From NCBI GenBank assembly GCA_027731085.1, contig JAQCDG010000002.1, forward strand, positions 1 through 52,912: a DNA stretch of 52,912 nucleotides, given 5' to 3'. Source of the DNA: Actinomycetota bacterium. GTDB lineage: Bacteria > Actinomycetota > Acidimicrobiia > Acidimicrobiales > Ilumatobacteraceae. The notes beneath the pieces are model-generated. The model saw only the letters and a list, made by a program, of their open reading frames with translations, made no database searches and was not told the DNA's origin. The position numbers were made by a program, and so were the translations under genes. The stretch's first letter is position 1. Each line of letters opens with the position of its first letter. Shown here piece after piece: positions 1 to 52,912 of the stretch.

Positions 1-114
1 CTGAGTGCTCTGCACGAGGATGAACAAAAAACTGTTTATCCATAACAGGCGAAACGGCTTTATCGCCACCAGTTCACTGGGTCGAATTCCCCGCGTCGAC
101 ACTGGAGAATTCAT
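1..114 (-). CDS. MFS transporter, N-terminal fragment (cut by window edge)
   Basis: An open frame runs from an ATG at 114 to the left edge (38 codons). The fragment reads as a short polar leader, then a stretch resembling the first-helix entry of major facilitator transporters (IKPFRLLWINSFLF, about residues 18-31) followed by hydrophobic residues. That 'PFRLLW' start is characteristic of MFS drug/metabolite transporters, but only the first helix is visible. It lies 56 bases after the dehydratase stop on the same strand, so it is probably the transporter of the upstream catabolic operon. Whether it imports the substrate or exports a product cannot be told. No strong Shine-Dalgarno precedes the ATG; a GTG at 117 is an alternative start. 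Confidence 0.55.
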   Translation of the reverse strand, partial: MNSPVSTRGIRPSELVAIKPFRLLWINSFLFILVQSTQ

Positions 115-123
115 CACTAAGAG

Positions 124-143
124 CATCTCACAGATTTGAGATG
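124..143. terminator. Short hairpin between dehydratase and MFS gene
   Basis: A perfect 7-bp inverted repeat (CATCTCA / TGAGATG) with a 6-base loop lies in the 56-base gap after the dehydratase stop. There is no T-run on either strand, so it is not a classical intrinsic terminator. It may attenuate transcription or stabilise the mRNA 3' end. Confidence 0.25.
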
Positions 144-170
144 TGAAACGAGTTAAGGGTATTCGCTGCC

Positions 171-1376
171 TTAGCTCAGGTCTGCTGGTGTCTGGCGCTC
201 GTTGAGGTGCAAGTCAGTGCCCGTATACGGATGCGCTAGCGCGACTTCTTCGTTCAACTCGACGCCAAGACCTGGCTCTTTCGACGGAATCACATAACCG
301 TTTTCGAATTGAATCGGCTTCTTCAAAATCTTGGCGTGAAAACCACCCCAGTCTTGAATGCTTTCAAGAATCAAGAAGTTCGGCGTGCAAGTGCTCAACT
401 GAATATTGGCTGCGCCCTCAATTGGCCCGCAATAAAGATGCGGGGCAATTTGCGCGTGATAGGTCTCGGCGATCGACGCAATTTTCTTGCCTTCGAGAAT
501 GCCACCGCAACGACCGGTTGCCAACTGAATAATCGACGCCCCGCCGACGCGCAACAAATGTGCGAATTCATATTTTGAAGTGAGCCGCTCACCCGCTGCA
601 ATCGGAATGCTCGTATGCGCCGCGACTTTGGCCATTTCTTCTGGTGCATCTGGCGGAATCGGCTCTTCAAACCACATCGGGTCATACGGCTCGAGTTGTT
701 TCGCCAAACGAATCGCGCCCGATGCCGTGAACTGGCCGTGGGTGCCAAACAAAATATCGGCACGATTGCCGACGGCTTTGCGAATCGCCGCGACCATTCG
801 TACGCTGCGATCAATTGTCGCCAGCGAAGGTTGTCGGCCGTCATAAACCGAATATGGGCCAGCAGGGTCAAGTTTTACCGCAGTGAAACCCCGCTCAACT
901 TCACGCACGGCGGCCTCGGCAGCAAGATCTGGGTCGCTATATACGGGGTGATCCGAGTGGGCATCAAACTCATTTGGCGGATACAAATATGTGTAGCACC
1001 GCAAGCGATCGTGAATTTGACCGCCGAGCAATTCATAAACCGGTTTGCCGGTGTCTTTGCCGCAGATGTCCCACATCGCCATTTCAAGGCCGCTGACAAC
1101 ACCAGCAGTGCTGAAGTCTGGTCGGTGCGAGAAACCCGAACCATAGGTGCGACGCCACATTTTTTCAATGTGAAACGGATCAGAGCCGAACACATAGCGA
1201 ACGAAAATATCTTCGGCGACTTTGCACACAACTTGCGGCGAATATGTCGCCGTATAAATTTCACCGATACCGGTTACGCCAGTATCGGTGGTTAGTTTCA
1301 CGAAAATGAAGTAACGACCGCCGGTTCGAGGTGGTGGATTGCCAACTACGAATGTCTGCAGTTTCTCAATCTTCAT
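171..1376 (-). CDS. Mandelate racemase/muconate lactonizing-type (enolase superfamily) sugar-acid dehydratase
   Basis: 401 aa, the full two-domain length of the family: an N-terminal capping domain and a C-terminal barrel. Lys168 (AVKLDP) sits at the catalytic lysine position; metal ligands Glu238 (WFEEP) and Glu263 (AAGER) are present, and His313 (APHLYCGPI) fits the general acid/base of D-galactonate-dehydratase-like members. At the first metal ligand, where D-x-H-G or D-x-N is usual, the sequence is G211-T-H213-G, so the Asp is missing. Members usually remove water from acid sugars to give 2-keto-3-deoxy acids, in the cytoplasm with Mg2+. The ATG at 1376 follows an AGGTGG Shine-Dalgarno and overlaps the alcohol dehydrogenase stop by 11 bases. 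Substrate unknown. Confidence 0.85.
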   Translation of the reverse strand: MKIEKLQTFVVGNPPPRTGGRYFIFVKLTTDTGVTGIGEIYTATYSPQVVCKVAEDIFVRYVFGSDPFHIEKMWRRTYGSGFSHRPDFSTAGVVSGLEMAMWDICGKDTGKPVYELLGGQIHDRLRCYTYLYPPNEFDAHSDHPVYSDPDLAAEAAVREVERGFTAVKLDPAGPYSVYDGRQPSLATIDRSVRMVAAIRKAVGNRADILFGTHGQFTASGAIRLAKQLEPYDPMWFEEPIPPDAPEEMAKVAAHTSIPIAAGERLTSKYEFAHLLRVGGASIIQLATGRCGGILEGKKIASIAETYHAQIAPHLYCGPIEGAANIQLSTCTPNFLILESIQDWGGFHAKILKKPIQFENGYVIPSKEPGLGVELNEEVALAHPYTGTDLHLNERQTPADLS

Positions 1377-2481
1377 GACCCCACCTGTCTATTTCTGAAT
1401 TGTTAAAAACAATCACATTCCGCAAAGCTTCACCGCGTTTTACAGCCGCAATTGCCTCGTTTATCTCTTCTAAAGGATATGTCTTGGTCACCAGTTCATC
1501 TAGTTTCAGTCGACCTTGCTCGTAAAGAGAAATCAAATTCGGAATATCAACCTGAATTCGCGCCGCCCCCATCTTTGAACCGAGAATGTTTTGGCTATAC
1601 GCAACCATCGTTCCAGGGTCGATTTCCGACATCACACCTTTAGCCGGCATACCAACCAAAACGACTGTGCCCGACTTTGCAAGCAAACCATGCGAAGAGT
1701 CGAATGCTTGTTTGGCGCCAACAGTGACGAAAACATAATCTGCGCCCCGACCATCAGTTATATCTTGCACGCGCTTGGCGACATCTTCTTTACCTGAGTT
1801 GATGCCATGAGTTGCACCAAACTTCTTGGCTGCTTCAAGTTTTGAATCTGACAGGTCAACCGCAACAATCGACCGCGCACCACTTACGCGAGCACCCTGC
1901 ACCGAGTTCAGACCAACTCCACCCGCGCCGATCACAACAACATGGCTACCTGGCTCGACTTTGGCGGTGTTCGTCACCGCACCAAAACCCGTAATCACAC
2001 CACATGCCAGCAACGACGCACTCGCTGATTTGATGTCTTTCGAAATCACGACAACTTGCGAGTCATGTACGACCACATATTCGGCAAAACTGCCGGTGCG
2101 CATCGCTTGCACAATTGACTCGCCCGATTTCGAAGTCAGCGGGCTCTTTGTATCTAGCGGAAACGAAGTTTCGCAAGTCACTGGCATTCCGCGAGAGCAT
2201 CCACGACAGTGACCACAAGAACGAATCAGCGTGACTACAACATGATCGCCAACTTTGACCGACGAAACGCCAGCACCAAGCTCCTCGACAATTCCAACGC
2301 TCTCATGACCATAAATTGCTGGCAGCGTGCCACCCCACGCCCCATCGGCATACGAAATATCGGTGTGGCAAATCGCAGTTGCCAGAATCTTGACTCGCAA
2401 CTCGCTGGCTTGAGGTTTAGCCAAATTGACATCTTCGATTACAAGTGGCTTACCAAACTCACGACAAACCGCTGCTTTCAC
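1366..2481 (-). CDS. Zinc-dependent alcohol dehydrogenase (MDR, class III-like)
   Basis: About 371 aa. Catalytic-zinc motif C-H-T-D near residue 40 and G-H-E (YGHESVG) are present, as is a structural-zinc lobe with four cysteines (CGHCRGCSRGMPVTC) and a Rossmann motif GAGGVGLN. This is the layout of class III/formaldehyde-type and aryl-alcohol MDR dehydrogenases, which oxidise an alcohol or reduce an aldehyde with NAD. Two in-frame GTG starts exist, at 2490 and 2481. I prefer 2481 because an AAGGTGA-like Shine-Dalgarno lies 6 bases before it and the product then begins V-KAAV, the usual family start. It is the fourth gene of the five-enzyme operon; its role is probably redox handling of the aldehyde made by the aldolase, or of an alcohol precursor (inference). 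Confidence 0.88.
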   Translation of the reverse strand: MKAAVCREFGKPLVIEDVNLAKPQASELRVKILATAICHTDISYADGAWGGTLPAIYGHESVGIVEELGAGVSSVKVGDHVVVTLIRSCGHCRGCSRGMPVTCETSFPLDTKSPLTSKSGESIVQAMRTGSFAEYVVVHDSQVVVISKDIKSASASLLACGVITGFGAVTNTAKVEPGSHVVVIGAGGVGLNSVQGARVSGARSIVAVDLSDSKLEAAKKFGATHGINSGKEDVAKRVQDITDGRGADYVFVTVGAKQAFDSSHGLLAKSGTVVLVGMPAKGVMSEIDPGTMVAYSQNILGSKMGAARIQVDIPNLISLYEQGRLKLDELVTKTYPLEEINEAIAAVKRGEALRNVIVFNNSEIDRWGHED

Positions 2482-2502
2482 TGATTTCACCTTTCAGAAT
2501 TT

Positions 2503-3237
2503 TTAATTTCGAAAATCACGAGATTCTTGGTCAAGAATCTCTGTCAACGCCGCGAGGTGATACTCGGCAGCGTTCGGATACTCTAGCCATTGTTTGCAAA
2601 CCATCGCAGCAGTCTCATTGGGTATGAGTTCAAGTTCGTGTCTCGTCGACATTGCCAACACTTGTAATTGCGAGGCTTTTTCAAGATAATAAAGTTCATC
2701 AAACGCCTCAGCCACCGACTTGCCCACGACAATGACACCGTGATTTGCCAAAAACAAAACACTGCGTGACCTGCCCAAAAGTTTGGCGACTCGCTCACCC
2801 TCGCTGACTTCAAGCGCCATGCCTGCATAATCACGGTCATACGCGATGCGATTATAGAAACGACATGCATTTTGGTCGAGCATCAAGAATTCAAAATCTT
2901 GCAGACAAGCCAACACAGTCGTATACGGCATGTGCGTGTGTAGCACGCACCGCGCATCAGGCACCAATTTATGTATTTGCCCGTGCAGGTTGATCGCCGT
3001 CGGGTCGACAATTTGACCAGCGCTGATGCCAAAGTCTTTTGCATTCATTTCGACCAGCAACAAATCACTCGCCCGCATTCGTGAAAAGTGCCGACCCGCA
3101 GGATTAATTAGAAACTTCTGACCATCACCAGAAACTGCGACACTGAAATGATTGGCAACCGCTTCATGCATGTTCAATCGCGCCGCCGAGCGAAACGCAA
3201 CTGCTAAATCTAAACGAGCCTGTTGCTCGATCGTCAT
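2503..3237 (-). CDS. Class II aldolase/adducin-family protein
   Basis: 244 aa, close to the 210-260 aa typical of the family. Zinc-site histidines are visible as H100-T-H102 (VLHTHMPY) and H166 (ANHGVIV), matching the three His ligands of L-fuculose-phosphate aldolase relatives. Family members retro-aldol cleave phosphorylated or free sugar and sugar-acid compounds, or epimerise or decarboxylate them. The usual acidic catalytic residue between the first turn and HTH would be Asp78 (VDPTAINLHG) rather than Glu, so reaction type is uncertain. ATG start, 10 bases after the preceding dehydrogenase stop and 12-21 bases before the alcohol dehydrogenase, so it is cotranscribed with both. Confidence 0.85.
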   Translation of the reverse strand: MTIEQQARLDLAVAFRSAARLNMHEAVANHFSVAVSGDGQKFLINPAGRHFSRMRASDLLLVEMNAKDFGISAGQIVDPTAINLHGQIHKLVPDARCVLHTHMPYTTVLACLQDFEFLMLDQNACRFYNRIAYDRDYAGMALEVSEGERVAKLLGRSRSVLFLANHGVIVVGKSVAEAFDELYYLEKASQLQVLAMSTRHELELIPNETAAMVCKQWLEYPNAAEYHLAALTEILDQESRDFRN

Positions 3238-3247
3238 AACTTAAATG

Positions 3248-4171
3248 CTATTGCAATCTGGCTGGAAACCCAGGCGCACGAAGATCTGTGCCAAGTGCGT
3301 CTTCAAGCAATTTGACGACCTGAGTCGACCACACTTCTCCGCCATATTGTGACTTGGCACGCACAAAGGCTTGTTGCACGGTGCTCGCCACATCAAGTGG
3401 CACACCAAACTTGCGACCGTATTCCATGGCAAAGCCCATGTCTTTCAGCGCGAGGTCCATCGTGAAGCCAATGTCGTAACTGCCGTTGAGAATAACTTGA
3501 CCTTCGGTTTCATGCACAAAACTGTTGCCCGAACTGTTTTTGATTACTTCGTATGCAATGCCAAGATCAATGCCGCCTTTTTTCGCGAGCATCAATGCTT
3601 CACCGCATGCCACGAGGTGGATAAACGCGAGCATGTTCGTGATCACTTTGATCACGGCTGCGCTGCCAAGTTCGCCGACATAAATAACAGGTTTGCCCAT
3701 TGCCTCAAGCAGATCTTTATGTGCTGCAAAAATTTTTGGGTCGCCGCCGACTAGCACGGTGATGTCACCTTCGGCTGCTTTATGCACGCCACCAGTCACG
3801 GGTGATTCAAGAGTGTTGAAGCCCAATTTTGTCGCGATTTCACCGAGACGCAAAGTTTCACTGCGATCGTTGGTGCTCATGTCGATCCATGTTGCACCTT
3901 TGGCCAAACCAGAAAATACGCCGTTATCGCCGTTGACGACTACATCGATCGCCCGCGGTGACGGCAAGCAAGTAAACACAACTTCAGATGCTTGCGCAAC
4001 TTCTTTGGCCGAATTCGCCCACTTTGCACCTTTGGCGATCAAACTTTCGCCAAGCGATTTGTTCAGATCGTTGATCGTCACATTGTGTCCGGCGCGCAAC
4101 AAACTTGCCGCCAGATAAACACCGAGATGTCCGAGGCCAATAAAACCACAATTTCGTTTTGTATTGCTCAT
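3248..4171 (-). CDS. 3-hydroxyisobutyrate dehydrogenase-family NAD(P) oxidoreductase
   Basis: 307 aa from ATG 4171, which overlaps the upstream TGA in an ATGA arrangement; an ATG at 4183 is possible but less likely. N-terminal Rossmann fold GFIGLGHLG (residues 9-17), substrate loop SPVTGG (123-128), catalytic Lys175 and Asn179 (IKVITNM). The family includes 3-hydroxyisobutyrate dehydrogenase, tartronate-semialdehyde reductase and sulfolactaldehyde reductase (YihU), all acting on small beta-hydroxy acids or their semialdehydes. In this operon it could reduce a three-carbon semialdehyde released by the aldolase, or oxidise a hydroxy acid. The specific substrate is not readable from sequence. 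Confidence 0.88.
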   Translation of the reverse strand: MSNTKRNCGFIGLGHLGVYLAASLLRAGHNVTINDLNKSLGESLIAKGAKWANSAKEVAQASEVVFTCLPSPRAIDVVVNGDNGVFSGLAKGATWIDMSTNDRSETLRLGEIATKLGFNTLESPVTGGVHKAAEGDITVLVGGDPKIFAAHKDLLEAMGKPVIYVGELGSAAVIKVITNMLAFIHLVACGEALMLAKKGGIDLGIAYEVIKNSSGNSFVHETEGQVILNGSYDIGFTMDLALKDMGFAMEYGRKFGVPLDVASTVQQAFVRAKSQYGGEVWSTQVVKLLEDALGTDLRAPGFPARLQ

Positions 4172-5664
4172 AGTTGTATCCATGTCGTCTTCAAGTTGGT
4201 GTAACCCTCTATTGAATGCATCGAGCGATCGCGCCCCGTGCCAGATTGTTTGAATCCACCGAACGGTGTCGTGATTGAACCCTTGTCAAAAGTATTCACC
4301 CAAACGGTGCCGGTGCGCAATTTGCGCGCAATGCGATGGGCTTTCGTAATGTCACGAGTCCAAACGGCCGACGCCAAACCGTATTGCGTGTCATTGGCGA
4401 TGCGAACTGCTTCATCGGCACTTTCAACTGCAATCGACGCCAACACCGGCCCAAAGATTTCTTCGCGCTCGATACGCATACCTGGTTTGACATTTTGAAA
4501 CACGGTTGGCTTGATGTAGACACCACCTTTTACTGGTTCGGCTTTTTCGCCACCCGAAAAAACTTTCGCTCCTTCACTTTTACCGATATCGATATAACCG
4601 AGCACGCGCTCGAATTGTGTCTTGTCAACAATCGTGCCCATAGCCGTCGTCGGGTCATATGGGTCACCAGGCTGAATCGACTTAGCTATGTTCGTGATCT
4701 TTTCGAGCAATTCATCTTCGACTGCTTTTTCTACGACGAGTCGCGTGCCGGCATGACAAGTTTGTCCGGAGTTATAGAAAACACCCCAAGCAATCGATGA
4801 AGCCGCTGCGTCAAGATCTGCACAGTCGCTCAACACAATTTGTGGCGTCTTGCCACCAAGTTCAAGCGACACAGATTTGCCGTTGCTCTCTGCCGCGTAT
4901 GTCAAGAAATATCTGCCGACCTCCGTCGAACCAGTGAATGCGAGTTTGTCGACATCCATATGTCGACCGAGTGCGGCACCAGCCGTTGGACCAAAACCAG
5001 GCACGACATTCAATACACCGTCTGGCAAACCTGCTCGCGAACCAAGTTCGGCGAAGAACAATGCCGACAGAGGCGACTGCTCTGCTGGTTTAAGCACAAC
5101 TGAGTTGCCGCCAGCCAATGCGGCACCAACTTTCCATGAAGAAATAATCAACGGATAATTCCACGGCACTACTGCACCAACAACACCGAGCGGCTCGCGC
5201 TCGATCAACGCAACTGCATCGCGCGGCACCGGTGCCACTTGTCCGTACATCTTGTCGATCGTTTCGGCAAACCATTGTAGGTTGTTGGCCGCCGAAGCGA
5301 TGTCAACATTCACCGAGTCACCAATCGGCTTGCCGACATCCATGGTCTCAAGCAATGCAAGTTCATAGATGTTTTCGCGCATCAACTGCACCCAGCGCAA
5401 CATAATGTTCTTGCGCTCAAGTGGTGCCATTTCACTCCACACGCCATTACTAAACGACTTTCGCGCAGCAGCCACTGCCCGATCAATGTCTAGCGAATCG
5501 CCTTCGGCAACATTTGCGGCAACAGTATTGTCTCGCGGATTAATCGACTCGAATGTCTTTCCACTCGCTGCGTCTACAAATTTGCCGTCAATAAACAGTT
5601 GGGTTCGTGACACTTTCTGCGCCGCACGTTTTGTCCATTCTTCGCGACTAAGTAGATCGGTCAT
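4168..5664 (-). CDS. NAD(P)-dependent aldehyde dehydrogenase, PuuC-like
   Basis: 498 aa, full length. Catalytic Cys303 (GQTCHAGTR), general base Glu268 (LELGGK), Asn169 (PWNYPL) and the cofactor loop FTGSTEVG (243-250) are all present. The end of the protein (FGGFKQSGTGRD, then an LKT-W-I tail) resembles gamma-glutamyl-gamma-aminobutyraldehyde and betaine-aldehyde dehydrogenases, so a broad aminoaldehyde/hydroxyaldehyde range is possible. It is the first gene of the catabolic operon: ATG preceded by a good GGAGAG Shine-Dalgarno at 5-base spacing. Its stop overlaps the next start (ATGA). It converts an aldehyde to an acid irreversibly; it may also act on the alcohol dehydrogenase product. Confidence 0.93.
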   Translation of the reverse strand: MTDLLSREEWTKRAAQKVSRTQLFIDGKFVDAASGKTFESINPRDNTVAANVAEGDSLDIDRAVAAARKSFSNGVWSEMAPLERKNIMLRWVQLMRENIYELALLETMDVGKPIGDSVNVDIASAANNLQWFAETIDKMYGQVAPVPRDAVALIEREPLGVVGAVVPWNYPLIISSWKVGAALAGGNSVVLKPAEQSPLSALFFAELGSRAGLPDGVLNVVPGFGPTAGAALGRHMDVDKLAFTGSTEVGRYFLTYAAESNGKSVSLELGGKTPQIVLSDCADLDAAASSIAWGVFYNSGQTCHAGTRLVVEKAVEDELLEKITNIAKSIQPGDPYDPTTAMGTIVDKTQFERVLGYIDIGKSEGAKVFSGGEKAEPVKGGVYIKPTVFQNVKPGMRIEREEIFGPVLASIAVESADEAVRIANDTQYGLASAVWTRDITKAHRIARKLRTGTVWVNTFDKGSITTPFGGFKQSGTGRDRSMHSIEGYTNLKTTWIQL

Positions 5665-5736
5665 CTTTTCTCTCCGTTACTTTTTACCTAATTGTCAAGC
5701 CACGACGCTATCAGTACGACCTGTCAGAATATAAGC
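5665..5736. promoter_or_regulatory. Divergent promoter region between catabolic operon and sulfotransferase
   Basis: This short AT-richer gap separates two divergent transcription units, so it must hold both promoters. On the minus strand a TTGACA hexamer (5693-5698) lies 28 bases from the operon ATG, and TATA-like sequence (5728-5734) is readable on both strands. I could not pair convincing -35 and -10 boxes at normal spacing, so exact promoters are not assigned. No clear operator palindrome was seen. Confidence 0.35.
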
Positions 5737-6552
5737 GTGCCGTCAGATCAATCTTCGAACATCCCGACAACTTGTCTCTTGGCAATCGCCTCGGTGCATC
5801 GCACTGGTTCAACATTGCTTTGTTCGATATTGCGAGCAACTCACTTGGCAGGCATGCCAATGGAATACCTAAATATTCACACCAAGAACTTCACCAATTT
5901 TCGCAACGAAAATAATCTTCCAAAACTCAACTCGCGTGGCGCTCTGATCGGCACACTACGCAAAGTCACCGGCCGCAGCGCCTGGCGCAACATCGAATAT
6001 TTCTCTGATTCGTCATGGCGCGCATATCTAAATCGAGCGGCTGAACTGAACACGACGACCAACGGCGTCTTCGGCATAAAGATGCACTACAACCAATACG
6101 AAGAGCACATGCTGCAGCGCGGCATCGACGCCAACTTTTGGGATGCACCGATCAAATGGGTGCGCATCACCCGCGACAACGAAGTTCGACAGGCAATTTC
6201 ACTCGTTCGCGCCGAACAGTCAAACCAATGGAACAGCAACATGTCGGCAATTCGCGAACCCGTTTATGACGAGCAGGCCATCGTCGAAGCACTTGAAACA
6301 ATTTCTGTTGCCAACAAAAATTGGGATGCGTACTTCGCCAAGCATTCAATCACCCCATTGTTCGTCACTTACGAGCAACTCACCCGCGACATGGATGCAA
6401 CAGTGCGTCGAATTATGAGTCACATCAACACGCCAATCGACACAGTGCCAGAGCCACAAACCAAGCGACAGTCAGATGGCGCAAGCGCACAGTGGGAGCA
6501 ACAATTCTTGAACTCACGACCCGAATTTGCCTCGCGCGCTGCCACAATATAA
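5737..6552 (+). CDS. Stf0-type sulfotransferase
   Basis: About 271 aa from GTG 5737; an in-frame TTG at 5692 would add 15 residues but overlaps the likely operon promoter. The N-terminal 5'-phosphosulfate loop H-R-T-G-S-T-L-L is followed by an AG-P-EYL segment, the arrangement of Stf0-like enzymes (Mycobacterium trehalose 2-sulfotransferase). The downstream block R-I-T-R-D followed by AISLVRAEQ matches the family's 3'-phosphate-binding segment. It should transfer sulfate from PAPS to a carbohydrate or metabolite hydroxyl; the acceptor is unknown, and no PAPS-synthesis genes lie in the window. It ends 2 bases before menB, so the two may be cotranscribed. Confidence 0.8.
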   Translation: MPSDQSSNIPTTCLLAIASVHRTGSTLLCSILRATHLAGMPMEYLNIHTKNFTNFRNENNLPKLNSRGALIGTLRKVTGRSAWRNIEYFSDSSWRAYLNRAAELNTTTNGVFGIKMHYNQYEEHMLQRGIDANFWDAPIKWVRITRDNEVRQAISLVRAEQSNQWNSNMSAIREPVYDEQAIVEALETISVANKNWDAYFAKHSITPLFVTYEQLTRDMDATVRRIMSHINTPIDTVPEPQTKRQSDGASAQWEQQFLNSRPEFASRAATI

Positions 6553-6554
6553 GT

Positions 6555-7445
6555 GTGAGCGTTTCGGCGATATTTGACCCAACTAAATGGACCCAAGTTA
6601 AAGATTTTTCTTTCCGCGATATCACTTATCACCGCGCCAAAGATCACGGCACGGTTCGTGTCGCGTTCAACCGCCCCGAAGTTCGCAACGCCTTTCGCCC
6701 AAGCACAGTCGACGAGCTTTATCGCGCGCTAGACCACGCACGCCAGACAGTTGATGTCGGGTGTGTGTTGTTAACTGGCAACGGTCCATCACCCAAAGAT
6801 GGTGGTTGGGCTTTTTGCAGTGGCGGCGACCAGCGCATTCGCGGTCGAGATGGCTACCAATACGAATCTGGTGACGAAAACAAATCAAGCACCGGACGAC
6901 TGCACATTCTCGAAGTGCAACGACTAATTCGCTTCATGCCAAAAATTGTGATCTGCGTCGTACCCGGTTGGGCTGCTGGGGGCGGGCACAGTCTGCACGT
7001 TGTCAGCGACTTAACTTTGGCCAGCAGAGAACACGCCAAGTTCAAACAAACAGATGCCGATGTTGCAAGTTTTGACGGTGGCTTCGGCTCGGCTTATCTC
7101 GCCCGTCAAGTCGGACAAAAGTTCGCCCGCGAAATTTTCTTTTTGGGCCGCGAATATTCTGCCGAAGATGCTCACCGCATGGGCATGGTCAACGCGGTAG
7201 TTGATCACGCCGACCTCGAAAGAGTCGCTCTCGAATGGGCAAAAGAAATCAACGCAAAAAGCCCAATGGCACAACGCATGTTGAAGTTTGCGTTCAACGC
7301 AATTGATGACGGCCTTGTCGGTCAACAAATTTTTGCTGGCGAAGCAACTCGTCTCGCATACATGACCGAAGAAGCCACCGAGGGTCGCGATTCTTTTGTC
7401 GAAAAACGCGACCCTGACTGGGCGAAATACCCCTGGCATTTTTAA
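6555..7445 (+). CDS. menB: 1,4-dihydroxy-2-naphthoyl-CoA synthase
   Basis: 296 aa crotonase-fold enzyme of menaquinone synthesis, closing the naphthoate ring of o-succinylbenzoyl-CoA. The diagnostic SGGDQRIRG (89-97) followed by GYQY is present. QTDADVASFDGG (166-176) carries an Asp (Asp169) at the position of the bicarbonate-independent, mycobacterial type II enzymes, where E. coli MenB has Gly. The long open frame reaches upstream to 6321, but homology begins after GTG 6555, placed 2 bases past the sulfotransferase stop, so I use that start. No other men genes are nearby. Menaquinone use fits an actinobacterial respiratory chain. Confidence 0.93.
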   Translation: MSVSAIFDPTKWTQVKDFSFRDITYHRAKDHGTVRVAFNRPEVRNAFRPSTVDELYRALDHARQTVDVGCVLLTGNGPSPKDGGWAFCSGGDQRIRGRDGYQYESGDENKSSTGRLHILEVQRLIRFMPKIVICVVPGWAAGGGHSLHVVSDLTLASREHAKFKQTDADVASFDGGFGSAYLARQVGQKFAREIFFLGREYSAEDAHRMGMVNAVVDHADLERVALEWAKEINAKSPMAQRMLKFAFNAIDDGLVGQQIFAGEATRLAYMTEEATEGRDSFVEKRDPDWAKYPWHF

Positions 7446-7473
7446 TCTTGCGACACTTGCGCTAGAACTCGCA

Positions 7474-8277
7474 ATGATCACGACGATTACTTCAAGCCAA
7501 GACCCGCGACTAGATCCGCTTCGGCTCAACGAGCGCCAGTTAACGACTATCGCCGAGCGTCGATCGACACTTGCCGCCGGTCGGTTCATCGCCGAGGGTG
7601 ATCTCGTCGTCGCGCGCGCGCTTGATAGTGGCTACAAACCCGAAGTGGTGCTGTGCGATGCCGAACAAGCCGAGCGATTGCATCTGCAGATTTCGCAACT
7701 CGGTGGCCTGTGTCTGACTGCCGACATCGAAATTCGCCGTCAAGCAACAGGTCTCGGCGTGCCGCTCAGTGCCCTCGGAGTTTTCTTTCGCCTCGAACCC
7801 CAAACAGTCGACCAAGTTATTGCGCAAGCCAACCGAATTATTGTTGTCGAAGCAGTTGACAACCCCAGCAATATCGGGGCGATCGTGCGCTGCGCAACTG
7901 GTTTGGGTTGGGATGGTTTGATCTGCGACACGACAAGTGCCGACCCACTTTCTCGCCGCGGGCTGCGGGTTTCTATGGGGTCTGCTTTTAACTTAAGTTT
8001 TGCGCGCACAGCCGACATCGTTCAGACGCTTCAAACATTGCACGCTCAAGATTTTAAAGTCTTTGCACTTACCCCGGACAGCGACTCGGTCGACATTGAC
8101 CAAATCAAAATTGACCCGATGCAAAAACGAGCAATAGTTTTGGGTTCAGAGCGCGCAGGTCTCAGCCAACAAGCGCTCGCCTGTGCCGATGCTCGCGTCA
8201 AAATTGCGATGAACCCAAATGTTGATTCGCTAAATGTCGCCGCCGCCGCAGCAATTAGTTGCTACGCGCTTCGCTAA
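7474..8277 (+). CDS. TrmH/SpoU-family RNA 2'-O-methyltransferase
   Basis: 267 aa from ATG 7474. The frame extends to 7396 inside menB, but the leading residues are not conserved-looking. An N-terminal RNA-binding substrate domain (about 1-105) is followed by a SPOUT knot with motif 1 (NPSNIGAIVR), motif 2 (LGSERAGLS) and motif 3 (DSLNVAAAAAI). It methylates a ribose in rRNA or tRNA using SAM, as a dimer. Which nucleotide is modified cannot be read. It follows menB by 28 bases and ends in a 10-bp direct duplication (GCTAACGCGA, 8273-8292). Confidence 0.88.
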   Translation: MITTITSSQDPRLDPLRLNERQLTTIAERRSTLAAGRFIAEGDLVVARALDSGYKPEVVLCDAEQAERLHLQISQLGGLCLTADIEIRRQATGLGVPLSALGVFFRLEPQTVDQVIAQANRIIVVEAVDNPSNIGAIVRCATGLGWDGLICDTTSADPLSRRGLRVSMGSAFNLSFARTADIVQTLQTLHAQDFKVFALTPDSDSVDIDQIKIDPMQKRAIVLGSERAGLSQQALACADARVKIAMNPNVDSLNVAAAAAISCYALR

Positions 8278-8297
8278 CGCGAGCTAACGCGAGCCAA

Positions 8298-8714
8298 TTA
8301 TCTCGGATATTCAGCCGAAGAAATCGGCAAGCCCGTATCGTTGCGCAGATGCTCGGCGGCTTTGACGAAATATTCGGTCATCGCGCCACGAATCTCGTCG
8401 TCAGGCACGAGTTCGTTCACCGCAGTAAGCATGTGCACCAGCCACCGATCGCGCTCTAAATTGCCGATACGAAACGGCATGTGTCGCATTCGCAATTGTG
8501 GATGACCGCGATTCTCGTTGAACAGCGTCGGTCCACCCCAGTATTGGGCGAGAAACCAAGTCAAGTGCTGGCGTGCCTTGACTAAATTTTTTGGGTCTTC
8601 ATATAGCACGATCAAGACTTCGTCAGTGGCTACACCTTCATAAAAACGGTCGACGAGCCTTTCGAAAAATGAAAGGCCACCAACTTGCTCGAAGATCGAA
8701 CTATCTGAACTCAG
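8298..8714 (-). CDS. glbO: Group II truncated haemoglobin (trHbO) without a standard start codon
   Basis: The conserved core YWGGP, RGHPQLRMRHMPF and ERDRWL identifies a group II truncated haemoglobin; the His in RMRH is the proximal haem ligand. The first in-frame ATG/GTG/TTG is a TTG at 8615, which would give only 105 aa and delete helices A-B. Upstream in the same frame the conserved N-terminus is clearly encoded (IFEQVGG, then FFERLVDRFYEGVA). The frame extends into the enoyl-CoA hydratase gene, and the only plausible initiators are CTG 8714 (138 aa) or ATC 8696 (132 aa), neither with a clear Shine-Dalgarno. Family length is about 125-135 aa. Probable role: O2/NO chemistry. It is the last gene of the sec-fts-echA operon. 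Non-canonical initiation or a sequencing error would explain it. Confidence 0.8.
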   Translation of the reverse strand: MSSDSSIFEQVGGLSFFERLVDRFYEGVATDEVLIVLYEDPKNLVKARQHLTWFLAQYWGGPTLFNENRGHPQLRMRHMPFRIGNLERDRWLVHMLTAVNELVPDDEIRGAMTEYFVKAAEHLRNDTGLPISSAEYPR

Positions 8715-9594
8715 GGTCTTGCCAATCTGGAAACAAATTTGGCATGTCGCTCGAAACTTTCATCGTGAAGTTTGCCGCACGCTTTTCAAGAAAACTCATT
8801 ACACCTTCGCGTGCATCAGCAGACTTACCGCGTTGCAAAATGCCTCGTGATTCAGCCCGATGGGCTTCCATCGGGTGCGAAGCACCGAGCATTCGCCACA
8901 ACATCTGTCGCGATAGCGCAACAGAAACTGGTGCCGCGTTATCGACGATTTCTTTGGCCAGCACACGTGCCGCGCCGAGCAGATCGCTGGCACTATGAAC
9001 ACTTCGCACGAGACCGGCTTCACGGGCTTCATCTGACGAAATCATTCGACCAGTAAAAACCCATTCGGTTGCGCGCGAGATGCCAACAACGCGGGGCAAA
9101 AACCAAGAAGAGCATGCCTCGGTGATGATGCCGCGTCGGGTGAAAACAAAACCAAACTTTGCGCTATCGCTCGCCAAACGAATGTCCATCGGCAAAGTCA
9201 TCGTCACGCCAACACCGACAGCCGCACCATTAATTGCCCCAATGACCGGTTTCAAACTTTCAAAAATTCGTAGAGACACCAGCCCACCTCCGTCACGAGG
9301 CAAACGTGCACCATCATCGCTAACACCACTGCTCGCACCACCGCTTTTAGCCATCACATCGCTGCCACCTCGACCAAAAGTTTCGCCTCCCGCAGAGAGA
9401 TCGGCTCCGGCACAAAACGCCCGACCAGCACCAGTCACGATCACTGCTCGAACATTGTCGTCGGCATCAGACAAGTCGAATGCGGCAATAATTTCATGCA
9501 GCATTGTGTTTGTAAACGCATTAAGTTTCTCTGGGCGATTCAGCGTGATCGTCGCGACTTGATCGCTCACCTCGTAGTTGATTTGACTAAACAT
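8701..9594 (-). CDS. Enoyl-CoA hydratase/isomerase family protein
   Basis: 297 aa from ATG 9594; the frame is open to 9639 inside ftsX, but family alignment begins at MFSQINYEV. Crotonase signatures: LNRPEKLNAF, oxyanion-hole segments CAGADLS and NGAAVGVG, and a catalytic-Glu region ITEACSSW. It likely hydrates a 2-enoyl-CoA during fatty-acid or related acyl-CoA breakdown. A Gly/Ser-rich insertion (about residues 65-95) lengthens it relative to the usual 260 aa. The start overlaps the ftsX stop by 8 bases, so translation is coupled to a cell-division gene, an unrelated partner. Confidence 0.88.
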   Translation of the reverse strand: MFSQINYEVSDQVATITLNRPEKLNAFTNTMLHEIIAAFDLSDADDNVRAVIVTGAGRAFCAGADLSAGGETFGRGGSDVMAKSGGASSGVSDDGARLPRDGGGLVSLRIFESLKPVIGAINGAAVGVGVTMTLPMDIRLASDSAKFGFVFTRRGIITEACSSWFLPRVVGISRATEWVFTGRMISSDEAREAGLVRSVHSASDLLGAARVLAKEIVDNAAPVSVALSRQMLWRMLGASHPMEAHRAESRGILQRGKSADAREGVMSFLEKRAANFTMKVSSDMPNLFPDWQDPEFR

Positions 9595-10492
9595 CAAGAA
9601 AACGCGTCGCCGCAATCGCCGAACCGACAGCGCCGACAAAGGCGCCGATACCCAGCAAAATAAACATCACCGAAGTTAGATAACTATCGGGCACGACAAG
9701 CGAACTGATGCCCGTGCCAGGTTTAAAACCAGTGACGCCGCTCGTCCACGCTGAATTTAAGACCCACAAACCACCACAAGAAACGACGCCACCTATTAGG
9801 CCCTGCAACAAGCCTTCTAACATAAACGGAATTCGAATAAACCAGTTGGTTGCGCCAACTAGTTTCATCACTTCGATTTCTCGACGCCGGGCAAACATCG
9901 CCGTGCGAATCGTGTTCCAGATCAAACCCACGGCTACAAGTAAAAGCACTAATGAAGTAATTAGCGTCACAACACGAATGAAGTTAGACAAAGTAGAAAT
10001 GACTTCGAACTCATCTTCGGCCAGCGCTACCGCTTCAACCCCGGGCAAAGTGCGATATTGATCGCTCAGCGACCTAACAAGGGTCGGATCATCAGAAAGC
10101 GGCACGACTTTAAATTGTGTCGGTATCGTCTCTGGCGTCAACAAACCAAGAGTCACGGGGTCGCCAGCAAATATTCGTTTGGCTTCTTCGTAACTTTCAG
10201 TTTTGTTCAAATATCGCAACTTATCGACGTCAATAATTGTTGGCGAGGCACGCAAAACCGAGTCAATCAGCGTGACTTGTTCTGCCGATGCGTCACTGCG
10301 CACGAAAACAATCATCTCTACATCGCCGCGCCACTGCACCAGCAAGTTCTCAAACGCGCGTTGAATCAAAAAAGTTGCGCCGACGAGAAGCAACGAGACA
10401 GCCGAAGTCAACACCGCCGCCGCAGTCAGAGTTAGGTTGCGTCGAAAACTCTCCCAAGTTTCGCGAAAGGCGTATACCATTCTCGAAAACAT
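9587..10492 (-). CDS. ftsX: Cell-division ABC-transporter-like permease FtsX
   Basis: 301 aa. One N-terminal membrane helix (about 22-45), a large extracytoplasmic domain (about 50-170), then three C-terminal helices: the standard FtsX topology. The cytoplasmic segment ARRREIEVMKLVGAT before the last helices is the conserved coupling region to FtsE. With FtsE it controls peptidoglycan hydrolases at the septum. The start directly abuts the ftsE stop. In many actinobacteria smpB follows ftsX; here an enoyl-CoA hydratase follows. Confidence 0.95.
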   Translation of the reverse strand: MFSRMVYAFRETWESFRRNLTLTAAAVLTSAVSLLLVGATFLIQRAFENLLVQWRGDVEMIVFVRSDASAEQVTLIDSVLRASPTIIDVDKLRYLNKTESYEEAKRIFAGDPVTLGLLTPETIPTQFKVVPLSDDPTLVRSLSDQYRTLPGVEAVALAEDEFEVISTLSNFIRVVTLITSLVLLLVAVGLIWNTIRTAMFARRREIEVMKLVGATNWFIRIPFMLEGLLQGLIGGVVSCGGLWVLNSAWTSGVTGFKPGTGISSLVVPDSYLTSVMFILLGIGAFVGAVGSAIAATRFLDV

Positions 10493-11170
10493 CTACTCGT
10501 AAACCCCGCGTTCTTGGTCTCGCACAATAACGCCACGATCAAGCTGGATCACTCGCCTGCGCATCGCGTTAACGACTCGATGATCGTGAGTCGCCATTAT
10601 TACGGTCGTACCCGTCTGATTAATATCGTCAAGCAAACCCATGATGCCTTCACTGGTAGTCGGATCAAGGTTGCCAGTCGGTTCGTCGGCCAACATGATT
10701 AGCGGCCGATTGACGAAGGCCCGGGCAATCGATACTCGCTGTTGCTCGCCACCCGAAAGTTGGTTCGGAAACCTGTCTTGCTTGTCGGCCAAACCGACCA
10801 AATCGAGCACGATCGGCACCTGACGAGAGATCACATGGCGCGGCTTGCCGATCACTTCGAGGGCGAACGCCACATTTTCGAACACAGTTTTGTTGAGCAG
10901 CAATTTATAGTCTTGAAACACGTTGCCCATACTGCGGCGAAGATGCGGCACTCGAGATGCGGAAAGTTCATTTATGTTTTGACCCGCGACCCATACATCG
11001 CCCCGCTCGGGTTGTTCTTGACGATTGATCAGACGCAACAGCGTCGATTTACCCGAGCCCGATGGCCCAACCAAAAATACGAACTGGCTTTTGGGTATAT
11101 CAAAAGACGCATCTCTTACGGCAACCGTTTCAGCTCCGTAGATTTTCGTCACATTTTCAAGACGAATCAT
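10493..11170 (-). CDS. ftsE: Cell-division ATP-binding protein FtsE
   Basis: 225 aa ABC ATPase. Walker [10 protein letters not shown] (35-43), signature LSGGEQQR and Walker [11 protein letters not shown] are intact, with the switch His in MATHDH. It powers or gates FtsX at the division site. A -10-like hexamer 7 bases before the ATG suggests an internal leaderless promoter in addition to read-through from secA-prfB. Confidence 0.96.
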
Positions 11171-11177
11171 TGCGTCA

Positions 11178-11183
11178 AACTTA
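11178..11183 (-). promoter_or_regulatory. Putative -10 of a leaderless ftsE promoter
   Basis: TAAGTT on the minus strand sits 7 bases before the ftsE ATG, in the 42-base prfB-ftsE gap, with no Shine-Dalgarno visible. The spacing puts the transcription start at or next to the A of ATG. No good -35 was found. Confidence 0.4.
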
Positions 11184-11212
11184 CCATCGTCAGATTGAAT
11201 CGCCGATCAAGC

Positions 11213-12313
11213 CTATTCAGTGTCAGAACGCCGCCAACGCAGAAAACCTTCCATAAATTCATCTAAATCACCGTCAAGCACGGCGGTGACATTGCTGCTC
11301 TCGACACTTGACCTGAGATCTTTCACCATTTGATATGGCTGCAACACATACGAACGAATTTGACTGCCCCATCCGACTTGCGCTTGCTTGCCGGCAATCT
11401 GCGAAAGCGCCGCGGCTTTTTCTTCTTCATCTTGGGCGATGATCATCGCTTTCAAGCGTTTCATCGCGCTCTCACGATTTTGCAACTGACTGCGCTCTTG
11501 CTGCGACGAGGCGACTAGACCAGTCGGCTCGTGGATCAAGCGCACCGCCGAAGACGTCTTGTTGACATGTTGACCACCCGCTCCAGAGGCACGAAAGACT
11601 TCCATACGAATGTCGCTTTCGTTAATTTCAAGTTCAGCCTGATCAAGAATTGGCCAAATCTGCACCAATGCAAAACTTGTCTGCCGACGACCTTGATTGT
11701 CAAATGGACTAATTCGCACAAGTCGATGAGTGCCGCGCTCACTTGTTAATAGTCCGTATGCATATCGGCCACGAATCGTCACATCAGCCGACAAAATTCC
11801 GGCTTCGGTGCCGATCGAAACATCCCCAATTTCAAATGCAAAACCACGACGCTCAGCCCAGCGCCGAAACATTCGCAACAACATCTCGCTCCAGTCTTGG
11901 GCGTCGACACCACCGTCTTTGGCGTTGATCTGCAAAATTGCATCGCATTCGTCGTGCTCACCCGTAAACATGCTGCGCATTTCAAGCGAGTCAAGTTGGC
12001 TACGACACGACGCAATACCTTTTTCAAGTTCTGGTTCTTGAGTTGCGTCATCTTCGGCACGAGCAAGTTCGTGCAACACGAACAAGTCGTCGACTGTGGC
12101 TGAAAGCAAATTAAATTGGTCGATGTCGGCTTTCAAAGATGCGTACTGCGAATTAACTTTCTTCGCATGTTCTTGGTCATTCCACAAATCTGGCTTGGCA
12201 ACTTCACCCTCAAGTTCGACGAGTAACCCGCGCGAAGTTTCAATGTTCAAATATTGTGATGCCTCACCGATGCGGCGACGCAATTCTGCAAGGTCACTTG
12301 AAAAATCTTTCAT
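11213..12313 (-). CDS. prfB: Peptide chain release factor 2
   Basis: 366 aa. Stop-codon-reading tripeptide SPF at 202-204 identifies RF2 (UGA/UAA) and the peptidyl-hydrolysis GGQ is at 246-248 (GAGGQHVNK). The whole protein is encoded in one frame from ATG 12313, so the programmed +1 frameshift that controls prfB in many bacteria is absent here, as is common in actinobacteria. It lies 15 bases after secA on the same strand. Confidence 0.96.
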   Translation of the reverse strand: MKDFSSDLAELRRRIGEASQYLNIETSRGLLVELEGEVAKPDLWNDQEHAKKVNSQYASLKADIDQFNLLSATVDDLFVLHELARAEDDATQEPELEKGIASCRSQLDSLEMRSMFTGEHDECDAILQINAKDGGVDAQDWSEMLLRMFRRWAERRGFAFEIGDVSIGTEAGILSADVTIRGRYAYGLLTSERGTHRLVRISPFDNQGRRQTSFALVQIWPILDQAELEINESDIRMEVFRASGAGGQHVNKTSSAVRLIHEPTGLVASSQQERSQLQNRESAMKRLKAMIIAQDEEEKAAALSQIAGKQAQVGWGSQIRSYVLQPYQMVKDLRSSVESSNVTAVLDGDLDEFMEGFLRWRRSDTE

Positions 12314-12328
12314 GTTGCCAGACTCGCT

Positions 12329-15058
12329 TTAACTGACGCGACCGTGACACATCTTGTATTTTTTGCCGCTGCCACATGGGCATGGTGAATTGCGCGGAGT
12401 TTTCGACCAATCTGGTTGACCGAAAACACTGCTGCTCGGGCTCGCCTTTGCGCTCGGTGCTTGATCTACGTTTTCGTCCGAGGTTTCTTGAATGTTGCTC
12501 AATTTGCTGGCCGGCGCCGAATTATTGATCACCTGCACATGCATCACATATTTGACGAAGTCTTGGGCAATGCCCTTCATCAACGCGCCGAACATTTCAA
12601 AGCCCTCGCGTTGCCACTCGATCAACGGATCTTTCTGGCCAATCGCCCGCAAGTTGATGCCTTCTTGCAAATAATCCATCTCTTCAAGGTGCTCACGCCA
12701 CCTTTGATCGATGATCTTGAGCATCACTTGACGCTCGACCTCGCGCATTACTGGCGCGGTCATTTCGGCTTCGCGTTTGGCGTAGAACGCGCTCGCATCG
12801 GCCATCACAAGGTCATACATCTCATCAGTCGAATCGCACTGGGCAACTTGAGGCGCGCTTATTTCAGACGGCCAGAAAGTGCGTAACTCAAGAACCAAAC
12901 CGTCGATATCCCATTCGTCGTCAGCCTCGGCGACACAATGCGACCCAATCAACGCATCGACCGCCTCGGCCAAATATTCCATCGCCGCTGACTTGAGGTC
13001 GAGTCCTTGCAAAATTTGATCACGACGTAGATAAATAATCTTGCGCTGTTCGTTCATTACCTCGTCATATTTAAGAACGTTTTTGCGAATCTCGCCGTTG
13101 CGCTGCTCGACGGTGCTCTGTGCACGCTCAATCGCCTTGGTCACCATCTTTGCTTCGATCGCCTCGTCATCTGGCAATGCGCGACCCATCACCCATGAAA
13201 GTGCACCGGTGGCAAACAATCGCATCAATTCGTCGTCGAGACTTAAATAAAATCGACTTTCGCCGAGGTCACCTTGTCGACCGGCGCGACCACGCAACTG
13301 ATTGTCGATGCGTCGACTCTCGTGACGCTCAGTGCCCAAGACATAAAGACCGCCTATCTGACGAACTTTGTCACCTTCAACTTTGCAACTATCTATGTAT
13401 TTAGCTAGCAAGTCGCGATATCGATTTTGCGCTTTTTCGCGGGCTGTCAAAAAATCAGGTGGCATTGAATCAAGCGCCACCGGCAAAGCAAATTCATCAA
13501 GCAGCGTCATCGGATCAAAACCTTCTTTGAGCACATCATGTCGAGCCAAACCTTCAGGGTTGCCACCCAACAAAATGTCGACACCACGACCTGCCATGTT
13601 CGTGGCAACGGTGATCGCCCCAAGGCGACCGGCCTGGGTCACAACCATCGCTTCACGAGTGTGCTGCTTGGCGTTCAAAACTTCGTGGCGAATGCCGCGT
13701 TGTTGCAACTTCTTTGATAACTGCTCGCTCTTTTCAACGCTCACGGTGCCGACCAAAACAGGCTGACCTTTGGCATGCTTTTCTTCAATGTCGCGCACGA
13801 CAGCATCAAACTTTGCCGCTTCTGATTTATAAATCTGGTCGGCCTGATCACTACGCACCATCTCGCGATTCGTCGGAATCGGCACAACTTGCAGGTTGTA
13901 CGTGTTCATTAATTCGGCGGCCTCGGTTTGTGCCGTACCTGTCATGCCCGAAAGCTTTTCGTACATTCTGAAATAGTTCTGCAACGTGATCGTGGCCAAA
14001 GTTTGGTTTTCTTCTTTGATGTTCACACCTTCTTTGGCTTCAACCGCCTGGTGAATGCCTTCGCTCCAGCGACGGCCGTCGAGAATGCGGCCCGTAAATT
14101 CATCCACGATTTTCACTTCGCCGTCTTGAATGATGTAGTCCTTGTCGCGCTGATATAGAACCGCTGCTTTGAGCGCGACCTGCAGTTGGTGCACAAGATT
14201 TTGTTGAACTTCGTCGTATAGATTTTCGATGCCCAACTGCTTTTCAACTTTTTCAATGCCCGACTCTGTCGGCACAACGATGCGCTTGGCTTCTTCGACG
14301 TCATAGTCGACATCTCGAACGAGTGTGCGCACAATCGCCGCAAACTGATAATAAAGTTTTGCGGCATCAGCGACACGTCCAGAGATGATCAGCGGTGTTC
14401 GCGCTTCATCGATCAGAATCGAGTCAACTTCATCGACAATTGCAAAGTTGAAACCTCGTTGCACCTTGTCTTCAAGAGTTGAAGCCATGTTGTCGCGCAA
14501 ATAATCAAAACCGAACTCGTTGTTCGTACCGAATGTAATGTCGCTGGCATAGTCGATGCGCTTTTCTGCAGAACTCGTGCGCCGGTCCGGCACAACCAGA
14601 CCCACCGACAAACCGAGCCACCTGTGAATTTGTCCCATCCACTCGGCGTCGCGCTGGGCGAGATAGTCGTTGGTCGTGATTTGATGCACGCCTTTACCCG
14701 ACAACGCATTCAAATATGCGGGCAATGTTGAAACAAGTGTCTTGCCTTCACCCGTTTTCATTTCGGCAACCCAACCCGCGTGCAATGCTGCGCCACCCAT
14801 CAACTGCACGTCATAGTGGCGCTGACCAATGACACGAGTTGCTGCCTCACGCACGACGGCAAAAGCCTCGATCAGCAGATCATCCAGCATCTCGCCACGC
14901 TCAAGACGCGACTTGAATTCAGTCGTCTTGCCCCGCAACGCAGCATCATTTAGAGCGGCGAATTCGGTCGACAACGCATTGATTTCGGGCAATATGGCGG
15001 CAAGAGCCTTTACTTTCTTGCCTTCGCCAGCGCGTAAGACTCGGTCGAGGATTGCCAT
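12329..15058 (-). CDS. secA: Preprotein translocase ATPase SecA
   Basis: 909 aa from ATG 15058 ([13 protein letters not shown]); the frame is open to 15085 within comF. Walker A (MKTGEGKT), DEAD-like [12 protein letters not shown], the preprotein cross-linking and scaffold regions, and a C-terminal zinc-binding tail with C-x-C-x8-C-H ([13 protein letters not shown]) are all present. It drives Sec-dependent export through SecYEG; the metal tail suggests the SecB/ribosome-binding form is retained. It overlaps the comF 3' end by 49 bases. The hpf-type ribosome-hibernation gene that often sits between comF and secA is missing. Confidence 0.97.
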
Positions 15059-15708
15059 AAGACAGTTGATGCTACAGCCACACAAGTAACCAGACCAGCC
15101 CCCGCTTGGTAAAGCGCTCGGGATGCGCTGTTTAATGTTGCGCCAGTCGTCGCTACATCGTCGACCAACAACAAATGTTTCGAGTCTGAATTTCGTGCCA
15201 AAAACGAAGGACCAACGAGTCTTTCATCGCGCGACTTTCCCGTTTGAGGTCGATCTGACGACCGAACTAAAACTTTTTCGCATGGCACTTGCAATCGCTT
15301 GGCGACATATTTTGCAATCAACTCTGCATGGTCATAGCCGCGTTCGACGATGCGTCTTTGAGTTGTCGGAGCCCATGTTACGAGGTCGATCTTCCCGAGC
15401 GACCGAGACTGCTCGATTCGCACGCGATGCACAAGTGCATCTCCAAGAAAACGCAGGCTCGATCTTTGATTGCGATATTTGAAAGCCAAAATTGCTTTTC
15501 GAATGGTCGAGTTGTACTCAAATGCAACGAGTACATCACCGTGATATTCAGTTGGAGAGATTTTCTCAGTATCGCCACCCCAAAGAGAGTCACGACAAGA
15601 ATTGCAAAGTGTCGTCGCAATGCGACCGCACGCCGGACAAGTAGCACCGAAAATGAAACCGAGCAGATCTGCCACTTTGGCTAGAACAGCATCAACTATT
15701 TTGAACAT
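15010..15708 (-). CDS. comF: ComF-family phosphoribosyltransferase-like protein
   Basis: About 232 aa from ATG 15708; TTG 15729 would add 7 residues. An N-terminal four-cysteine zinc finger (CPAC and CNSC, about residues 23-42) precedes a type I PRTase fold whose PRPP loop is [13 protein letters not shown]. ComF proteins aid DNA uptake in naturally competent bacteria, but the family is widespread in non-competent ones and its role there is unclear. It heads the comF-secA-prfB-ftsEX run and is divergent from the YczE-like gene. Confidence 0.85.
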
Positions 15709-15711
15709 CGT

Positions 15712-15741
15712 TACAGATGTGTGTACCAACTACAGATGTGT
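15712..15741. repeat. Pair of 11-bp direct repeats in the comF/YczE divergent gap
   Basis: TACAGATGTGT occurs at 15712-15722 and again at 15731-15741, 19 bases apart start to start, i.e. nearly two helical turns. They cover most of the 49-base intergenic region and lie where the -35 of the rightward promoter should be. A direct-repeat operator for a regulator of one or both genes is possible (inference). Confidence 0.5.
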
Positions 15742-15745
15742 TGGC

Positions 15746-15751
15746 TAGCGT
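15746..15751 (+). promoter_or_regulatory. Putative -10 of a leaderless promoter for the YczE-like gene
   Basis: TAGCGT lies 6 bases before the GTG at 15758 and no Shine-Dalgarno is present, consistent with transcription starting at the start codon. Confidence 0.4.
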
Positions 15752-15757
15752 GAATCT

Positions 15758-16381
15758 GTGCAGGGGCCAGAGCAACTCGAATTTCGTGACAGAATTGGTC
15801 GTCGCCTCGTCAGATGTCTAGTTGGTTTGGCACTTTTCGCCATCGGCATCTCGTTACAAATGAACGCGAATATAGGTGCTCCACCGTGGGATGTATTCCA
15901 TCAAGGTGTGGCTAAACAAACTGAAATCTCAATCGGCAGAATCATCGTGATGACCGGTTTTGCGTTGCTCTTGCTCTGGATACCACTCAAACAAAAACCA
16001 GGGCTCGGCACAATTCTCAACGCTCTTGAAATCGGATTGGTCGCCGATATTGCACTTGAAATTATTCCTGAGCCGAACAACATGTTTATTCGCATAATCA
16101 TGGTCGTGGTCGGCATTGTCACTGTTGCGATCGGTACCGGCCTGTACATCGGCAGTGCACTTGGACCAGGGCCACGCGACGGCCTAATGACCGGTCTCGC
16201 CAAACGCGGCATTCCAATTCGCATTGGTCGCACCGCAATTGAAGTCACGGTTTTGATAATCGGCATGATTCTCGGCGGTCAAGTCGGCATTGCGACTTTC
16301 GCCTTCGCTTTTGGCGTCGGCCCGCTAGTGCATTTCTTCTTGCCCCGTTTGGCAGTTAGTAGCGGTAGCGCTCGGCCTTAA
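15758..16381 (+). CDS. YczE/YitT-like integral membrane protein
   Basis: 207 aa, GTG start. About five hydrophobic helices (roughly 19-35, 52-72, 85-100, 106-130, 160-195) and conserved turns [10 protein letters not shown] near residue 38 and [12 protein letters not shown] near residue 135, typical of the YczE/YyaS/YitT group. Function in the family is poorly known; transport or regulation of peptide synthesis has been suggested for the Bacillus homologue. Its last 26 bases overlap the end of ahcY on the opposite strand. Confidence 0.8.
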
Positions 16382-17810
16382 ACGGTCCGCTTGGTTCCAC
16401 ACCCAAATACTCTGACTGCTCGTCTGAGAGTTTCGTCAACTTTGCACCGAGAGCATCGAGATGCAACGACGCAACTTTTTCGTCGAGATGTTTGGGCAAC
16501 ACATAGACGCCTAATGGATAATTCTTGGTGTTGTTGAACAACTCAATTTGGGCAATCACCTGGTTGGTGAACGAGCAACTCATTACAAAACTTGGGTGAC
16601 CAGTGGCGCAACCTAAATTGACCAAACGACCTTCTGCCAGCAGAATTACTGAATGGCCGTCACTGAATGTCCAAAGATCGGTGCCAGGTTTGAGTTCATC
16701 GCGTGTTGCGTTGCTTCGCGAAAGTCCTAACATATCAATTTCATTGTCAAAGTGGCCGATATTGCAGACAATCGCATTGTGTTTCATCTTTGACATGTGT
16801 TCGGCCGTAACGATGGCTTCATTGCCGGTTGCAGTCACAAAAATGTCGGCAACTTTCAGCACATTTTCAAGCGTGTCAACGATGTAGCCCTCCATAGCTG
16901 CTTGTAGCGCATTGATCGGGTCGATCTCGGTCACGACAACTCGTGCACCCTGTCCACGCAAACTCTGTGCACAACCCTTGCCCACATCCCCATAACCGCA
17001 GACAACGGCCATCTTGCCGGCGATCATCACATCTGTGGCGCGATTCAACGCATCGATCAACGAGTGTCGACAACCGTAGAGATTGTCGAACTTGCTTTTA
17101 GTAACACTGTCATTGACATTGATTGCCGGAAACAAAAGTTCTTTGTCTTGGGCCATCTTGTAGAGGCGCTTGACGCCAGTTGTCGTTTCTTCAGTCACGC
17201 CTTTTATCAGTTTCGACATCTTCGTCCAACGATTCGGACTTGTTTTTAATCCTCTTTGCAAAAGCCCGAGAACAATCGCCAACTCTGGGTTTGACGCCGT
17301 CGTCGGATCAGGAACAGCGCCTGTTTTTTCGTATTCAACACCTTTGTGCAACAACATCGTCGCATCTCCACCGTCATCCAAAATCATGTTCGGGCCGTCA
17401 CCGTCTGGCCAAGTCATCATTTGGTCTGTCGCCCACCAATACTCTTCGAGAGTTTCGCCCTTCCACGCATAAACCGGCACACCTTGTGGATTTTCTTGCG
17501 TACCGTCTGGACCAACCACAACGGCGGCAGCCGCGTGATCCTGAGTCGAGAAAATATTGCAACTCGCCCAACGCACTTCGGCGCCGAGGTGAACAAGAGT
17601 CTCTATCAATACAGCCGTCTGAATCGTCATATGCAGCGAACCAGAGATTCGCGCACCTTTCAGCGGCTTGGATACACCAAACTCTTTGCGCAACGCGCGC
17701 AAGCCTGGCATCTCGTGTTCGGCAAGGTGAATTTCTTTTCTGCCGAACGGCGCAAGTGAAAGGTCGGCAACGCGGTAATCTTTGCGAGCTGCCAATGATG
17801 ATGATGCCAT
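16356..17810 (-). CDS. ahcY: S-adenosyl-L-homocysteine hydrolase
   Basis: 484 aa, the long bacterial form with the insert around residues 105-190. Key blocks: the substrate site [25 protein letters not shown], the NAD Rossmann loop [11 protein letters not shown], and the C-terminal lid that ends K-A-E-R-Y-R-Y. It splits SAH to adenosine and homocysteine, relieving product inhibition of SAM-dependent methylases. ATG preceded by AGGAG at 6 bases. The upstream neighbour is a Trm112-like protein, a methyltransferase partner in other organisms. No SAH riboswitch is possible in the 28-base upstream gap. Confidence 0.97.
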
Positions 17811-17838
17811 GATTCTCCTGTTTAATTGAATTTCTGTA

Positions 17839-18093
17839 CTAAAAAGTTGGTTTCAAATTCAGTTGTGCCGCTTTCGCCATGATTCTCTCGTGCTCGACTT
17901 GATTAACAGTCGTCGCCTCGTCGATCAACATCACCGGAATGCCCTGACGCACTTGGTAACGCATCTGCAGGCGTGGGTTGTACAACATCTCTTCGGCTTC
18001 AAAATAGATCAGATTGCCTTTGTCCTTGGGGCAAGCCAAGATCTCGAGTAACCGTGGATTAATCGATGAACTTGCTGCTGGCACGGCTAACAC
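17839..18093 (-). CDS. Trm112-like small protein
   Basis: 84 aa from GTG 18093. The core [13 protein letters not shown], then YNPRLQMRY and [10 protein letters not shown] match the bacterial Trm112/UPF0434 family (zinc-ribbon-derived). Only one Cys (in ACP) of a possible metal site remains, as usual in bacterial members. Eukaryotic Trm112 activates several RNA and protein methyltransferases. Position between manB and ahcY on the same strand makes a link to SAM chemistry attractive but unproven. Confidence 0.85.
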
Positions 18094-18110
18094 GATAACA
18101 CTTGCTGCAC

Positions 18111-19463
18111 TTAAGCCGTGATCAACATCAGCAACTCGGCGACATGCTCGTCACATTCTTCACGTGTCGCGGCTTCAAGATTCAATCGCAAAAGTGGCTC
18201 AGTATTTGATGGTCGAACATTGAACCACCACGAGCCGCAGTCAACTGTCAGACCGTCCAGGTGATCTTGTGGATATTTTGCGAACTGTTTGGTTACTCGA
18301 TCAATCACTTCTTGAATATTGCCAACCTGCATATTGATCTCGCCGCTATTGGCGTATTTTTCAAATGGTTTGCGCAATTCAGAAAGCGACTTTCCGGTGC
18401 GACACATTTCGCCAAGCACGACCATCGTGGCGATCAAGCCACTGTCGGCTCGATAGTTGTCGGCAAAATAATAATGCCCTGAATGTTCGCCAGCAAACAC
18501 CGCGCCAGTTTGCGCCATGATTTGCTTCATATAACTATGGCCATTCTTCGTGCGAATCGGTTTGCCGCCGAGTGCCGAAACCGTCTCGGGCACGATTCGC
18601 GAGCAAATCAAGTTGTACAAAATCGTTGCGCTTGGGTTCTTACGCAAAAAAACTGAAGCCAACAACGCCGTCGTCGTGCTACCCGAAACACTTTTACCGG
18701 TCTCATCTACCAAAAACACGCGGTCCGCATCACCATCAAATGCAAGACCGACATCAAACTTGCCTGCCACGACTCGTGCTTGCAGATCACGCTGGTTAGC
18801 AGGCTGAATTGGGTCGGCAGGGTGATTCGGAAACGTGCCGTCGAGTTCGCCGTACATGATCTCAATTTCGAACTTTTTTAGTCGATCAAAAACTGCAGGC
18901 GCCACCAAACCACCCATTCCGTTTGCTGTGTCAGCCACGACTCGCAACTTCGAAATGCTTTCGACATCGATAAAACCAACTACATGGTCAACGAACTCGG
19001 CGAGCATGTTCTTTTTTGTAACCTCGCCTCGAGTCTTGGCGGGCGTGGGACCGTTGGCGTTCAAAACATCTTGAGCGATCGCTTTCATCTCACGCAAACC
19101 GTTATCGATGCCGATTGATCGGGCACCAGACAAACAACATTTGATGCCGTTGTATTGAGCCGGGTTATGCGAGGCCGTAAACATCGCCCCCGGCGCATTC
19201 AACTTGCCCGAGGCAAAATAAAGCATGTCGGTGCTCGCCAGACCGAGATTGATGACATCAACTCCCTGCTCAGTCAGCCCATTTTGAAATGCTTCAACAA
19301 GATCCGGGCCACTCGGGCGCATGTCATGTGCGACGACAATAGTCTTCGCCTCCGAGAATTTTGCGAACGCCACGCCGAGCGCGTGAGCGAGAGTTGCATC
19401 AAGTTGATCGGGCACAGTGCCCCGAATGTCGTAAGCCTTGACGACTGCTTCTAGGTTTGGCAC
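18111..19463 (-). CDS. manB: Phosphomannomutase/phosphoglucomutase
   Basis: 450 aa alpha-D-phosphohexomutase. Catalytic phosphoserine loop T-A-S98-H-N-P, metal loop DGDADR, sugar-binding GEHSGHYYF and the phosphate-binding RPSNTEP are all present in the usual order of four domains. It interconverts mannose-6-P and mannose-1-P (and the glucose pair), supplying GDP-mannose for the gmd/fcl genes further right. GTG start at 19463. Followed closely by the Trm112-like and ahcY genes. Confidence 0.93.
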   Translation of the reverse strand: MPNLEAVVKAYDIRGTVPDQLDATLAHALGVAFAKFSEAKTIVVAHDMRPSGPDLVEAFQNGLTEQGVDVINLGLASTDMLYFASGKLNAPGAMFTASHNPAQYNGIKCCLSGARSIGIDNGLREMKAIAQDVLNANGPTPAKTRGEVTKKNMLAEFVDHVVGFIDVESISKLRVVADTANGMGGLVAPAVFDRLKKFEIEIMYGELDGTFPNHPADPIQPANQRDLQARVVAGKFDVGLAFDGDADRVFLVDETGKSVSGSTTTALLASVFLRKNPSATILYNLICSRIVPETVSALGGKPIRTKNGHSYMKQIMAQTGAVFAGEHSGHYYFADNYRADSGLIATMVVLGEMCRTGKSLSELRKPFEKYANSGEINMQVGNIQEVIDRVTKQFAKYPQDHLDGLTVDCGSWWFNVRPSNTEPLLRLNLEAATREECDEHVAELLMLITA

Positions 19464-19474
19464 GACCGTAAAGA

Positions 19475-21874
19475 CTAGCGGTTTAACAATTTGCGACTTC
19501 GCACAACTTGACGACCACGCCAGCGCACAGCCAATGTGCCAATACCGACGAGCGTCATGAAGTAGGCGAAAAAATCTACGGTGCTAAAACCATAATGTAA
19601 CCGAACGTTCTTCTCCGTCGGAATCACGACCATCATGTTTGGGGCAACGCGAAATGGGCCTTGCGCATTATCGACTTTCCAATTTGGAAAGTAACTCATC
19701 CGCACAAGCACCGGCACGCCAACTTTGTCGACCGTAAAACTAATCGCCTCGTCTTCGAGCACCGTGTTGCTGATTTGCACAGGCGGTAACTCGACTGCGT
19801 CAACAGTTTCTGAAGGCTTAACAATGTCAACTCTGCGCGACGGGTCAGTCGGTTCGCCTTGACGACGATTCAAGTCGATGACCGCTTCGACTTTTTGCCA
19901 CTCATCTGGGCCGTCACTAACTGGCATTGCTGTCCAGTCTTCTGGGTGCTGAAACCAACTCGTTCCAATTTCGAGCCAACGCTCCTTTGGGTCACCACTA
20001 TTGCTCGAAACAATCACAGGTTGCGCCGTCAGCGGCACGACTAAATCGCTGTCTGCAACTTCATAGATCACCCAGGGCCCGCTTTGGGCGATCTTGGTTA
20101 ACGCTGCTTGCATGTTGGCTTGATTAATTGCTTCGGCGGTGAACGCCATGAAATAACGCACGCCAAGTTCTTGCAAATAACGCACACCAAGACCGGCGTT
20201 ATTGTCGTCATAACGCAACTCACGCACAGGGTTGCTACTTTGTTTCGACATCGCGGCGGCCGCAATGAAGTGATACGGCGTCGTACCCGCTGCCTCAAAG
20301 TTCAGTCCTTCCATTGAACCGATACAACCTTTTGTCCAATGCGGCAAAAGCATCAGCGACATTGTCGTGCCATATTTATTTAGTTCGCTGTTGTTCTCCC
20401 AGAGCGCCCGACCACAACCCAGATTTGGGTCTTGCCCAATGTTCTTCATCGTTTCGACAACAGCCCGATATTCGGCATAGGCACTCTTGCCCTCATAGCC
20501 AGTGAAGTTCCACCTTGCCCAACCGTCGACGAACCCGTCATTCGACGCTTTCGTCGAGATGAATCCCCACCTATATATAGTCTCGCCAGCATCATTGGTC
20601 GTGAGTTTGCCGAACGGCATTTCTTGAAATCGAAAGCCAATTATTCCGACAACCAAAACGGTGAACGCCGTTATCCACGACAAATTAAATTTTGGGTTAC
20701 TGCTGATCGCTGCGACAGGTTTTATATCTTCAACAGATTGCTGCACCAGCGCTTTACGGCCGAGCTGCTGCAAATTATAAAACGCCACCAACCAAACTGC
20801 AGCTTGATACATGCCAATGATCATCATGTAGTAACGCAACAAGTAAAGAAACGGCAATAGCCGCGGATTCCATAACAGGCCGATCACGGGCAGACTCTCG
20901 CGACCTACATAAACACCGAATACCAACACCACGCAATAAACGCCCATCCAAATGCCGGTGCGGTTTCGGGTTTTGACGAAATTCACAAAGGCGATGATCG
21001 CAAAACCAGTTATTACAACGTCCCAAAAAGTAGTCAACGGAAAGTACATGCTCCAGAACGAATCGCTCGCACCACTTGGTCGAGGTTCATATTTCATGTC
21101 GGTCATAAATGCATGACCTGTCAAAAACGGTAGAACCCAAAACGACGAAAGCAGCACCGCCGTAATCGAAACCGTCGCCGTCGTAATTGCGCTTCGGCGT
21201 TCACCCCAAACTGCCGCAAGCAACACGACGCCACCAAAAACGAACAAAAGCACGATGCCGTGACTCAGCGCACTCAAGGCGATGACAACTGCGGTGAGCA
21301 TCTTGCCGCGATGCTCTTTAAATGCACGAATCAAAAGACCAAAGCCAAGCACTGCCAGCGACAATGAAATTGAGAACGAAAACTCGCCCGCCATTGTCGA
21401 TGCGATGTTGCCACCGTAAATCGTGAAACTCTCGTCGTATAAAAAGACAACAGACGCAAGAGTCAATAATTCAGGAATTGGAAAAAGAAATTTCGCATAC
21501 TTGCCGAACAGCCAAGTGCAAACGGGCAAGGTCAAAATACCCAGGACTGCAATCACCTTCAGCGCGATACCGTAGGGCAAAATCAGATCCACAAACAAAA
21601 TTGCCAACGCCGGCACGACCATGTAGAACCGATACATCGGAAAACCCGAATACCAGTCGTTACTCCAACCGGTAAGTCGAAAGTGCGGCAACAAAAAATC
21701 TCGTAAATACGCCGGGCCATATACATGGGCGCCCATATCTCCACCTGTAGGCGTGTTATTGCGCAAAATCAACTCGGGGTGCAACGTCATCAACAACATC
21801 AGTGTTGAGCCAGCGACTACTGCTGCTGAAGTAATTTGCTGTGCAGACCAACGCCTAGAAAAAAATTGATTCAC
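19475..21874 (-). CDS. Polytopic membrane protein, GT-C/PTPS-related type
   Basis: 799 aa, GTG start. Roughly a dozen hydrophobic helices in the first 400 residues and again near the C-terminus, with a large soluble region (about 420-730) between. Near the N-terminus, after the first helix, TGGDMGAHVYG (43-53) places an Asp in the first outer loop, where GT-C glycosyltransferases hold their catalytic acid. Similar proteins are grouped as 6-pyruvoyl-tetrahydropterin-synthase-related membrane proteins or YfhO-like; they are thought to act on cell-envelope glycans using polyprenyl-linked donors. It sits directly upstream of manB on the same strand, supporting a glycan role. Donor and acceptor unknown. 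Confidence 0.7.
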   Translation of the reverse strand: MNQFFSRRWSAQQITSAAVVAGSTLMLLMTLHPELILRNNTPTGGDMGAHVYGPAYLRDFLLPHFRLTGWSNDWYSGFPMYRFYMVVPALAILFVDLILPYGIALKVIAVLGILTLPVCTWLFGKYAKFLFPIPELLTLASVVFLYDESFTIYGGNIASTMAGEFSFSISLSLAVLGFGLLIRAFKEHRGKMLTAVVIALSALSHGIVLLFVFGGVVLLAAVWGERRSAITTATVSITAVLLSSFWVLPFLTGHAFMTDMKYEPRPSGASDSFWSMYFPLTTFWDVVITGFAIIAFVNFVKTRNRTGIWMGVYCVVLVFGVYVGRESLPVIGLLWNPRLLPFLYLLRYYMMIIGMYQAAVWLVAFYNLQQLGRKALVQQSVEDIKPVAAISSNPKFNLSWITAFTVLVVGIIGFRFQEMPFGKLTTNDAGETIYRWGFISTKASNDGFVDGWARWNFTGYEGKSAYAEYRAVVETMKNIGQDPNLGCGRALWENNSELNKYGTTMSLMLLPHWTKGCIGSMEGLNFEAAGTTPYHFIAAAAMSKQSSNPVRELRYDDNNAGLGVRYLQELGVRYFMAFTAEAINQANMQAALTKIAQSGPWVIYEVADSDLVVPLTAQPVIVSSNSGDPKERWLEIGTSWFQHPEDWTAMPVSDGPDEWQKVEAVIDLNRRQGEPTDPSRRVDIVKPSETVDAVELPPVQISNTVLEDEAISFTVDKVGVPVLVRMSYFPNWKVDNAQGPFRVAPNMMVVIPTEKNVRLHYGFSTVDFFAYFMTLVGIGTLAVRWRGRQVVRSRKLLNR

Positions 21875-21911
21875 TGTAACAAAACTCTATCTCTGGACAA
21901 CTGATGAGTTT

Positions 21912-22655
21912 CTAGAGCGTTGACACGAGCAATAGTCCTGTTGCGTTGAATGTAACGTGGGCAATTATCGACATGCCAAGTCGCTTCGTGCGATGAAAGC
22001 AATACCCCAAGACGAGGGCGAAAGCCAACAGCCCCGGAAACTCGACAATTTGCAAGTGCACGACAGCGAACCAAACTGCAGTTATCACCATTGCAACGAT
22101 GCCGCTAAAACGACCGCCCAAACTCGACTGAATCAATCCGCGATAAACCAACTCTTCGACGAATGGCGCACCAATAACCACAACAATGATCAAAACGATC
22201 AGCCAACCACCGGTGGCGTTGTCGAACAAATCTTGCGCACGTTTCTCGACAAGCTCAGGCGCAAACTTTTTGGGAAACGCCAAGCGAAATGGCCAAGTCA
22301 CCAGCCCAACCAGCAGCAACTGACTAGCGATACCAATCGGCACACCCCAGAGATCGATTTTGCGGAAGACCAATAAATAATCTCTCGAGAAAACTCCACT
22401 GCCAAATTTTTTCGAAATTAAATTCAAACCAATCATGAATGGCAGCCAAAGTGCGAGTGCCGAAACACCAAGAAACCATTTGGGTTCTTTGCCGACAACT
22501 AGCTCTGAGTTGCCGGTTGCAACCAAAATTGCCGAACTTGTGACTAGGGCGACCCCATAACTCGCGCTCCAAGTAAATACCGCAACTTTTATCGAGAACT
22601 TCTTTAATCCAGCCGGCTCCTGACCATGAGGCGGAGCCCAAGGCGCTTGGTTCAT
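21912..22655 (-). CDS. CPBP-family intramembrane metalloprotease
   Basis: 247 aa with about seven membrane helices. The three family motifs are intact: E167-E168-x3-R172 (VEELVYRG), H200 (VVHLQ) and H233 (AHVTFN). These residues form the metal site of the Rce1/CaaX-type glutamic/metallo protease fold. Bacterial members cleave or process membrane peptides such as bacteriocin leaders; the target here is unknown. The start overlaps the DUF3499 stop (ATGA), so it is translationally coupled to it. Confidence 0.88.
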   Translation of the reverse strand: MNQAPWAPPHGQEPAGLKKFSIKVAVFTWSASYGVALVTSSAILVATGNSELVVGKEPKWFLGVSALALWLPFMIGLNLISKKFGSGVFSRDYLLVFRKIDLWGVPIGIASQLLLVGLVTWPFRLAFPKKFAPELVEKRAQDLFDNATGGWLIVLIIVVVIGAPFVEELVYRGLIQSSLGGRFSGIVAMVITAVWFAVVHLQIVEFPGLLAFALVLGYCFHRTKRLGMSIIAHVTFNATGLLLVSTL

Positions 22656-22882
22656 CCCGCGAGGCGGTTTGGCATCACAACTCTAAATCGGTTGCGGCGA
22701 TCTTCAAGCCTCCAACCAGATGGAGCAGTGATTTTTACACCGTGTCGATCACACAGGTCATATGCATGTGGATCTCGCTCAGCGGTCAGGTCGTCTATCC
22801 ACACAAGTGCGCGACTGTATTGGTAAGTCAAAGTTATTGAAGCAAGTTCATTGCATGTACAACGTGAACAACGACGAACCAT
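22652..22882 (-). CDS. DUF3499-family small protein
   Basis: 76 aa from ATG 22882; the frame is open to 22927 but conservation begins at MVRRCSRC. Pattern C5-x2-C8-x-C10, then A-x-x-TLTYQY, DPHAYDLCDRH and a P-x-G-W segment is the actinobacterial DUF3499 family. Cysteines and His suggest a small zinc-binding protein. Function unknown. Divergent from ftsH and translationally coupled to the CPBP protease. Confidence 0.85.
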   Translation of the reverse strand: MVRRCSRCTCNELASITLTYQYSRALVWIDDLTAERDPHAYDLCDRHGVKITAPSGWRLEDRRNRFRVVMPNRLAG

Positions 22883-22889
22883 GACACTT

Positions 22890-22895
22890 ACATTA
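22890..22895 (-). promoter_or_regulatory. Putative -10 of a leaderless DUF3499 promoter
   Basis: TAATGT on the minus strand lies 7 bases before the ATG at 22882 with no Shine-Dalgarno. No strong -35 at standard spacing. Confidence 0.45.
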
Positions 22896-22952
22896 ATTGA
22901 TGAGACGACTGCCACAGTGGATTTCAACGCGTGCCATTATCAAACAATCACC

Positions 22953-22982
22953 TTGTGCACTCTGACTATCGGGTCGTATCAT
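22953..22982 (+). promoter_or_regulatory. Putative leaderless ftsH promoter
   Basis: TTGTGC (22953-22958), an 18-base spacer and TATCAT (22977-22982) form a recognisable sigma-70-type promoter. The ftsH GTG is 7 bases beyond the -10, so the transcript should begin at or next to the start codon. Confidence 0.55.
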
Positions 22983-22989
22983 AGAAACC

Positions 22990-24996
22990 GTGACCAAACT
23001 TCCACCTCCGCCACCACCAGCAAAACCTTCGTCATCAAAGCGCAAGCCTGCTGTGCGCAAGAAGCCTGCAAAATTTCTCGGCAAAAAATCGAATAACACC
23101 TCGAAAATTAAATCGAATGTCAATGGCGAAACCGATAAGCCGAGCATGCCCCGTTGGGCAACTTGGGCGATCGTCGCCGTCGTCGTTCTGTTGATTGCCG
23201 GCCCCCGAATTTGGCCAACCTCAACGGCAACAAAATTTACATACACTGAATTTCTAGAACTTGTCAAACAAGGTCAAATCAAACAGGTCGAGATCAACAA
23301 CCTGTCGAACCAAATCAGCGGCACGCTCAAAGACGGTGGCGAGTTCGTCACGACTGGTGCAGTCGCTCTTTCTGATGCAGACGAAACTTTGCTCAAAGAA
23401 AAAGGTGTCGACTACGACTACTCGACTCCGCAGGGCAACTTCTTCACAAATTTGATCCCGCTGTTGTTGCCGTTCATTTTGATCATGGGTTTTTTCTTTT
23501 GGATGCAAAAGCGTGCAATGGGCCAAGCTGGCAGCATCATGTCGATTGGTCGAAGTCGCGCCAAAAACTACAACGCTGACAAACCTGCGACTACTTTCGC
23601 CGACGTCGCCGGCTACGAAGGTGTAAAGCAAGAGATTCGAGAAGTCGTCGATTTCTTAAAGATGCCGGAAAGTTTCAAAGAAATCGGTGCTCGCGTGCCA
23701 AAGGGTGTGCTCTTGGTCGGCCCTCCTGGCACTGGTAAAACACTCTTTGCTCGTGCGGTTGCCGGTGAGGCCGGTGTGGGTTTCTTGTCGGTCACTGGTT
23801 CTGACTTCATGGAGATGTTTGTTGGCGTCGGTGCAAGCCGAGTTCGTGATCTGTTTCAACAGGCACGAAAAATGGGACGAGCGATCATTTTCGTCGACGA
23901 AATTGATTCAATCGGTCGCAAGCGCGGTGCCGGCCTTGGTGGAGGTCACGACGAGCGTGAGCAAACTCTCAATCAGCTGCTCGCCGAGATGGATGGCTTT
24001 GAAACCACCGAAGGTGTCATCGTGATGGCGGCAACAAACCGACCTGACATTTTGGATGCCGCGCTGTTGCGCCCAGGTCGATTCGATCGCCAAGTAATCA
24101 TGCCGTTGCCAGAATGCGAAGAGCGTCTTGCAATTCTCACCGTGCATTCAAAAGGCAAGCGAATGGGTACCGATGTCGTACTCGACACGATGGCCAAGGC
24201 GACGCCTGGCATGAGTGGTGCCGATCTCGCAAACCTGGTCAATGAATCGGCGTTGCTTGCTGTTCGACGCGGATCAAAAGTGATCGAACACATCGATTTC
24301 GAAAACGCTCGAGATCGAGTGATCATGGGTGCCCGTCGTGAGAGTTTGATTCTCAACGCCGAAGAAAAGCGAGCAACTGCATATCACGAAGGTGGTCATG
24401 CTGTGCTCGCAACTGTTCTGCCCCACAGCGACCCGCTACATAAAGTCACGATTTTGCCACGTGGTATGGCACTCGGTGTCACATGGACACTTCCAGAAGA
24501 ACGCCATACATATTCACGCGACTATTTCAAAGACATGATCTGCAAAGCAATGGGCGGTCGTGTCGCCGAAATGATCGTCTTTGGACATCTGAATAGTGGC
24601 GCGGCCAACGACCTTGAACAAGCAACTTTGATCGCCCGCCGCATGGTGCGCGAATGGGGCATGAGCGATGCCGTCGGACCTATGGCCTGGAGTTCGCAAC
24701 AACAAGTTTTTCTGGGTGAAGATTTGATGACTAACGGTCGCGAATATTCAGACGAGACCGCACGCATGATCGACTTAGAAATTGGTTTGATCTTGCGCGA
24801 ACAAGAAGCCCGAGCCAAGGTGCTGCTCGAAAAAAATCGCGCTGGTCTCGACCTCGTCGCCCAAAGTCTGCTCGAACAAGAGACAATCGACGGCGCAACT
24901 GTAGCCCGTTTGGTTCAAGAAGGCCTCGGCCGACCACAAATTGTCGAGCCATCGCCCGGCGTGACGCGAAAAACTAGCGAAACTACCGAAAACTAA
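22990..24996 (+). CDS. ftsH: ATP-dependent membrane zinc protease FtsH
   Basis: 668 aa, GTG start. A 50-residue Pro-rich then Lys-rich cytoplasmic N-terminus precedes TM1 (about 56-72), an extracytoplasmic domain and TM2 (about 153-172). AAA module: Walker A GPPGTGKT (244-251), Walker [19 protein letters not shown]. Protease site is HEGGH (466-470), where HEAGH is usual; both zinc histidines and the catalytic Glu are kept, and a later Asp in NDLEQAT is the third ligand. It degrades misassembled membrane proteins and regulators. The long basic N-terminal extension is unusual compared with the short E. coli form. Confidence 0.96.
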
Positions 24997-25001
24997 ATTT
25001 G

Positions 25002-25460
25002 TTAGTGCTCGTGATTCGGGTCACGACACGAGGGCACATCACTCAAGACTTGTGGGTCTCGACACTTTGCTAATGCAGCCCAAAGATCAGTTGCCGTAAC
25101 GGGCCCGATCGTTGCAAACCTGACCACACCGTGAATGTCGGCGATCACGGTTGTCGGCACAGAATCAATTTGATATCGCTTATGCAAATCGCGCTCGTCG
25201 AGAAAGTCGATTATTTTTACCGCCACTTCGTTGCTTTCAAGCACCAAAGCCTTCGTCGCGACATCACGACATGCATCGCAAGTCGACGATGTAAATACCG
25301 CAACCAACCAACTCTTATCTGCCACCGAAAAGTCATGCCAATTCAACTGATGCGGCACTGCCCCTTGCACCTGGGCTGGTGCGTCAGACTTGCGCCGGCG
25401 CAATAAAAGACTTGTCACGCCAGCGATCAGCAATACCGCAAACGCCACAATCGTGCGCAT
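25002..25460 (-). CDS. Membrane-anchored thioredoxin-like protein
   Basis: 152 aa. An N-terminal hydrophobic helix (2-20) followed by Arg residues anchors it, leaving a thioredoxin-fold domain with C61-D-A-C64 and a cis-Pro region SVPTT. The C-D-A-C active site differs from the CGPC of classical thioredoxin. Topology is uncertain: the RRR stretch after the helix favours a cytoplasmic domain. The ATG overlaps the TGA of the preceding DUF5719-like gene (TGATG), so it is translationally coupled to the envelope-glycan genes. Confidence 0.75.
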   Translation of the reverse strand: MRTIVAFAVLLIAGVTSLLLRRRKSDAPAQVQGAVPHQLNWHDFSVADKSWLVAVFTSSTCDACRDVATKALVLESNEVAVKIIDFLDERDLHKRYQIDSVPTTVIADIHGVVRFATIGPVTATDLWAALAKCRDPQVLSDVPSCRDPNHEH

Positions 25461-26971
25461 CACTTGCCAAACACAACTGTGATGCCCGTCGATCGATGCG
25501 GCAAGCCGAGCACGCTTGAAACACCCACAAGTTCGTGACCGCGCGTTATCTCTCGCTGCACAACGATTTCGTTGTCCGCCTCAACCACGATTGGCAAGTC
25601 GGCACTCGTCGCCGGAATCTTCACTTCCAGTATCGCCGCCGCACCTAACTGGATTTGTTCGAAGCCGTCGATTGGCACCGACCCGGCAGGTCCAACTGTC
25701 GAGATTTTTATCGTTGTCACTAATGAAGTCGTATTCAGGATAATTATCGAACCACCCGAAACCGGCACCCCGCTTGGCACCGTCCAAATTCGCGAAGGCG
25801 CACCAAAAGGCGCACCAAAAGTTGTTGTCGTGCCCGTTTTTTTATCTAACTTACGACTAACGACCTGTTCGACAACCACATACTCGTCTGATGAATCTTG
25901 GTCACTGGCTACAAAGTCGTCGGTGATGCTTGAAACAACAATTCCGTATCGACCGTCGGTGATCGCCGGCAACTTTGAAGTTGCCAAAGTCGTCACTCGC
26001 CCGGCAGGAATCGTCAATAAAAGTGGCTCACGAAAAATCTCGTCGGTGACACCATTCAAAAACGCGATACCGACAGATTGGTCTCTATCAGTTGGGTTAA
26101 AAACCACGAGTTGTTCGTCTGTATCGAGATTTTTTTGACCACCAGCAAACCACCACTGACGACTTGTCGACGCAGCACCAAGCGAAGTTGAGTAACCAAG
26201 ACGACCCCGACCAAGAAAATGTTGAAGTTTGCCTGCCACAAATCGCCCCGATGACGCACGAATCGAAACTGCCAGAACTATTTCATTGCGCGCGCCTTGG
26301 TCACCCATTGCTAGTGAATAAACGCTCTCAGGCTCGATAATGATCCCTTTTAACGACGCCGGCTCGCGTTTGCCGTCGCCGGTCACAAAACTTATGTCGA
26401 CAACCGTTGCATCTGGAAACGGGTTACTCAGCAAGATGTTAAACAAGCTTTCAGAACCGGTGAATCCATCGGCAAAAAACCAACGGTCAGAAGGTTTGTT
26501 CGCGCACAACGAAACAGAGTCGCCAGCCGGGTGAATTATCCGCTGCTCAACTGCCGCACCACCACTATCGAGCTCAACAATCGCACTGATGTGTTTACTC
26601 TTACGACCACCGGTCGCATCGATCACGCGCCGAGTAAACGGCTGAACAACCAACAGTGCCGAGGCCGCAGGTTTGTCGCTCGACAAGAAAGTGACTTCGC
26701 CGGTAATCGGGATATCTGAAGAGTTTGCGATGACGATTTCACTAGTCACCCTTTTTTCTAAACCGGGCACCCCGGGGCAAAACCAAGAAGATGAAACTTG
26801 CGAACTGCCAGCAACGCCAGGCATTGAAGACAAACCAAAAATGTTTTCAGATCTTTGCTCGGACAGAGTTTGAAGATCTTCATCGGCAAGTTGACTCACA
26901 AAAATCAACGCGACAAGTGCCGTCAGTACCAACAAGAGCGTCAGGGCGAAACGCCATTCAATCTTTTTCAT
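25460..26971 (-). CDS. Secreted/anchored DUF5719-like protein
   Basis: 503 aa. Residues about 7-25 form a signal anchor; the rest is beta-rich and predicted extracytoplasmic, with repeated blocks of the kind V-x-N-P-T/S followed by hydrophobic strand (for example VVFNPTDRDQ). This resembles DUF5719, a family found in actinobacteria beside large GT2 membrane proteins. Function unknown; an accessory or scaffold for surface-glycan assembly is inferred from position. Start overlaps the GT2 gene stop (ATGA), and its own stop overlaps the thioredoxin-like start, giving a three-gene coupled set. Confidence 0.65.
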   Translation of the reverse strand: MKKIEWRFALTLLLVLTALVALIFVSQLADEDLQTLSEQRSENIFGLSSMPGVAGSSQVSSSWFCPGVPGLEKRVTSEIVIANSSDIPITGEVTFLSSDKPAASALLVVQPFTRRVIDATGGRKSKHISAIVELDSGGAAVEQRIIHPAGDSVSLCANKPSDRWFFADGFTGSESLFNILLSNPFPDATVVDISFVTGDGKREPASLKGIIIEPESVYSLAMGDQGARNEIVLAVSIRASSGRFVAGKLQHFLGRGRLGYSTSLGAASTSRQWWFAGGQKNLDTDEQLVVFNPTDRDQSVGIAFLNGVTDEIFREPLLLTIPAGRVTTLATSKLPAITDGRYGIVVSSITDDFVASDQDSSDEYVVVEQVVSRKLDKKTGTTTTFGAPFGAPSRIWTVPSGVPVSGGSIIILNTTSLVTTIKISTVGPAGSVPIDGFEQIQLGAAAILEVKIPATSADLPIVVEADNEIVVQREITRGHELVGVSSVLGLPHRSTGITVVFGK

Positions 26972-29900
26972 CGGGATGCCATATCTATTTTTTGTTCTGG
27001 TCGAGATGAATCAGCCACAAGAGTGACCCTTTTCGCTTCAATTTGCCGTATCCGTCCCCGAAAACGCGAAAAGTTGGCAGCAAGCATCAAAAGGCACAGC
27101 CAAACTAAAGCTTGCAAAATTAAATATAAGTACCGCAACGGTGAAGTTTGATATTGCAAGCTGGCGACGCCTGCGATCGGTGCATCAAAAGCGGTTGAAG
27201 ACCCAAAAGCCACACGCGGTGAAAGTTGCGCGTCGTCAACCATCAGATGCCAACGCGAATCAAATGGCACAGCCACATGAACGGTTCCACCAGAAAATCT
27301 GCTGCTGACACGCTTGGCGGCCACAGAATTCTCGTCGACCAACATCGGTGTTGTCGACTTCAGTTCTTGGCTCGTCAGAGCAATGTCACTTGCTTGTTCA
27401 CTCGCCACAGATGACTCTTCACTAAGCACGCTGACAATCGGCAGCCAAGAAACATTTTCGAAGATGGCCAAGTCGCGGGCGAAATAAATTCGTCGTAAGT
27501 CAAGTTGATTCGATAAAGACTCGACAAGGTTTGTGGCCGTGGTCGACGCCGAGTCGCCAAGTGGCACAACCAGATAACGGATGGCAAGCGGTGAGATCAG
27601 GCGACCAATTCGAATCGTGTCGTTTGTGACCAACGAGGTAAGCGCACGCTTTGCAGCAAGATTCATCGCAGTTTCTTGAGGTGCCCAATAAGAACTGAAG
27701 TTGACAGCCCCGTCGTCTGCGACACCATATGAAACCTCGTCAGTCACCGAGTTTGTAGCGACCGGCAACAAGTCACGATCACCTATGTAAAGGGTGCGAT
27801 AGTTGCCTTCTTTTGGATTGTCGGGCAACTGTTCAAGCAACTGTGGCACCAAAGTTTCGGGTTGATTCCAGCGTCCATCCGTGACACTCAACAACGTCGG
27901 AGCAACTGTCAACGCGATCGAGATTGGCACTAGCAAACTCAACGAGCGTCGCCAGTCAGATGTTCGACTCATGTTGGTCTCGGCAAACACACTGAGACAA
28001 GTTGCCACGGCCAAGGCCAAGCCACAAGCAACGAGCGTCAGCATCACCGAAGGCTCTGGAAGTGCAAATGGTAATTCGCCCTGATCGTCAAGAACCACAA
28101 ACAACAAACCAAAGACGACTAGCACTGCTGCACGAATTGCCCACAGTCTGCGCCAACTATCGGCAACGATCAAAGCGCAAACAACGCAAAAATAAATAGC
28201 TAGTACCAAAAATCCACCACGCGTGTTACCGAGATCAAGTCGAGCTAATGAGCCGAGACCAATTTTTCGATCAGCAACACCTTGATCTCCGGCCAGAAGT
28301 TGCCACCAATTGCTTGAGACAAAATGCATCGACCATGGCAGGTTGATAAATACCGAGCCGAGAAGCCCCGTCAACCCGACCAAAGAAGTCGTTAAGAGTT
28401 TTCTGACAGAAACACCACCCAAGAACGATGCAAAAACCCAAAGGCAAATAATCACCAAAAATAAAATCGCGATGCTCGGTGTGAACGCAAACACGAGACC
28501 AAGAATTAAGAGCAGCCCTGACACGAGTTGGGTTCGGCGAACCAAGCTCTGATCTTTGTCATCTTGATATCGATTGAGAATGTCAAACAACCACGGCGCA
28601 GCGGCGACGCAGACCAGCACCGAGAACCGCCCGCGCGAAATTGCATCATACGAAAGCGGCAAAGCCGCGTATACAACTGCAGCACCTAGACGCACCCGCG
28701 TGTTGGCGAATGCACCACAAAGACGCCACATGCCAATTAAGCCGATGAATAGCGACCCGACGATCATCAAAGTTTGCAGCAACGCGAGATTGCCAAAAAG
28801 CAAAAATGATGCCAGTGCGATTAGTCCAAGCCCCGTTGGGTTGGCAGACGCTTCGCCAAAACCACTCGACCACCAACCCGAGAGGAAATTCGTCAAGATT
28901 GAGCTAGTCGAGACTGATCCATTTTCAAACGGCAACATCTCGCCTACGACTCTCGATGAGTCGGTGATAATTTCTCTACTGCCGAGAAGTATCAGGACTG
29001 TGACGACTAAGAGTGTTGTGCCTGCGGTTCGCGTCGAACTCTGCTTCCAACGTTTTTTGGTTTCAACCAAGGATGCAATCTCTTGCGACGCCAGTGCTCG
29101 ACGGCGACGAATAAACCTCGTGAATCGAGCTGAGCCCCTCACTTGAAGTTTTGCTATTTCGCTCGCAGCCACGCGACGCAAGGGTCGAACTTGTTGTCGT
29201 CTTCGCCAAATATATGAAGCATCAACAAGTAGTGCAACGGTTGAACGAACACTCGCTAACGATTCACGAAAAGTGCCGGTGAATACGCCCAGAATTGTCT
29301 CAATAGCCGAAGTCAGCAACATCTGCAGCCAAGCAAATGGCAGTCGCCAACGACTCGTCAGCGCCGCCACGGTTCGTGCGCGATTTCGCGCAACACTTGC
29401 CCGCGAAACCAGATGTGGCGAACGAGTTTCAAAACTATTTAAGTGCCTGGCTACGGCCGTCGGTGATACAAGAACACGAGCACCACTCAAATGCGCACGC
29501 CAACAAAAATCTAGATCCTCGCCAAAAAACGAAATGTCTTGATTGAAACCATTAAGTTCACGAAACAAATCTGAGCGCACGAGCATGCACGCCGAACTGA
29601 CAAAGAAAACATCCCGCACCGAGTCATGTTGCTCTTGGTCACGCTCGTTTTGTTCAATGAACGGATCAACCTCACCGCAACGATCAATGCCGAAACCCAC
29701 GGACTGTAATATGGTCGTTTTTTCCCACTGCAAAAGTTTCGGTCCAACGACCGCAGCGTTAGAGATGAAGAGTTCTTGAACCAACGTTCGCACGGTGTTC
29801 GGGTTCAAGACGACATCGTCGTGCATGATGCAAAACAACCCACCGTCGCCTTCGACGATGCGTTGCAATTCGTTGATCATTCGACCAAAGCCAGGGTTGC

Positions 29901-30162
29901 CTTCAACGATTCGAACGACCGAGTTTGGCAGCGTGTCGGTAATTCTTGTTGAAAGTAAATTGGCGTTGCTGGTGTCGACGCCAGAGTCAGAAAAGGTAGT
30001 CGTTAAGAAAAAAACGTTGCTGATGTTCGGGTAATCTTGGCTGGCCAGCCCCGCAAGAACTTCGTCAAACCATGTGCCCGGCTGGTGCACGACCATCGCC
30101 GTCACTACTAGGGGTGCAGAAACCGTTTGGCTTTGCGACTCTTCAATCGACTCATTACTCAC
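26968..30162 (-). CDS. Large GT2 glycosyltransferase-membrane fusion protein
   Basis: 1064 aa, GTG start. Residues about 18-270 are a GT-A family 2 glycosyltransferase: acidic metal motif H-D115-D116 (CIMHDDVVLN), and the acceptor-side E-D in GEDLDFCWRAH. A long hydrophobic part follows (about 270-310, then about 370-720 with a dozen or so helices), an extracytoplasmic region (about 740-1000) and a final helix near 1030. The second half resembles GT-C-type membrane proteins. One polypeptide could thus both add a sugar in the cytoplasm and act on a lipid-linked glycan outside. Exact linkage unknown. Confidence 0.8.
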   Translation of the reverse strand: MSNESIEESQSQTVSAPLVVTAMVVHQPGTWFDEVLAGLASQDYPNISNVFFLTTTFSDSGVDTSNANLLSTRITDTLPNSVVRIVEGNPGFGRMINELQRIVEGDGGLFCIMHDDVVLNPNTVRTLVQELFISNAAVVGPKLLQWEKTTILQSVGFGIDRCGEVDPFIEQNERDQEQHDSVRDVFFVSSACMLVRSDLFRELNGFNQDISFFGEDLDFCWRAHLSGARVLVSPTAVARHLNSFETRSPHLVSRASVARNRARTVAALTSRWRLPFAWLQMLLTSAIETILGVFTGTFRESLASVRSTVALLVDASYIWRRRQQVRPLRRVAASEIAKLQVRGSARFTRFIRRRRALASQEIASLVETKKRWKQSSTRTAGTTLLVVTVLILLGSREIITDSSRVVGEMLPFENGSVSTSSILTNFLSGWWSSGFGEASANPTGLGLIALASFLLFGNLALLQTLMIVGSLFIGLIGMWRLCGAFANTRVRLGAAVVYAALPLSYDAISRGRFSVLVCVAAAPWLFDILNRYQDDKDQSLVRRTQLVSGLLLILGLVFAFTPSIAILFLVIICLWVFASFLGGVSVRKLLTTSLVGLTGLLGSVFINLPWSMHFVSSNWWQLLAGDQGVADRKIGLGSLARLDLGNTRGGFLVLAIYFCVVCALIVADSWRRLWAIRAAVLVVFGLLFVVLDDQGELPFALPEPSVMLTLVACGLALAVATCLSVFAETNMSRTSDWRRSLSLLVPISIALTVAPTLLSVTDGRWNQPETLVPQLLEQLPDNPKEGNYRTLYIGDRDLLPVATNSVTDEVSYGVADDGAVNFSSYWAPQETAMNLAAKRALTSLVTNDTIRIGRLISPLAIRYLVVPLGDSASTTATNLVESLSNQLDLRRIYFARDLAIFENVSWLPIVSVLSEESSVASEQASDIALTSQELKSTTPMLVDENSVAAKRVSSRFSGGTVHVAVPFDSRWHLMVDDAQLSPRVAFGSSTAFDAPIAGVASLQYQTSPLRYLYLILQALVWLCLLMLAANFSRFRGRIRQIEAKRVTLVADSSRPEQKIDMASR

Positions 30163-30210
30163 GATGCAATAAGACTACTAATTCGAGACAAACTACTAAC
30201 CTTGACCTCA

Positions 30211-31548
30211 ATGTCGCAGCAATCTGCTAATTCATCGTTGTCGACAGAACAAAAGCGCGGCGCTATTCCCGAGGGCACTATTGCTATTGGCATAGGACTG
30301 CTGATCGCCGGTGTGACGATTTACATATTTTTTAAAATCGGTCAACAAGCATTGGGCCAAGAAGAATTCAAACCTCTTGTGTCGCTGTGGTTCGTGATGT
30401 TTGCGATTGCGCCTGGTTTCTTTTTGCCAGTCGAGCAAGAACTAAGCCGCGCAATTGCGCACCGCCGAGCACTCGGACAAGGCACGGCACCAGTGGTAAA
30501 AAAAGTCGCACTGCTGTGCAGCATGATCGTCGTTTTTTTGGTCGTGTTAATTCTCGTTCTCTCACCTGTCATCAATGACAACCTTTTCGAAGGTCATGCA
30601 ATCATCACCGCAAGTTTGGCGATTGCCATAGTCACATATGGCATGTTGTATTTCACCAAAGGTCTTTCATCTGGTTTGGGCAAATTTTCTGCGTATGGTT
30701 TCATCGTCGGGTCTGATGGCGCGATCAGAGTCGTCGCCTGCACGATTTTGTTGATTGCTGGCGTCACACAACTTTCGGCATATTCGATAATCATTGTCAT
30801 CACGCCAGTTATTGGAGTGATGATTATTGTGCTTGCCGGTCAGCTTCGCACCGACCCCGGACCGCCTGCCGCGTGGTCAGAAATCACCGAGAATCTCGTC
30901 TGGCTTCTGGGTGGATCAATCTTTGCAGCCGCACTAGTCAACGCTGGGCCAATCACCGTTGACTTGCTCGGCGACAAATCTGATGCAGTACGCGTCACCC
31001 AATTCGGCAATGCAGTTCTTCTGACCCGAGTGCCGCTGTTTTTATTTCAAGCAGTACAAGCCGCACTTCTACCTCGACTTACGCGACTTGCCGCCCGCGG
31101 CGATTTGGACGAATTCAAAGTTGGGTTTCGCCGACTAGTCATGCTCGTGATTGGCGTCGGAGTGATCGGCACCGTCGGTGCATACTTGTTTGGCCCGTTC
31201 TTTTTAGATCTGGTCTATGGCGGTGGCATCGATCGGCGAACGCTCACACTGTTGGCGCTCGCCAGTGGTATCTACATGATGGCCCTTGCTATTGCCCAAG
31301 CAGTTATCGCCTTGCGCGGCCATCGACACGTTGCTTTGGGTTGGGTCTTGGCGTTCATCAGTTACGTAGCCTCTGCTTGGTTCGTCAGCGAAGATCTCTT
31401 CTTGCGCGTCGAAGTGGCTCTAGTTGTAAGTTCGGCCGTCGCGCTGATCTATTTCGCTTTTAGTCTCAGGTTGTTATTGCGCTCCGGGGCACAAATCGAC
31501 GTCGAGTCGATCACCGAAGCAATTTCAGAGCGGCCCATCGAGCCATAA
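30211..31548 (+). CDS. MOP-superfamily (MurJ/Wzx-like) lipid-linked glycan flippase
   Basis: 445 aa from ATG 30211; the frame is open to 30127 across the divergent GT2 start. About 12 hydrophobic helices in two halves, with amphipathic loops such as PVEQELSRAIAHRRALGQG and R-V-P-L-F-L-F-Q-A-V-Q in the second half, as in oligosaccharide flippases of the MATE/MVF group. It would move undecaprenyl-linked oligosaccharide to the outer face. Its genomic setting among glycosyltransferases favours a polysaccharide Wzx-like role over peptidoglycan MurJ. Confidence 0.72.
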   Translation: MSQQSANSSLSTEQKRGAIPEGTIAIGIGLLIAGVTIYIFFKIGQQALGQEEFKPLVSLWFVMFAIAPGFFLPVEQELSRAIAHRRALGQGTAPVVKKVALLCSMIVVFLVVLILVLSPVINDNLFEGHAIITASLAIAIVTYGMLYFTKGLSSGLGKFSAYGFIVGSDGAIRVVACTILLIAGVTQLSAYSIIIVITPVIGVMIIVLAGQLRTDPGPPAAWSEITENLVWLLGGSIFAAALVNAGPITVDLLGDKSDAVRVTQFGNAVLLTRVPLFLFQAVQAALLPRLTRLAARGDLDEFKVGFRRLVMLVIGVGVIGTVGAYLFGPFFLDLVYGGGIDRRTLTLLALASGIYMMALAIAQAVIALRGHRHVALGWVLAFISYVASAWFVSEDLFLRVEVALVVSSAVALIYFAFSLRLLLRSGAQIDVESITEAISERPIEP

Positions 31549-31558
31549 ACACGCTGTG

Positions 31559-32542
31559 CTATTTGGCGCGCTTGGTTTCGTAATCGATGTCGTGTCGAAC
31601 CATCATCTCGATGAGTTCGTTGAACCCAACTTTGGGTTGCCAACCAAGTTTGGTTTTAGCTTTGGTGGCGTCACCGATTAACAAATCAACTTCAGCAGGT
31701 CTGAAAAACCGCTGGTCTTGACGCACATACTGGCGCCAATCTTTTAGATCGGCAGCCGCAAAAGCAACTTCAAGCAATTGTTCGATCGAATGACTCTTGC
31801 CTGTTGCGACGACAAAATCATCAGGCTTTGGTTGTTGAAGCATCATCCACATGGCTTCGACATAATCGCCCGCATAGCCCCAGTCACGCTTGGCTTCAAG
31901 ATTGCCCAGAACTAGTTCGCTTTGCACGCCGAGTTTGATGCGCGCAACAGAATTCGTGATTTTTCTGGTGACGAATTCGAGACCACGGCGCGGTCCTTCG
32001 TGATTAAACAAGATACCTGAGCAAGCGAACATATCGTAACTCTCGCGATAGTTGACGGTGATATCGTGCGCAAAAACTTTCGCCACGCCATAGGGCGACC
32101 GCGGATGAAATGGTGTCATCTCTGTCTGCGGGGTTTCGCGCACTTTACCGAACATTTCAGATGACGAGGCCTGATAAAAACGAATCGGGTTCTTGCGTGC
32201 GCCGCCCACCAAACGAATCGCCTCGAGCATTCTCAGCACGCCAAGTCCGGTGATGTTGCCGGTTAGTTCAGCCTGATTAAACGACATTGCGACGAATGAA
32301 ATTGCACCAAGGTTGTAAACCTCGTCTGGCTGCGACATTTCGAGCGCACTAACAAGGCTTGAAAAATCAGCAAGATCGCCCGGCACAAGTTGAACAAACG
32401 GAAACTCGTCGCGGATTGATTCGGCCTTCGGATTATTTTGTCCCTTTACGAGGCCAAAGACTTCGTAACCTTTCGTATGCAAGAATTCGGCAAGATGGCG
32501 ACCGTCTTGTCCTGTGATGCCAGTGATTAGCGCTCTTGCCAT
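31559..32542 (-). CDS. gmd: GDP-mannose 4,6-dehydratase
   Basis: 327 aa from ATG 32542; an ATG at 32551 would add three residues. NADP-binding [10 protein letters not shown] (8-17), the catalytic block SSSEMFG and Y-x3-K in SPYGVAK, and the Gmd-typical FNHEGPRRG and [14 protein letters not shown]. It makes GDP-4-keto-6-deoxy-mannose, the substrate of the fcl product at 40540. Convergent with the flippase gene, 10 bases between stops. Confidence 0.95.
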
Positions 32543-32644
32543 AACGACCATTCAATCTAGTGGCAAATGCGATTACGAGAGTTCTGCAGCCATCCAACTC
32601 TAAAAAAATGCGCCGATCTACATGAAGCCGTACGCTCAATAGTT

Positions 32645-33649
32645 GTGAAAGCAGAAAAAAGTTCGCTGTCGGTTGTTGTTCTTGCAGGTGGTGTGGGCGC
32701 GGCGCGCTTTCTTAACGGTCTCGCCCAAGTTAATTCACCAAAACTAACAATGGCCTTGGTCAACACGGGTGATGACACGGTGCTGCACGGTCTAAATATT
32801 TCACCCGACATTGACACGGTGATCTACACGCTCGCCCAAGCAATTGACCCACAACGTGGTTGGGGTTTGACAAACGAGTCTTGGCGCGCAATGGAGTCTT
32901 TGCAGCGCTATACAAAAGTGCGACCAGCCGATTCGGTCGCAGCCCCCGAGTGGTTCAACCTCGGCGATCAAGATCTCGCGACGCACTTTTATCGAACCGC
33001 GCGCAGAAGTGAAGGCGCCGATGCGTGGCAGATAACCCGAGAAATTTCAGCCGCTTGGTCTATCGAGCAACAAATCGTGCCGATGACAAATCAAGATGTC
33101 TCAACGGTTGTTGAACTCGCCCAAGATTGCATCGCCGGGAAGAGCGGCGAAGTAATCAGCTTTCAAGAATATTTCGTCAAATATAAACATGACATTGCGG
33201 TGCGGTCTGTGAGATTTGTCGGCATCGAAAACGCCAAGCCGAATGCATTGTCGCAACTAGCAACCGCTGATGCAGTCGTGATTGCACCGTCCAACCCAAT
33301 TGTTTCAATTGGGCCGATTCGTGCACTAAACGGCGTTGATGTGACGCTTGGCAAGATTAGAGATCGAGTTGTTGCGATTTCTCCAATCGTCGGTGGTCGC
33401 GCAATCAAAGGACCTGCCGATCGCATGCTCAAAGAACTTGGCCACGAGTCATCGGCGCTTGGCGTTGCGCGAATGTATTCATCAATCGCCTCAACTCTTA
33501 TCATTGATGACGTGGACGCAAGCCTGAAGCCTGCAATTGAAGCACTCGGCATGCGTTGCATCGTGACCAACACGATTATGTCTCAGCCAGAAATGAGCGC
33601 CGCGCTTGCACGAACTGCACTTGCATCTTTGAAAGATCATCAGAAATGA
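32645..33649 (+). CDS. cofD: 2-phospho-L-lactate transferase (coenzyme F420 synthesis)
   Basis: 334 aa from GTG 32645; an in-frame ATG at 32567 adds 26 residues that do not look conserved and would leave no promoter space opposite gmd. Signature blocks: VLAGGVGAARFLNG and NTGDDT-LHGL, followed by SPDIDTV-YTLA. CofD/FbiA joins the phospholactate (or phosphoenolpyruvate) moiety to the deazaflavin FO, giving F420-0 or its dehydro form. A TACGCT hexamer lies 8 bases before the GTG. Coupled to cofE by ATGA overlap. Confidence 0.94.
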   Translation: MKAEKSSLSVVVLAGGVGAARFLNGLAQVNSPKLTMALVNTGDDTVLHGLNISPDIDTVIYTLAQAIDPQRGWGLTNESWRAMESLQRYTKVRPADSVAAPEWFNLGDQDLATHFYRTARRSEGADAWQITREISAAWSIEQQIVPMTNQDVSTVVELAQDCIAGKSGEVISFQEYFVKYKHDIAVRSVRFVGIENAKPNALSQLATADAVVIAPSNPIVSIGPIRALNGVDVTLGKIRDRVVAISPIVGGRAIKGPADRMLKELGHESSALGVARMYSSIASTLIIDDVDASLKPAIEALGMRCIVTNTIMSQPEMSAALARTALASLKDHQK

Positions 33650-34359
33650 GCCGGCTAACGATTTGGGGCGTCGAAGGCATTGGCGAGATCTCGGCCAAAG
33701 ATCAACTAGGCGAAATTATCGCCGACATCTGCCGCCAAGAACCAAATGGGCCGTTGTTAGATAACGATGTTTTGGTCGTCACCCAAAAAATAGTCTCGAA
33801 GGCCGAAGGTCGACTTGTGCCGATCGATGCTTCTGATCCACTCAGTCACAAGCAACTAGTCGAACAAGAAGCGGTGCGCATCGTGCGTCGCCGCGGAGAT
33901 TTAATCATCACCGAAACAAGACACGGCTTTGTCTGCGCCAATAGCGGCATCGATCTGTCGAACATCGAACGGGGTTACGCGGCTCTCCTGCCGATTGACA
34001 GCGATAAATCGGCGCGCCGCATTCGAGACATAATCCGCGCCAAACACGGCGTCAATGTCGGCGTCATCGTTAGCGATACTTTTGGTAGACCTTGGCGCAA
34101 AGGACTGACTGATGTCGCCATCGGCATTGCCGGCGTTGCCGGCGTCGTCGATTTGCGCGGCACACCCGACTCACTGGGTCGCATTATGCAAGTCACCGAA
34201 GTTGCAGTTGCCGACGAGCTGGCAAGCGCAGCCGAACTCGTGATGGGTAAATCATCTGGCATTCCAGTAGCAGTGATCCGTGGCGTTGACGCTGAGTGGT
34301 TTCGTGATTCGAAAATCAGCGAACTAGTGCGTCCACCCCAAGAAGATTTATTTCGCTAG
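33646..34359 (+). CDS. cofE: F420-0:gamma-glutamyl ligase
   Basis: 237 aa from ATG 33646, the A of which begins the ATGA shared with the cofD stop. The CofE fold is recognisable from VVTQKIVSKAEGR, the R-R-x-G-D-L-I-I-T-E-T-R-H-G-F-V-C-A-N-S-G-I-D region and VSDTFGRPWR. It adds gamma-linked glutamates to F420-0 using GTP. It lacks the C-terminal nitroreductase-like domain fused in mycobacterial FbiB, so the dehydro-F420 reduction step would need another gene. Its last four bases overlap the convergent SDR gene. Confidence 0.94.
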   Translation: MSRLTIWGVEGIGEISAKDQLGEIIADICRQEPNGPLLDNDVLVVTQKIVSKAEGRLVPIDASDPLSHKQLVEQEAVRIVRRRGDLIITETRHGFVCANSGIDLSNIERGYAALLPIDSDKSARRIRDIIRAKHGVNVGVIVSDTFGRPWRKGLTDVAIGIAGVAGVVDLRGTPDSLGRIMQVTEVAVADELASAAELVMGKSSGIPVAVIRGVDAEWFRDSKISELVRPPQEDLFR

Positions 34360-35279
34360 ACAGTTCGTCCAAGCAACTCGCTAACTCCTGCTTCAAGGGT
34401 TGTCCAATGCGACCAACCAAGTTGAATTCTTGCACGGGTCGTGTTCACCGCGTTGCGTTGCAGATCGGCTGTTCGCGCCGACTCGTATGATTCTTGCAAT
34501 GTCGTATCACGACCAACGAGATGCCACAAGTCTTTGATGGTTGTTTGCACCCCCGTGCCGATGTTGATCACAAGTCCACCGCCTTTGTTGATTGCACGCG
34601 CCAAAGCGTCGACCGCGTCGTCAATGTACAAAAAATCTCGAGTTTGACGCCCGTTGCCACAAATAATTGGCGCGCTTTGATTAACGACAGCGTTAGCAAA
34701 CGCCGCGACGACACCATCTGTCGGGCGTTGGCGCGAGCCGTAGACATTGGTCATCGCCAGAGCGGTGAACTCGACATCGTAACTTTCGCGATAAACCGTC
34801 AACAGATCGACCAAAGTATTTGCCATCACATGAGCCACGCCCATCGGGTCTGACTTACGACCCTCTTTGACAGGCAGTTGTCGCGCCGGCACTTCGCCGT
34901 AAAGCAAACCGGCAGGCAATGCCACGACAACTTTTTTCACGTCAAACCTTCGCGCTGCCTCGAGCACCGAGATCAGCAAAGTCGCCGAGCGCAACATTTC
35001 ATTGGTGCGAGTTGCCCCCGTCGGCAAAAGTGCGAGGTGATAAATCACCGTTGGTCGGCGCAACGCAATCAAATCTGAAAACTCTGGTGCTGAAATGTCG
35101 AGATGATGAAAGCGCAGCGTGCCACCTGCTGCACGCGCCGCACTGAGGTTGGCAAGCGACCCAACCGAAAGATCGTCGACAACCTCAACGCTGTGACCAT
35201 CGGCCAAAAGTCGATCAGCTAGGTGCGAGCCAACAAAGCCGGCACCACCACAAACGAGCACACCGTTAACTTGTGCCAT
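34356..35279 (-). CDS. NAD-dependent epimerase/dehydratase-like SDR with catalytic triad lost
   Basis: 307 aa extended SDR. The cofactor loop GGAGFVGSHL (11-20), Asp35/Asp36 for the NAD ribose, and late motifs NVYGSRQRP and DFLYIDDAVDA are all intact. Where sugar epimerases have S-S/T, Tyr and Lys, this protein shows P122-A123 (ALPAGLLYGE), Met146 and His150 (DPMGVAHV), so all three catalytic residues appear replaced. It may bind a nucleotide sugar without the usual hydride chemistry, perhaps as a regulatory or structural partner. It lies 9 bases downstream of the nucleotidyltransferase on the same strand. Confidence 0.85.
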   Translation of the reverse strand: MAQVNGVLVCGGAGFVGSHLADRLLADGHSVEVVDDLSVGSLANLSAARAAGGTLRFHHLDISAPEFSDLIALRRPTVIYHLALLPTGATRTNEMLRSATLLISVLEAARRFDVKKVVVALPAGLLYGEVPARQLPVKEGRKSDPMGVAHVMANTLVDLLTVYRESYDVEFTALAMTNVYGSRQRPTDGVVAAFANAVVNQSAPIICGNGRQTRDFLYIDDAVDALARAINKGGGLVINIGTGVQTTIKDLWHLVGRDTTLQESYESARTADLQRNAVNTTRARIQLGWSHWTTLEAGVSELLGRTV

Positions 35280-35288
35280 TAAGTTTTT

Positions 35289-36293
35289 TTAACTCCCATC
35301 TGGAACTTTGGCGCCGCGCAACACTGCGCCAGATTTGACCTCACCGTCAACACCGATGAGACACTCGTTGACCTGTGCAAACGAGCCAACATGGCCCATC
35401 ACTGCGCTATCGATGACAACGGCATCATCATCAATAGTTGCGCCTGCAAGCAAAACCGAGCGAATAATCTGAGAGTTCTCGCCCACTTTGCAACCATGGC
35501 CAACAACGCTTTGCGAAATGGTCGCAGATTTTGCGATTTGCGACATTGAGCCAATTGCTTCAACTTTATGGATACTCTTGCGCTGCAATAATTCAATATT
35601 CGCGCGAACATATGTGTCGGGGCGTCCTGCATCAATCCAATAATCAGATGTCGCATAGCCGAACAACTCGCCATCTTCAACCAACTTCGGAAACGTCTCG
35701 CGCTCGATCGACATCGGCGCGACACCAGGCATCCGATCAAGCGCCGAGGCTTCGAAAACGTATGTTCCGCCGTTGACATTGCGCGATGTTGTCTCACCGG
35801 GCGACGGCTTTTCAACAAAACGAAGCACCTTGCCTAGCGAGTCTGTCTCGACGACACCGTATTGCGACGGATCATCGACTGGCGTCAGATGAATTGTTGC
35901 TTGTGCACCAGTTGATTTGTGAAACGAAACCAATGCTGCGATATCAAGATCCGTCAGCACATCACCGTTGGCGACAAGAAAAGTCTCACCACGCTTATAA
36001 ATCTCGGCATGGCGCGCCGCAAAACCAATCGCACCCGCCGTATCAAGCGGTCGATCTTCAACCGCATAAGTTAATTTGACACCCGCACAAACATTCGACG
36101 GAAACGCATTCAAGAACGGTTCGGGTTTGAAGCCAAGTGACAACACAGCATCGGTTACACCACCGCGAGCCAGCGATGCCATCAGTCTTTCGAGTAGCGA
36201 AAGGTTCGCGATTGGCAGAAGCGGCTTTGGTGTGGCCAGCGTCAACGGTCGCAACCGTGTACCAAAACCACCAACTAGCACGACTGCGTGCAT
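35289..36293 (-). CDS. Sugar-1-phosphate nucleotidyltransferase, mannose-1-P guanylyltransferase-like
   Basis: 334 aa. N-terminal nucleotide-binding G-G-F-G-T-R-L-R-P-L-T and PKPLLP, metal Asp in NGDVLTD, sugar site FVEKP and NGGTYVF, then W-IDAGRPDTY, and a C-terminal left-handed beta-helix of hexapeptide repeats from about residue 245. This is the GDP-mannose pyrophosphorylase/RmlA-like architecture. With manB, gmd and fcl in the window, GTP plus mannose-1-P is the likeliest substrate pair; glucose-1-P is the alternative. Confidence 0.85.
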   Translation of the reverse strand: MHAVVLVGGFGTRLRPLTLATPKPLLPIANLSLLERLMASLARGGVTDAVLSLGFKPEPFLNAFPSNVCAGVKLTYAVEDRPLDTAGAIGFAARHAEIYKRGETFLVANGDVLTDLDIAALVSFHKSTGAQATIHLTPVDDPSQYGVVETDSLGKVLRFVEKPSPGETTSRNVNGGTYVFEASALDRMPGVAPMSIERETFPKLVEDGELFGYATSDYWIDAGRPDTYVRANIELLQRKSIHKVEAIGSMSQIAKSATISQSVVGHGCKVGENSQIIRSVLLAGATIDDDAVVIDSAVMGHVGSFAQVNECLIGVDGEVKSGAVLRGAKVPDGS

Positions 36294-36321
36294 TTGTAGA
36301 TTTACTCCAATTTTTTTGGCG

Positions 36322-36990
36322 TTAACCAGTGATCAACGGATCAAGATCAGTAATCGTGATTGGCTGTGGCACCTCGACGTCTTTGGCGATAAAAGCCAAA
36401 GTAATCGCCATGCCATTGCCAGTCAGACGCACATTGCCGAGATCAGCAATCGAAATTTTTGGCGATGAAACTTTTGAATCCCAAACGACTACTTGCAAAT
36501 TTGCAGCTTTATCGCCACACTTCGTATCGGCTTCACTGATTAGTTCGCCGCCGTTCAACGAGTCTGGAAACTGAATCGAATCATTCGTCACCTTCAAACC
36601 GTAAAGTTCAAAAATTGTTTCGAGCTTCGCGCGTCGCTCACCCGACAAAACTTGCGGCTCCCAACGTACGACACCAGCAGACTCGATAAATGCGCCAGGC
36701 TTGACACTCGAAATATCGGTAAGGTCGGATGCGGCTGGCAAGTTTTCGATGAACGCATCGCACTTATAAATGCCAAACGCCGTGTAGTAGTTCTGCGTCG
36801 CGGTATCGAGCGCGCTAACTCGCTCTTGGCTCTGGCGGGCATAGGCGATTAGTGCAACACCGAGCACACAGACGACGAAAATGACCGTCGGAAACAACGA
36901 ACCGCCCTGCATGCGCACCTTGCGACCCTTGCGGTTCTTGCTGGCTTGAGCCAAACGGGCGATTTTTTTCGCTGAAGATGAGGTAGCCAC
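36322..36990 (-). CDS. Hypothetical single-pass membrane protein in glycan locus
   Basis: About 222 aa from GTG 36990 (TTG 36996 also possible). A basic N-terminus (KNRKGRKVR) precedes one membrane helix (about 32-51); the remaining 170 residues are predicted outside, with two Cys (in YKCDAF and TKCGDK) that could form a disulfide. I do not recognise a family. It lies between a GT4 gene and the nucleotidyltransferase, 20-28 bases from each, so it is probably part of the same transcript. A role in glycan export or attachment is only inferred. Confidence 0.65.
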   Translation of the reverse strand: MATSSSAKKIARLAQASKNRKGRKVRMQGGSLFPTVIFVVCVLGVALIAYARQSQERVSALDTATQNYYTAFGIYKCDAFIENLPAASDLTDISSVKPGAFIESAGVVRWEPQVLSGERRAKLETIFELYGLKVTNDSIQFPDSLNGGELISEADTKCGDKAANLQVVVWDSKVSSPKISIADLGNVRLTGNGMAITLAFIAKDVEVPQPITITDLDPLITG

Positions 36991-37010
36991 GAACAAGAAA
37001 TGCTACAGGC

Positions 37011-38246
37011 TTATCGCATATACAAGGCTTCGTAACGTTGCGCAACCGACTGAGGCGAAGCGTGGCCTTCAACCCATTTTCGCCCGTTCGCCCCCATTTC
37101 TTCAAGATTTTTACGGTCAAGAGTCATGGCACTAATTGCGGATACAAACGCCTGTTGATTATCTGGCTCGACACAAACTCCGGCCTTCGCCGCTGCCAAA
37201 ATTCGAGGCACCTCGGTGTCTAAATCAATCGCCGCACAAATCGGCCGCCCTGCAGCAAGTATCGAATACGTTTTCGACGGCACGCTGACCGAGCCGAGTC
37301 CGCGACGCAACGGCACGACATGCAGATCACCGGTTGCCAACACTTCGCTCAGGCGCGAAACATCTTGGTAGTCGCCGAATTTGACGTTGTTAAGCGTGCT
37401 CGCCTTAGCTTCGAGAGAATTTCGCGCCGCACCTTCGCCGTTGATCACGAACATGACTTCTGGCAAGACTCGAGCCGCTTCAAGCAACAGTTCTAGTGAC
37501 TGCGAAAAACCCACATTTCCGGCATACATCACGACCAATGATTCGTCAATGCCAAGTTCGCGACGATAATTAGTTAGTCGCGACATCGGCACGATGGCCT
37601 GCGTGTCGACAAAATTTGGAATCACCTTGATGCGCTTATGAAACTTCTGTTCAAGTTTGCGTTGCACATTGTTGGCTAGATCATCTGACAACAGCACGAC
37701 CGAATCAGATCGTTGATAACTGACGCGTTCAAGCCAAGACGCTGTGGCGATCACTCGTTGGTTTGAAATTGCCCCAGTCTCAATTGCCGCGTCAGGAAAC
37801 ACATCTTGAATATTGAACACAAGTTTGCCGCCGCGAAATAGTTTCGTGTGCCAACCGATCAAGCCCAGAGTCAGAGGTGGCGACATTGCCAATACGCCGT
37901 CGACTCGCCGCCAGAATCTGCCCGTGAATAGTGCGCGTAAGCCAACGAAGTAGCTAAACAAAACGAAACCAACTGCCCTGCGCACCAAGTTGCTCTTGGT
38001 CTTTCCTGCAAACGGCTGCACTCGACTGATCGAACCCCAATTGGTCTTCTCGACTCTCCACAAGGCGCCCGCCCAACCCGATTCAACTTGATGCTTGCGA
38101 TACCACGGCAACGATGTGACGACATGCAACTCGTGTCCGCGTGCGGCGAGTTCGTGCACGATTCGTGTCATCACCACACCGGTCGGCGCCATGTCAGGCT
38201 CGAAGTGTGGGCAAAGAACTATTAGTCGCAATTTCTTTGACATCAC
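37011..38246 (-). CDS. GT4 glycosyltransferase, WbuB-like
   Basis: 411 aa GT-B enzyme. N-terminal Rossmann segment with the open loop CPHFEPDMAPTGVV typical of WbuB/colanic-acid GT4 members, and a C-terminal nucleotide-sugar half with the VPSKTYSILAAGRP block in place of the classical E-x7-E. Family members transfer GlcNAc, fucosamine or similar residues to lipid-linked glycans; the sugar here is unknown. ATG start overlaps the upstream GT4 stop (ATGA). Confidence 0.85.
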   Translation of the reverse strand: MMSKKLRLIVLCPHFEPDMAPTGVVMTRIVHELAARGHELHVVTSLPWYRKHQVESGWAGALWRVEKTNWGSISRVQPFAGKTKSNLVRRAVGFVLFSYFVGLRALFTGRFWRRVDGVLAMSPPLTLGLIGWHTKLFRGGKLVFNIQDVFPDAAIETGAISNQRVIATASWLERVSYQRSDSVVLLSDDLANNVQRKLEQKFHKRIKVIPNFVDTQAIVPMSRLTNYRRELGIDESLVVMYAGNVGFSQSLELLLEAARVLPEVMFVINGEGAARNSLEAKASTLNNVKFGDYQDVSRLSEVLATGDLHVVPLRRGLGSVSVPSKTYSILAAGRPICAAIDLDTEVPRILAAAKAGVCVEPDNQQAFVSAISAMTLDRKNLEEMGANGRKWVEGHASPQSVAQRYEALYMR

Positions 38247-39352
38247 ATCGCCGCTCTATACGCCTGGGCCAGGTCTTTGCCAGAGTTTGCGATCGAAAAA
38301 TTTGCTGCACGAACTTTGCCCGCCGCAATCAACGTGTCGCGCCTCAACGCAACAGTGTCGAGTGCATTCGACCATAAATTAAGATTGAGCGGCATCACGA
38401 CCCCGGCGTCGCCGACAATTTCGGGCAATGCGGCACAATCGCTGGCAATCACTGGTGTTTCAAGTTGCATCGCTTCAATAACCGGGGCACCAAACCCTTC
38501 ATACAAACTCGGAAACACCAACGCCTTGGCAAGTTTCAGCAGACCGTCTCGATCTTCGTCGACAACCCTGTCAAGACGCACAACACGGTCGTCCAAATTT
38601 AGGCGACGAACTTCACGCATGAATTCGATTTCGCTACGGCCCTTGCCACCAGCACAAACCAGAACAAGATTTTTGTCGACCCAGTGCGACTTCATCAGTT
38701 GCAACAAGAACCTGTGGTTTTTGTGCGGATGTGTAACTGCCGGCAAGAACACTACATCTTTGTTCTCAAGTCGCAATCTACGACGCAACTCTTGCTCGCT
38801 CGTAGCCGACTTACCGAGTTCGCCGTCAATACCATGGCGCACAACTTTGACTTTGGCTGGCGAAATTGCGAACTTGTTGATCAGCGTTTGTCGAACATAT
38901 TCGCTTGGCGTGCTTACTATTGATGCCCTTGCCACAGAACGTGGCACAACTCTGCTCAGATAAGTAAGACGAAGGCGACTGAAGTTTTCTGGAAACGACA
39001 GATACTGCACATCGTGAATCGTCAACACTGTGCGGCGACCGGCAAATCGCGGCATCGTGCCACCGCCATGGTGCATGAGGTCGAACTTTCGCGCTTTAAC
39101 AGCCAGCCAAGTTTGCTCGAGCAAAACTCGCAACACTCGCACGCCACCATGACGCGGCGCTTCAACACATTTATACATTTTTGCTATCTGCATGTGATGT
39201 TGCGCAAAATCGGCTTGCACAAACAGCGTCACATCAAATTCGTTGTTGTCGGTTTCATGCAGACCCGTTAATTGACGAAGCAAATATTCTTGCGAGCCAC
39301 CCACCTGCCCCGTGCGAAGCCACAACAAATTGACACCGACACGAACTGTCAT
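38243..39352 (-). CDS. GT4 glycosyltransferase
   Basis: 369 aa GT-B fold. An acceptor-side Gly-rich N-terminus (GQVGGSQEYLLR) and the retaining E-x7-E motif in P-S-L-Y-E-G-F-G-A-P-V-I-E, followed by ETPVIASD, are present. Likely a mannosyl- or fucosyl-type transferase using GDP-sugars made nearby (inference). It overlaps both neighbours by ATGA, so the three GT4 genes are translated as a coupled block. Confidence 0.87.
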   Translation of the reverse strand: MTVRVGVNLLWLRTGQVGGSQEYLLRQLTGLHETDNNEFDVTLFVQADFAQHHMQIAKMYKCVEAPRHGGVRVLRVLLEQTWLAVKARKFDLMHHGGGTMPRFAGRRTVLTIHDVQYLSFPENFSRLRLTYLSRVVPRSVARASIVSTPSEYVRQTLINKFAISPAKVKVVRHGIDGELGKSATSEQELRRRLRLENKDVVFLPAVTHPHKNHRFLLQLMKSHWVDKNLVLVCAGGKGRSEIEFMREVRRLNLDDRVVRLDRVVDEDRDGLLKLAKALVFPSLYEGFGAPVIEAMQLETPVIASDCAALPEIVGDAGVVMPLNLNLWSNALDTVALRRDTLIAAGKVRAANFSIANSGKDLAQAYRAAM

Positions 39353-40437
39353 CGCATTGCCTGTTCATAAACTTCAGCCGTTTTTGCCGCGGTTGCTTGC
39401 CAGGTCATTTCGCTTGCACGCGCGAGACCAAGACGCGACAACTCAGACTTATGTTTCAGCGCCTGCAACACTCCATTGGCGATGCTGTCAATGTCGAGCG
39501 GGTCAACCAACACCGCGGCGTTGCCCGCAACTTCTTGGGTTGAAGAACCTTTACTAGTTACAACAGGCGTGCCATAACTCATTGCCTCGAGAATCGGCAG
39601 ACCGAAGCCTTCCATCAGCGATGGATAACAAAGCGCTTCGGCCGATGCATAGATCGCCCCGAGATCACCCGGTTGCACGAACCCAGCAAAGTGCACTCGA
39701 GATTTGACGCTGTTCGACATGCTTACATTTTCAGATACATCGCCCCAACCCGTTGCACCAACCACCACTAGATCGGGCACCAAATCGCCGAGAGTTTCAA
39801 GAGCGGCTATCAACTGTGACAAATTCTTGCGCGGCTCTAGCGTGCCCACAAACAGCAAGTAATTTTCTGGCAAGTTATAACGAGTTTTGATCTGTTCGCG
39901 GGTGGTCATCACCATCGGTGCCAAAACCCCCAACGGGACATGGCGCAATCGGTCGCCCGAAAAACCAAACTCGCTGCAATCTTCGAGAGTCGACTGCGAA
40001 GAACAGAGCAAGATATCGGCGCGCTTCAACAAAATTTTGAGACTGCGTCGAAACACCGAATTACCTCGACGGCTAAAAAAATGTGGATATTTCAAAAATG
40101 CCAGATCATGAATCGTCGCGACCATTTTTGCGTTCGTCGCAAACGGAATTATCGAAGTGCAGTGCAGCAAATCAACCGTGCCCGTCGCGCTCTCGACTTT
40201 TGGCCAGCCAAACCGCATCGAAGTCTCATAAAGAATTGGCCCGCTTAACGACAGTTGCTGCACAGGTATCGGTGGTTGATAGGCACCTTGCGGTTCAGCA
40301 TTATGGCGACCCGCAAAACCCACGAGTTCAATGTCGCGGCGCAAACCTGGCAGAACTCGCGCGACTTCAATCGCTGCGGTCGCAGTACCCCCAGGCACGC
40401 GGTGCCAGCACTGTTCCAAAGAGTAGGCCACACGCAT
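39349..40437 (-). CDS. GT4 glycosyltransferase
   Basis: 362 aa GT-B enzyme, first of the coupled GT4 trio. N-terminal RVPGGTATAAIE loop; C-terminal GTLEPRKNLSQLI followed by the E-x7-E motif in P-S-L-M-E-G-F-G-L-P-I-L-E and YGTPVVTS. These blocks are typical of mannosyltransferases of the WbaZ/MtfB kind. The ATG follows an AGAAGG stretch only 2 bases away. It is divergent from fcl. Confidence 0.87.
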   Translation of the reverse strand: MRVAYSLEQCWHRVPGGTATAAIEVARVLPGLRRDIELVGFAGRHNAEPQGAYQPPIPVQQLSLSGPILYETSMRFGWPKVESATGTVDLLHCTSIIPFATNAKMVATIHDLAFLKYPHFFSRRGNSVFRRSLKILLKRADILLCSSQSTLEDCSEFGFSGDRLRHVPLGVLAPMVMTTREQIKTRYNLPENYLLFVGTLEPRKNLSQLIAALETLGDLVPDLVVVGATGWGDVSENVSMSNSVKSRVHFAGFVQPGDLGAIYASAEALCYPSLMEGFGLPILEAMSYGTPVVTSKGSSTQEVAGNAAVLVDPLDIDSIANGVLQALKHKSELSRLGLARASEMTWQATAAKTAEVYEQAMR

Positions 40438-40526
40438 TCCTTCTATTCTGCCCGCGTCGGCTTGATAATTGGTGCAAAGCCGTTGCGGCTGTGCACGACT
40501 CCAGCATGGGGCTCTGGGTCGTACGA

Positions 40527-40532
40527 TATAAA
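40527..40532 (+). promoter_or_regulatory. Putative -10 of a leaderless fcl promoter
   Basis: TATAAA followed by exactly 7 bases and the fcl ATG at 40540; an overlapping TACGAT lies just upstream. No ribosome-binding site is visible in the seven bases, so a leaderless transcript is the simplest reading. Confidence 0.5.
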
Positions 40533-40539
40533 TAGCAAT

Positions 40540-41517
40540 ATGAGCGTGAAAACTTCGTCACCGACATTTTGGAAAAACCGCACCGTGTTAGTTACGGGTG
40601 GCAATGGTTTTCTCGGTCGCAATGTGGTCGAAGCATTTACAAGCACAGGCGCAACGGTTATCACCCCAACTCACAAGCAAGCCGACCTGACAATTCCTGG
40701 TGTTGCTCTCGAACTATTTAAAAAACACAAACCAAGCCATGTCGTGCATTTGGCGGCACGAGTCGGTGGCATCGGCTACAACCAAGTTGCACCAGCGCCT
40801 CTCTATCTCGACAACCTGTTGATGGGTACTCAGACGATTGAAGCCGCGCGACTTGCCGGAGTTGAAAAAACAATTTTGCTCGGCACTGTTTGCAGCTATC
40901 CGAAGTTCACACCTGTGCCATTTCGCGAAGAATCAATCTGGGACGGTTACCCCGAAGAAACGAATGCGCCATACGGCATCGCCAAAAAAGCCCTGCTGGT
41001 GCACGCTCAAGTAAACGCCCAACAATATGGTCAGAAGTTTGCGTTCTTGATACCGACAAATTTGTTTGGCCCAGGCGACAAGTTTCATCCTGATGTCTCG
41101 CATGTAATTCCGGCGCTGATCAAAAAATGTGTCGAAGCCAAAGAACAAGGGCTCGACAAGATCGATGTTTGGGGCACGGGTTCGGCCAGTCGCGACTATT
41201 TATTTGTCAAAGATGCCGCACGCGCAATTTTGCTCGCCAGCGAATTACATGACTCAACCGAGCCTCTCAATTTGGGCAACAATCGCGAAATCACAATTCG
41301 TGAAACCGCCGAATCGATTGCTCGCATCGTTGGGTTCTCGGGCAGACTCGTTTGGGACTCTTCTCGCCCAGATGGCCAACCTCGCCGCCGAGTCGATGCC
41401 TCTCGTGCCGAGCGTGAACTTGGGTGGCACGCATCAACCGACTTCGAAGATGGCCTGCACGAAACCGTGAAATGGTTTCTTGCCAACCGCCAAGAAGCTC
41501 TAACTTTGCCCGCATAA
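40540..41517 (+). CDS. fcl: GDP-L-fucose synthase
   Basis: 325 aa from ATG 40540; the frame is open back to 40255 but only because it crosses the divergent GT4 gene. NADP loop TGGNGFLGR (19-27), HLAARVGGI and the catalytic region LGTVCSYP, with Y-x3-K in APYGIAKK and the following His needed for 3,5-epimerisation. It converts the Gmd product to GDP-L-fucose. A SDR of this type, gmd, manB and a nucleotidyltransferase in one window make a complete GDP-fucose route. Followed 4 bases later by a rhomboid protease gene. Confidence 0.92.
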   Translation: MSVKTSSPTFWKNRTVLVTGGNGFLGRNVVEAFTSTGATVITPTHKQADLTIPGVALELFKKHKPSHVVHLAARVGGIGYNQVAPAPLYLDNLLMGTQTIEAARLAGVEKTILLGTVCSYPKFTPVPFREESIWDGYPEETNAPYGIAKKALLVHAQVNAQQYGQKFAFLIPTNLFGPGDKFHPDVSHVIPALIKKCVEAKEQGLDKIDVWGTGSASRDYLFVKDAARAILLASELHDSTEPLNLGNNREITIRETAESIARIVGFSGRLVWDSSRPDGQPRRRVDASRAERELGWHASTDFEDGLHETVKWFLANRQEALTLPA

Positions 41518-41521
41518 TTTC

Positions 41522-42295
41522 GTGAGTTTTCCACCGCCACAACTTCCGCCACCTTTGCCTCGCGCGCAACAATCGGCGCCGCAATCAGCATCGCAATCAC
41601 CGACATCACCGCAACGATCACGTCGCTTGCGACCAGACAAACCCACTCGACCAAACTCTCGTCGATCAGGCAACAAGACACCCGTCACGAACGCAGTCGT
41701 GTCGATCAATGTCGGGCTGTATCTCTGGATGTCGCTTTCGGGTTTCGAACAGACATCAATAAATTTCGTCATCTCGCGACAATTTTTAGAACAAGGCGAA
41801 TGGTACCGACTCATCAGTTGCGGCTTCGTGCACTTTGGCCTCTTTCATGTGGCGATGAACATGTTGTTGGCATTTCAACTCGGACAGTTACTTGAACAAA
41901 AAATCGGCTCGCTGCGATTTGGCTTGCTTTATCTGACATCTTTATTGGGCGGATCAATCGGTGCGCTAGTAATCAGCCCCGATGCGATAACAGGCGGCGC
42001 ATCTGGAGCCGTATTTGGTCTTATGGCAGCAGCAGTCGTCGGTCTTCGACACGACCGAATCAACCCGATGCGAACGGGCATCGGCACGACTTTTGTGCTG
42101 AACATCGTGATCACTCTTGTAATACCAGGAATCTCAGTTGGTGGCCATTTCGGCGGCGCCATCACGGGTGCGATCTGCAGTTTGTTCTTGTTGAACCAGA
42201 GCAACAAAATTGTTTCGAAGTTTCTTCAAATCGTCGGGCCAATCGCAATTTGTCTTGGGTTGATTTATCTGGCGGTGAGTTTCGTAAACGCGTAA
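41522..42295 (+). CDS. Rhomboid-family intramembrane serine protease
   Basis: 257 aa, GTG start. A Pro/Ser/Arg-rich cytoplasmic leader of about 55 residues precedes about six membrane helices. Catalytic Ser161 in GGASG and catalytic His209 in GGHFGGA form the rhomboid dyad, and F-V-H-x-x-x-x-H-V-x-M-N-M (103-114) is the conserved oxyanion-side histidine helix. It cleaves transmembrane proteins within the bilayer; substrates unknown. The 4-base gap after fcl indicates cotranscription. Confidence 0.92.
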   Translation: MSFPPPQLPPPLPRAQQSAPQSASQSPTSPQRSRRLRPDKPTRPNSRRSGNKTPVTNAVVSINVGLYLWMSLSGFEQTSINFVISRQFLEQGEWYRLISCGFVHFGLFHVAMNMLLAFQLGQLLEQKIGSLRFGLLYLTSLLGGSIGALVISPDAITGGASGAVFGLMAAAVVGLRHDRINPMRTGIGTTFVLNIVITLVIPGISVGGHFGGAITGAICSLFLLNQSNKIVSKFLQIVGPIAICLGLIYLAVSFVNA

Positions 42296-42306
42296 CACCC
42301 ACTGAT

Positions 42307-42312
42307 TACTCT
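42307..42312 (+). promoter_or_regulatory. Putative -10 upstream of the small gene at 42319
   Basis: TACTCT is followed by 6 bases and an ATG, with no Shine-Dalgarno, matching the leaderless spacing seen at several other genes here. Confidence 0.35.
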
Positions 42313-42318
42313 GCATAC

Positions 42319-42717
42319 ATGCTTCACACGATCAACCCGATATCAGATGTGCCACGAGCACAACTCGACCCAATCACGACTCTTTCTGAAAAACTCAGTG
42401 TGTTCGCACTTGCACTTTCGCGGCCCCTGCGCCACGAAACAATTGCTTTGTGCTGCGACCATCAACAGCGTGGCGTCGGCATTTTTGCGTTCGACTCAAA
42501 ACTCAAACTCACTCAAATAATCGAACGCATCATCGGTGCGGCAATCAGCATCGACTCGGCGACAAAAATTTGTCTGCTCAGCTCGCGACAAGGCGCCGGT
42601 CGAGATACAACCGACGCATCACAGTTTTTTATGGCCAAGAACCGCTGTCAAGATGCTGGTCTCGAACTCACAGATTGGTTTCTCGTCGCCCATGGCGAGA
42701 CATGTATCTTGCAATAA
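42319..42717 (+). CDS. Conserved hypothetical protein, possibly RadC/JAB-related
   Basis: 132 aa from ATG 42319; the frame is open from 42250 but the upstream part lies in the rhomboid gene. A central beta-alpha pattern (IALCCDHQQRGVG, then IIERIIGAA) and an end resembling the RadC JAB fold (LLSSRQGAGRD, AGLELTDWF) suggest a degenerate JAB/MPN domain. The H-x-H-P-x-G-D metal motif of active JAB proteases is absent, so any activity would be non-hydrolytic. I do not assign a function; the relation is by pattern only. Confidence 0.6.
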   Translation: MLHTINPISDVPRAQLDPITTLSEKLSVFALALSRPLRHETIALCCDHQQRGVGIFAFDSKLKLTQIIERIIGAAISIDSATKICLLSSRQGAGRDTTDASQFFMAKNRCQDAGLELTDWFLVAHGETCILQ

Positions 42718-42739
42718 CGCATCTAGCGCGTAGTCGCAG

Positions 42740-42967
42740 TTAACTGTGGCAACCGCAGCCAGAGCCGCACCCGCCCATTTTTGGTGCGGGCATTGCTGGC
42801 GCTGCCGAGGCATTGCTGCCACCACCAACCGAGGCGAAAACCGAAAGCAGTCGCACTGCGTTTTCGTGACCCTGTGAGCACTTGGCAGGCTCATTAGCAG
42901 CCGACATCGCGCGTCGCTCTTCAAACACTTCGTCGCATGTGCGACAACGAAACTCATACATCGGCAT
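42740..42967 (-). CDS. FmdB-type zinc-ribbon protein
   Basis: 75 aa. MPMYEFRCRTC-x-x-x-F begins the FmdB/CxxC zinc-ribbon family; C8-x2-C11 pairs with C30-x3-H34 (KCSQGH). A Gly/Cys-rich tail (GGCGSGCGCHS) ends the protein. Members are putative transcription or amidase/formamidase-associated regulators; function here unknown. Divergent from the DUF3039 gene. Confidence 0.9.
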   Translation of the reverse strand: MPMYEFRCRTCDEVFEERRAMSAANEPAKCSQGHENAVRLLSVFASVGGGSNASAAPAMPAPKMGGCGSGCGCHS

Positions 42968-42974
42968 AGTTTGC

Positions 42975-42980
42975 AGTCTA
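42975..42980 (-). promoter_or_regulatory. Putative -10 of a leaderless fmdB promoter
   Basis: TAGACT on the minus strand is 7 bases before the ATG at 42967, with no Shine-Dalgarno in between. Confidence 0.4.
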
Positions 42981-43026
42981 GATGTTGCTATCCGGCCAGC
43001 GTTAGAGCGATGAATCTGTTCAATTA

Positions 43027-43347
43027 ATGATTAAATTAAGTGTGTTCTCAGCGCAATCGTCGACGACTCAGACCGCGCCCGGCACAATTGTCGAACAACA
43101 AACAGAACATGTTTTGCAGACCGGCAAGCCTCTTGTCGCCCACATCGTCAAAACCGAGAAAGACGAATCAGCGGCCGCCAAAGTGCTCGAAGCACGCATC
43201 AACGGCACACCATTAGAAGCGTTGTGCGGTCATGTTTGGGTGCCATCGCGCGATCCGAAACAGCTGCCGATGTGTCAAGCATGCAAAGAAATCTACGAGA
43301 TCTATCGCGGCTTCAACGACGAACTAAACGAACAGCCAGTCGAATAG
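43027..43347 (+). CDS. DUF3039-family protein
   Basis: 106 aa. The family core is clear: ALCGHVWVPSRDP followed by PMCQACKEIYE. The C-x-H...C-x-x-C residues look like a small zinc-binding site. DUF3039 is common in actinobacteria with no known function. It is 9 bases ahead of the LysE-type gene and probably cotranscribed. Confidence 0.88.
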   Translation: MIKLSVFSAQSSTTQTAPGTIVEQQTEHVLQTGKPLVAHIVKTEKDESAAAKVLEARINGTPLEALCGHVWVPSRDPKQLPMCQACKEIYEIYRGFNDELNEQPVE

Positions 43348-43356
43348 TACGCAAAA

Positions 43357-43983
43357 ATGCCCGACTTCGACTCGTTAGTTTCGTTCGCGATCGCATCGGT
43401 CGCGTTGCTGGTGATACCGGGGCCAGCCGTCATTTACATCGTCAATCGCAGTGTGGCCAACGGTCGATCAATCGGTCTTGCCTCTGTGCTCGGTCTTGAA
43501 CTCGGCACCTTTATGCATGTCTTGGCGGCGACCGTCGGCCTCTCGGCAATTTTGGCAACATCAGAAAATGCATTCAACATTGTCAAATATCTTGGTGCTT
43601 CGTATCTAGTGCTCGTTGGCTTGCGCACAATTTCGCGTCAACCCCAGGCAATGATCGCATCGGCAGATTCGATGACAAAAATGCAGGCATTTCGGCAAGG
43701 TTTCATTATCAACACTCTCAACCCGAAAGTTGCGTTGTTCTTTCTTTCGTTTCTGCCACAGTTCATTGACCCAGACAAATCTTCAAATGCTCTGCAGTCT
43801 TTGATGCTTGGCGCCGTATTCGTGGCGTGTGGTTTTATTACAGACGGCATTTACGCGCTGACCGCCAGTTCATTGCGTGAAACTTTGGTCAAAGGCAAGG
43901 CTTTGCTATTTATTCAGCGATATGTAGCCGGCGTCGTATTCGTGTTGCTCGGCGTCGTGGCTGGGTCAGCAAAAATCTCTTGA
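43357..43983 (+). CDS. LysE/RhtB-family amino-acid exporter
   Basis: 208 aa, six predicted membrane helices. The N-terminal VIPGPAVIYIV, with conserved PGP, and the loop NTLNPKVALFFLSFLPQF are family hallmarks. Exports amino acids or related small metabolites in exchange for protons; substrate not predictable. Its last 18 bases overlap the 3' end of dnaE2 on the other strand. Confidence 0.92.
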   Translation: MPDFDSLVSFAIASVALLVIPGPAVIYIVNRSVANGRSIGLASVLGLELGTFMHVLAATVGLSAILATSENAFNIVKYLGASYLVLVGLRTISRQPQAMIASADSMTKMQAFRQGFIINTLNPKVALFFLSFLPQFIDPDKSSNALQSLMLGAVFVACGFITDGIYALTASSLRETLVKGKALLFIQRYVAGVVFVLLGVVAGSAKIS

Positions 43984-46900
43984 ACTAACACCGCGCGTCG
44001 CAATTTTTAGTTCGCTCAGATGCTCGGCGATGATGTTGACCACCCCTTGCGAAGATTCAATTCTGCCGCGCACAAGCAGCGCTGAAGCATTGATCGCCTC
44101 ATGGCGAAATCTTTTAAAACAACCTTGCGAAACTATGACGTTGATCAAACCGGTTTCGTCTTCAAGGCTAAAAAATGTGACGCCCCGCGAAGTAGACGGG
44201 CGTTGGCGATGCGTGATCACCCCGCCGACAAATATTTTTGAGCCGTTCTCAACTTTTGCCAGATCGTTTGCAGTGACGACACCGAGTTGGCTCAACTGAC
44301 TGCGCACAAATTGAGTGGGATGACCGTCAATAGAAATGCCGGTCGACCAAAGATCACAGATTGATTTTTCGATCGGTTGCATGCCCGGCAATTGTGGCGA
44401 ATCACTGCCGGTTGTCACGCCAGCCAAGCGCTCGGGTCGACTTTGAATAACAGCACCTGCCGACCAGAGTGCATCTCTGCGCGATATTTCAAAGCATTGC
44501 GAATAGGCACCGGCTGTTGCCAATGTTTCGATTTGCGACAAACTGAGTTGAGGCACACGACGAACGAGGTCTTCCATGGTCGCAAACGGTCGCGCGGCTT
44601 CGATTGTTTTTGCGAGTTCGTTGCCGATGCCGCGCACACTAGAAATGCCGAGGCGCAACGCGAAGCCACCGGCTGAGTTGTCGCACGGCTCTAAAGTTGC
44701 CGCGGCTTTTGATGCGTTTAAATCTGGGCCCAACACGACCACACCGTGTCGTTGTGCATCTTGCACCAGCGAATGCGGCGACCAGAAACCCATCGGCTGG
44801 GCATTCAACAACGCGGCATAAAACGCCGTCGGCTCGTGAAACTTAATATACGAAGACGCATAGACAAGATAAGCAAACGAAACCGAGTGACTCTCTGGAA
44901 ACCCATAACTAGCGAACGCCTGCATCTTTTCAAAAATTTCGTCAGCGACTGCGCCAACGATTTTGTTTTGCGCCATGCCGTCATAAAGTCGCTGACGAAG
45001 TCGTTGCATGCGCGCATGCGAGCGTTTTGAACCCATGGCTTGGCGCAACTCATCGGCTTGATTGGGTGTGAAGCCGGCGATGTCAATCGCCATTTGCATT
45101 AACTGCTCTTGAAACAACGGCACGCCCAATGTTTTGCCCAAACTGTTTTCTAAAAGCGGATGCAGATACGTAACAGGTTCTTCACCGTTGCGCCGGCGAA
45201 TATATGGATGAACCGAACCACCCTGAATTGGGCCGGGGCGAATCAAAGCAACTTCGACAACCAAGTCATAAAACCTTCGCGGTTTGAGTCGTGGCAGTGT
45301 GGCCATTTGAGCGCGTGACTCAATTTGAAAAACGCCCACCGTGTCGGCGCGACACAACATTGCATAAACCTCGTCTTCTTGCGGAATCATCGCCAGATCA
45401 ATTTGTTTGTCGCGAAACTCAGCGATTAGATCGACCGAGTTGTGCAGGGCCGAAAGCATGCCCAAACCCAAAAGATCGAACTTGACGAGACCGATTGCGG
45501 CGCAATCGTCTTTGTCCCATTGCAAGACACTGCGGTCTTTCATGCGACCCCACTCGACTGGGCAGACTTCACTGACTGGTCGATCACAAATCACCATGCC
45601 ACCAGAGTGAATTCCCAAATGTCGCGGGGCGTCTAAAACTTGGCGTGCAAGATCTAAAACCTGAGCGGGTATTTCGTGTTGTGTGCTGTCAGGGTTCGAC
45701 AACGAGCCGTGCATGCCGACTTGCTTGCTCCAGGCGTCTTGCTGACCTGGGGCAAAACCCAATGCCCGAGCCATATCGCGAACAGCCGAACGCGAACGAT
45801 ATGTAATTACATTGGCGACTTGTGCCGCATGGTGGCGGTCGTAGCGATTGAAAACATATTGAATCACTTCTTCGCGACGACCACTTTCGATGTCGATGTC
45901 GATGTCTGGTGGCCCGTCGCGTTCTGTCGACAAGAAGCGCTCGAACAACAACCCCAAAGAAACAGCATCAGCCTTGGTGATGTCTAACGCAAAGCAAACT
46001 GCACTATTGGCCGCGCTGCCCCGACCTTGACAATAAATGTTTGAGCGCTGACAAAACTGCACGATGTCGAAAACGACCAAGAAATAACCGGCAAAGCCAA
46101 GTTGCTCGATGATTTTAAGTTCGTGATCGATCGTCTTCCATGCTCGAGCGCGCAGCGAAAGATCTTCGAGACTGTTTGCAGGTCGAGCGCCATATCTGCG
46201 AGTTGCGCCTTGTTCTGCCAAGCGACGTAAATATGAAATTTCGTCAAGACCGTCTGGGCAAACAAACGGCGGCAGCCTTGGCGCAACCAACGACAAGTCG
46301 AACGCCGAAGACTCGGCGATTTGCGTTGTCAGTTCGACAACACCTGGGTAACGACCAAATCGACGAAGTTGTTCTTTGCCGTTGCGAATATAAGCACTCG
46401 GCGCCGGTGGCAAGAGCGCATCAATCTCGTCGAGACTTGATCGTTGTCTTACTGCGGCAAGCGCAACGGCCAGACGGTATTCGCGCAAAGATGCATAACT
46501 CACATCGTTGGTTGCAATGCACTGCAAGTCGTGTCGCATCGCCAATTGCACAAGAGCATCGTTACGAGTCGAGTCGAGTGGGTCGCCATGGTCGCACAGT
46601 TCAACCAAAACTCGATCGCGACCGAATTCGCTAACCAGTTTTTGCAATTGACGCGATGCAACTTGCGGGCCGTGTCGCTCGAGTGCTTGATTGACAATGC
46701 CGGTGCTCGCACCAGTGAGCACCCAGCAACTATCGGCCAGATCTTCGGCAATCTTGGCCGTGTCAAAAACTGGCGCAGACTTTGAACCCGCCAATTGGCC
46801 GAGCGTTATCGCGTGAGAAAGTCGCGAATAACCAGATGGTCCATCGGCAATCAAAACGATTTGTGCATCGCCATCACGACTGTCGTGACTCGAACATGTG

Positions 46901-47103
46901 AGTTCGGCGCCAAACAAAGTTGACAAACCAAATGTTCGTGCCGCTTGGGCAAACTTGACCACGCCATAAAGACCGTTGCGATCTGTTAGAGCGAGCGCCG
47001 CCAGTTGATTGTGCACCGCGGCTTCGACAAGTTGCTCGGGGTGTGAGGCCCCGTATAAAAACGAAAAATTCGATCGACAATGCAACTCTGCATAATCACC
47101 CAT
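43966..47103 (-). CDS. dnaE2: Error-prone DNA polymerase DnaE2
   Basis: 1045 aa from ATG 47103. N-terminal PHP domain (ELHCRSNFSFLYGASHP), palm with catalytic acids PDIDIDIESGRR, fingers and tandem HhH, then a C-terminal OB domain and the short DnaE2 end S-R-D-F-C. It performs translesion synthesis with ImuB and ImuA' after damage. An in-frame ATG at 47124 lies inside the LexA operator; I reject it because homology starts at MGDYAELH and a -10 hexamer is 7 bases before 47103. The stop overlaps the convergent LysE gene. Confidence 0.95.
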   Translation of the reverse strand: MGDYAELHCRSNFSFLYGASHPEQLVEAAVHNQLAALALTDRNGLYGVVKFAQAARTFGLSTLFGAELTCSSHDSRDGDAQIVLIADGPSGYSRLSHAITLGQLAGSKSAPVFDTAKIAEDLADSCWVLTGASTGIVNQALERHGPQVASRQLQKLVSEFGRDRVLVELCDHGDPLDSTRNDALVQLAMRHDLQCIATNDVSYASLREYRLAVALAAVRQRSSLDEIDALLPPAPSAYIRNGKEQLRRFGRYPGVVELTTQIAESSAFDLSLVAPRLPPFVCPDGLDEISYLRRLAEQGATRRYGARPANSLEDLSLRARAWKTIDHELKIIEQLGFAGYFLVVFDIVQFCQRSNIYCQGRGSAANSAVCFALDITKADAVSLGLLFERFLSTERDGPPDIDIDIESGRREEVIQYVFNRYDRHHAAQVANVITYRSRSAVRDMARALGFAPGQQDAWSKQVGMHGSLSNPDSTQHEIPAQVLDLARQVLDAPRHLGIHSGGMVICDRPVSEVCPVEWGRMKDRSVLQWDKDDCAAIGLVKFDLLGLGMLSALHNSVDLIAEFRDKQIDLAMIPQEDEVYAMLCRADTVGVFQIESRAQMATLPRLKPRRFYDLVVEVALIRPGPIQGGSVHPYIRRRNGEEPVTYLHPLLENSLGKTLGVPLFQEQLMQMAIDIAGFTPNQADELRQAMGSKRSHARMQRLRQRLYDGMAQNKIVGAVADEIFEKMQAFASYGFPESHSVSFAYLVYASSYIKFHEPTAFYAALLNAQPMGFWSPHSLVQDAQRHGVVVLGPDLNASKAAATLEPCDNSAGGFALRLGISSVRGIGNELAKTIEAARPFATMEDLVRRVPQLSLSQIETLATAGAYSQCFEISRRDALWSAGAVIQSRPERLAGVTTGSDSPQLPGMQPIEKSICDLWSTGISIDGHPTQFVRSQLSQLGVVTANDLAKVENGSKIFVGGVITHRQRPSTSRGVTFFSLEDETGLINVIVSQGCFKRFRHEAINASALLVRGRIESSQGVVNIIAEHLSELKIATRGVSSRDFC

Positions 47104-47110
47104 TTGGCTA

Positions 47111-47130
47111 AGCGTAGCGAACATATGTTC
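47111..47130 (-). promoter_or_regulatory. LexA-controlled leaderless dnaE2 promoter (SOS box plus -10)
   Basis: A perfect palindrome GAACATATGTTC at 47119-47130 matches the actinobacterial SOS consensus (GAAC-N4-GTTC). Two bases downstream on the minus strand is TACGCT (47111-47116), then 7 bases to the dnaE2 ATG at 47103. Bound LexA would cover the promoter spacer and block the polymerase. The 17-base stretch TAGCGAACATATGTTCG is identical at the imuA' promoter. No clear -35 hexamer. Confidence 0.88.
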
Positions 47131-47161
47131 GCCCTAGCCATGATGTTTTCGCGTCTTATAT

Positions 47162-47827
47162 TCACGTCTCGTTCTGCATCTTGCCCTGCAAAGCTTCACC
47201 GACGATTCGCTCTGCGACGCGAATCGCACCGCGAGCCCCATCTTCTGAAACCCGCAATGCATCGGCATAACTAAACCACTTCACTTGCTGGCTCTCGCCT
47301 GCTGCTGGGGCGAAAATTTCGTTCGTTGCCCACAACAAAAACCGCACATCAAGATGTGTGTGACCGCGTGGACCGGGGTGAACATCGAGATGAATAAATC
47401 TTGCGTTTGTTTTGTCTGTGCCAAAATGTTGCAGATCTAAACCAGTTTCTTCTCGTGCCTCGCGCAATGCAGCATCGTGAATCGACTCGCCAGAGTCGAT
47501 GTGCCCGCCAGGTTGCAGCCACATATTTAGTCGTTTGTGCAGATGCAAGACAACACCGGGCTTGCCAACGACTATCGCCGAAGCGGTGACATGAGTCGGG
47601 TCGCTGTGTTCGTCGAATGGGGCTCGAAGACTTGGTGCGAGTTCACAAAAAGTTTTTATTGACTCGCGTTCGCGATCATCAATCGGTTCGTGGCTCACTA
47701 GTTGCAGACAAAAAGTCTTGACAAATTCGAGACCAGAATCAGAAATCACTAGCTGAACAATACTTGCTCGCCTGACTGATGAATTATCGAGATTACGAAC
47801 TAGCCGTAGATTGCGGCGATGCTCCAT
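47162..47827 (-). CDS. Nudix hydrolase within the SOS mutasome operon
   Basis: 221 aa. A full Nudix box G-x5-E-x7-R-E-U-x-E-E-x-G-U spans residues 108-130 (PGGHIDSGE...LREAREETGL). Members remove nucleoside-diphosphate-linked groups; 8-oxo-dGTP and other damaged nucleotides are possible but not proven substrates. The ATG lies 28 bases inside the end of imuB, so it is translated from the imuA'-imuB SOS transcript. It sits between imuB and dnaE2; dnaE2 has its own SOS promoter. Confidence 0.9.
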   Translation of the reverse strand: MEHRRNLRLVRNLDNSSVRRASIVQLVISDSGLEFVKTFCLQLVSHEPIDDRERESIKTFCELAPSLRAPFDEHSDPTHVTASAIVVGKPGVVLHLHKRLNMWLQPGGHIDSGESIHDAALREAREETGLDLQHFGTDKTNARFIHLDVHPGPRGHTHLDVRFLLWATNEIFAPAAGESQQVKWFSYADALRVSEDGARGAIRVAERIVGEALQGKMQNET

Positions 47828-49401
47828 TCACCGTGCTCAAGTGCAACCAATAATGCTTGCACTTGTTGCGAACCGTCTGGCAGAAGTTTTTCGATTACGA
47901 CTTGCAATCGAACCAAGCGTCGACTGCGAGCGGTGTCCCACCATTTTTCTTCTATCGGCCAGGGGCCAGCCCAAGAAATAACTTTGTAGCTTTGTTTGCT
48001 GATTATTAGTTGCACTGGCTCGGCGCTTAACTCATGACGCGCACTAACACGCAGCAGGTTTTTATCTTTATCAACGACTTGCACTAACGGTGGCTCAGAA
48101 TAGACAACACTCGGTGACGGCGTCGGCAACGAACCTCGCCACTTTGACTTTTCGGTTGAAGCATTTAACTCGCTTTGTCTAGTTTGAAAATGTGAAGCAG
48201 AAACAAGTTGAAAATTGTCTTGCAGATCTCGACCGCCCTGCCATTTGACAAGATGAACCGCAGTTGAGCCCAACAACTCGGTCAACCGACCAATGGCTCT
48301 AGTAGCTGTCTCATCGACTTGGGTGACGCCACCCCACAATTTGAGTTGGTGCGCTGTGTCTGTGCGCACTTCGTCGGCAATCAACTGCACGCAAACCAGC
48401 GCGCTGTTGTGCGACCAACTTTCGATTTGCCACTTGGCGCTCTCGATTATCGCTCTAGCGGTTAAACCTTGAGGTCGATACCACAAGCGTTCTGAATGTG
48501 CGCCTGTTTCTGATTCAAATTTGAGAATCAAGCGAACACAAATTGCGCCGTGTTTGACGAAATAATCGCTGAACTCTTCGGCCATTATCTGCACATTGTT
48601 GAGCAGAGTTTGTTGATCTGTGATCGGCTCTTCGAATGCCCGCGAACACAGGTGCTCTGGGGGTGGCGCAACTGCCGCCAACGGGTGCTGTTCGTCGCCA
48701 CGAGCAAGCCGATGCAACTCGACGCCCAGTTCGCCGAATCGTCCGGCTAACACCGACTCGCCAAGTTTGCAGACATCTTGCAATGTGTTCAACCCAAGTC
48801 GCTCGAGCAATGAGACTGTTTCGCCACTGATGTTGGCGAACTCGCTTAAAACTCTGACAGATTGTTTTGCAAGCCACACTTTTGTTTGATCTGGCTCGAC
48901 AATGAACGGCGTTTTAGCTGTGTTTTTAGCTGTGTTTTGCGCCGAAATGTGCGCAGCAATGTGGGCCGCCAGACGACTGTCGGCGATGCCGACGCCAAAT
49001 TGCGAATCAGCGACTATTGAACTACGCAAAACCTGAACGATCTTGCTCGCCATCGGTTCGTCGCCGCCAAAATAACGAGACGGACCACGGGTCGCAAACA
49101 CGATCACACCTGGTTCGCTGACTTCAATTAACGGAACTATCTCATTAATAGTTCTCACAACAGTATTGAACGCTCGACGATCACGATCTGGTTGATAAGT
49201 AGCGATTTCAAGATCTGGACAAAGTCCTTGAGCATGACGACGACGCATGCCGACTTGAACGCCATAATGCATCGCCGCCACCGATCGCGAGATAACTCGT
49301 TGCCCGTGCACGACGACACACGGGCTGTTCGAAGTTTTCGCCGCCACAACTGCCGACCAGTCGAGGCAACGCAACACCGCTAAGCGTTTTGGTGCAAGCA
49401 A
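47800..49401 (-). CDS. imuB: ImuB, catalytically inactive Y-family polymerase-like mutasome adaptor
   Basis: 533 aa. Y-family fold with an LRCLDW start, PDLEIATYQPD and the little-finger region. The usual catalytic acids are not retained: the position of the S-x-D-E motif reads FATRGPSRYF. Known ImuB proteins act as a hub that binds the beta clamp, DnaE2 and ImuA' rather than as a polymerase. Start is a TTG at 49401, one base after the imuA' stop. Residues about 157-170 contain short duplications (NTAKNTAK) from a 12-bp tandem repeat at 48913-48936. Confidence 0.9.
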   Translation of the reverse strand: MLAPKRLAVLRCLDWSAVVAAKTSNSPCVVVHGQRVISRSVAAMHYGVQVGMRRRHAQGLCPDLEIATYQPDRDRRAFNTVVRTINEIVPLIEVSEPGVIVFATRGPSRYFGGDEPMASKIVQVLRSSIVADSQFGVGIADSRLAAHIAAHISAQNTAKNTAKTPFIVEPDQTKVWLAKQSVRVLSEFANISGETVSLLERLGLNTLQDVCKLGESVLAGRFGELGVELHRLARGDEQHPLAAVAPPPEHLCSRAFEEPITDQQTLLNNVQIMAEEFSDYFVKHGAICVRLILKFESETGAHSERLWYRPQGLTARAIIESAKWQIESWSHNSALVCVQLIADEVRTDTAHQLKLWGGVTQVDETATRAIGRLTELLGSTAVHLVKWQGGRDLQDNFQLVSASHFQTRQSELNASTEKSKWRGSLPTPSPSVVYSEPPLVQVVDKDKNLLRVSARHELSAEPVQLIISKQSYKVISWAGPWPIEEKWWDTARSRRLVRLQVVIEKLLPDGSQQVQALLVALEHGEWSIAAIYG

Positions 49402-49402
49402 T

Positions 49403-50050
49403 TTAGTAGTTGCAGGTGACTAAATGTTCTTGCGTGCGGGTAACTCGACGACCGCTGACTTTGATCGCGACTTGGCGTTGCTGCAAGTAGCCGGCGCCGT
49501 TGTTGATGCCACTCCAACTTTTTGTTGTGGTGTCTAACACGACATCAGCATGAAACGGGTGCGCGTTGTTTGAAAAATTTGGTTGAGAAAGCGTCGCAGT
49601 ATCGACGATGATCATCACCGAACGCCGCGACTGCAACCGCGCCTGCACTCGCCTCGCATCAGAAACCGAGAGCGCTTCTGGCACTGCAACTATTAACAAA
49701 TCAAAGCCGTCGATTACGGCGGCCACGGTTGTCGACCAATCGCGAGACGACTCTGGTGGATGAACAAAAACCATGCGCTCAAGTGCCACGCCGTGTTCGA
49801 CGGCGCACGAAATGCCGAGATGACTGACGCCAACAACGCCCAACCATGAACCTTGCTGTGATGCACGGGCGCAAAGTGAAAGCGCTAGCGATGCGGCGGC
49901 GTCACCGCAGCAGCGCACGATGCGTCCACGAACCAAACCTGCGTCGGGCAACAACTGGCGAACTTGATCAGAGACGGCGAAGTTTTCGAGAACTTGTTTT
50001 TCAAAAAATGAATGTTTAGCAATGAGGGTTTTTGGCACCAATAACTTCAT
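49403..50050 (-). CDS. imuA': ImuA'-type RecA-fold mutasome protein
   Basis: 215 aa. A degenerate RecA-like P-loop region (RIVRCCGDAAASLALSL, without GKT) and a hydrophobic Walker-B-like strand (DLLIVAVPE) followed by basic segments, as in actinobacterial ImuA'. It is first in the order imuA'-imuB-Nudix, and its product supports DnaE2/ImuB translesion synthesis. ATG 50050 has no Shine-Dalgarno but a -10 hexamer 6 bases away. Assignment leans strongly on the neighbouring imuB and dnaE2. Confidence 0.82.
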   Translation of the reverse strand: MKLLVPKTLIAKHSFFEKQVLENFAVSDQVRQLLPDAGLVRGRIVRCCGDAAASLALSLCARASQQGSWLGVVGVSHLGISCAVEHGVALERMVFVHPPESSRDWSTTVAAVIDGFDLLIVAVPEALSVSDARRVQARLQSRRSVMIIVDTATLSQPNFSNNAHPFHADVVLDTTTKSWSGINNGAGYLQQRQVAIKVSGRRVTRTQEHLVTCNY

Positions 50051-50056
50051 GCCTGC

Positions 50057-50087
50057 ACTGTAGCGAACATATGTTCGTAGTAGTCAA
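50057..50087 (-). promoter_or_regulatory. LexA-controlled leaderless imuA' promoter
   Basis: SOS box GAACATATGTTC at 50065-50076, -10 TACAGT at 50057-50062 and 6 bases to the ATG at 50050. Upstream on the minus strand TTGACT (50082-50087) is a fair -35 at 19-base spacing, so LexA sits between the two promoter elements. The core 17 bases equal those at the dnaE2 promoter. Confidence 0.88.
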
Positions 50088-50101
50088 AAGTTATTTAGCT
50101 T

Positions 50102-50179
50102 GAGCCTTGCTTCGCGCGGCTATGACTTTTGAGCCTTGCTTCGCGCGGCTATGACTTTTGAGCCTTGCTTCGCGCGGCT
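50102..50179. repeat. 29-bp tandem repeat, 2.7 copies, at the 3' end of the Nfu-domain gene
   Basis: The unit GAGCCTTGCTTCGCGCGGCT plus ATGACTTTT occurs at 50102-50130 and 50131-50159, with a 20-base partial copy at 50160-50179. Copies are identical, implying recent duplication. The partial copy and the unit next to it encode the last residues of the Nfu-domain protein (RAARSKAQKS), and the stop lies in the repeat; the rest is downstream noncoding. Confidence 0.9.
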
Positions 50180-50652
50180 CTGCTGCGCTCTAACAAATGG
50201 GCTGGGACGAGTTTTTCGGCGGCGCTTAATTCTGGCACTGAACCATCGGCGCTCGGCGTGGTTGTCGCAGCCGGGGCGGCAACTTGGGCCATTAATTCTT
50301 CGACACTTGGCGGCTTCATACCCGGCTTCCAATATTGATGCAGGTCAGTCACGATTTGGGCCAAATCGCTGTCGCGCGAGCCAGGCACAAGATCGATAGT
50401 CACGATGTTGGCGAAAACATGCACACCAAGAACTGCACCACTATTAAATAGTCGTCGGGCCAACTCGGCTGCCGGTCGCGGGCCAATTGCCTGGCTGGCG
50501 CTGGTGAACTTTTCGTGGCCTTGACCAGTAAGGGTGCGGTTCAATTCAAAACGAATGCGACCAGCAACCCCAGCGGTTGTTTGCTTGACATCTACGGGCT
50601 GACCCACCCGAGGCAGGCTAGTCAAAACTTTCGCTTTCACCAAACACCTCAT
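50149..50652 (-). CDS. Nfu N-terminal-domain protein
   Basis: 167 aa. Residues about 33-105 resemble the Nfu_N domain (RFELNRTL, AAELARRLFNSGAVLGV-V-ANIVTIDL), which in Fe-S scaffold proteins lies before the cysteine-bearing NifU domain. Here that C-terminal domain is absent; the tail is Pro/Ala/Thr-rich (APAATTTPSADG) and basic. No C-x-x-C is present, so it cannot carry a cluster itself. Possible role: scaffold partner or unrelated use of the fold. ATG 50652, or GTG 50640, start. Confidence 0.7.
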   Translation of the reverse strand: MRCLVKAKVLTSLPRVGQPVDVKQTTAGVAGRIRFELNRTLTGQGHEKFTSASQAIGPRPAAELARRLFNSGAVLGVHVFANIVTIDLVPGSRDSDLAQIVTDLHQYWKPGMKPPSVEELMAQVAAPAATTTPSADGSVPELSAAEKLVPAHLLERSRAARSKAQKS

Positions 50653-50673
50653 TGACGGGTACGGTTATTTGTC

Positions 50674-51951
50674 ATGGCCAGCGAAACAACCACAAATATC
50701 ACCATTGAACAATTCACGGCTGAAGCCCACAAGTTTTTGGCAGCCAACGCCGAACCGCGCGAGTCGAAGAAAGCATTTATTTGGGGCGAAGGCTCTGACA
50801 ATGTGTCGATGTTCGAAGAACGATCGAAACAGTCTGAAGACGAAATGGTGAGTCGCGCTAAACAGTGGCGTCAGCAAAAGTTTGATGCGGGCTTTGGGTG
50901 GATCTCGGGGCCCGAGCAATATGGCGGCCGTGGCTTATCCAATGAATTCGAAAAGGCATACAGCAAAGCCGAGGGGCAATACAAAGTTACCAATCAATCA
51001 ATTTTTCAAATCGGTCTCGGCATGGTCGCGCCGACAATTTTGGCACACGGCAGCGACGAAGCGCGCGAAAAGTTTTTGCGGGCGATGTGGCGCGCAGATA
51101 TTGTCTCGTGTCAGTTATTTTCAGAGCCAGGCGCTGGTAGCGATCTTGCATCACTGCAAGCAAAAGCCGAACGCGACGGTGACGAATGGGTTATCACGGG
51201 TCAAAAAGTTTGGACATCGGGCGCACAATACAGCGACATCGGTGAAGTGATCTGTCGCACCGACCCGAGTTTGCCGAAGCACAAAGGCTTGACTGGTTTC
51301 ATCGTCGACATGCACGCTGATGGTGTTGAGATTCGTCCGCTACGACAGATGACAGGTGGCGCAAGTTTCAACGAAGTATTTTTCAACGAAGTGCGCGTGC
51401 CCGATAGTTATCGGCTCGGCGAAGTTAACAACGGCTGGGGTGTGGCGTTAACTACGTTGATGAACGAGCGCGCCGCGATTGGCACGGCAAGTGGCGGCGA
51501 AACTTCGATGTTCACACGCATGCAAGCCATGGTGCAACATTTTGGTTTAACCGACAATCCGATTGTGCGCGAAAAAATGGCAGATCTATTTATTCGCACC
51601 AAAGTCGCCGGCTACAACAACCAACGCGCGATGGACAAAATTCGTGCGGGTCAAACACCCGGCCCAGAGATGTCGATTGCCAAGATGGCTTTAGTCGATA
51701 ACCAAAAACGCATGAACGATTTTCTTGCCCTCGTGCTTGGCAGCAAATTGCAAGCCGACACAGGCGAATGGGGCACCTACGCCTGGAGTCAGCTGCTGCT
51801 TGGCGCGCCCGGCATGCGAATTGCTGGTGGATCAGACGAGGTGATGCGCAACATCGTCGGCGAGCGCGTGCTCGGTTTGCCAAAAGATGTCGGCATCGAC
51901 TCAAAGTCGGCGTTTCGCGACCTCAAGGTCGGCACCCAAAAAGGCAGCTAA
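50674..51951 (+). CDS. Acyl-CoA dehydrogenase
   Basis: 425 aa, full-length family. FAD/substrate motifs QLFSEPGAGSDLA and W-T-S-G-A-Q-Y (middle domain), and the C-terminal MRIAGGSDEVMRNIVGERVLGLP helix block are intact. Oxidises a fatty or branched acyl-CoA to the 2-enoyl-CoA, passing electrons to ETF. A TACGGT hexamer lies 8 bases before the ATG. Divergent from the Nfu gene (21-base gap) and end-overlapping with rnhB. Confidence 0.94.
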   Translation: MASETTTNITIEQFTAEAHKFLAANAEPRESKKAFIWGEGSDNVSMFEERSKQSEDEMVSRAKQWRQQKFDAGFGWISGPEQYGGRGLSNEFEKAYSKAEGQYKVTNQSIFQIGLGMVAPTILAHGSDEAREKFLRAMWRADIVSCQLFSEPGAGSDLASLQAKAERDGDEWVITGQKVWTSGAQYSDIGEVICRTDPSLPKHKGLTGFIVDMHADGVEIRPLRQMTGGASFNEVFFNEVRVPDSYRLGEVNNGWGVALTTLMNERAAIGTASGGETSMFTRMQAMVQHFGLTDNPIVREKMADLFIRTKVAGYNNQRAMDKIRAGQTPGPEMSIAKMALVDNQKRMNDFLALVLGSKLQADTGEWGTYAWSQLLLGAPGMRIAGGSDEVMRNIVGERVLGLPKDVGIDSKSAFRDLKVGTQKGS

Positions 51952-52673
51952 TTAGTTTTTAGATTAGTTTTTAGATTAGTTTTCAGCCACGGCACATAGT
52001 TGGGCATAAACGCCCACGAAGTGCGATGAATCGCCGATGGACCGTAGCCCTGTAACGCGGCGCGATGCTTCGGGCACGGGTAACCCTTGTTCGTATCAAA
52101 ATGCCATTGCGGATAATCACGTGCGAGCGAGCGCATCATGCGATCGCGTGAAACTTTCGCCAAGACTGAGGCTGCAGCCACCGATACACAATCGGCATCA
52201 GCTTTGACTTCGAGCATCACTTCGTGTGCGTGTGGCGAGACAAAATCCCAGCGGCCGTCAACAATTGCTGCGTCGACTCTCGCGCCATCAACACTCGCGA
52301 CATCAACACTCGCACCGGCGAGTGCTGCAAAGCCACGAGCCGTGGCCAGGCGTTGTGCCGCAACCATGCCAAGTTGGTCGCACTCGAGCGCGCTCGCCGC
52401 GCCGATCGACCATCGCAGACATTTCGCTGCAACTTGCTCGAACATCTCTTCGCGCTGCATCTCAGAAAGTTGTTTCGAATCACGCACACCGCCCAGCAAC
52501 ACTGCAGGCTCGTCAGAAAAGACCATTTCGCGACTCAACATCGCAATACCGATTACGAGTGGCCCAGCCCAACTGCCTTTGCCCACTTCGTCAATGCCGA
52601 TGATTGTTTTCGCACCACGACCAAATAGCGACTGCTCTCGCGTCGTGTTTGGCCATGGCTTGATTTTCCGCAT
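51948..52673 (-). CDS. rnhB: Ribonuclease HII
   Basis: 241 aa from ATG 52673; GTG 52679 is also possible. Catalytic acids: IGIDEVGKGSWAGPL (the D-E-V-G motif), DSKQLS, and the later Asp in VKADADCVSVAAASVLAK. Removes RNA primers and misincorporated ribonucleotides. The C-terminus ends in three L-K-T-N repeats from a 12-bp DNA tandem repeat. The stop overlaps the convergent acyl-CoA dehydrogenase stop. Confidence 0.95.
   Translation of the reverse strand: MRKIKPWPNTTREQSLFGRGAKTIIGIDEVGKGSWAGPLVIGIAMLSREMVFSDEPAVLLGGVRDSKQLSEMQREEMFEQVAAKCLRWSIGAASALECDQLGMVAAQRLATARGFAALAGASVDVASVDGARVDAAIVDGRWDFVSPHAHEVMLEVKADADCVSVAAASVLAKVSRDRMMRSLARDYPQWHFDTNKGYPCPKHRAALQGYGPSAIHRTSWAFMPNYVPWLKTNLKTNLKTN
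51951..51986. repeat. 12-bp tandem repeat, three copies, encoding the RNase HII C-terminus
   Basis: ATTAGTTTTTAG occurs twice exactly and a third time as ATTAGTTTTCAG. On the minus strand it adds three L-K-T-N units to the end of RNase HII. It lies directly after the acyl-CoA dehydrogenase stop. Confidence 0.9.
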
Positions 52674-52692
52674 TAACACGTTTCAGCGCGAG

Positions 52693-52912
52693 TCAGCACA
52701 AATGCACGCTGGCCGGCGATGAACTGAACTCACCGACCTTAAACCACATTTCGTCACGCAATAGTTTTTCGGCCGCTTCAGGCGTCACCGCAGCCAACAA
52801 CCCGCCACTCGTTTGCGGATCCATGCACAACGCAACAGACGAGTCATCAGTTGTCGTGGCATCAAAACTGAAATGCTCGGCAACATAAGCACGATTGCGC
52901 GGGTCGCCACCC
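52693..52912 (-). CDS. selD: Selenide, water dikinase, C-terminal part (cut by window edge)
   Basis: The last 73 codons of a gene whose start lies beyond the right edge. The hallmark DPQTSGGLL and the preceding GGDPRNRAYV and C-terminal VGEFSS-x-S match SelD/PurM-fold selenophosphate synthases. It makes selenophosphate from selenide and ATP for selenocysteine or selenouridine. The stop is 20 bases before rnhB on the same strand. No other selenium gene is visible in this window. Confidence 0.85.
   Translation of the reverse strand, partial: GGDPRNRAYVAEHFSFDATTTDDSSVALCMDPQTSGGLLAAVTPEAAEKLLRDEMWFKVGEFSSSPASVHLC

Follow-up and report, generated by a model that had tools for sequence, protein, structure and literature searches.

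The manC-linked SDR gene and its active site

A frame of 307 codons, open throughout, lies on the minus strand of the window (the whole stretch of 52,912 nucleotides of actinobacterial DNA analyzed here) and is listed with its neighbors and key positions in Table 1. Its product, P0001, matches the Pfam Epimerase family (PF01370) with an E-value of 4.1e-35 and a score of 121.8 bits, against a gathering threshold of 20.9. This score, the GxxGxxG motif and the Rossmann fold of the AlphaFold model, compared using Foldseek, identify P0001 as a member of the extended SDR, or NAD-dependent epimerase/dehydratase, group. Among the NCBIfam models listed for P0001 none scores above its own cut-off, and the classical GalE model TIGR01179, which represents the same superfamily and presumed reaction as the ancestor of P0001, reaches only 55.9 bits against a cut-off of 262.3, placing P0001 outside that family. 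The AlphaFold model has a mean pLDDT of 82.4, falling below 50 at residues 1-4, 86-90 and 130-145, and its best PDB matches are Rv3634c of M. tuberculosis (GalE1, 7ys8; TM-score 0.87) and the GalE TM0509 of T. maritima (4zrm; TM-score 0.86), with which it has both the fold and the GxxGxxG motif in common. Rv3634c is described as a UDP-Gal/Glc 4-epimerase that is inactivated by S121A or Y146F and partly impaired by K150R, the secondary and quaternary structure being unaffected by these substitutions (PMC5389812).

Table 1. Features of the SDR locus, with positions in the window
Feature	Position	Strand	Basis or remark
Triad-less extended SDR (putative pseudo-epimerase), P0001, 307 aa	34356..35279	-	Open frame, Pfam, ortholog alignment
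GxxGxxG dinucleotide motif, residues 11-17, kept	35229..35249	-	G11, G14 and G17 in 103/103 family rows and 15/15 other triad-lost rows
Residue 98, here Ser; Asn in at least 90% of intact orthologs	34986..34988	-	Asn in 0/103 family rows and 5/15 other lost rows
P122, catalytic Ser position (Ser121 of Rv3634c)	34914..34916	-	Alignment; next residue A123
A149, catalytic Tyr position (Tyr146 of Rv3634c)	34833..34835	-	Alignment
A153, catalytic Lys position (Lys150 of Rv3634c)	34821..34823	-	Alignment
ManC-like mannose-1-phosphate guanylyltransferase	35289..36293	-	PF00483; 9 bp upstream of SDR, same strand
F420-0:gamma-glutamyl ligase (CofE)	33556..34359	+	PF01996, E 7.6e-58; convergent, 4-bp overlap with SDR
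2-phospho-L-lactate transferase (CofD)	32567..33649	+	PF01933, E 3.2e-43
GDP-mannose 4,6-dehydratase, another SDR of the cluster	31559..32551	-	TIGR01472, 420.1 bits, cut-off 415
Conserved protein, 224 aa, upstream of manC, same strand	36322..36996	-	Homologs beside ManC in many loci

The catalytic positions were set by comparison with P0002 (from L060), an intact ortholog with 46% identity to P0001 that is itself closest in the PDB to Rv3634c (7ys8, E 1.9e-92). The BLASTP alignment of the two proteins is gap-free over residues 123 to 182 and sets the Tyr position at A149 and the Lys position at A153. Measured against Rv3634c, P0001 differs at Ser121, Tyr146 and Lys150, at Asn98 and at several further positions of the active site; among those conserved in the intact orthologs, N98 is replaced by Ser and T125 by Leu, and Q85, V88, R89 and S91 are also altered. 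The GGAGFVG and VDDLS motifs and D35 are unaltered. A preliminary description of this DNA had proposed an in-frame extended SDR with intact cofactor motifs that has lost its Ser/Tyr/Lys triad, the Ser site reading Pro-Ala, and all of this is borne out. The same description had taken M146-x3-H150 as the Tyr/Lys equivalents, a register that is three residues out and that we rejected on the BLASTP alignment; we also looked in the alignment for a catalytic Tyr and Lys located elsewhere, and found none. By descent P0001 is thus of the GalE1/Rv3634c type, sharing the locus of the intact GalE1-type orthologs and having its best similarity to them, and it lacks the Ser/Tyr/Lys triad (P122, A149, A153) of an active enzyme of this type. 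The intact orthologs, judged by their likeness to Rv3634c, are presumably epimerases.

The genes around the SDR fit the nucleotide-sugar setting noted earlier, with GDP-sugar and glycosyltransferase genes adjoining. The best NCBIfam match of the window ManC is man1P_GTase_Rv, at 266.8 bits and below the cut-off of 440. The 224-residue protein upstream of it matches no Pfam or NCBIfam family; one apparent membrane helix can be seen in it by eye. Intact and triad-lost orthologs usually have the same gene order, with ManC and the SDR on one strand followed by CofE and/or CofD, mostly in convergent orientation; in the f31 loci CofE/CofD lie on the strand of the SDR itself. Scoring ManC as upstream when a match of >100 bits lay within 400 bp by open-frame bounds, we found it upstream on the same strand in 51/51 triad-lost rows of a thinned 114-row tree set. 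The five rows of this set without ManC in reach are all intact, some of them lying at contig ends or at another locus, and G407 and G074 likewise have an intact triad and no ManC seen beside the gene. The linkage extends to L318, from another family of the same class, and to L324, from the same phylum, both with YxxxK. No fusion of ManC and SDR in one open frame was found among 279 loci. A strict ManC motif pattern matches in 43 of the 51 lost rows, and each of the other eight has GGxGTRL.PLT with PK after it, so the nucleotide-binding motif seems preserved there too; with a looser second pattern, 9 lost and 10 intact rows gave no match. Retention of the SDR for reasons of polarity was considered and rejected, the gene being the last of its run and convergent with cofE. 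At many family loci (L039, L041-L044, L046 and others) there is no CofE match between CofD and the SDR; the gene may have been relocated or fused there, or have diverged too far.

Triad state in the family and the order

We read the triad in a 193-row alignment of orthologs, from which split frames (L033, L111 and L126), fragments (L254 and L257), duplicates and non-orthologs (L128, L129, L140, L150, L255, L258 and L259) were excluded. Orthology was clear from the scores: in a search of 100 relatives, orthologs gave at least 143 bits over their full length and the next matches, fragments apart, about 108 and below. Within the family of the window (f1, probably Ilumatobacteraceae) Tyr and Lys are both absent from all 105 rows, which represent 104 distinct orthologs with the window counted twice, and 11 of which are named contigs without a family code, assigned by 52-67% identity to the window protein. 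The Tyr position is occupied by R (32 rows), A (30), P (24), E (7), S (5), G (2), D (2), Q (2) or H (1), and the Lys position by A (92), T (7), S (5) or G (1). Direct reading of further genomes gave the same picture, with the triad missing in 6/6 of this family and kept in 5/5 of other families. The change is hence common to all family orthologs read rather than unique to the window, and a one-off change or sequencing artifact was rejected on this ground. A search at E 1e-25 matched 184 of the 221 genomes and 25 of the 27 genera of the family, or 24 genera when the weakest matches, those of genus g9, are set aside; we take these to be paralogs, because manC has no SDR next to it in the three g9 loci read.

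In the other families 73 of 88 rows keep both Tyr and Lys. The 15 rows without Tyr belong to f3, f13, f15, f31, f44 and f58, one of them (L125) having no family code and being 90% identical to L242 of f31; their genomes came from a deliberate fetch of lower-scoring matches in the order, so that 15/88 is not a frequency. The order sample comprised 397 genomes, 249 of them with a match, part of which were read. In L125, L242 and L243, the latter two from genus g156, Tyr is replaced by His while the Ser-rich loop and Lys are kept, a possible partly active intermediate. G581 has two copies, at L246 and L256: the one beside manC lacks the triad, and the one elsewhere has Tyr and Lys. A search of viral contigs gave four loci (L076-L079), all distant GalE-like SDRs of 24-27% identity, with no closer relative among them. 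We found no account of this family of dead SDRs in a literature search that reached a small share of the matching literature.

The number of losses was approached from both genes of the pair. On the tree of the neighboring ManC (109 rows) the triad state changes eight times, a count that leans on weak branches, 44 of the 106 inner branches being open. The tree of the SDR itself, calculated without the triad columns, brings the lost rows together and requires two changes, this grouping having an SH-aLRT of 75.9 in a 29-row set. Taken at face value, this grouping would point to a dead SDR that arose once and then spread laterally, displacing the active copy at the manC locus of other families. 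We consider this unlikely. The ManC data reject a single lost clade (p-AU 1.6e-5, in a 29-row subset chosen after the trees had been seen), and the SDR data are compatible with placement of the lost rows with the intact members of their own families (p 0.22 for f13, 0.20 for f3, 0.43 for f31 and 0.21 for f15). In addition, the lost rows of other families differ in what stands at the Tyr position (H, G, A, R, D and F), and long branches attract; we read the grouping on the SDR tree as long-branch attraction. The triad thus appears to have been lost several times within one actinobacterial order, mostly where a second epimerase is present.

Co-occurrence with a classical GalE

A classical GalE was counted as present when TIGR01179 scored over its cut-off of 262.3 bits. 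The intact GalE1 type reaches 145.1 bits against this cut-off, and the gene at the manC locus is therefore not itself counted as GalE. By this measure classical GalE is present in 30 of the 31 family genomes tested (28 read as triad-lost, and G050, G059 and G111 with the SDR deleted), in 14 of the 15 other lost genomes, and in 7 of the 77 intact genomes (G071, G073, G089, G321, G334, G452 and G453), with the proviso that many genomes are incomplete and the absence of GalE or SDR can be missing sequence. G317, which has GalE and no locus copy that we could find, was left out of the counts, and G490, represented by fragments, lies outside the GalE test. The GalE of the window genome, on another contig (L291), has both SSSA and YAETK. 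Among ten lower-scoring but intact genomes (G417, G413, G300, G469, G407, G454, G334, G435, G364 and G585) a single one has GalE, and divergence alone is therefore no explanation of the association.

A Fisher test of triad loss against GalE gave p 1.3e-10, uncorrected for phylogeny. An author-coded Pagel-type test over 85 rows of the ManC tree gave a likelihood ratio of 42.9 (3 degrees of freedom, p about 3e-9), and the reversible fit gave 45.1, with rates that do not show GalE first. The starred branches hold four independent pairs, of which on average 2.5 agree with the association and 0 run counter to it, too few for significance. The two triad-lost genomes in which no classical GalE was found are G043, of the family, and G379, of another family, whose loss is mild (Tyr to Gly, with Ser and Lys kept); the seven intact genomes with GalE are exceptions of the opposite kind. 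An order in which GalE came first and the loss second would fit the seven genomes with GalE and an intact triad; neither G379 nor the reversible fit supports it.

GalE-type SDRs form dimers. The dead SDR might accordingly serve classical GalE as a non-catalytic subunit instead of partnering ManC, a reading with which the co-occurrence of the two genes and this dimerization both agree. Where read, in the window genome, the two genes are not neighbors, and the dead gene stays beside manC and is carried without GalE in G043 and G379, all of which leaves this reading highly unlikely.

Selection on the dead SDR and its possible role

We compared the constraint on the dead SDR with that on its neighbors using median Nei-Gojobori dN/dS values over pairs with dS of 0.15-1.3. 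In genus g1 the values are 0.049 for the SDR, 0.080 for ManC, 0.039 for CofE and 0.089 for CofD, and in genus g5 they are 0.028, 0.079, 0.038 and 0.065, respectively. In both genera the dead SDR is under tighter constraint than ManC and CofD, and its constraint is close to that of CofE. A smaller set of four pairs gave 0.174 for the SDR, against 0.139 (ManC), 0.133 (CofE) and 0.294 (CofD), and the two pairs of lost f31 rows gave 0.131, against 0.105, 0.130 and 0.237; these two sets are less clear, the SDR value being no lower than those of ManC and CofE in either. For f58 there are zero pairs in the dS range. Wider comparisons, at 0.37 family-wide and 0.34 for intact orthologs, have high dS and are little informative. 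With its catalytic residues gone and the protein conserved under selection, P0001 has the sequence characteristics of a pseudoenzyme, the selection being clear in two genera only.

What is kept was measured as mean retention over 111 sites conserved in 73 intact rows. In 103 family rows it is 0.90 for the NAD half, 0.24 for the active-site stretch at residues 81-101, 0.50 for the Ser loop, 0.47 for residues 131-160 and 0.73 for the C-terminal half; the corresponding values in the 15 other lost rows are 0.91, 0.56, 0.44, 0.62 and 0.68. The GxxGxxG motif and D35 of the NAD site are present in all 118 lost rows (103/103 family and 15/15 other), from which it would follow that the dead SDR still binds NAD. 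The earlier suggestion of a selected non-catalytic role is supported by these data: the loss extends to every family ortholog read, dN/dS is low in two genera, and the NAD half is kept where residues 81-101 are not. The alternative offered with it, a different chemistry, would make the protein still an enzyme acting on an NDP-sugar with other catalytic residues. In favor of this, R214 is present in 103/103 family rows, and the family has K138, R185, R284 and H19 as new residues at a frequency of 90-99%. Against this, R214 is absent from 6 of the 15 other lost rows (present in 9/15), the loops at 86-90 and 130-145 are modeled with pLDDT below 50, and no new catalytic residue appears to be fixed at the catalytic positions themselves, the Tyr position being variable and the Lys position Ala in 92/105 family rows. 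We regard new chemistry as improbable and unsupported by the alignment.

The gene might instead be a decaying relic, disappearing after GalE took over and without any retained function. In seven family genomes read, G036, G058 and G153 (g9), G050 (g23), G059 (g10), and G110 and G111 (g13), ManC is present with CofE or CofD adjoining it and the SDR between them is gone (loci L280-L283, L285, L288 and L289, identified by reading the manC-cofE/cofD interval). Further copies are split over two frames (L033/L111, L126 and L250), and median identity within the family is 52%, lower than the 63% of the intact orthologs, which come from many families. The clean deletions show that the SDR is dispensable in those genomes and not essential to ManC, and together with the split copies they mean that any retained function can be dropped. 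The dN/dS values of g1 and g5, lower than those of ManC and CofD and near that of CofE, largely refute decay for these genera, and the NAD motif in every lost row and the matches in nearly all family genera also speak against it, so that we hold a relic without function to be decidedly unlikely. With regard to the deleted and split loci themselves, an interval of about 540 bp is left between ManC and its neighbor (in G059; in L285, between ManC and CofD); the split copies L250, L126 and L033/L111 may be real decay or assembly error. G100, G106 and G108 (g13) and G054 have no ManC either at E 1e-50.

The explanation that we favor, and consider fairly probable on the sequence evidence, is that P0001 is a pseudoenzyme that arose at its present locus from an epimerase of the GalE1 type and was kept for an NAD-dependent, non-catalytic role. 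The ancestor would have been a UDP-glucose 4-epimerase resembling Rv3634c, encoded at the same chromosomal place just downstream of manC. A classical GalE elsewhere in the genome would have made epimerase activity at the manC locus redundant, and this redundancy would have permitted the Ser/Tyr/Lys/Asn site to decay, while the protein was kept for a second, older function that needs the NAD-binding half and no catalysis.

For the retained job we can offer a guess by analogy, an NAD-dependent action on ManC or the glycan pathway, for which MAT2B and GMPPA provide the models. MAT2B has an SDR fold of the RmlD-like subgroup, and so resembles P0001 as a non-catalytic SDR-fold protein acting with a bound dinucleotide, although NAD binding and a partner are only predicted for P0001, and MAT2B is a human protein of another SDR subgroup with another partner. 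As the regulatory subunit of human methionine adenosyltransferase II it is described as non-catalytic and as binding and stabilizing the enzyme in an NADP+-dependent manner (PMC11445541, PMC3506619), and one paper states in its title that MAT2A is stabilized but not regulated by MAT2B (PMC8638259). GMPPA is reported to be a non-catalytic regulator of the GDP-mannose pyrophosphorylase GMPPB (PMC11228364). It shares with P0001 the idea of a non-catalytic protein tuning a mannose-1-phosphate guanylyltransferase, an effect that is hypothetical for P0001 and ManC, and differs in being a paralog of the transferase itself where P0001 is a dead epimerase. That the dead SDR is a MAT2B-like, NAD-bound partner stabilizing or tuning the neighboring ManC is accordingly a tentative proposal, to which we give rather less than even weight. 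A broader version is somewhat more doubtful still: the manC-linked GalE1 of this order may be a two-function protein, acting as an epimerase and also, without catalysis, as an NAD-sensing controller of the synthesis of GDP-mannose (or envelope glycan). On this view its functions were separated some eight times, in lineages with another epimerase able to assume the catalysis, and only the controller was left.

The usual account of a pseudoenzyme is that of a duplicate released from catalysis. In the present case catalysis seems to have been lost repeatedly from an orthologous gene that kept its locus, and the losses go together with the presence, at a different locus, of another enzyme for the same presumed reaction. 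Strong selection acts on the dead protein in two genera at least. This makes it directly testable whether the GalE1-type epimerase, a type found also in Mycobacterium, has a hidden second function. The epimerase annotation of such genes is probably wrong across a whole actinobacterial family, the public records of which are largely from lakes.
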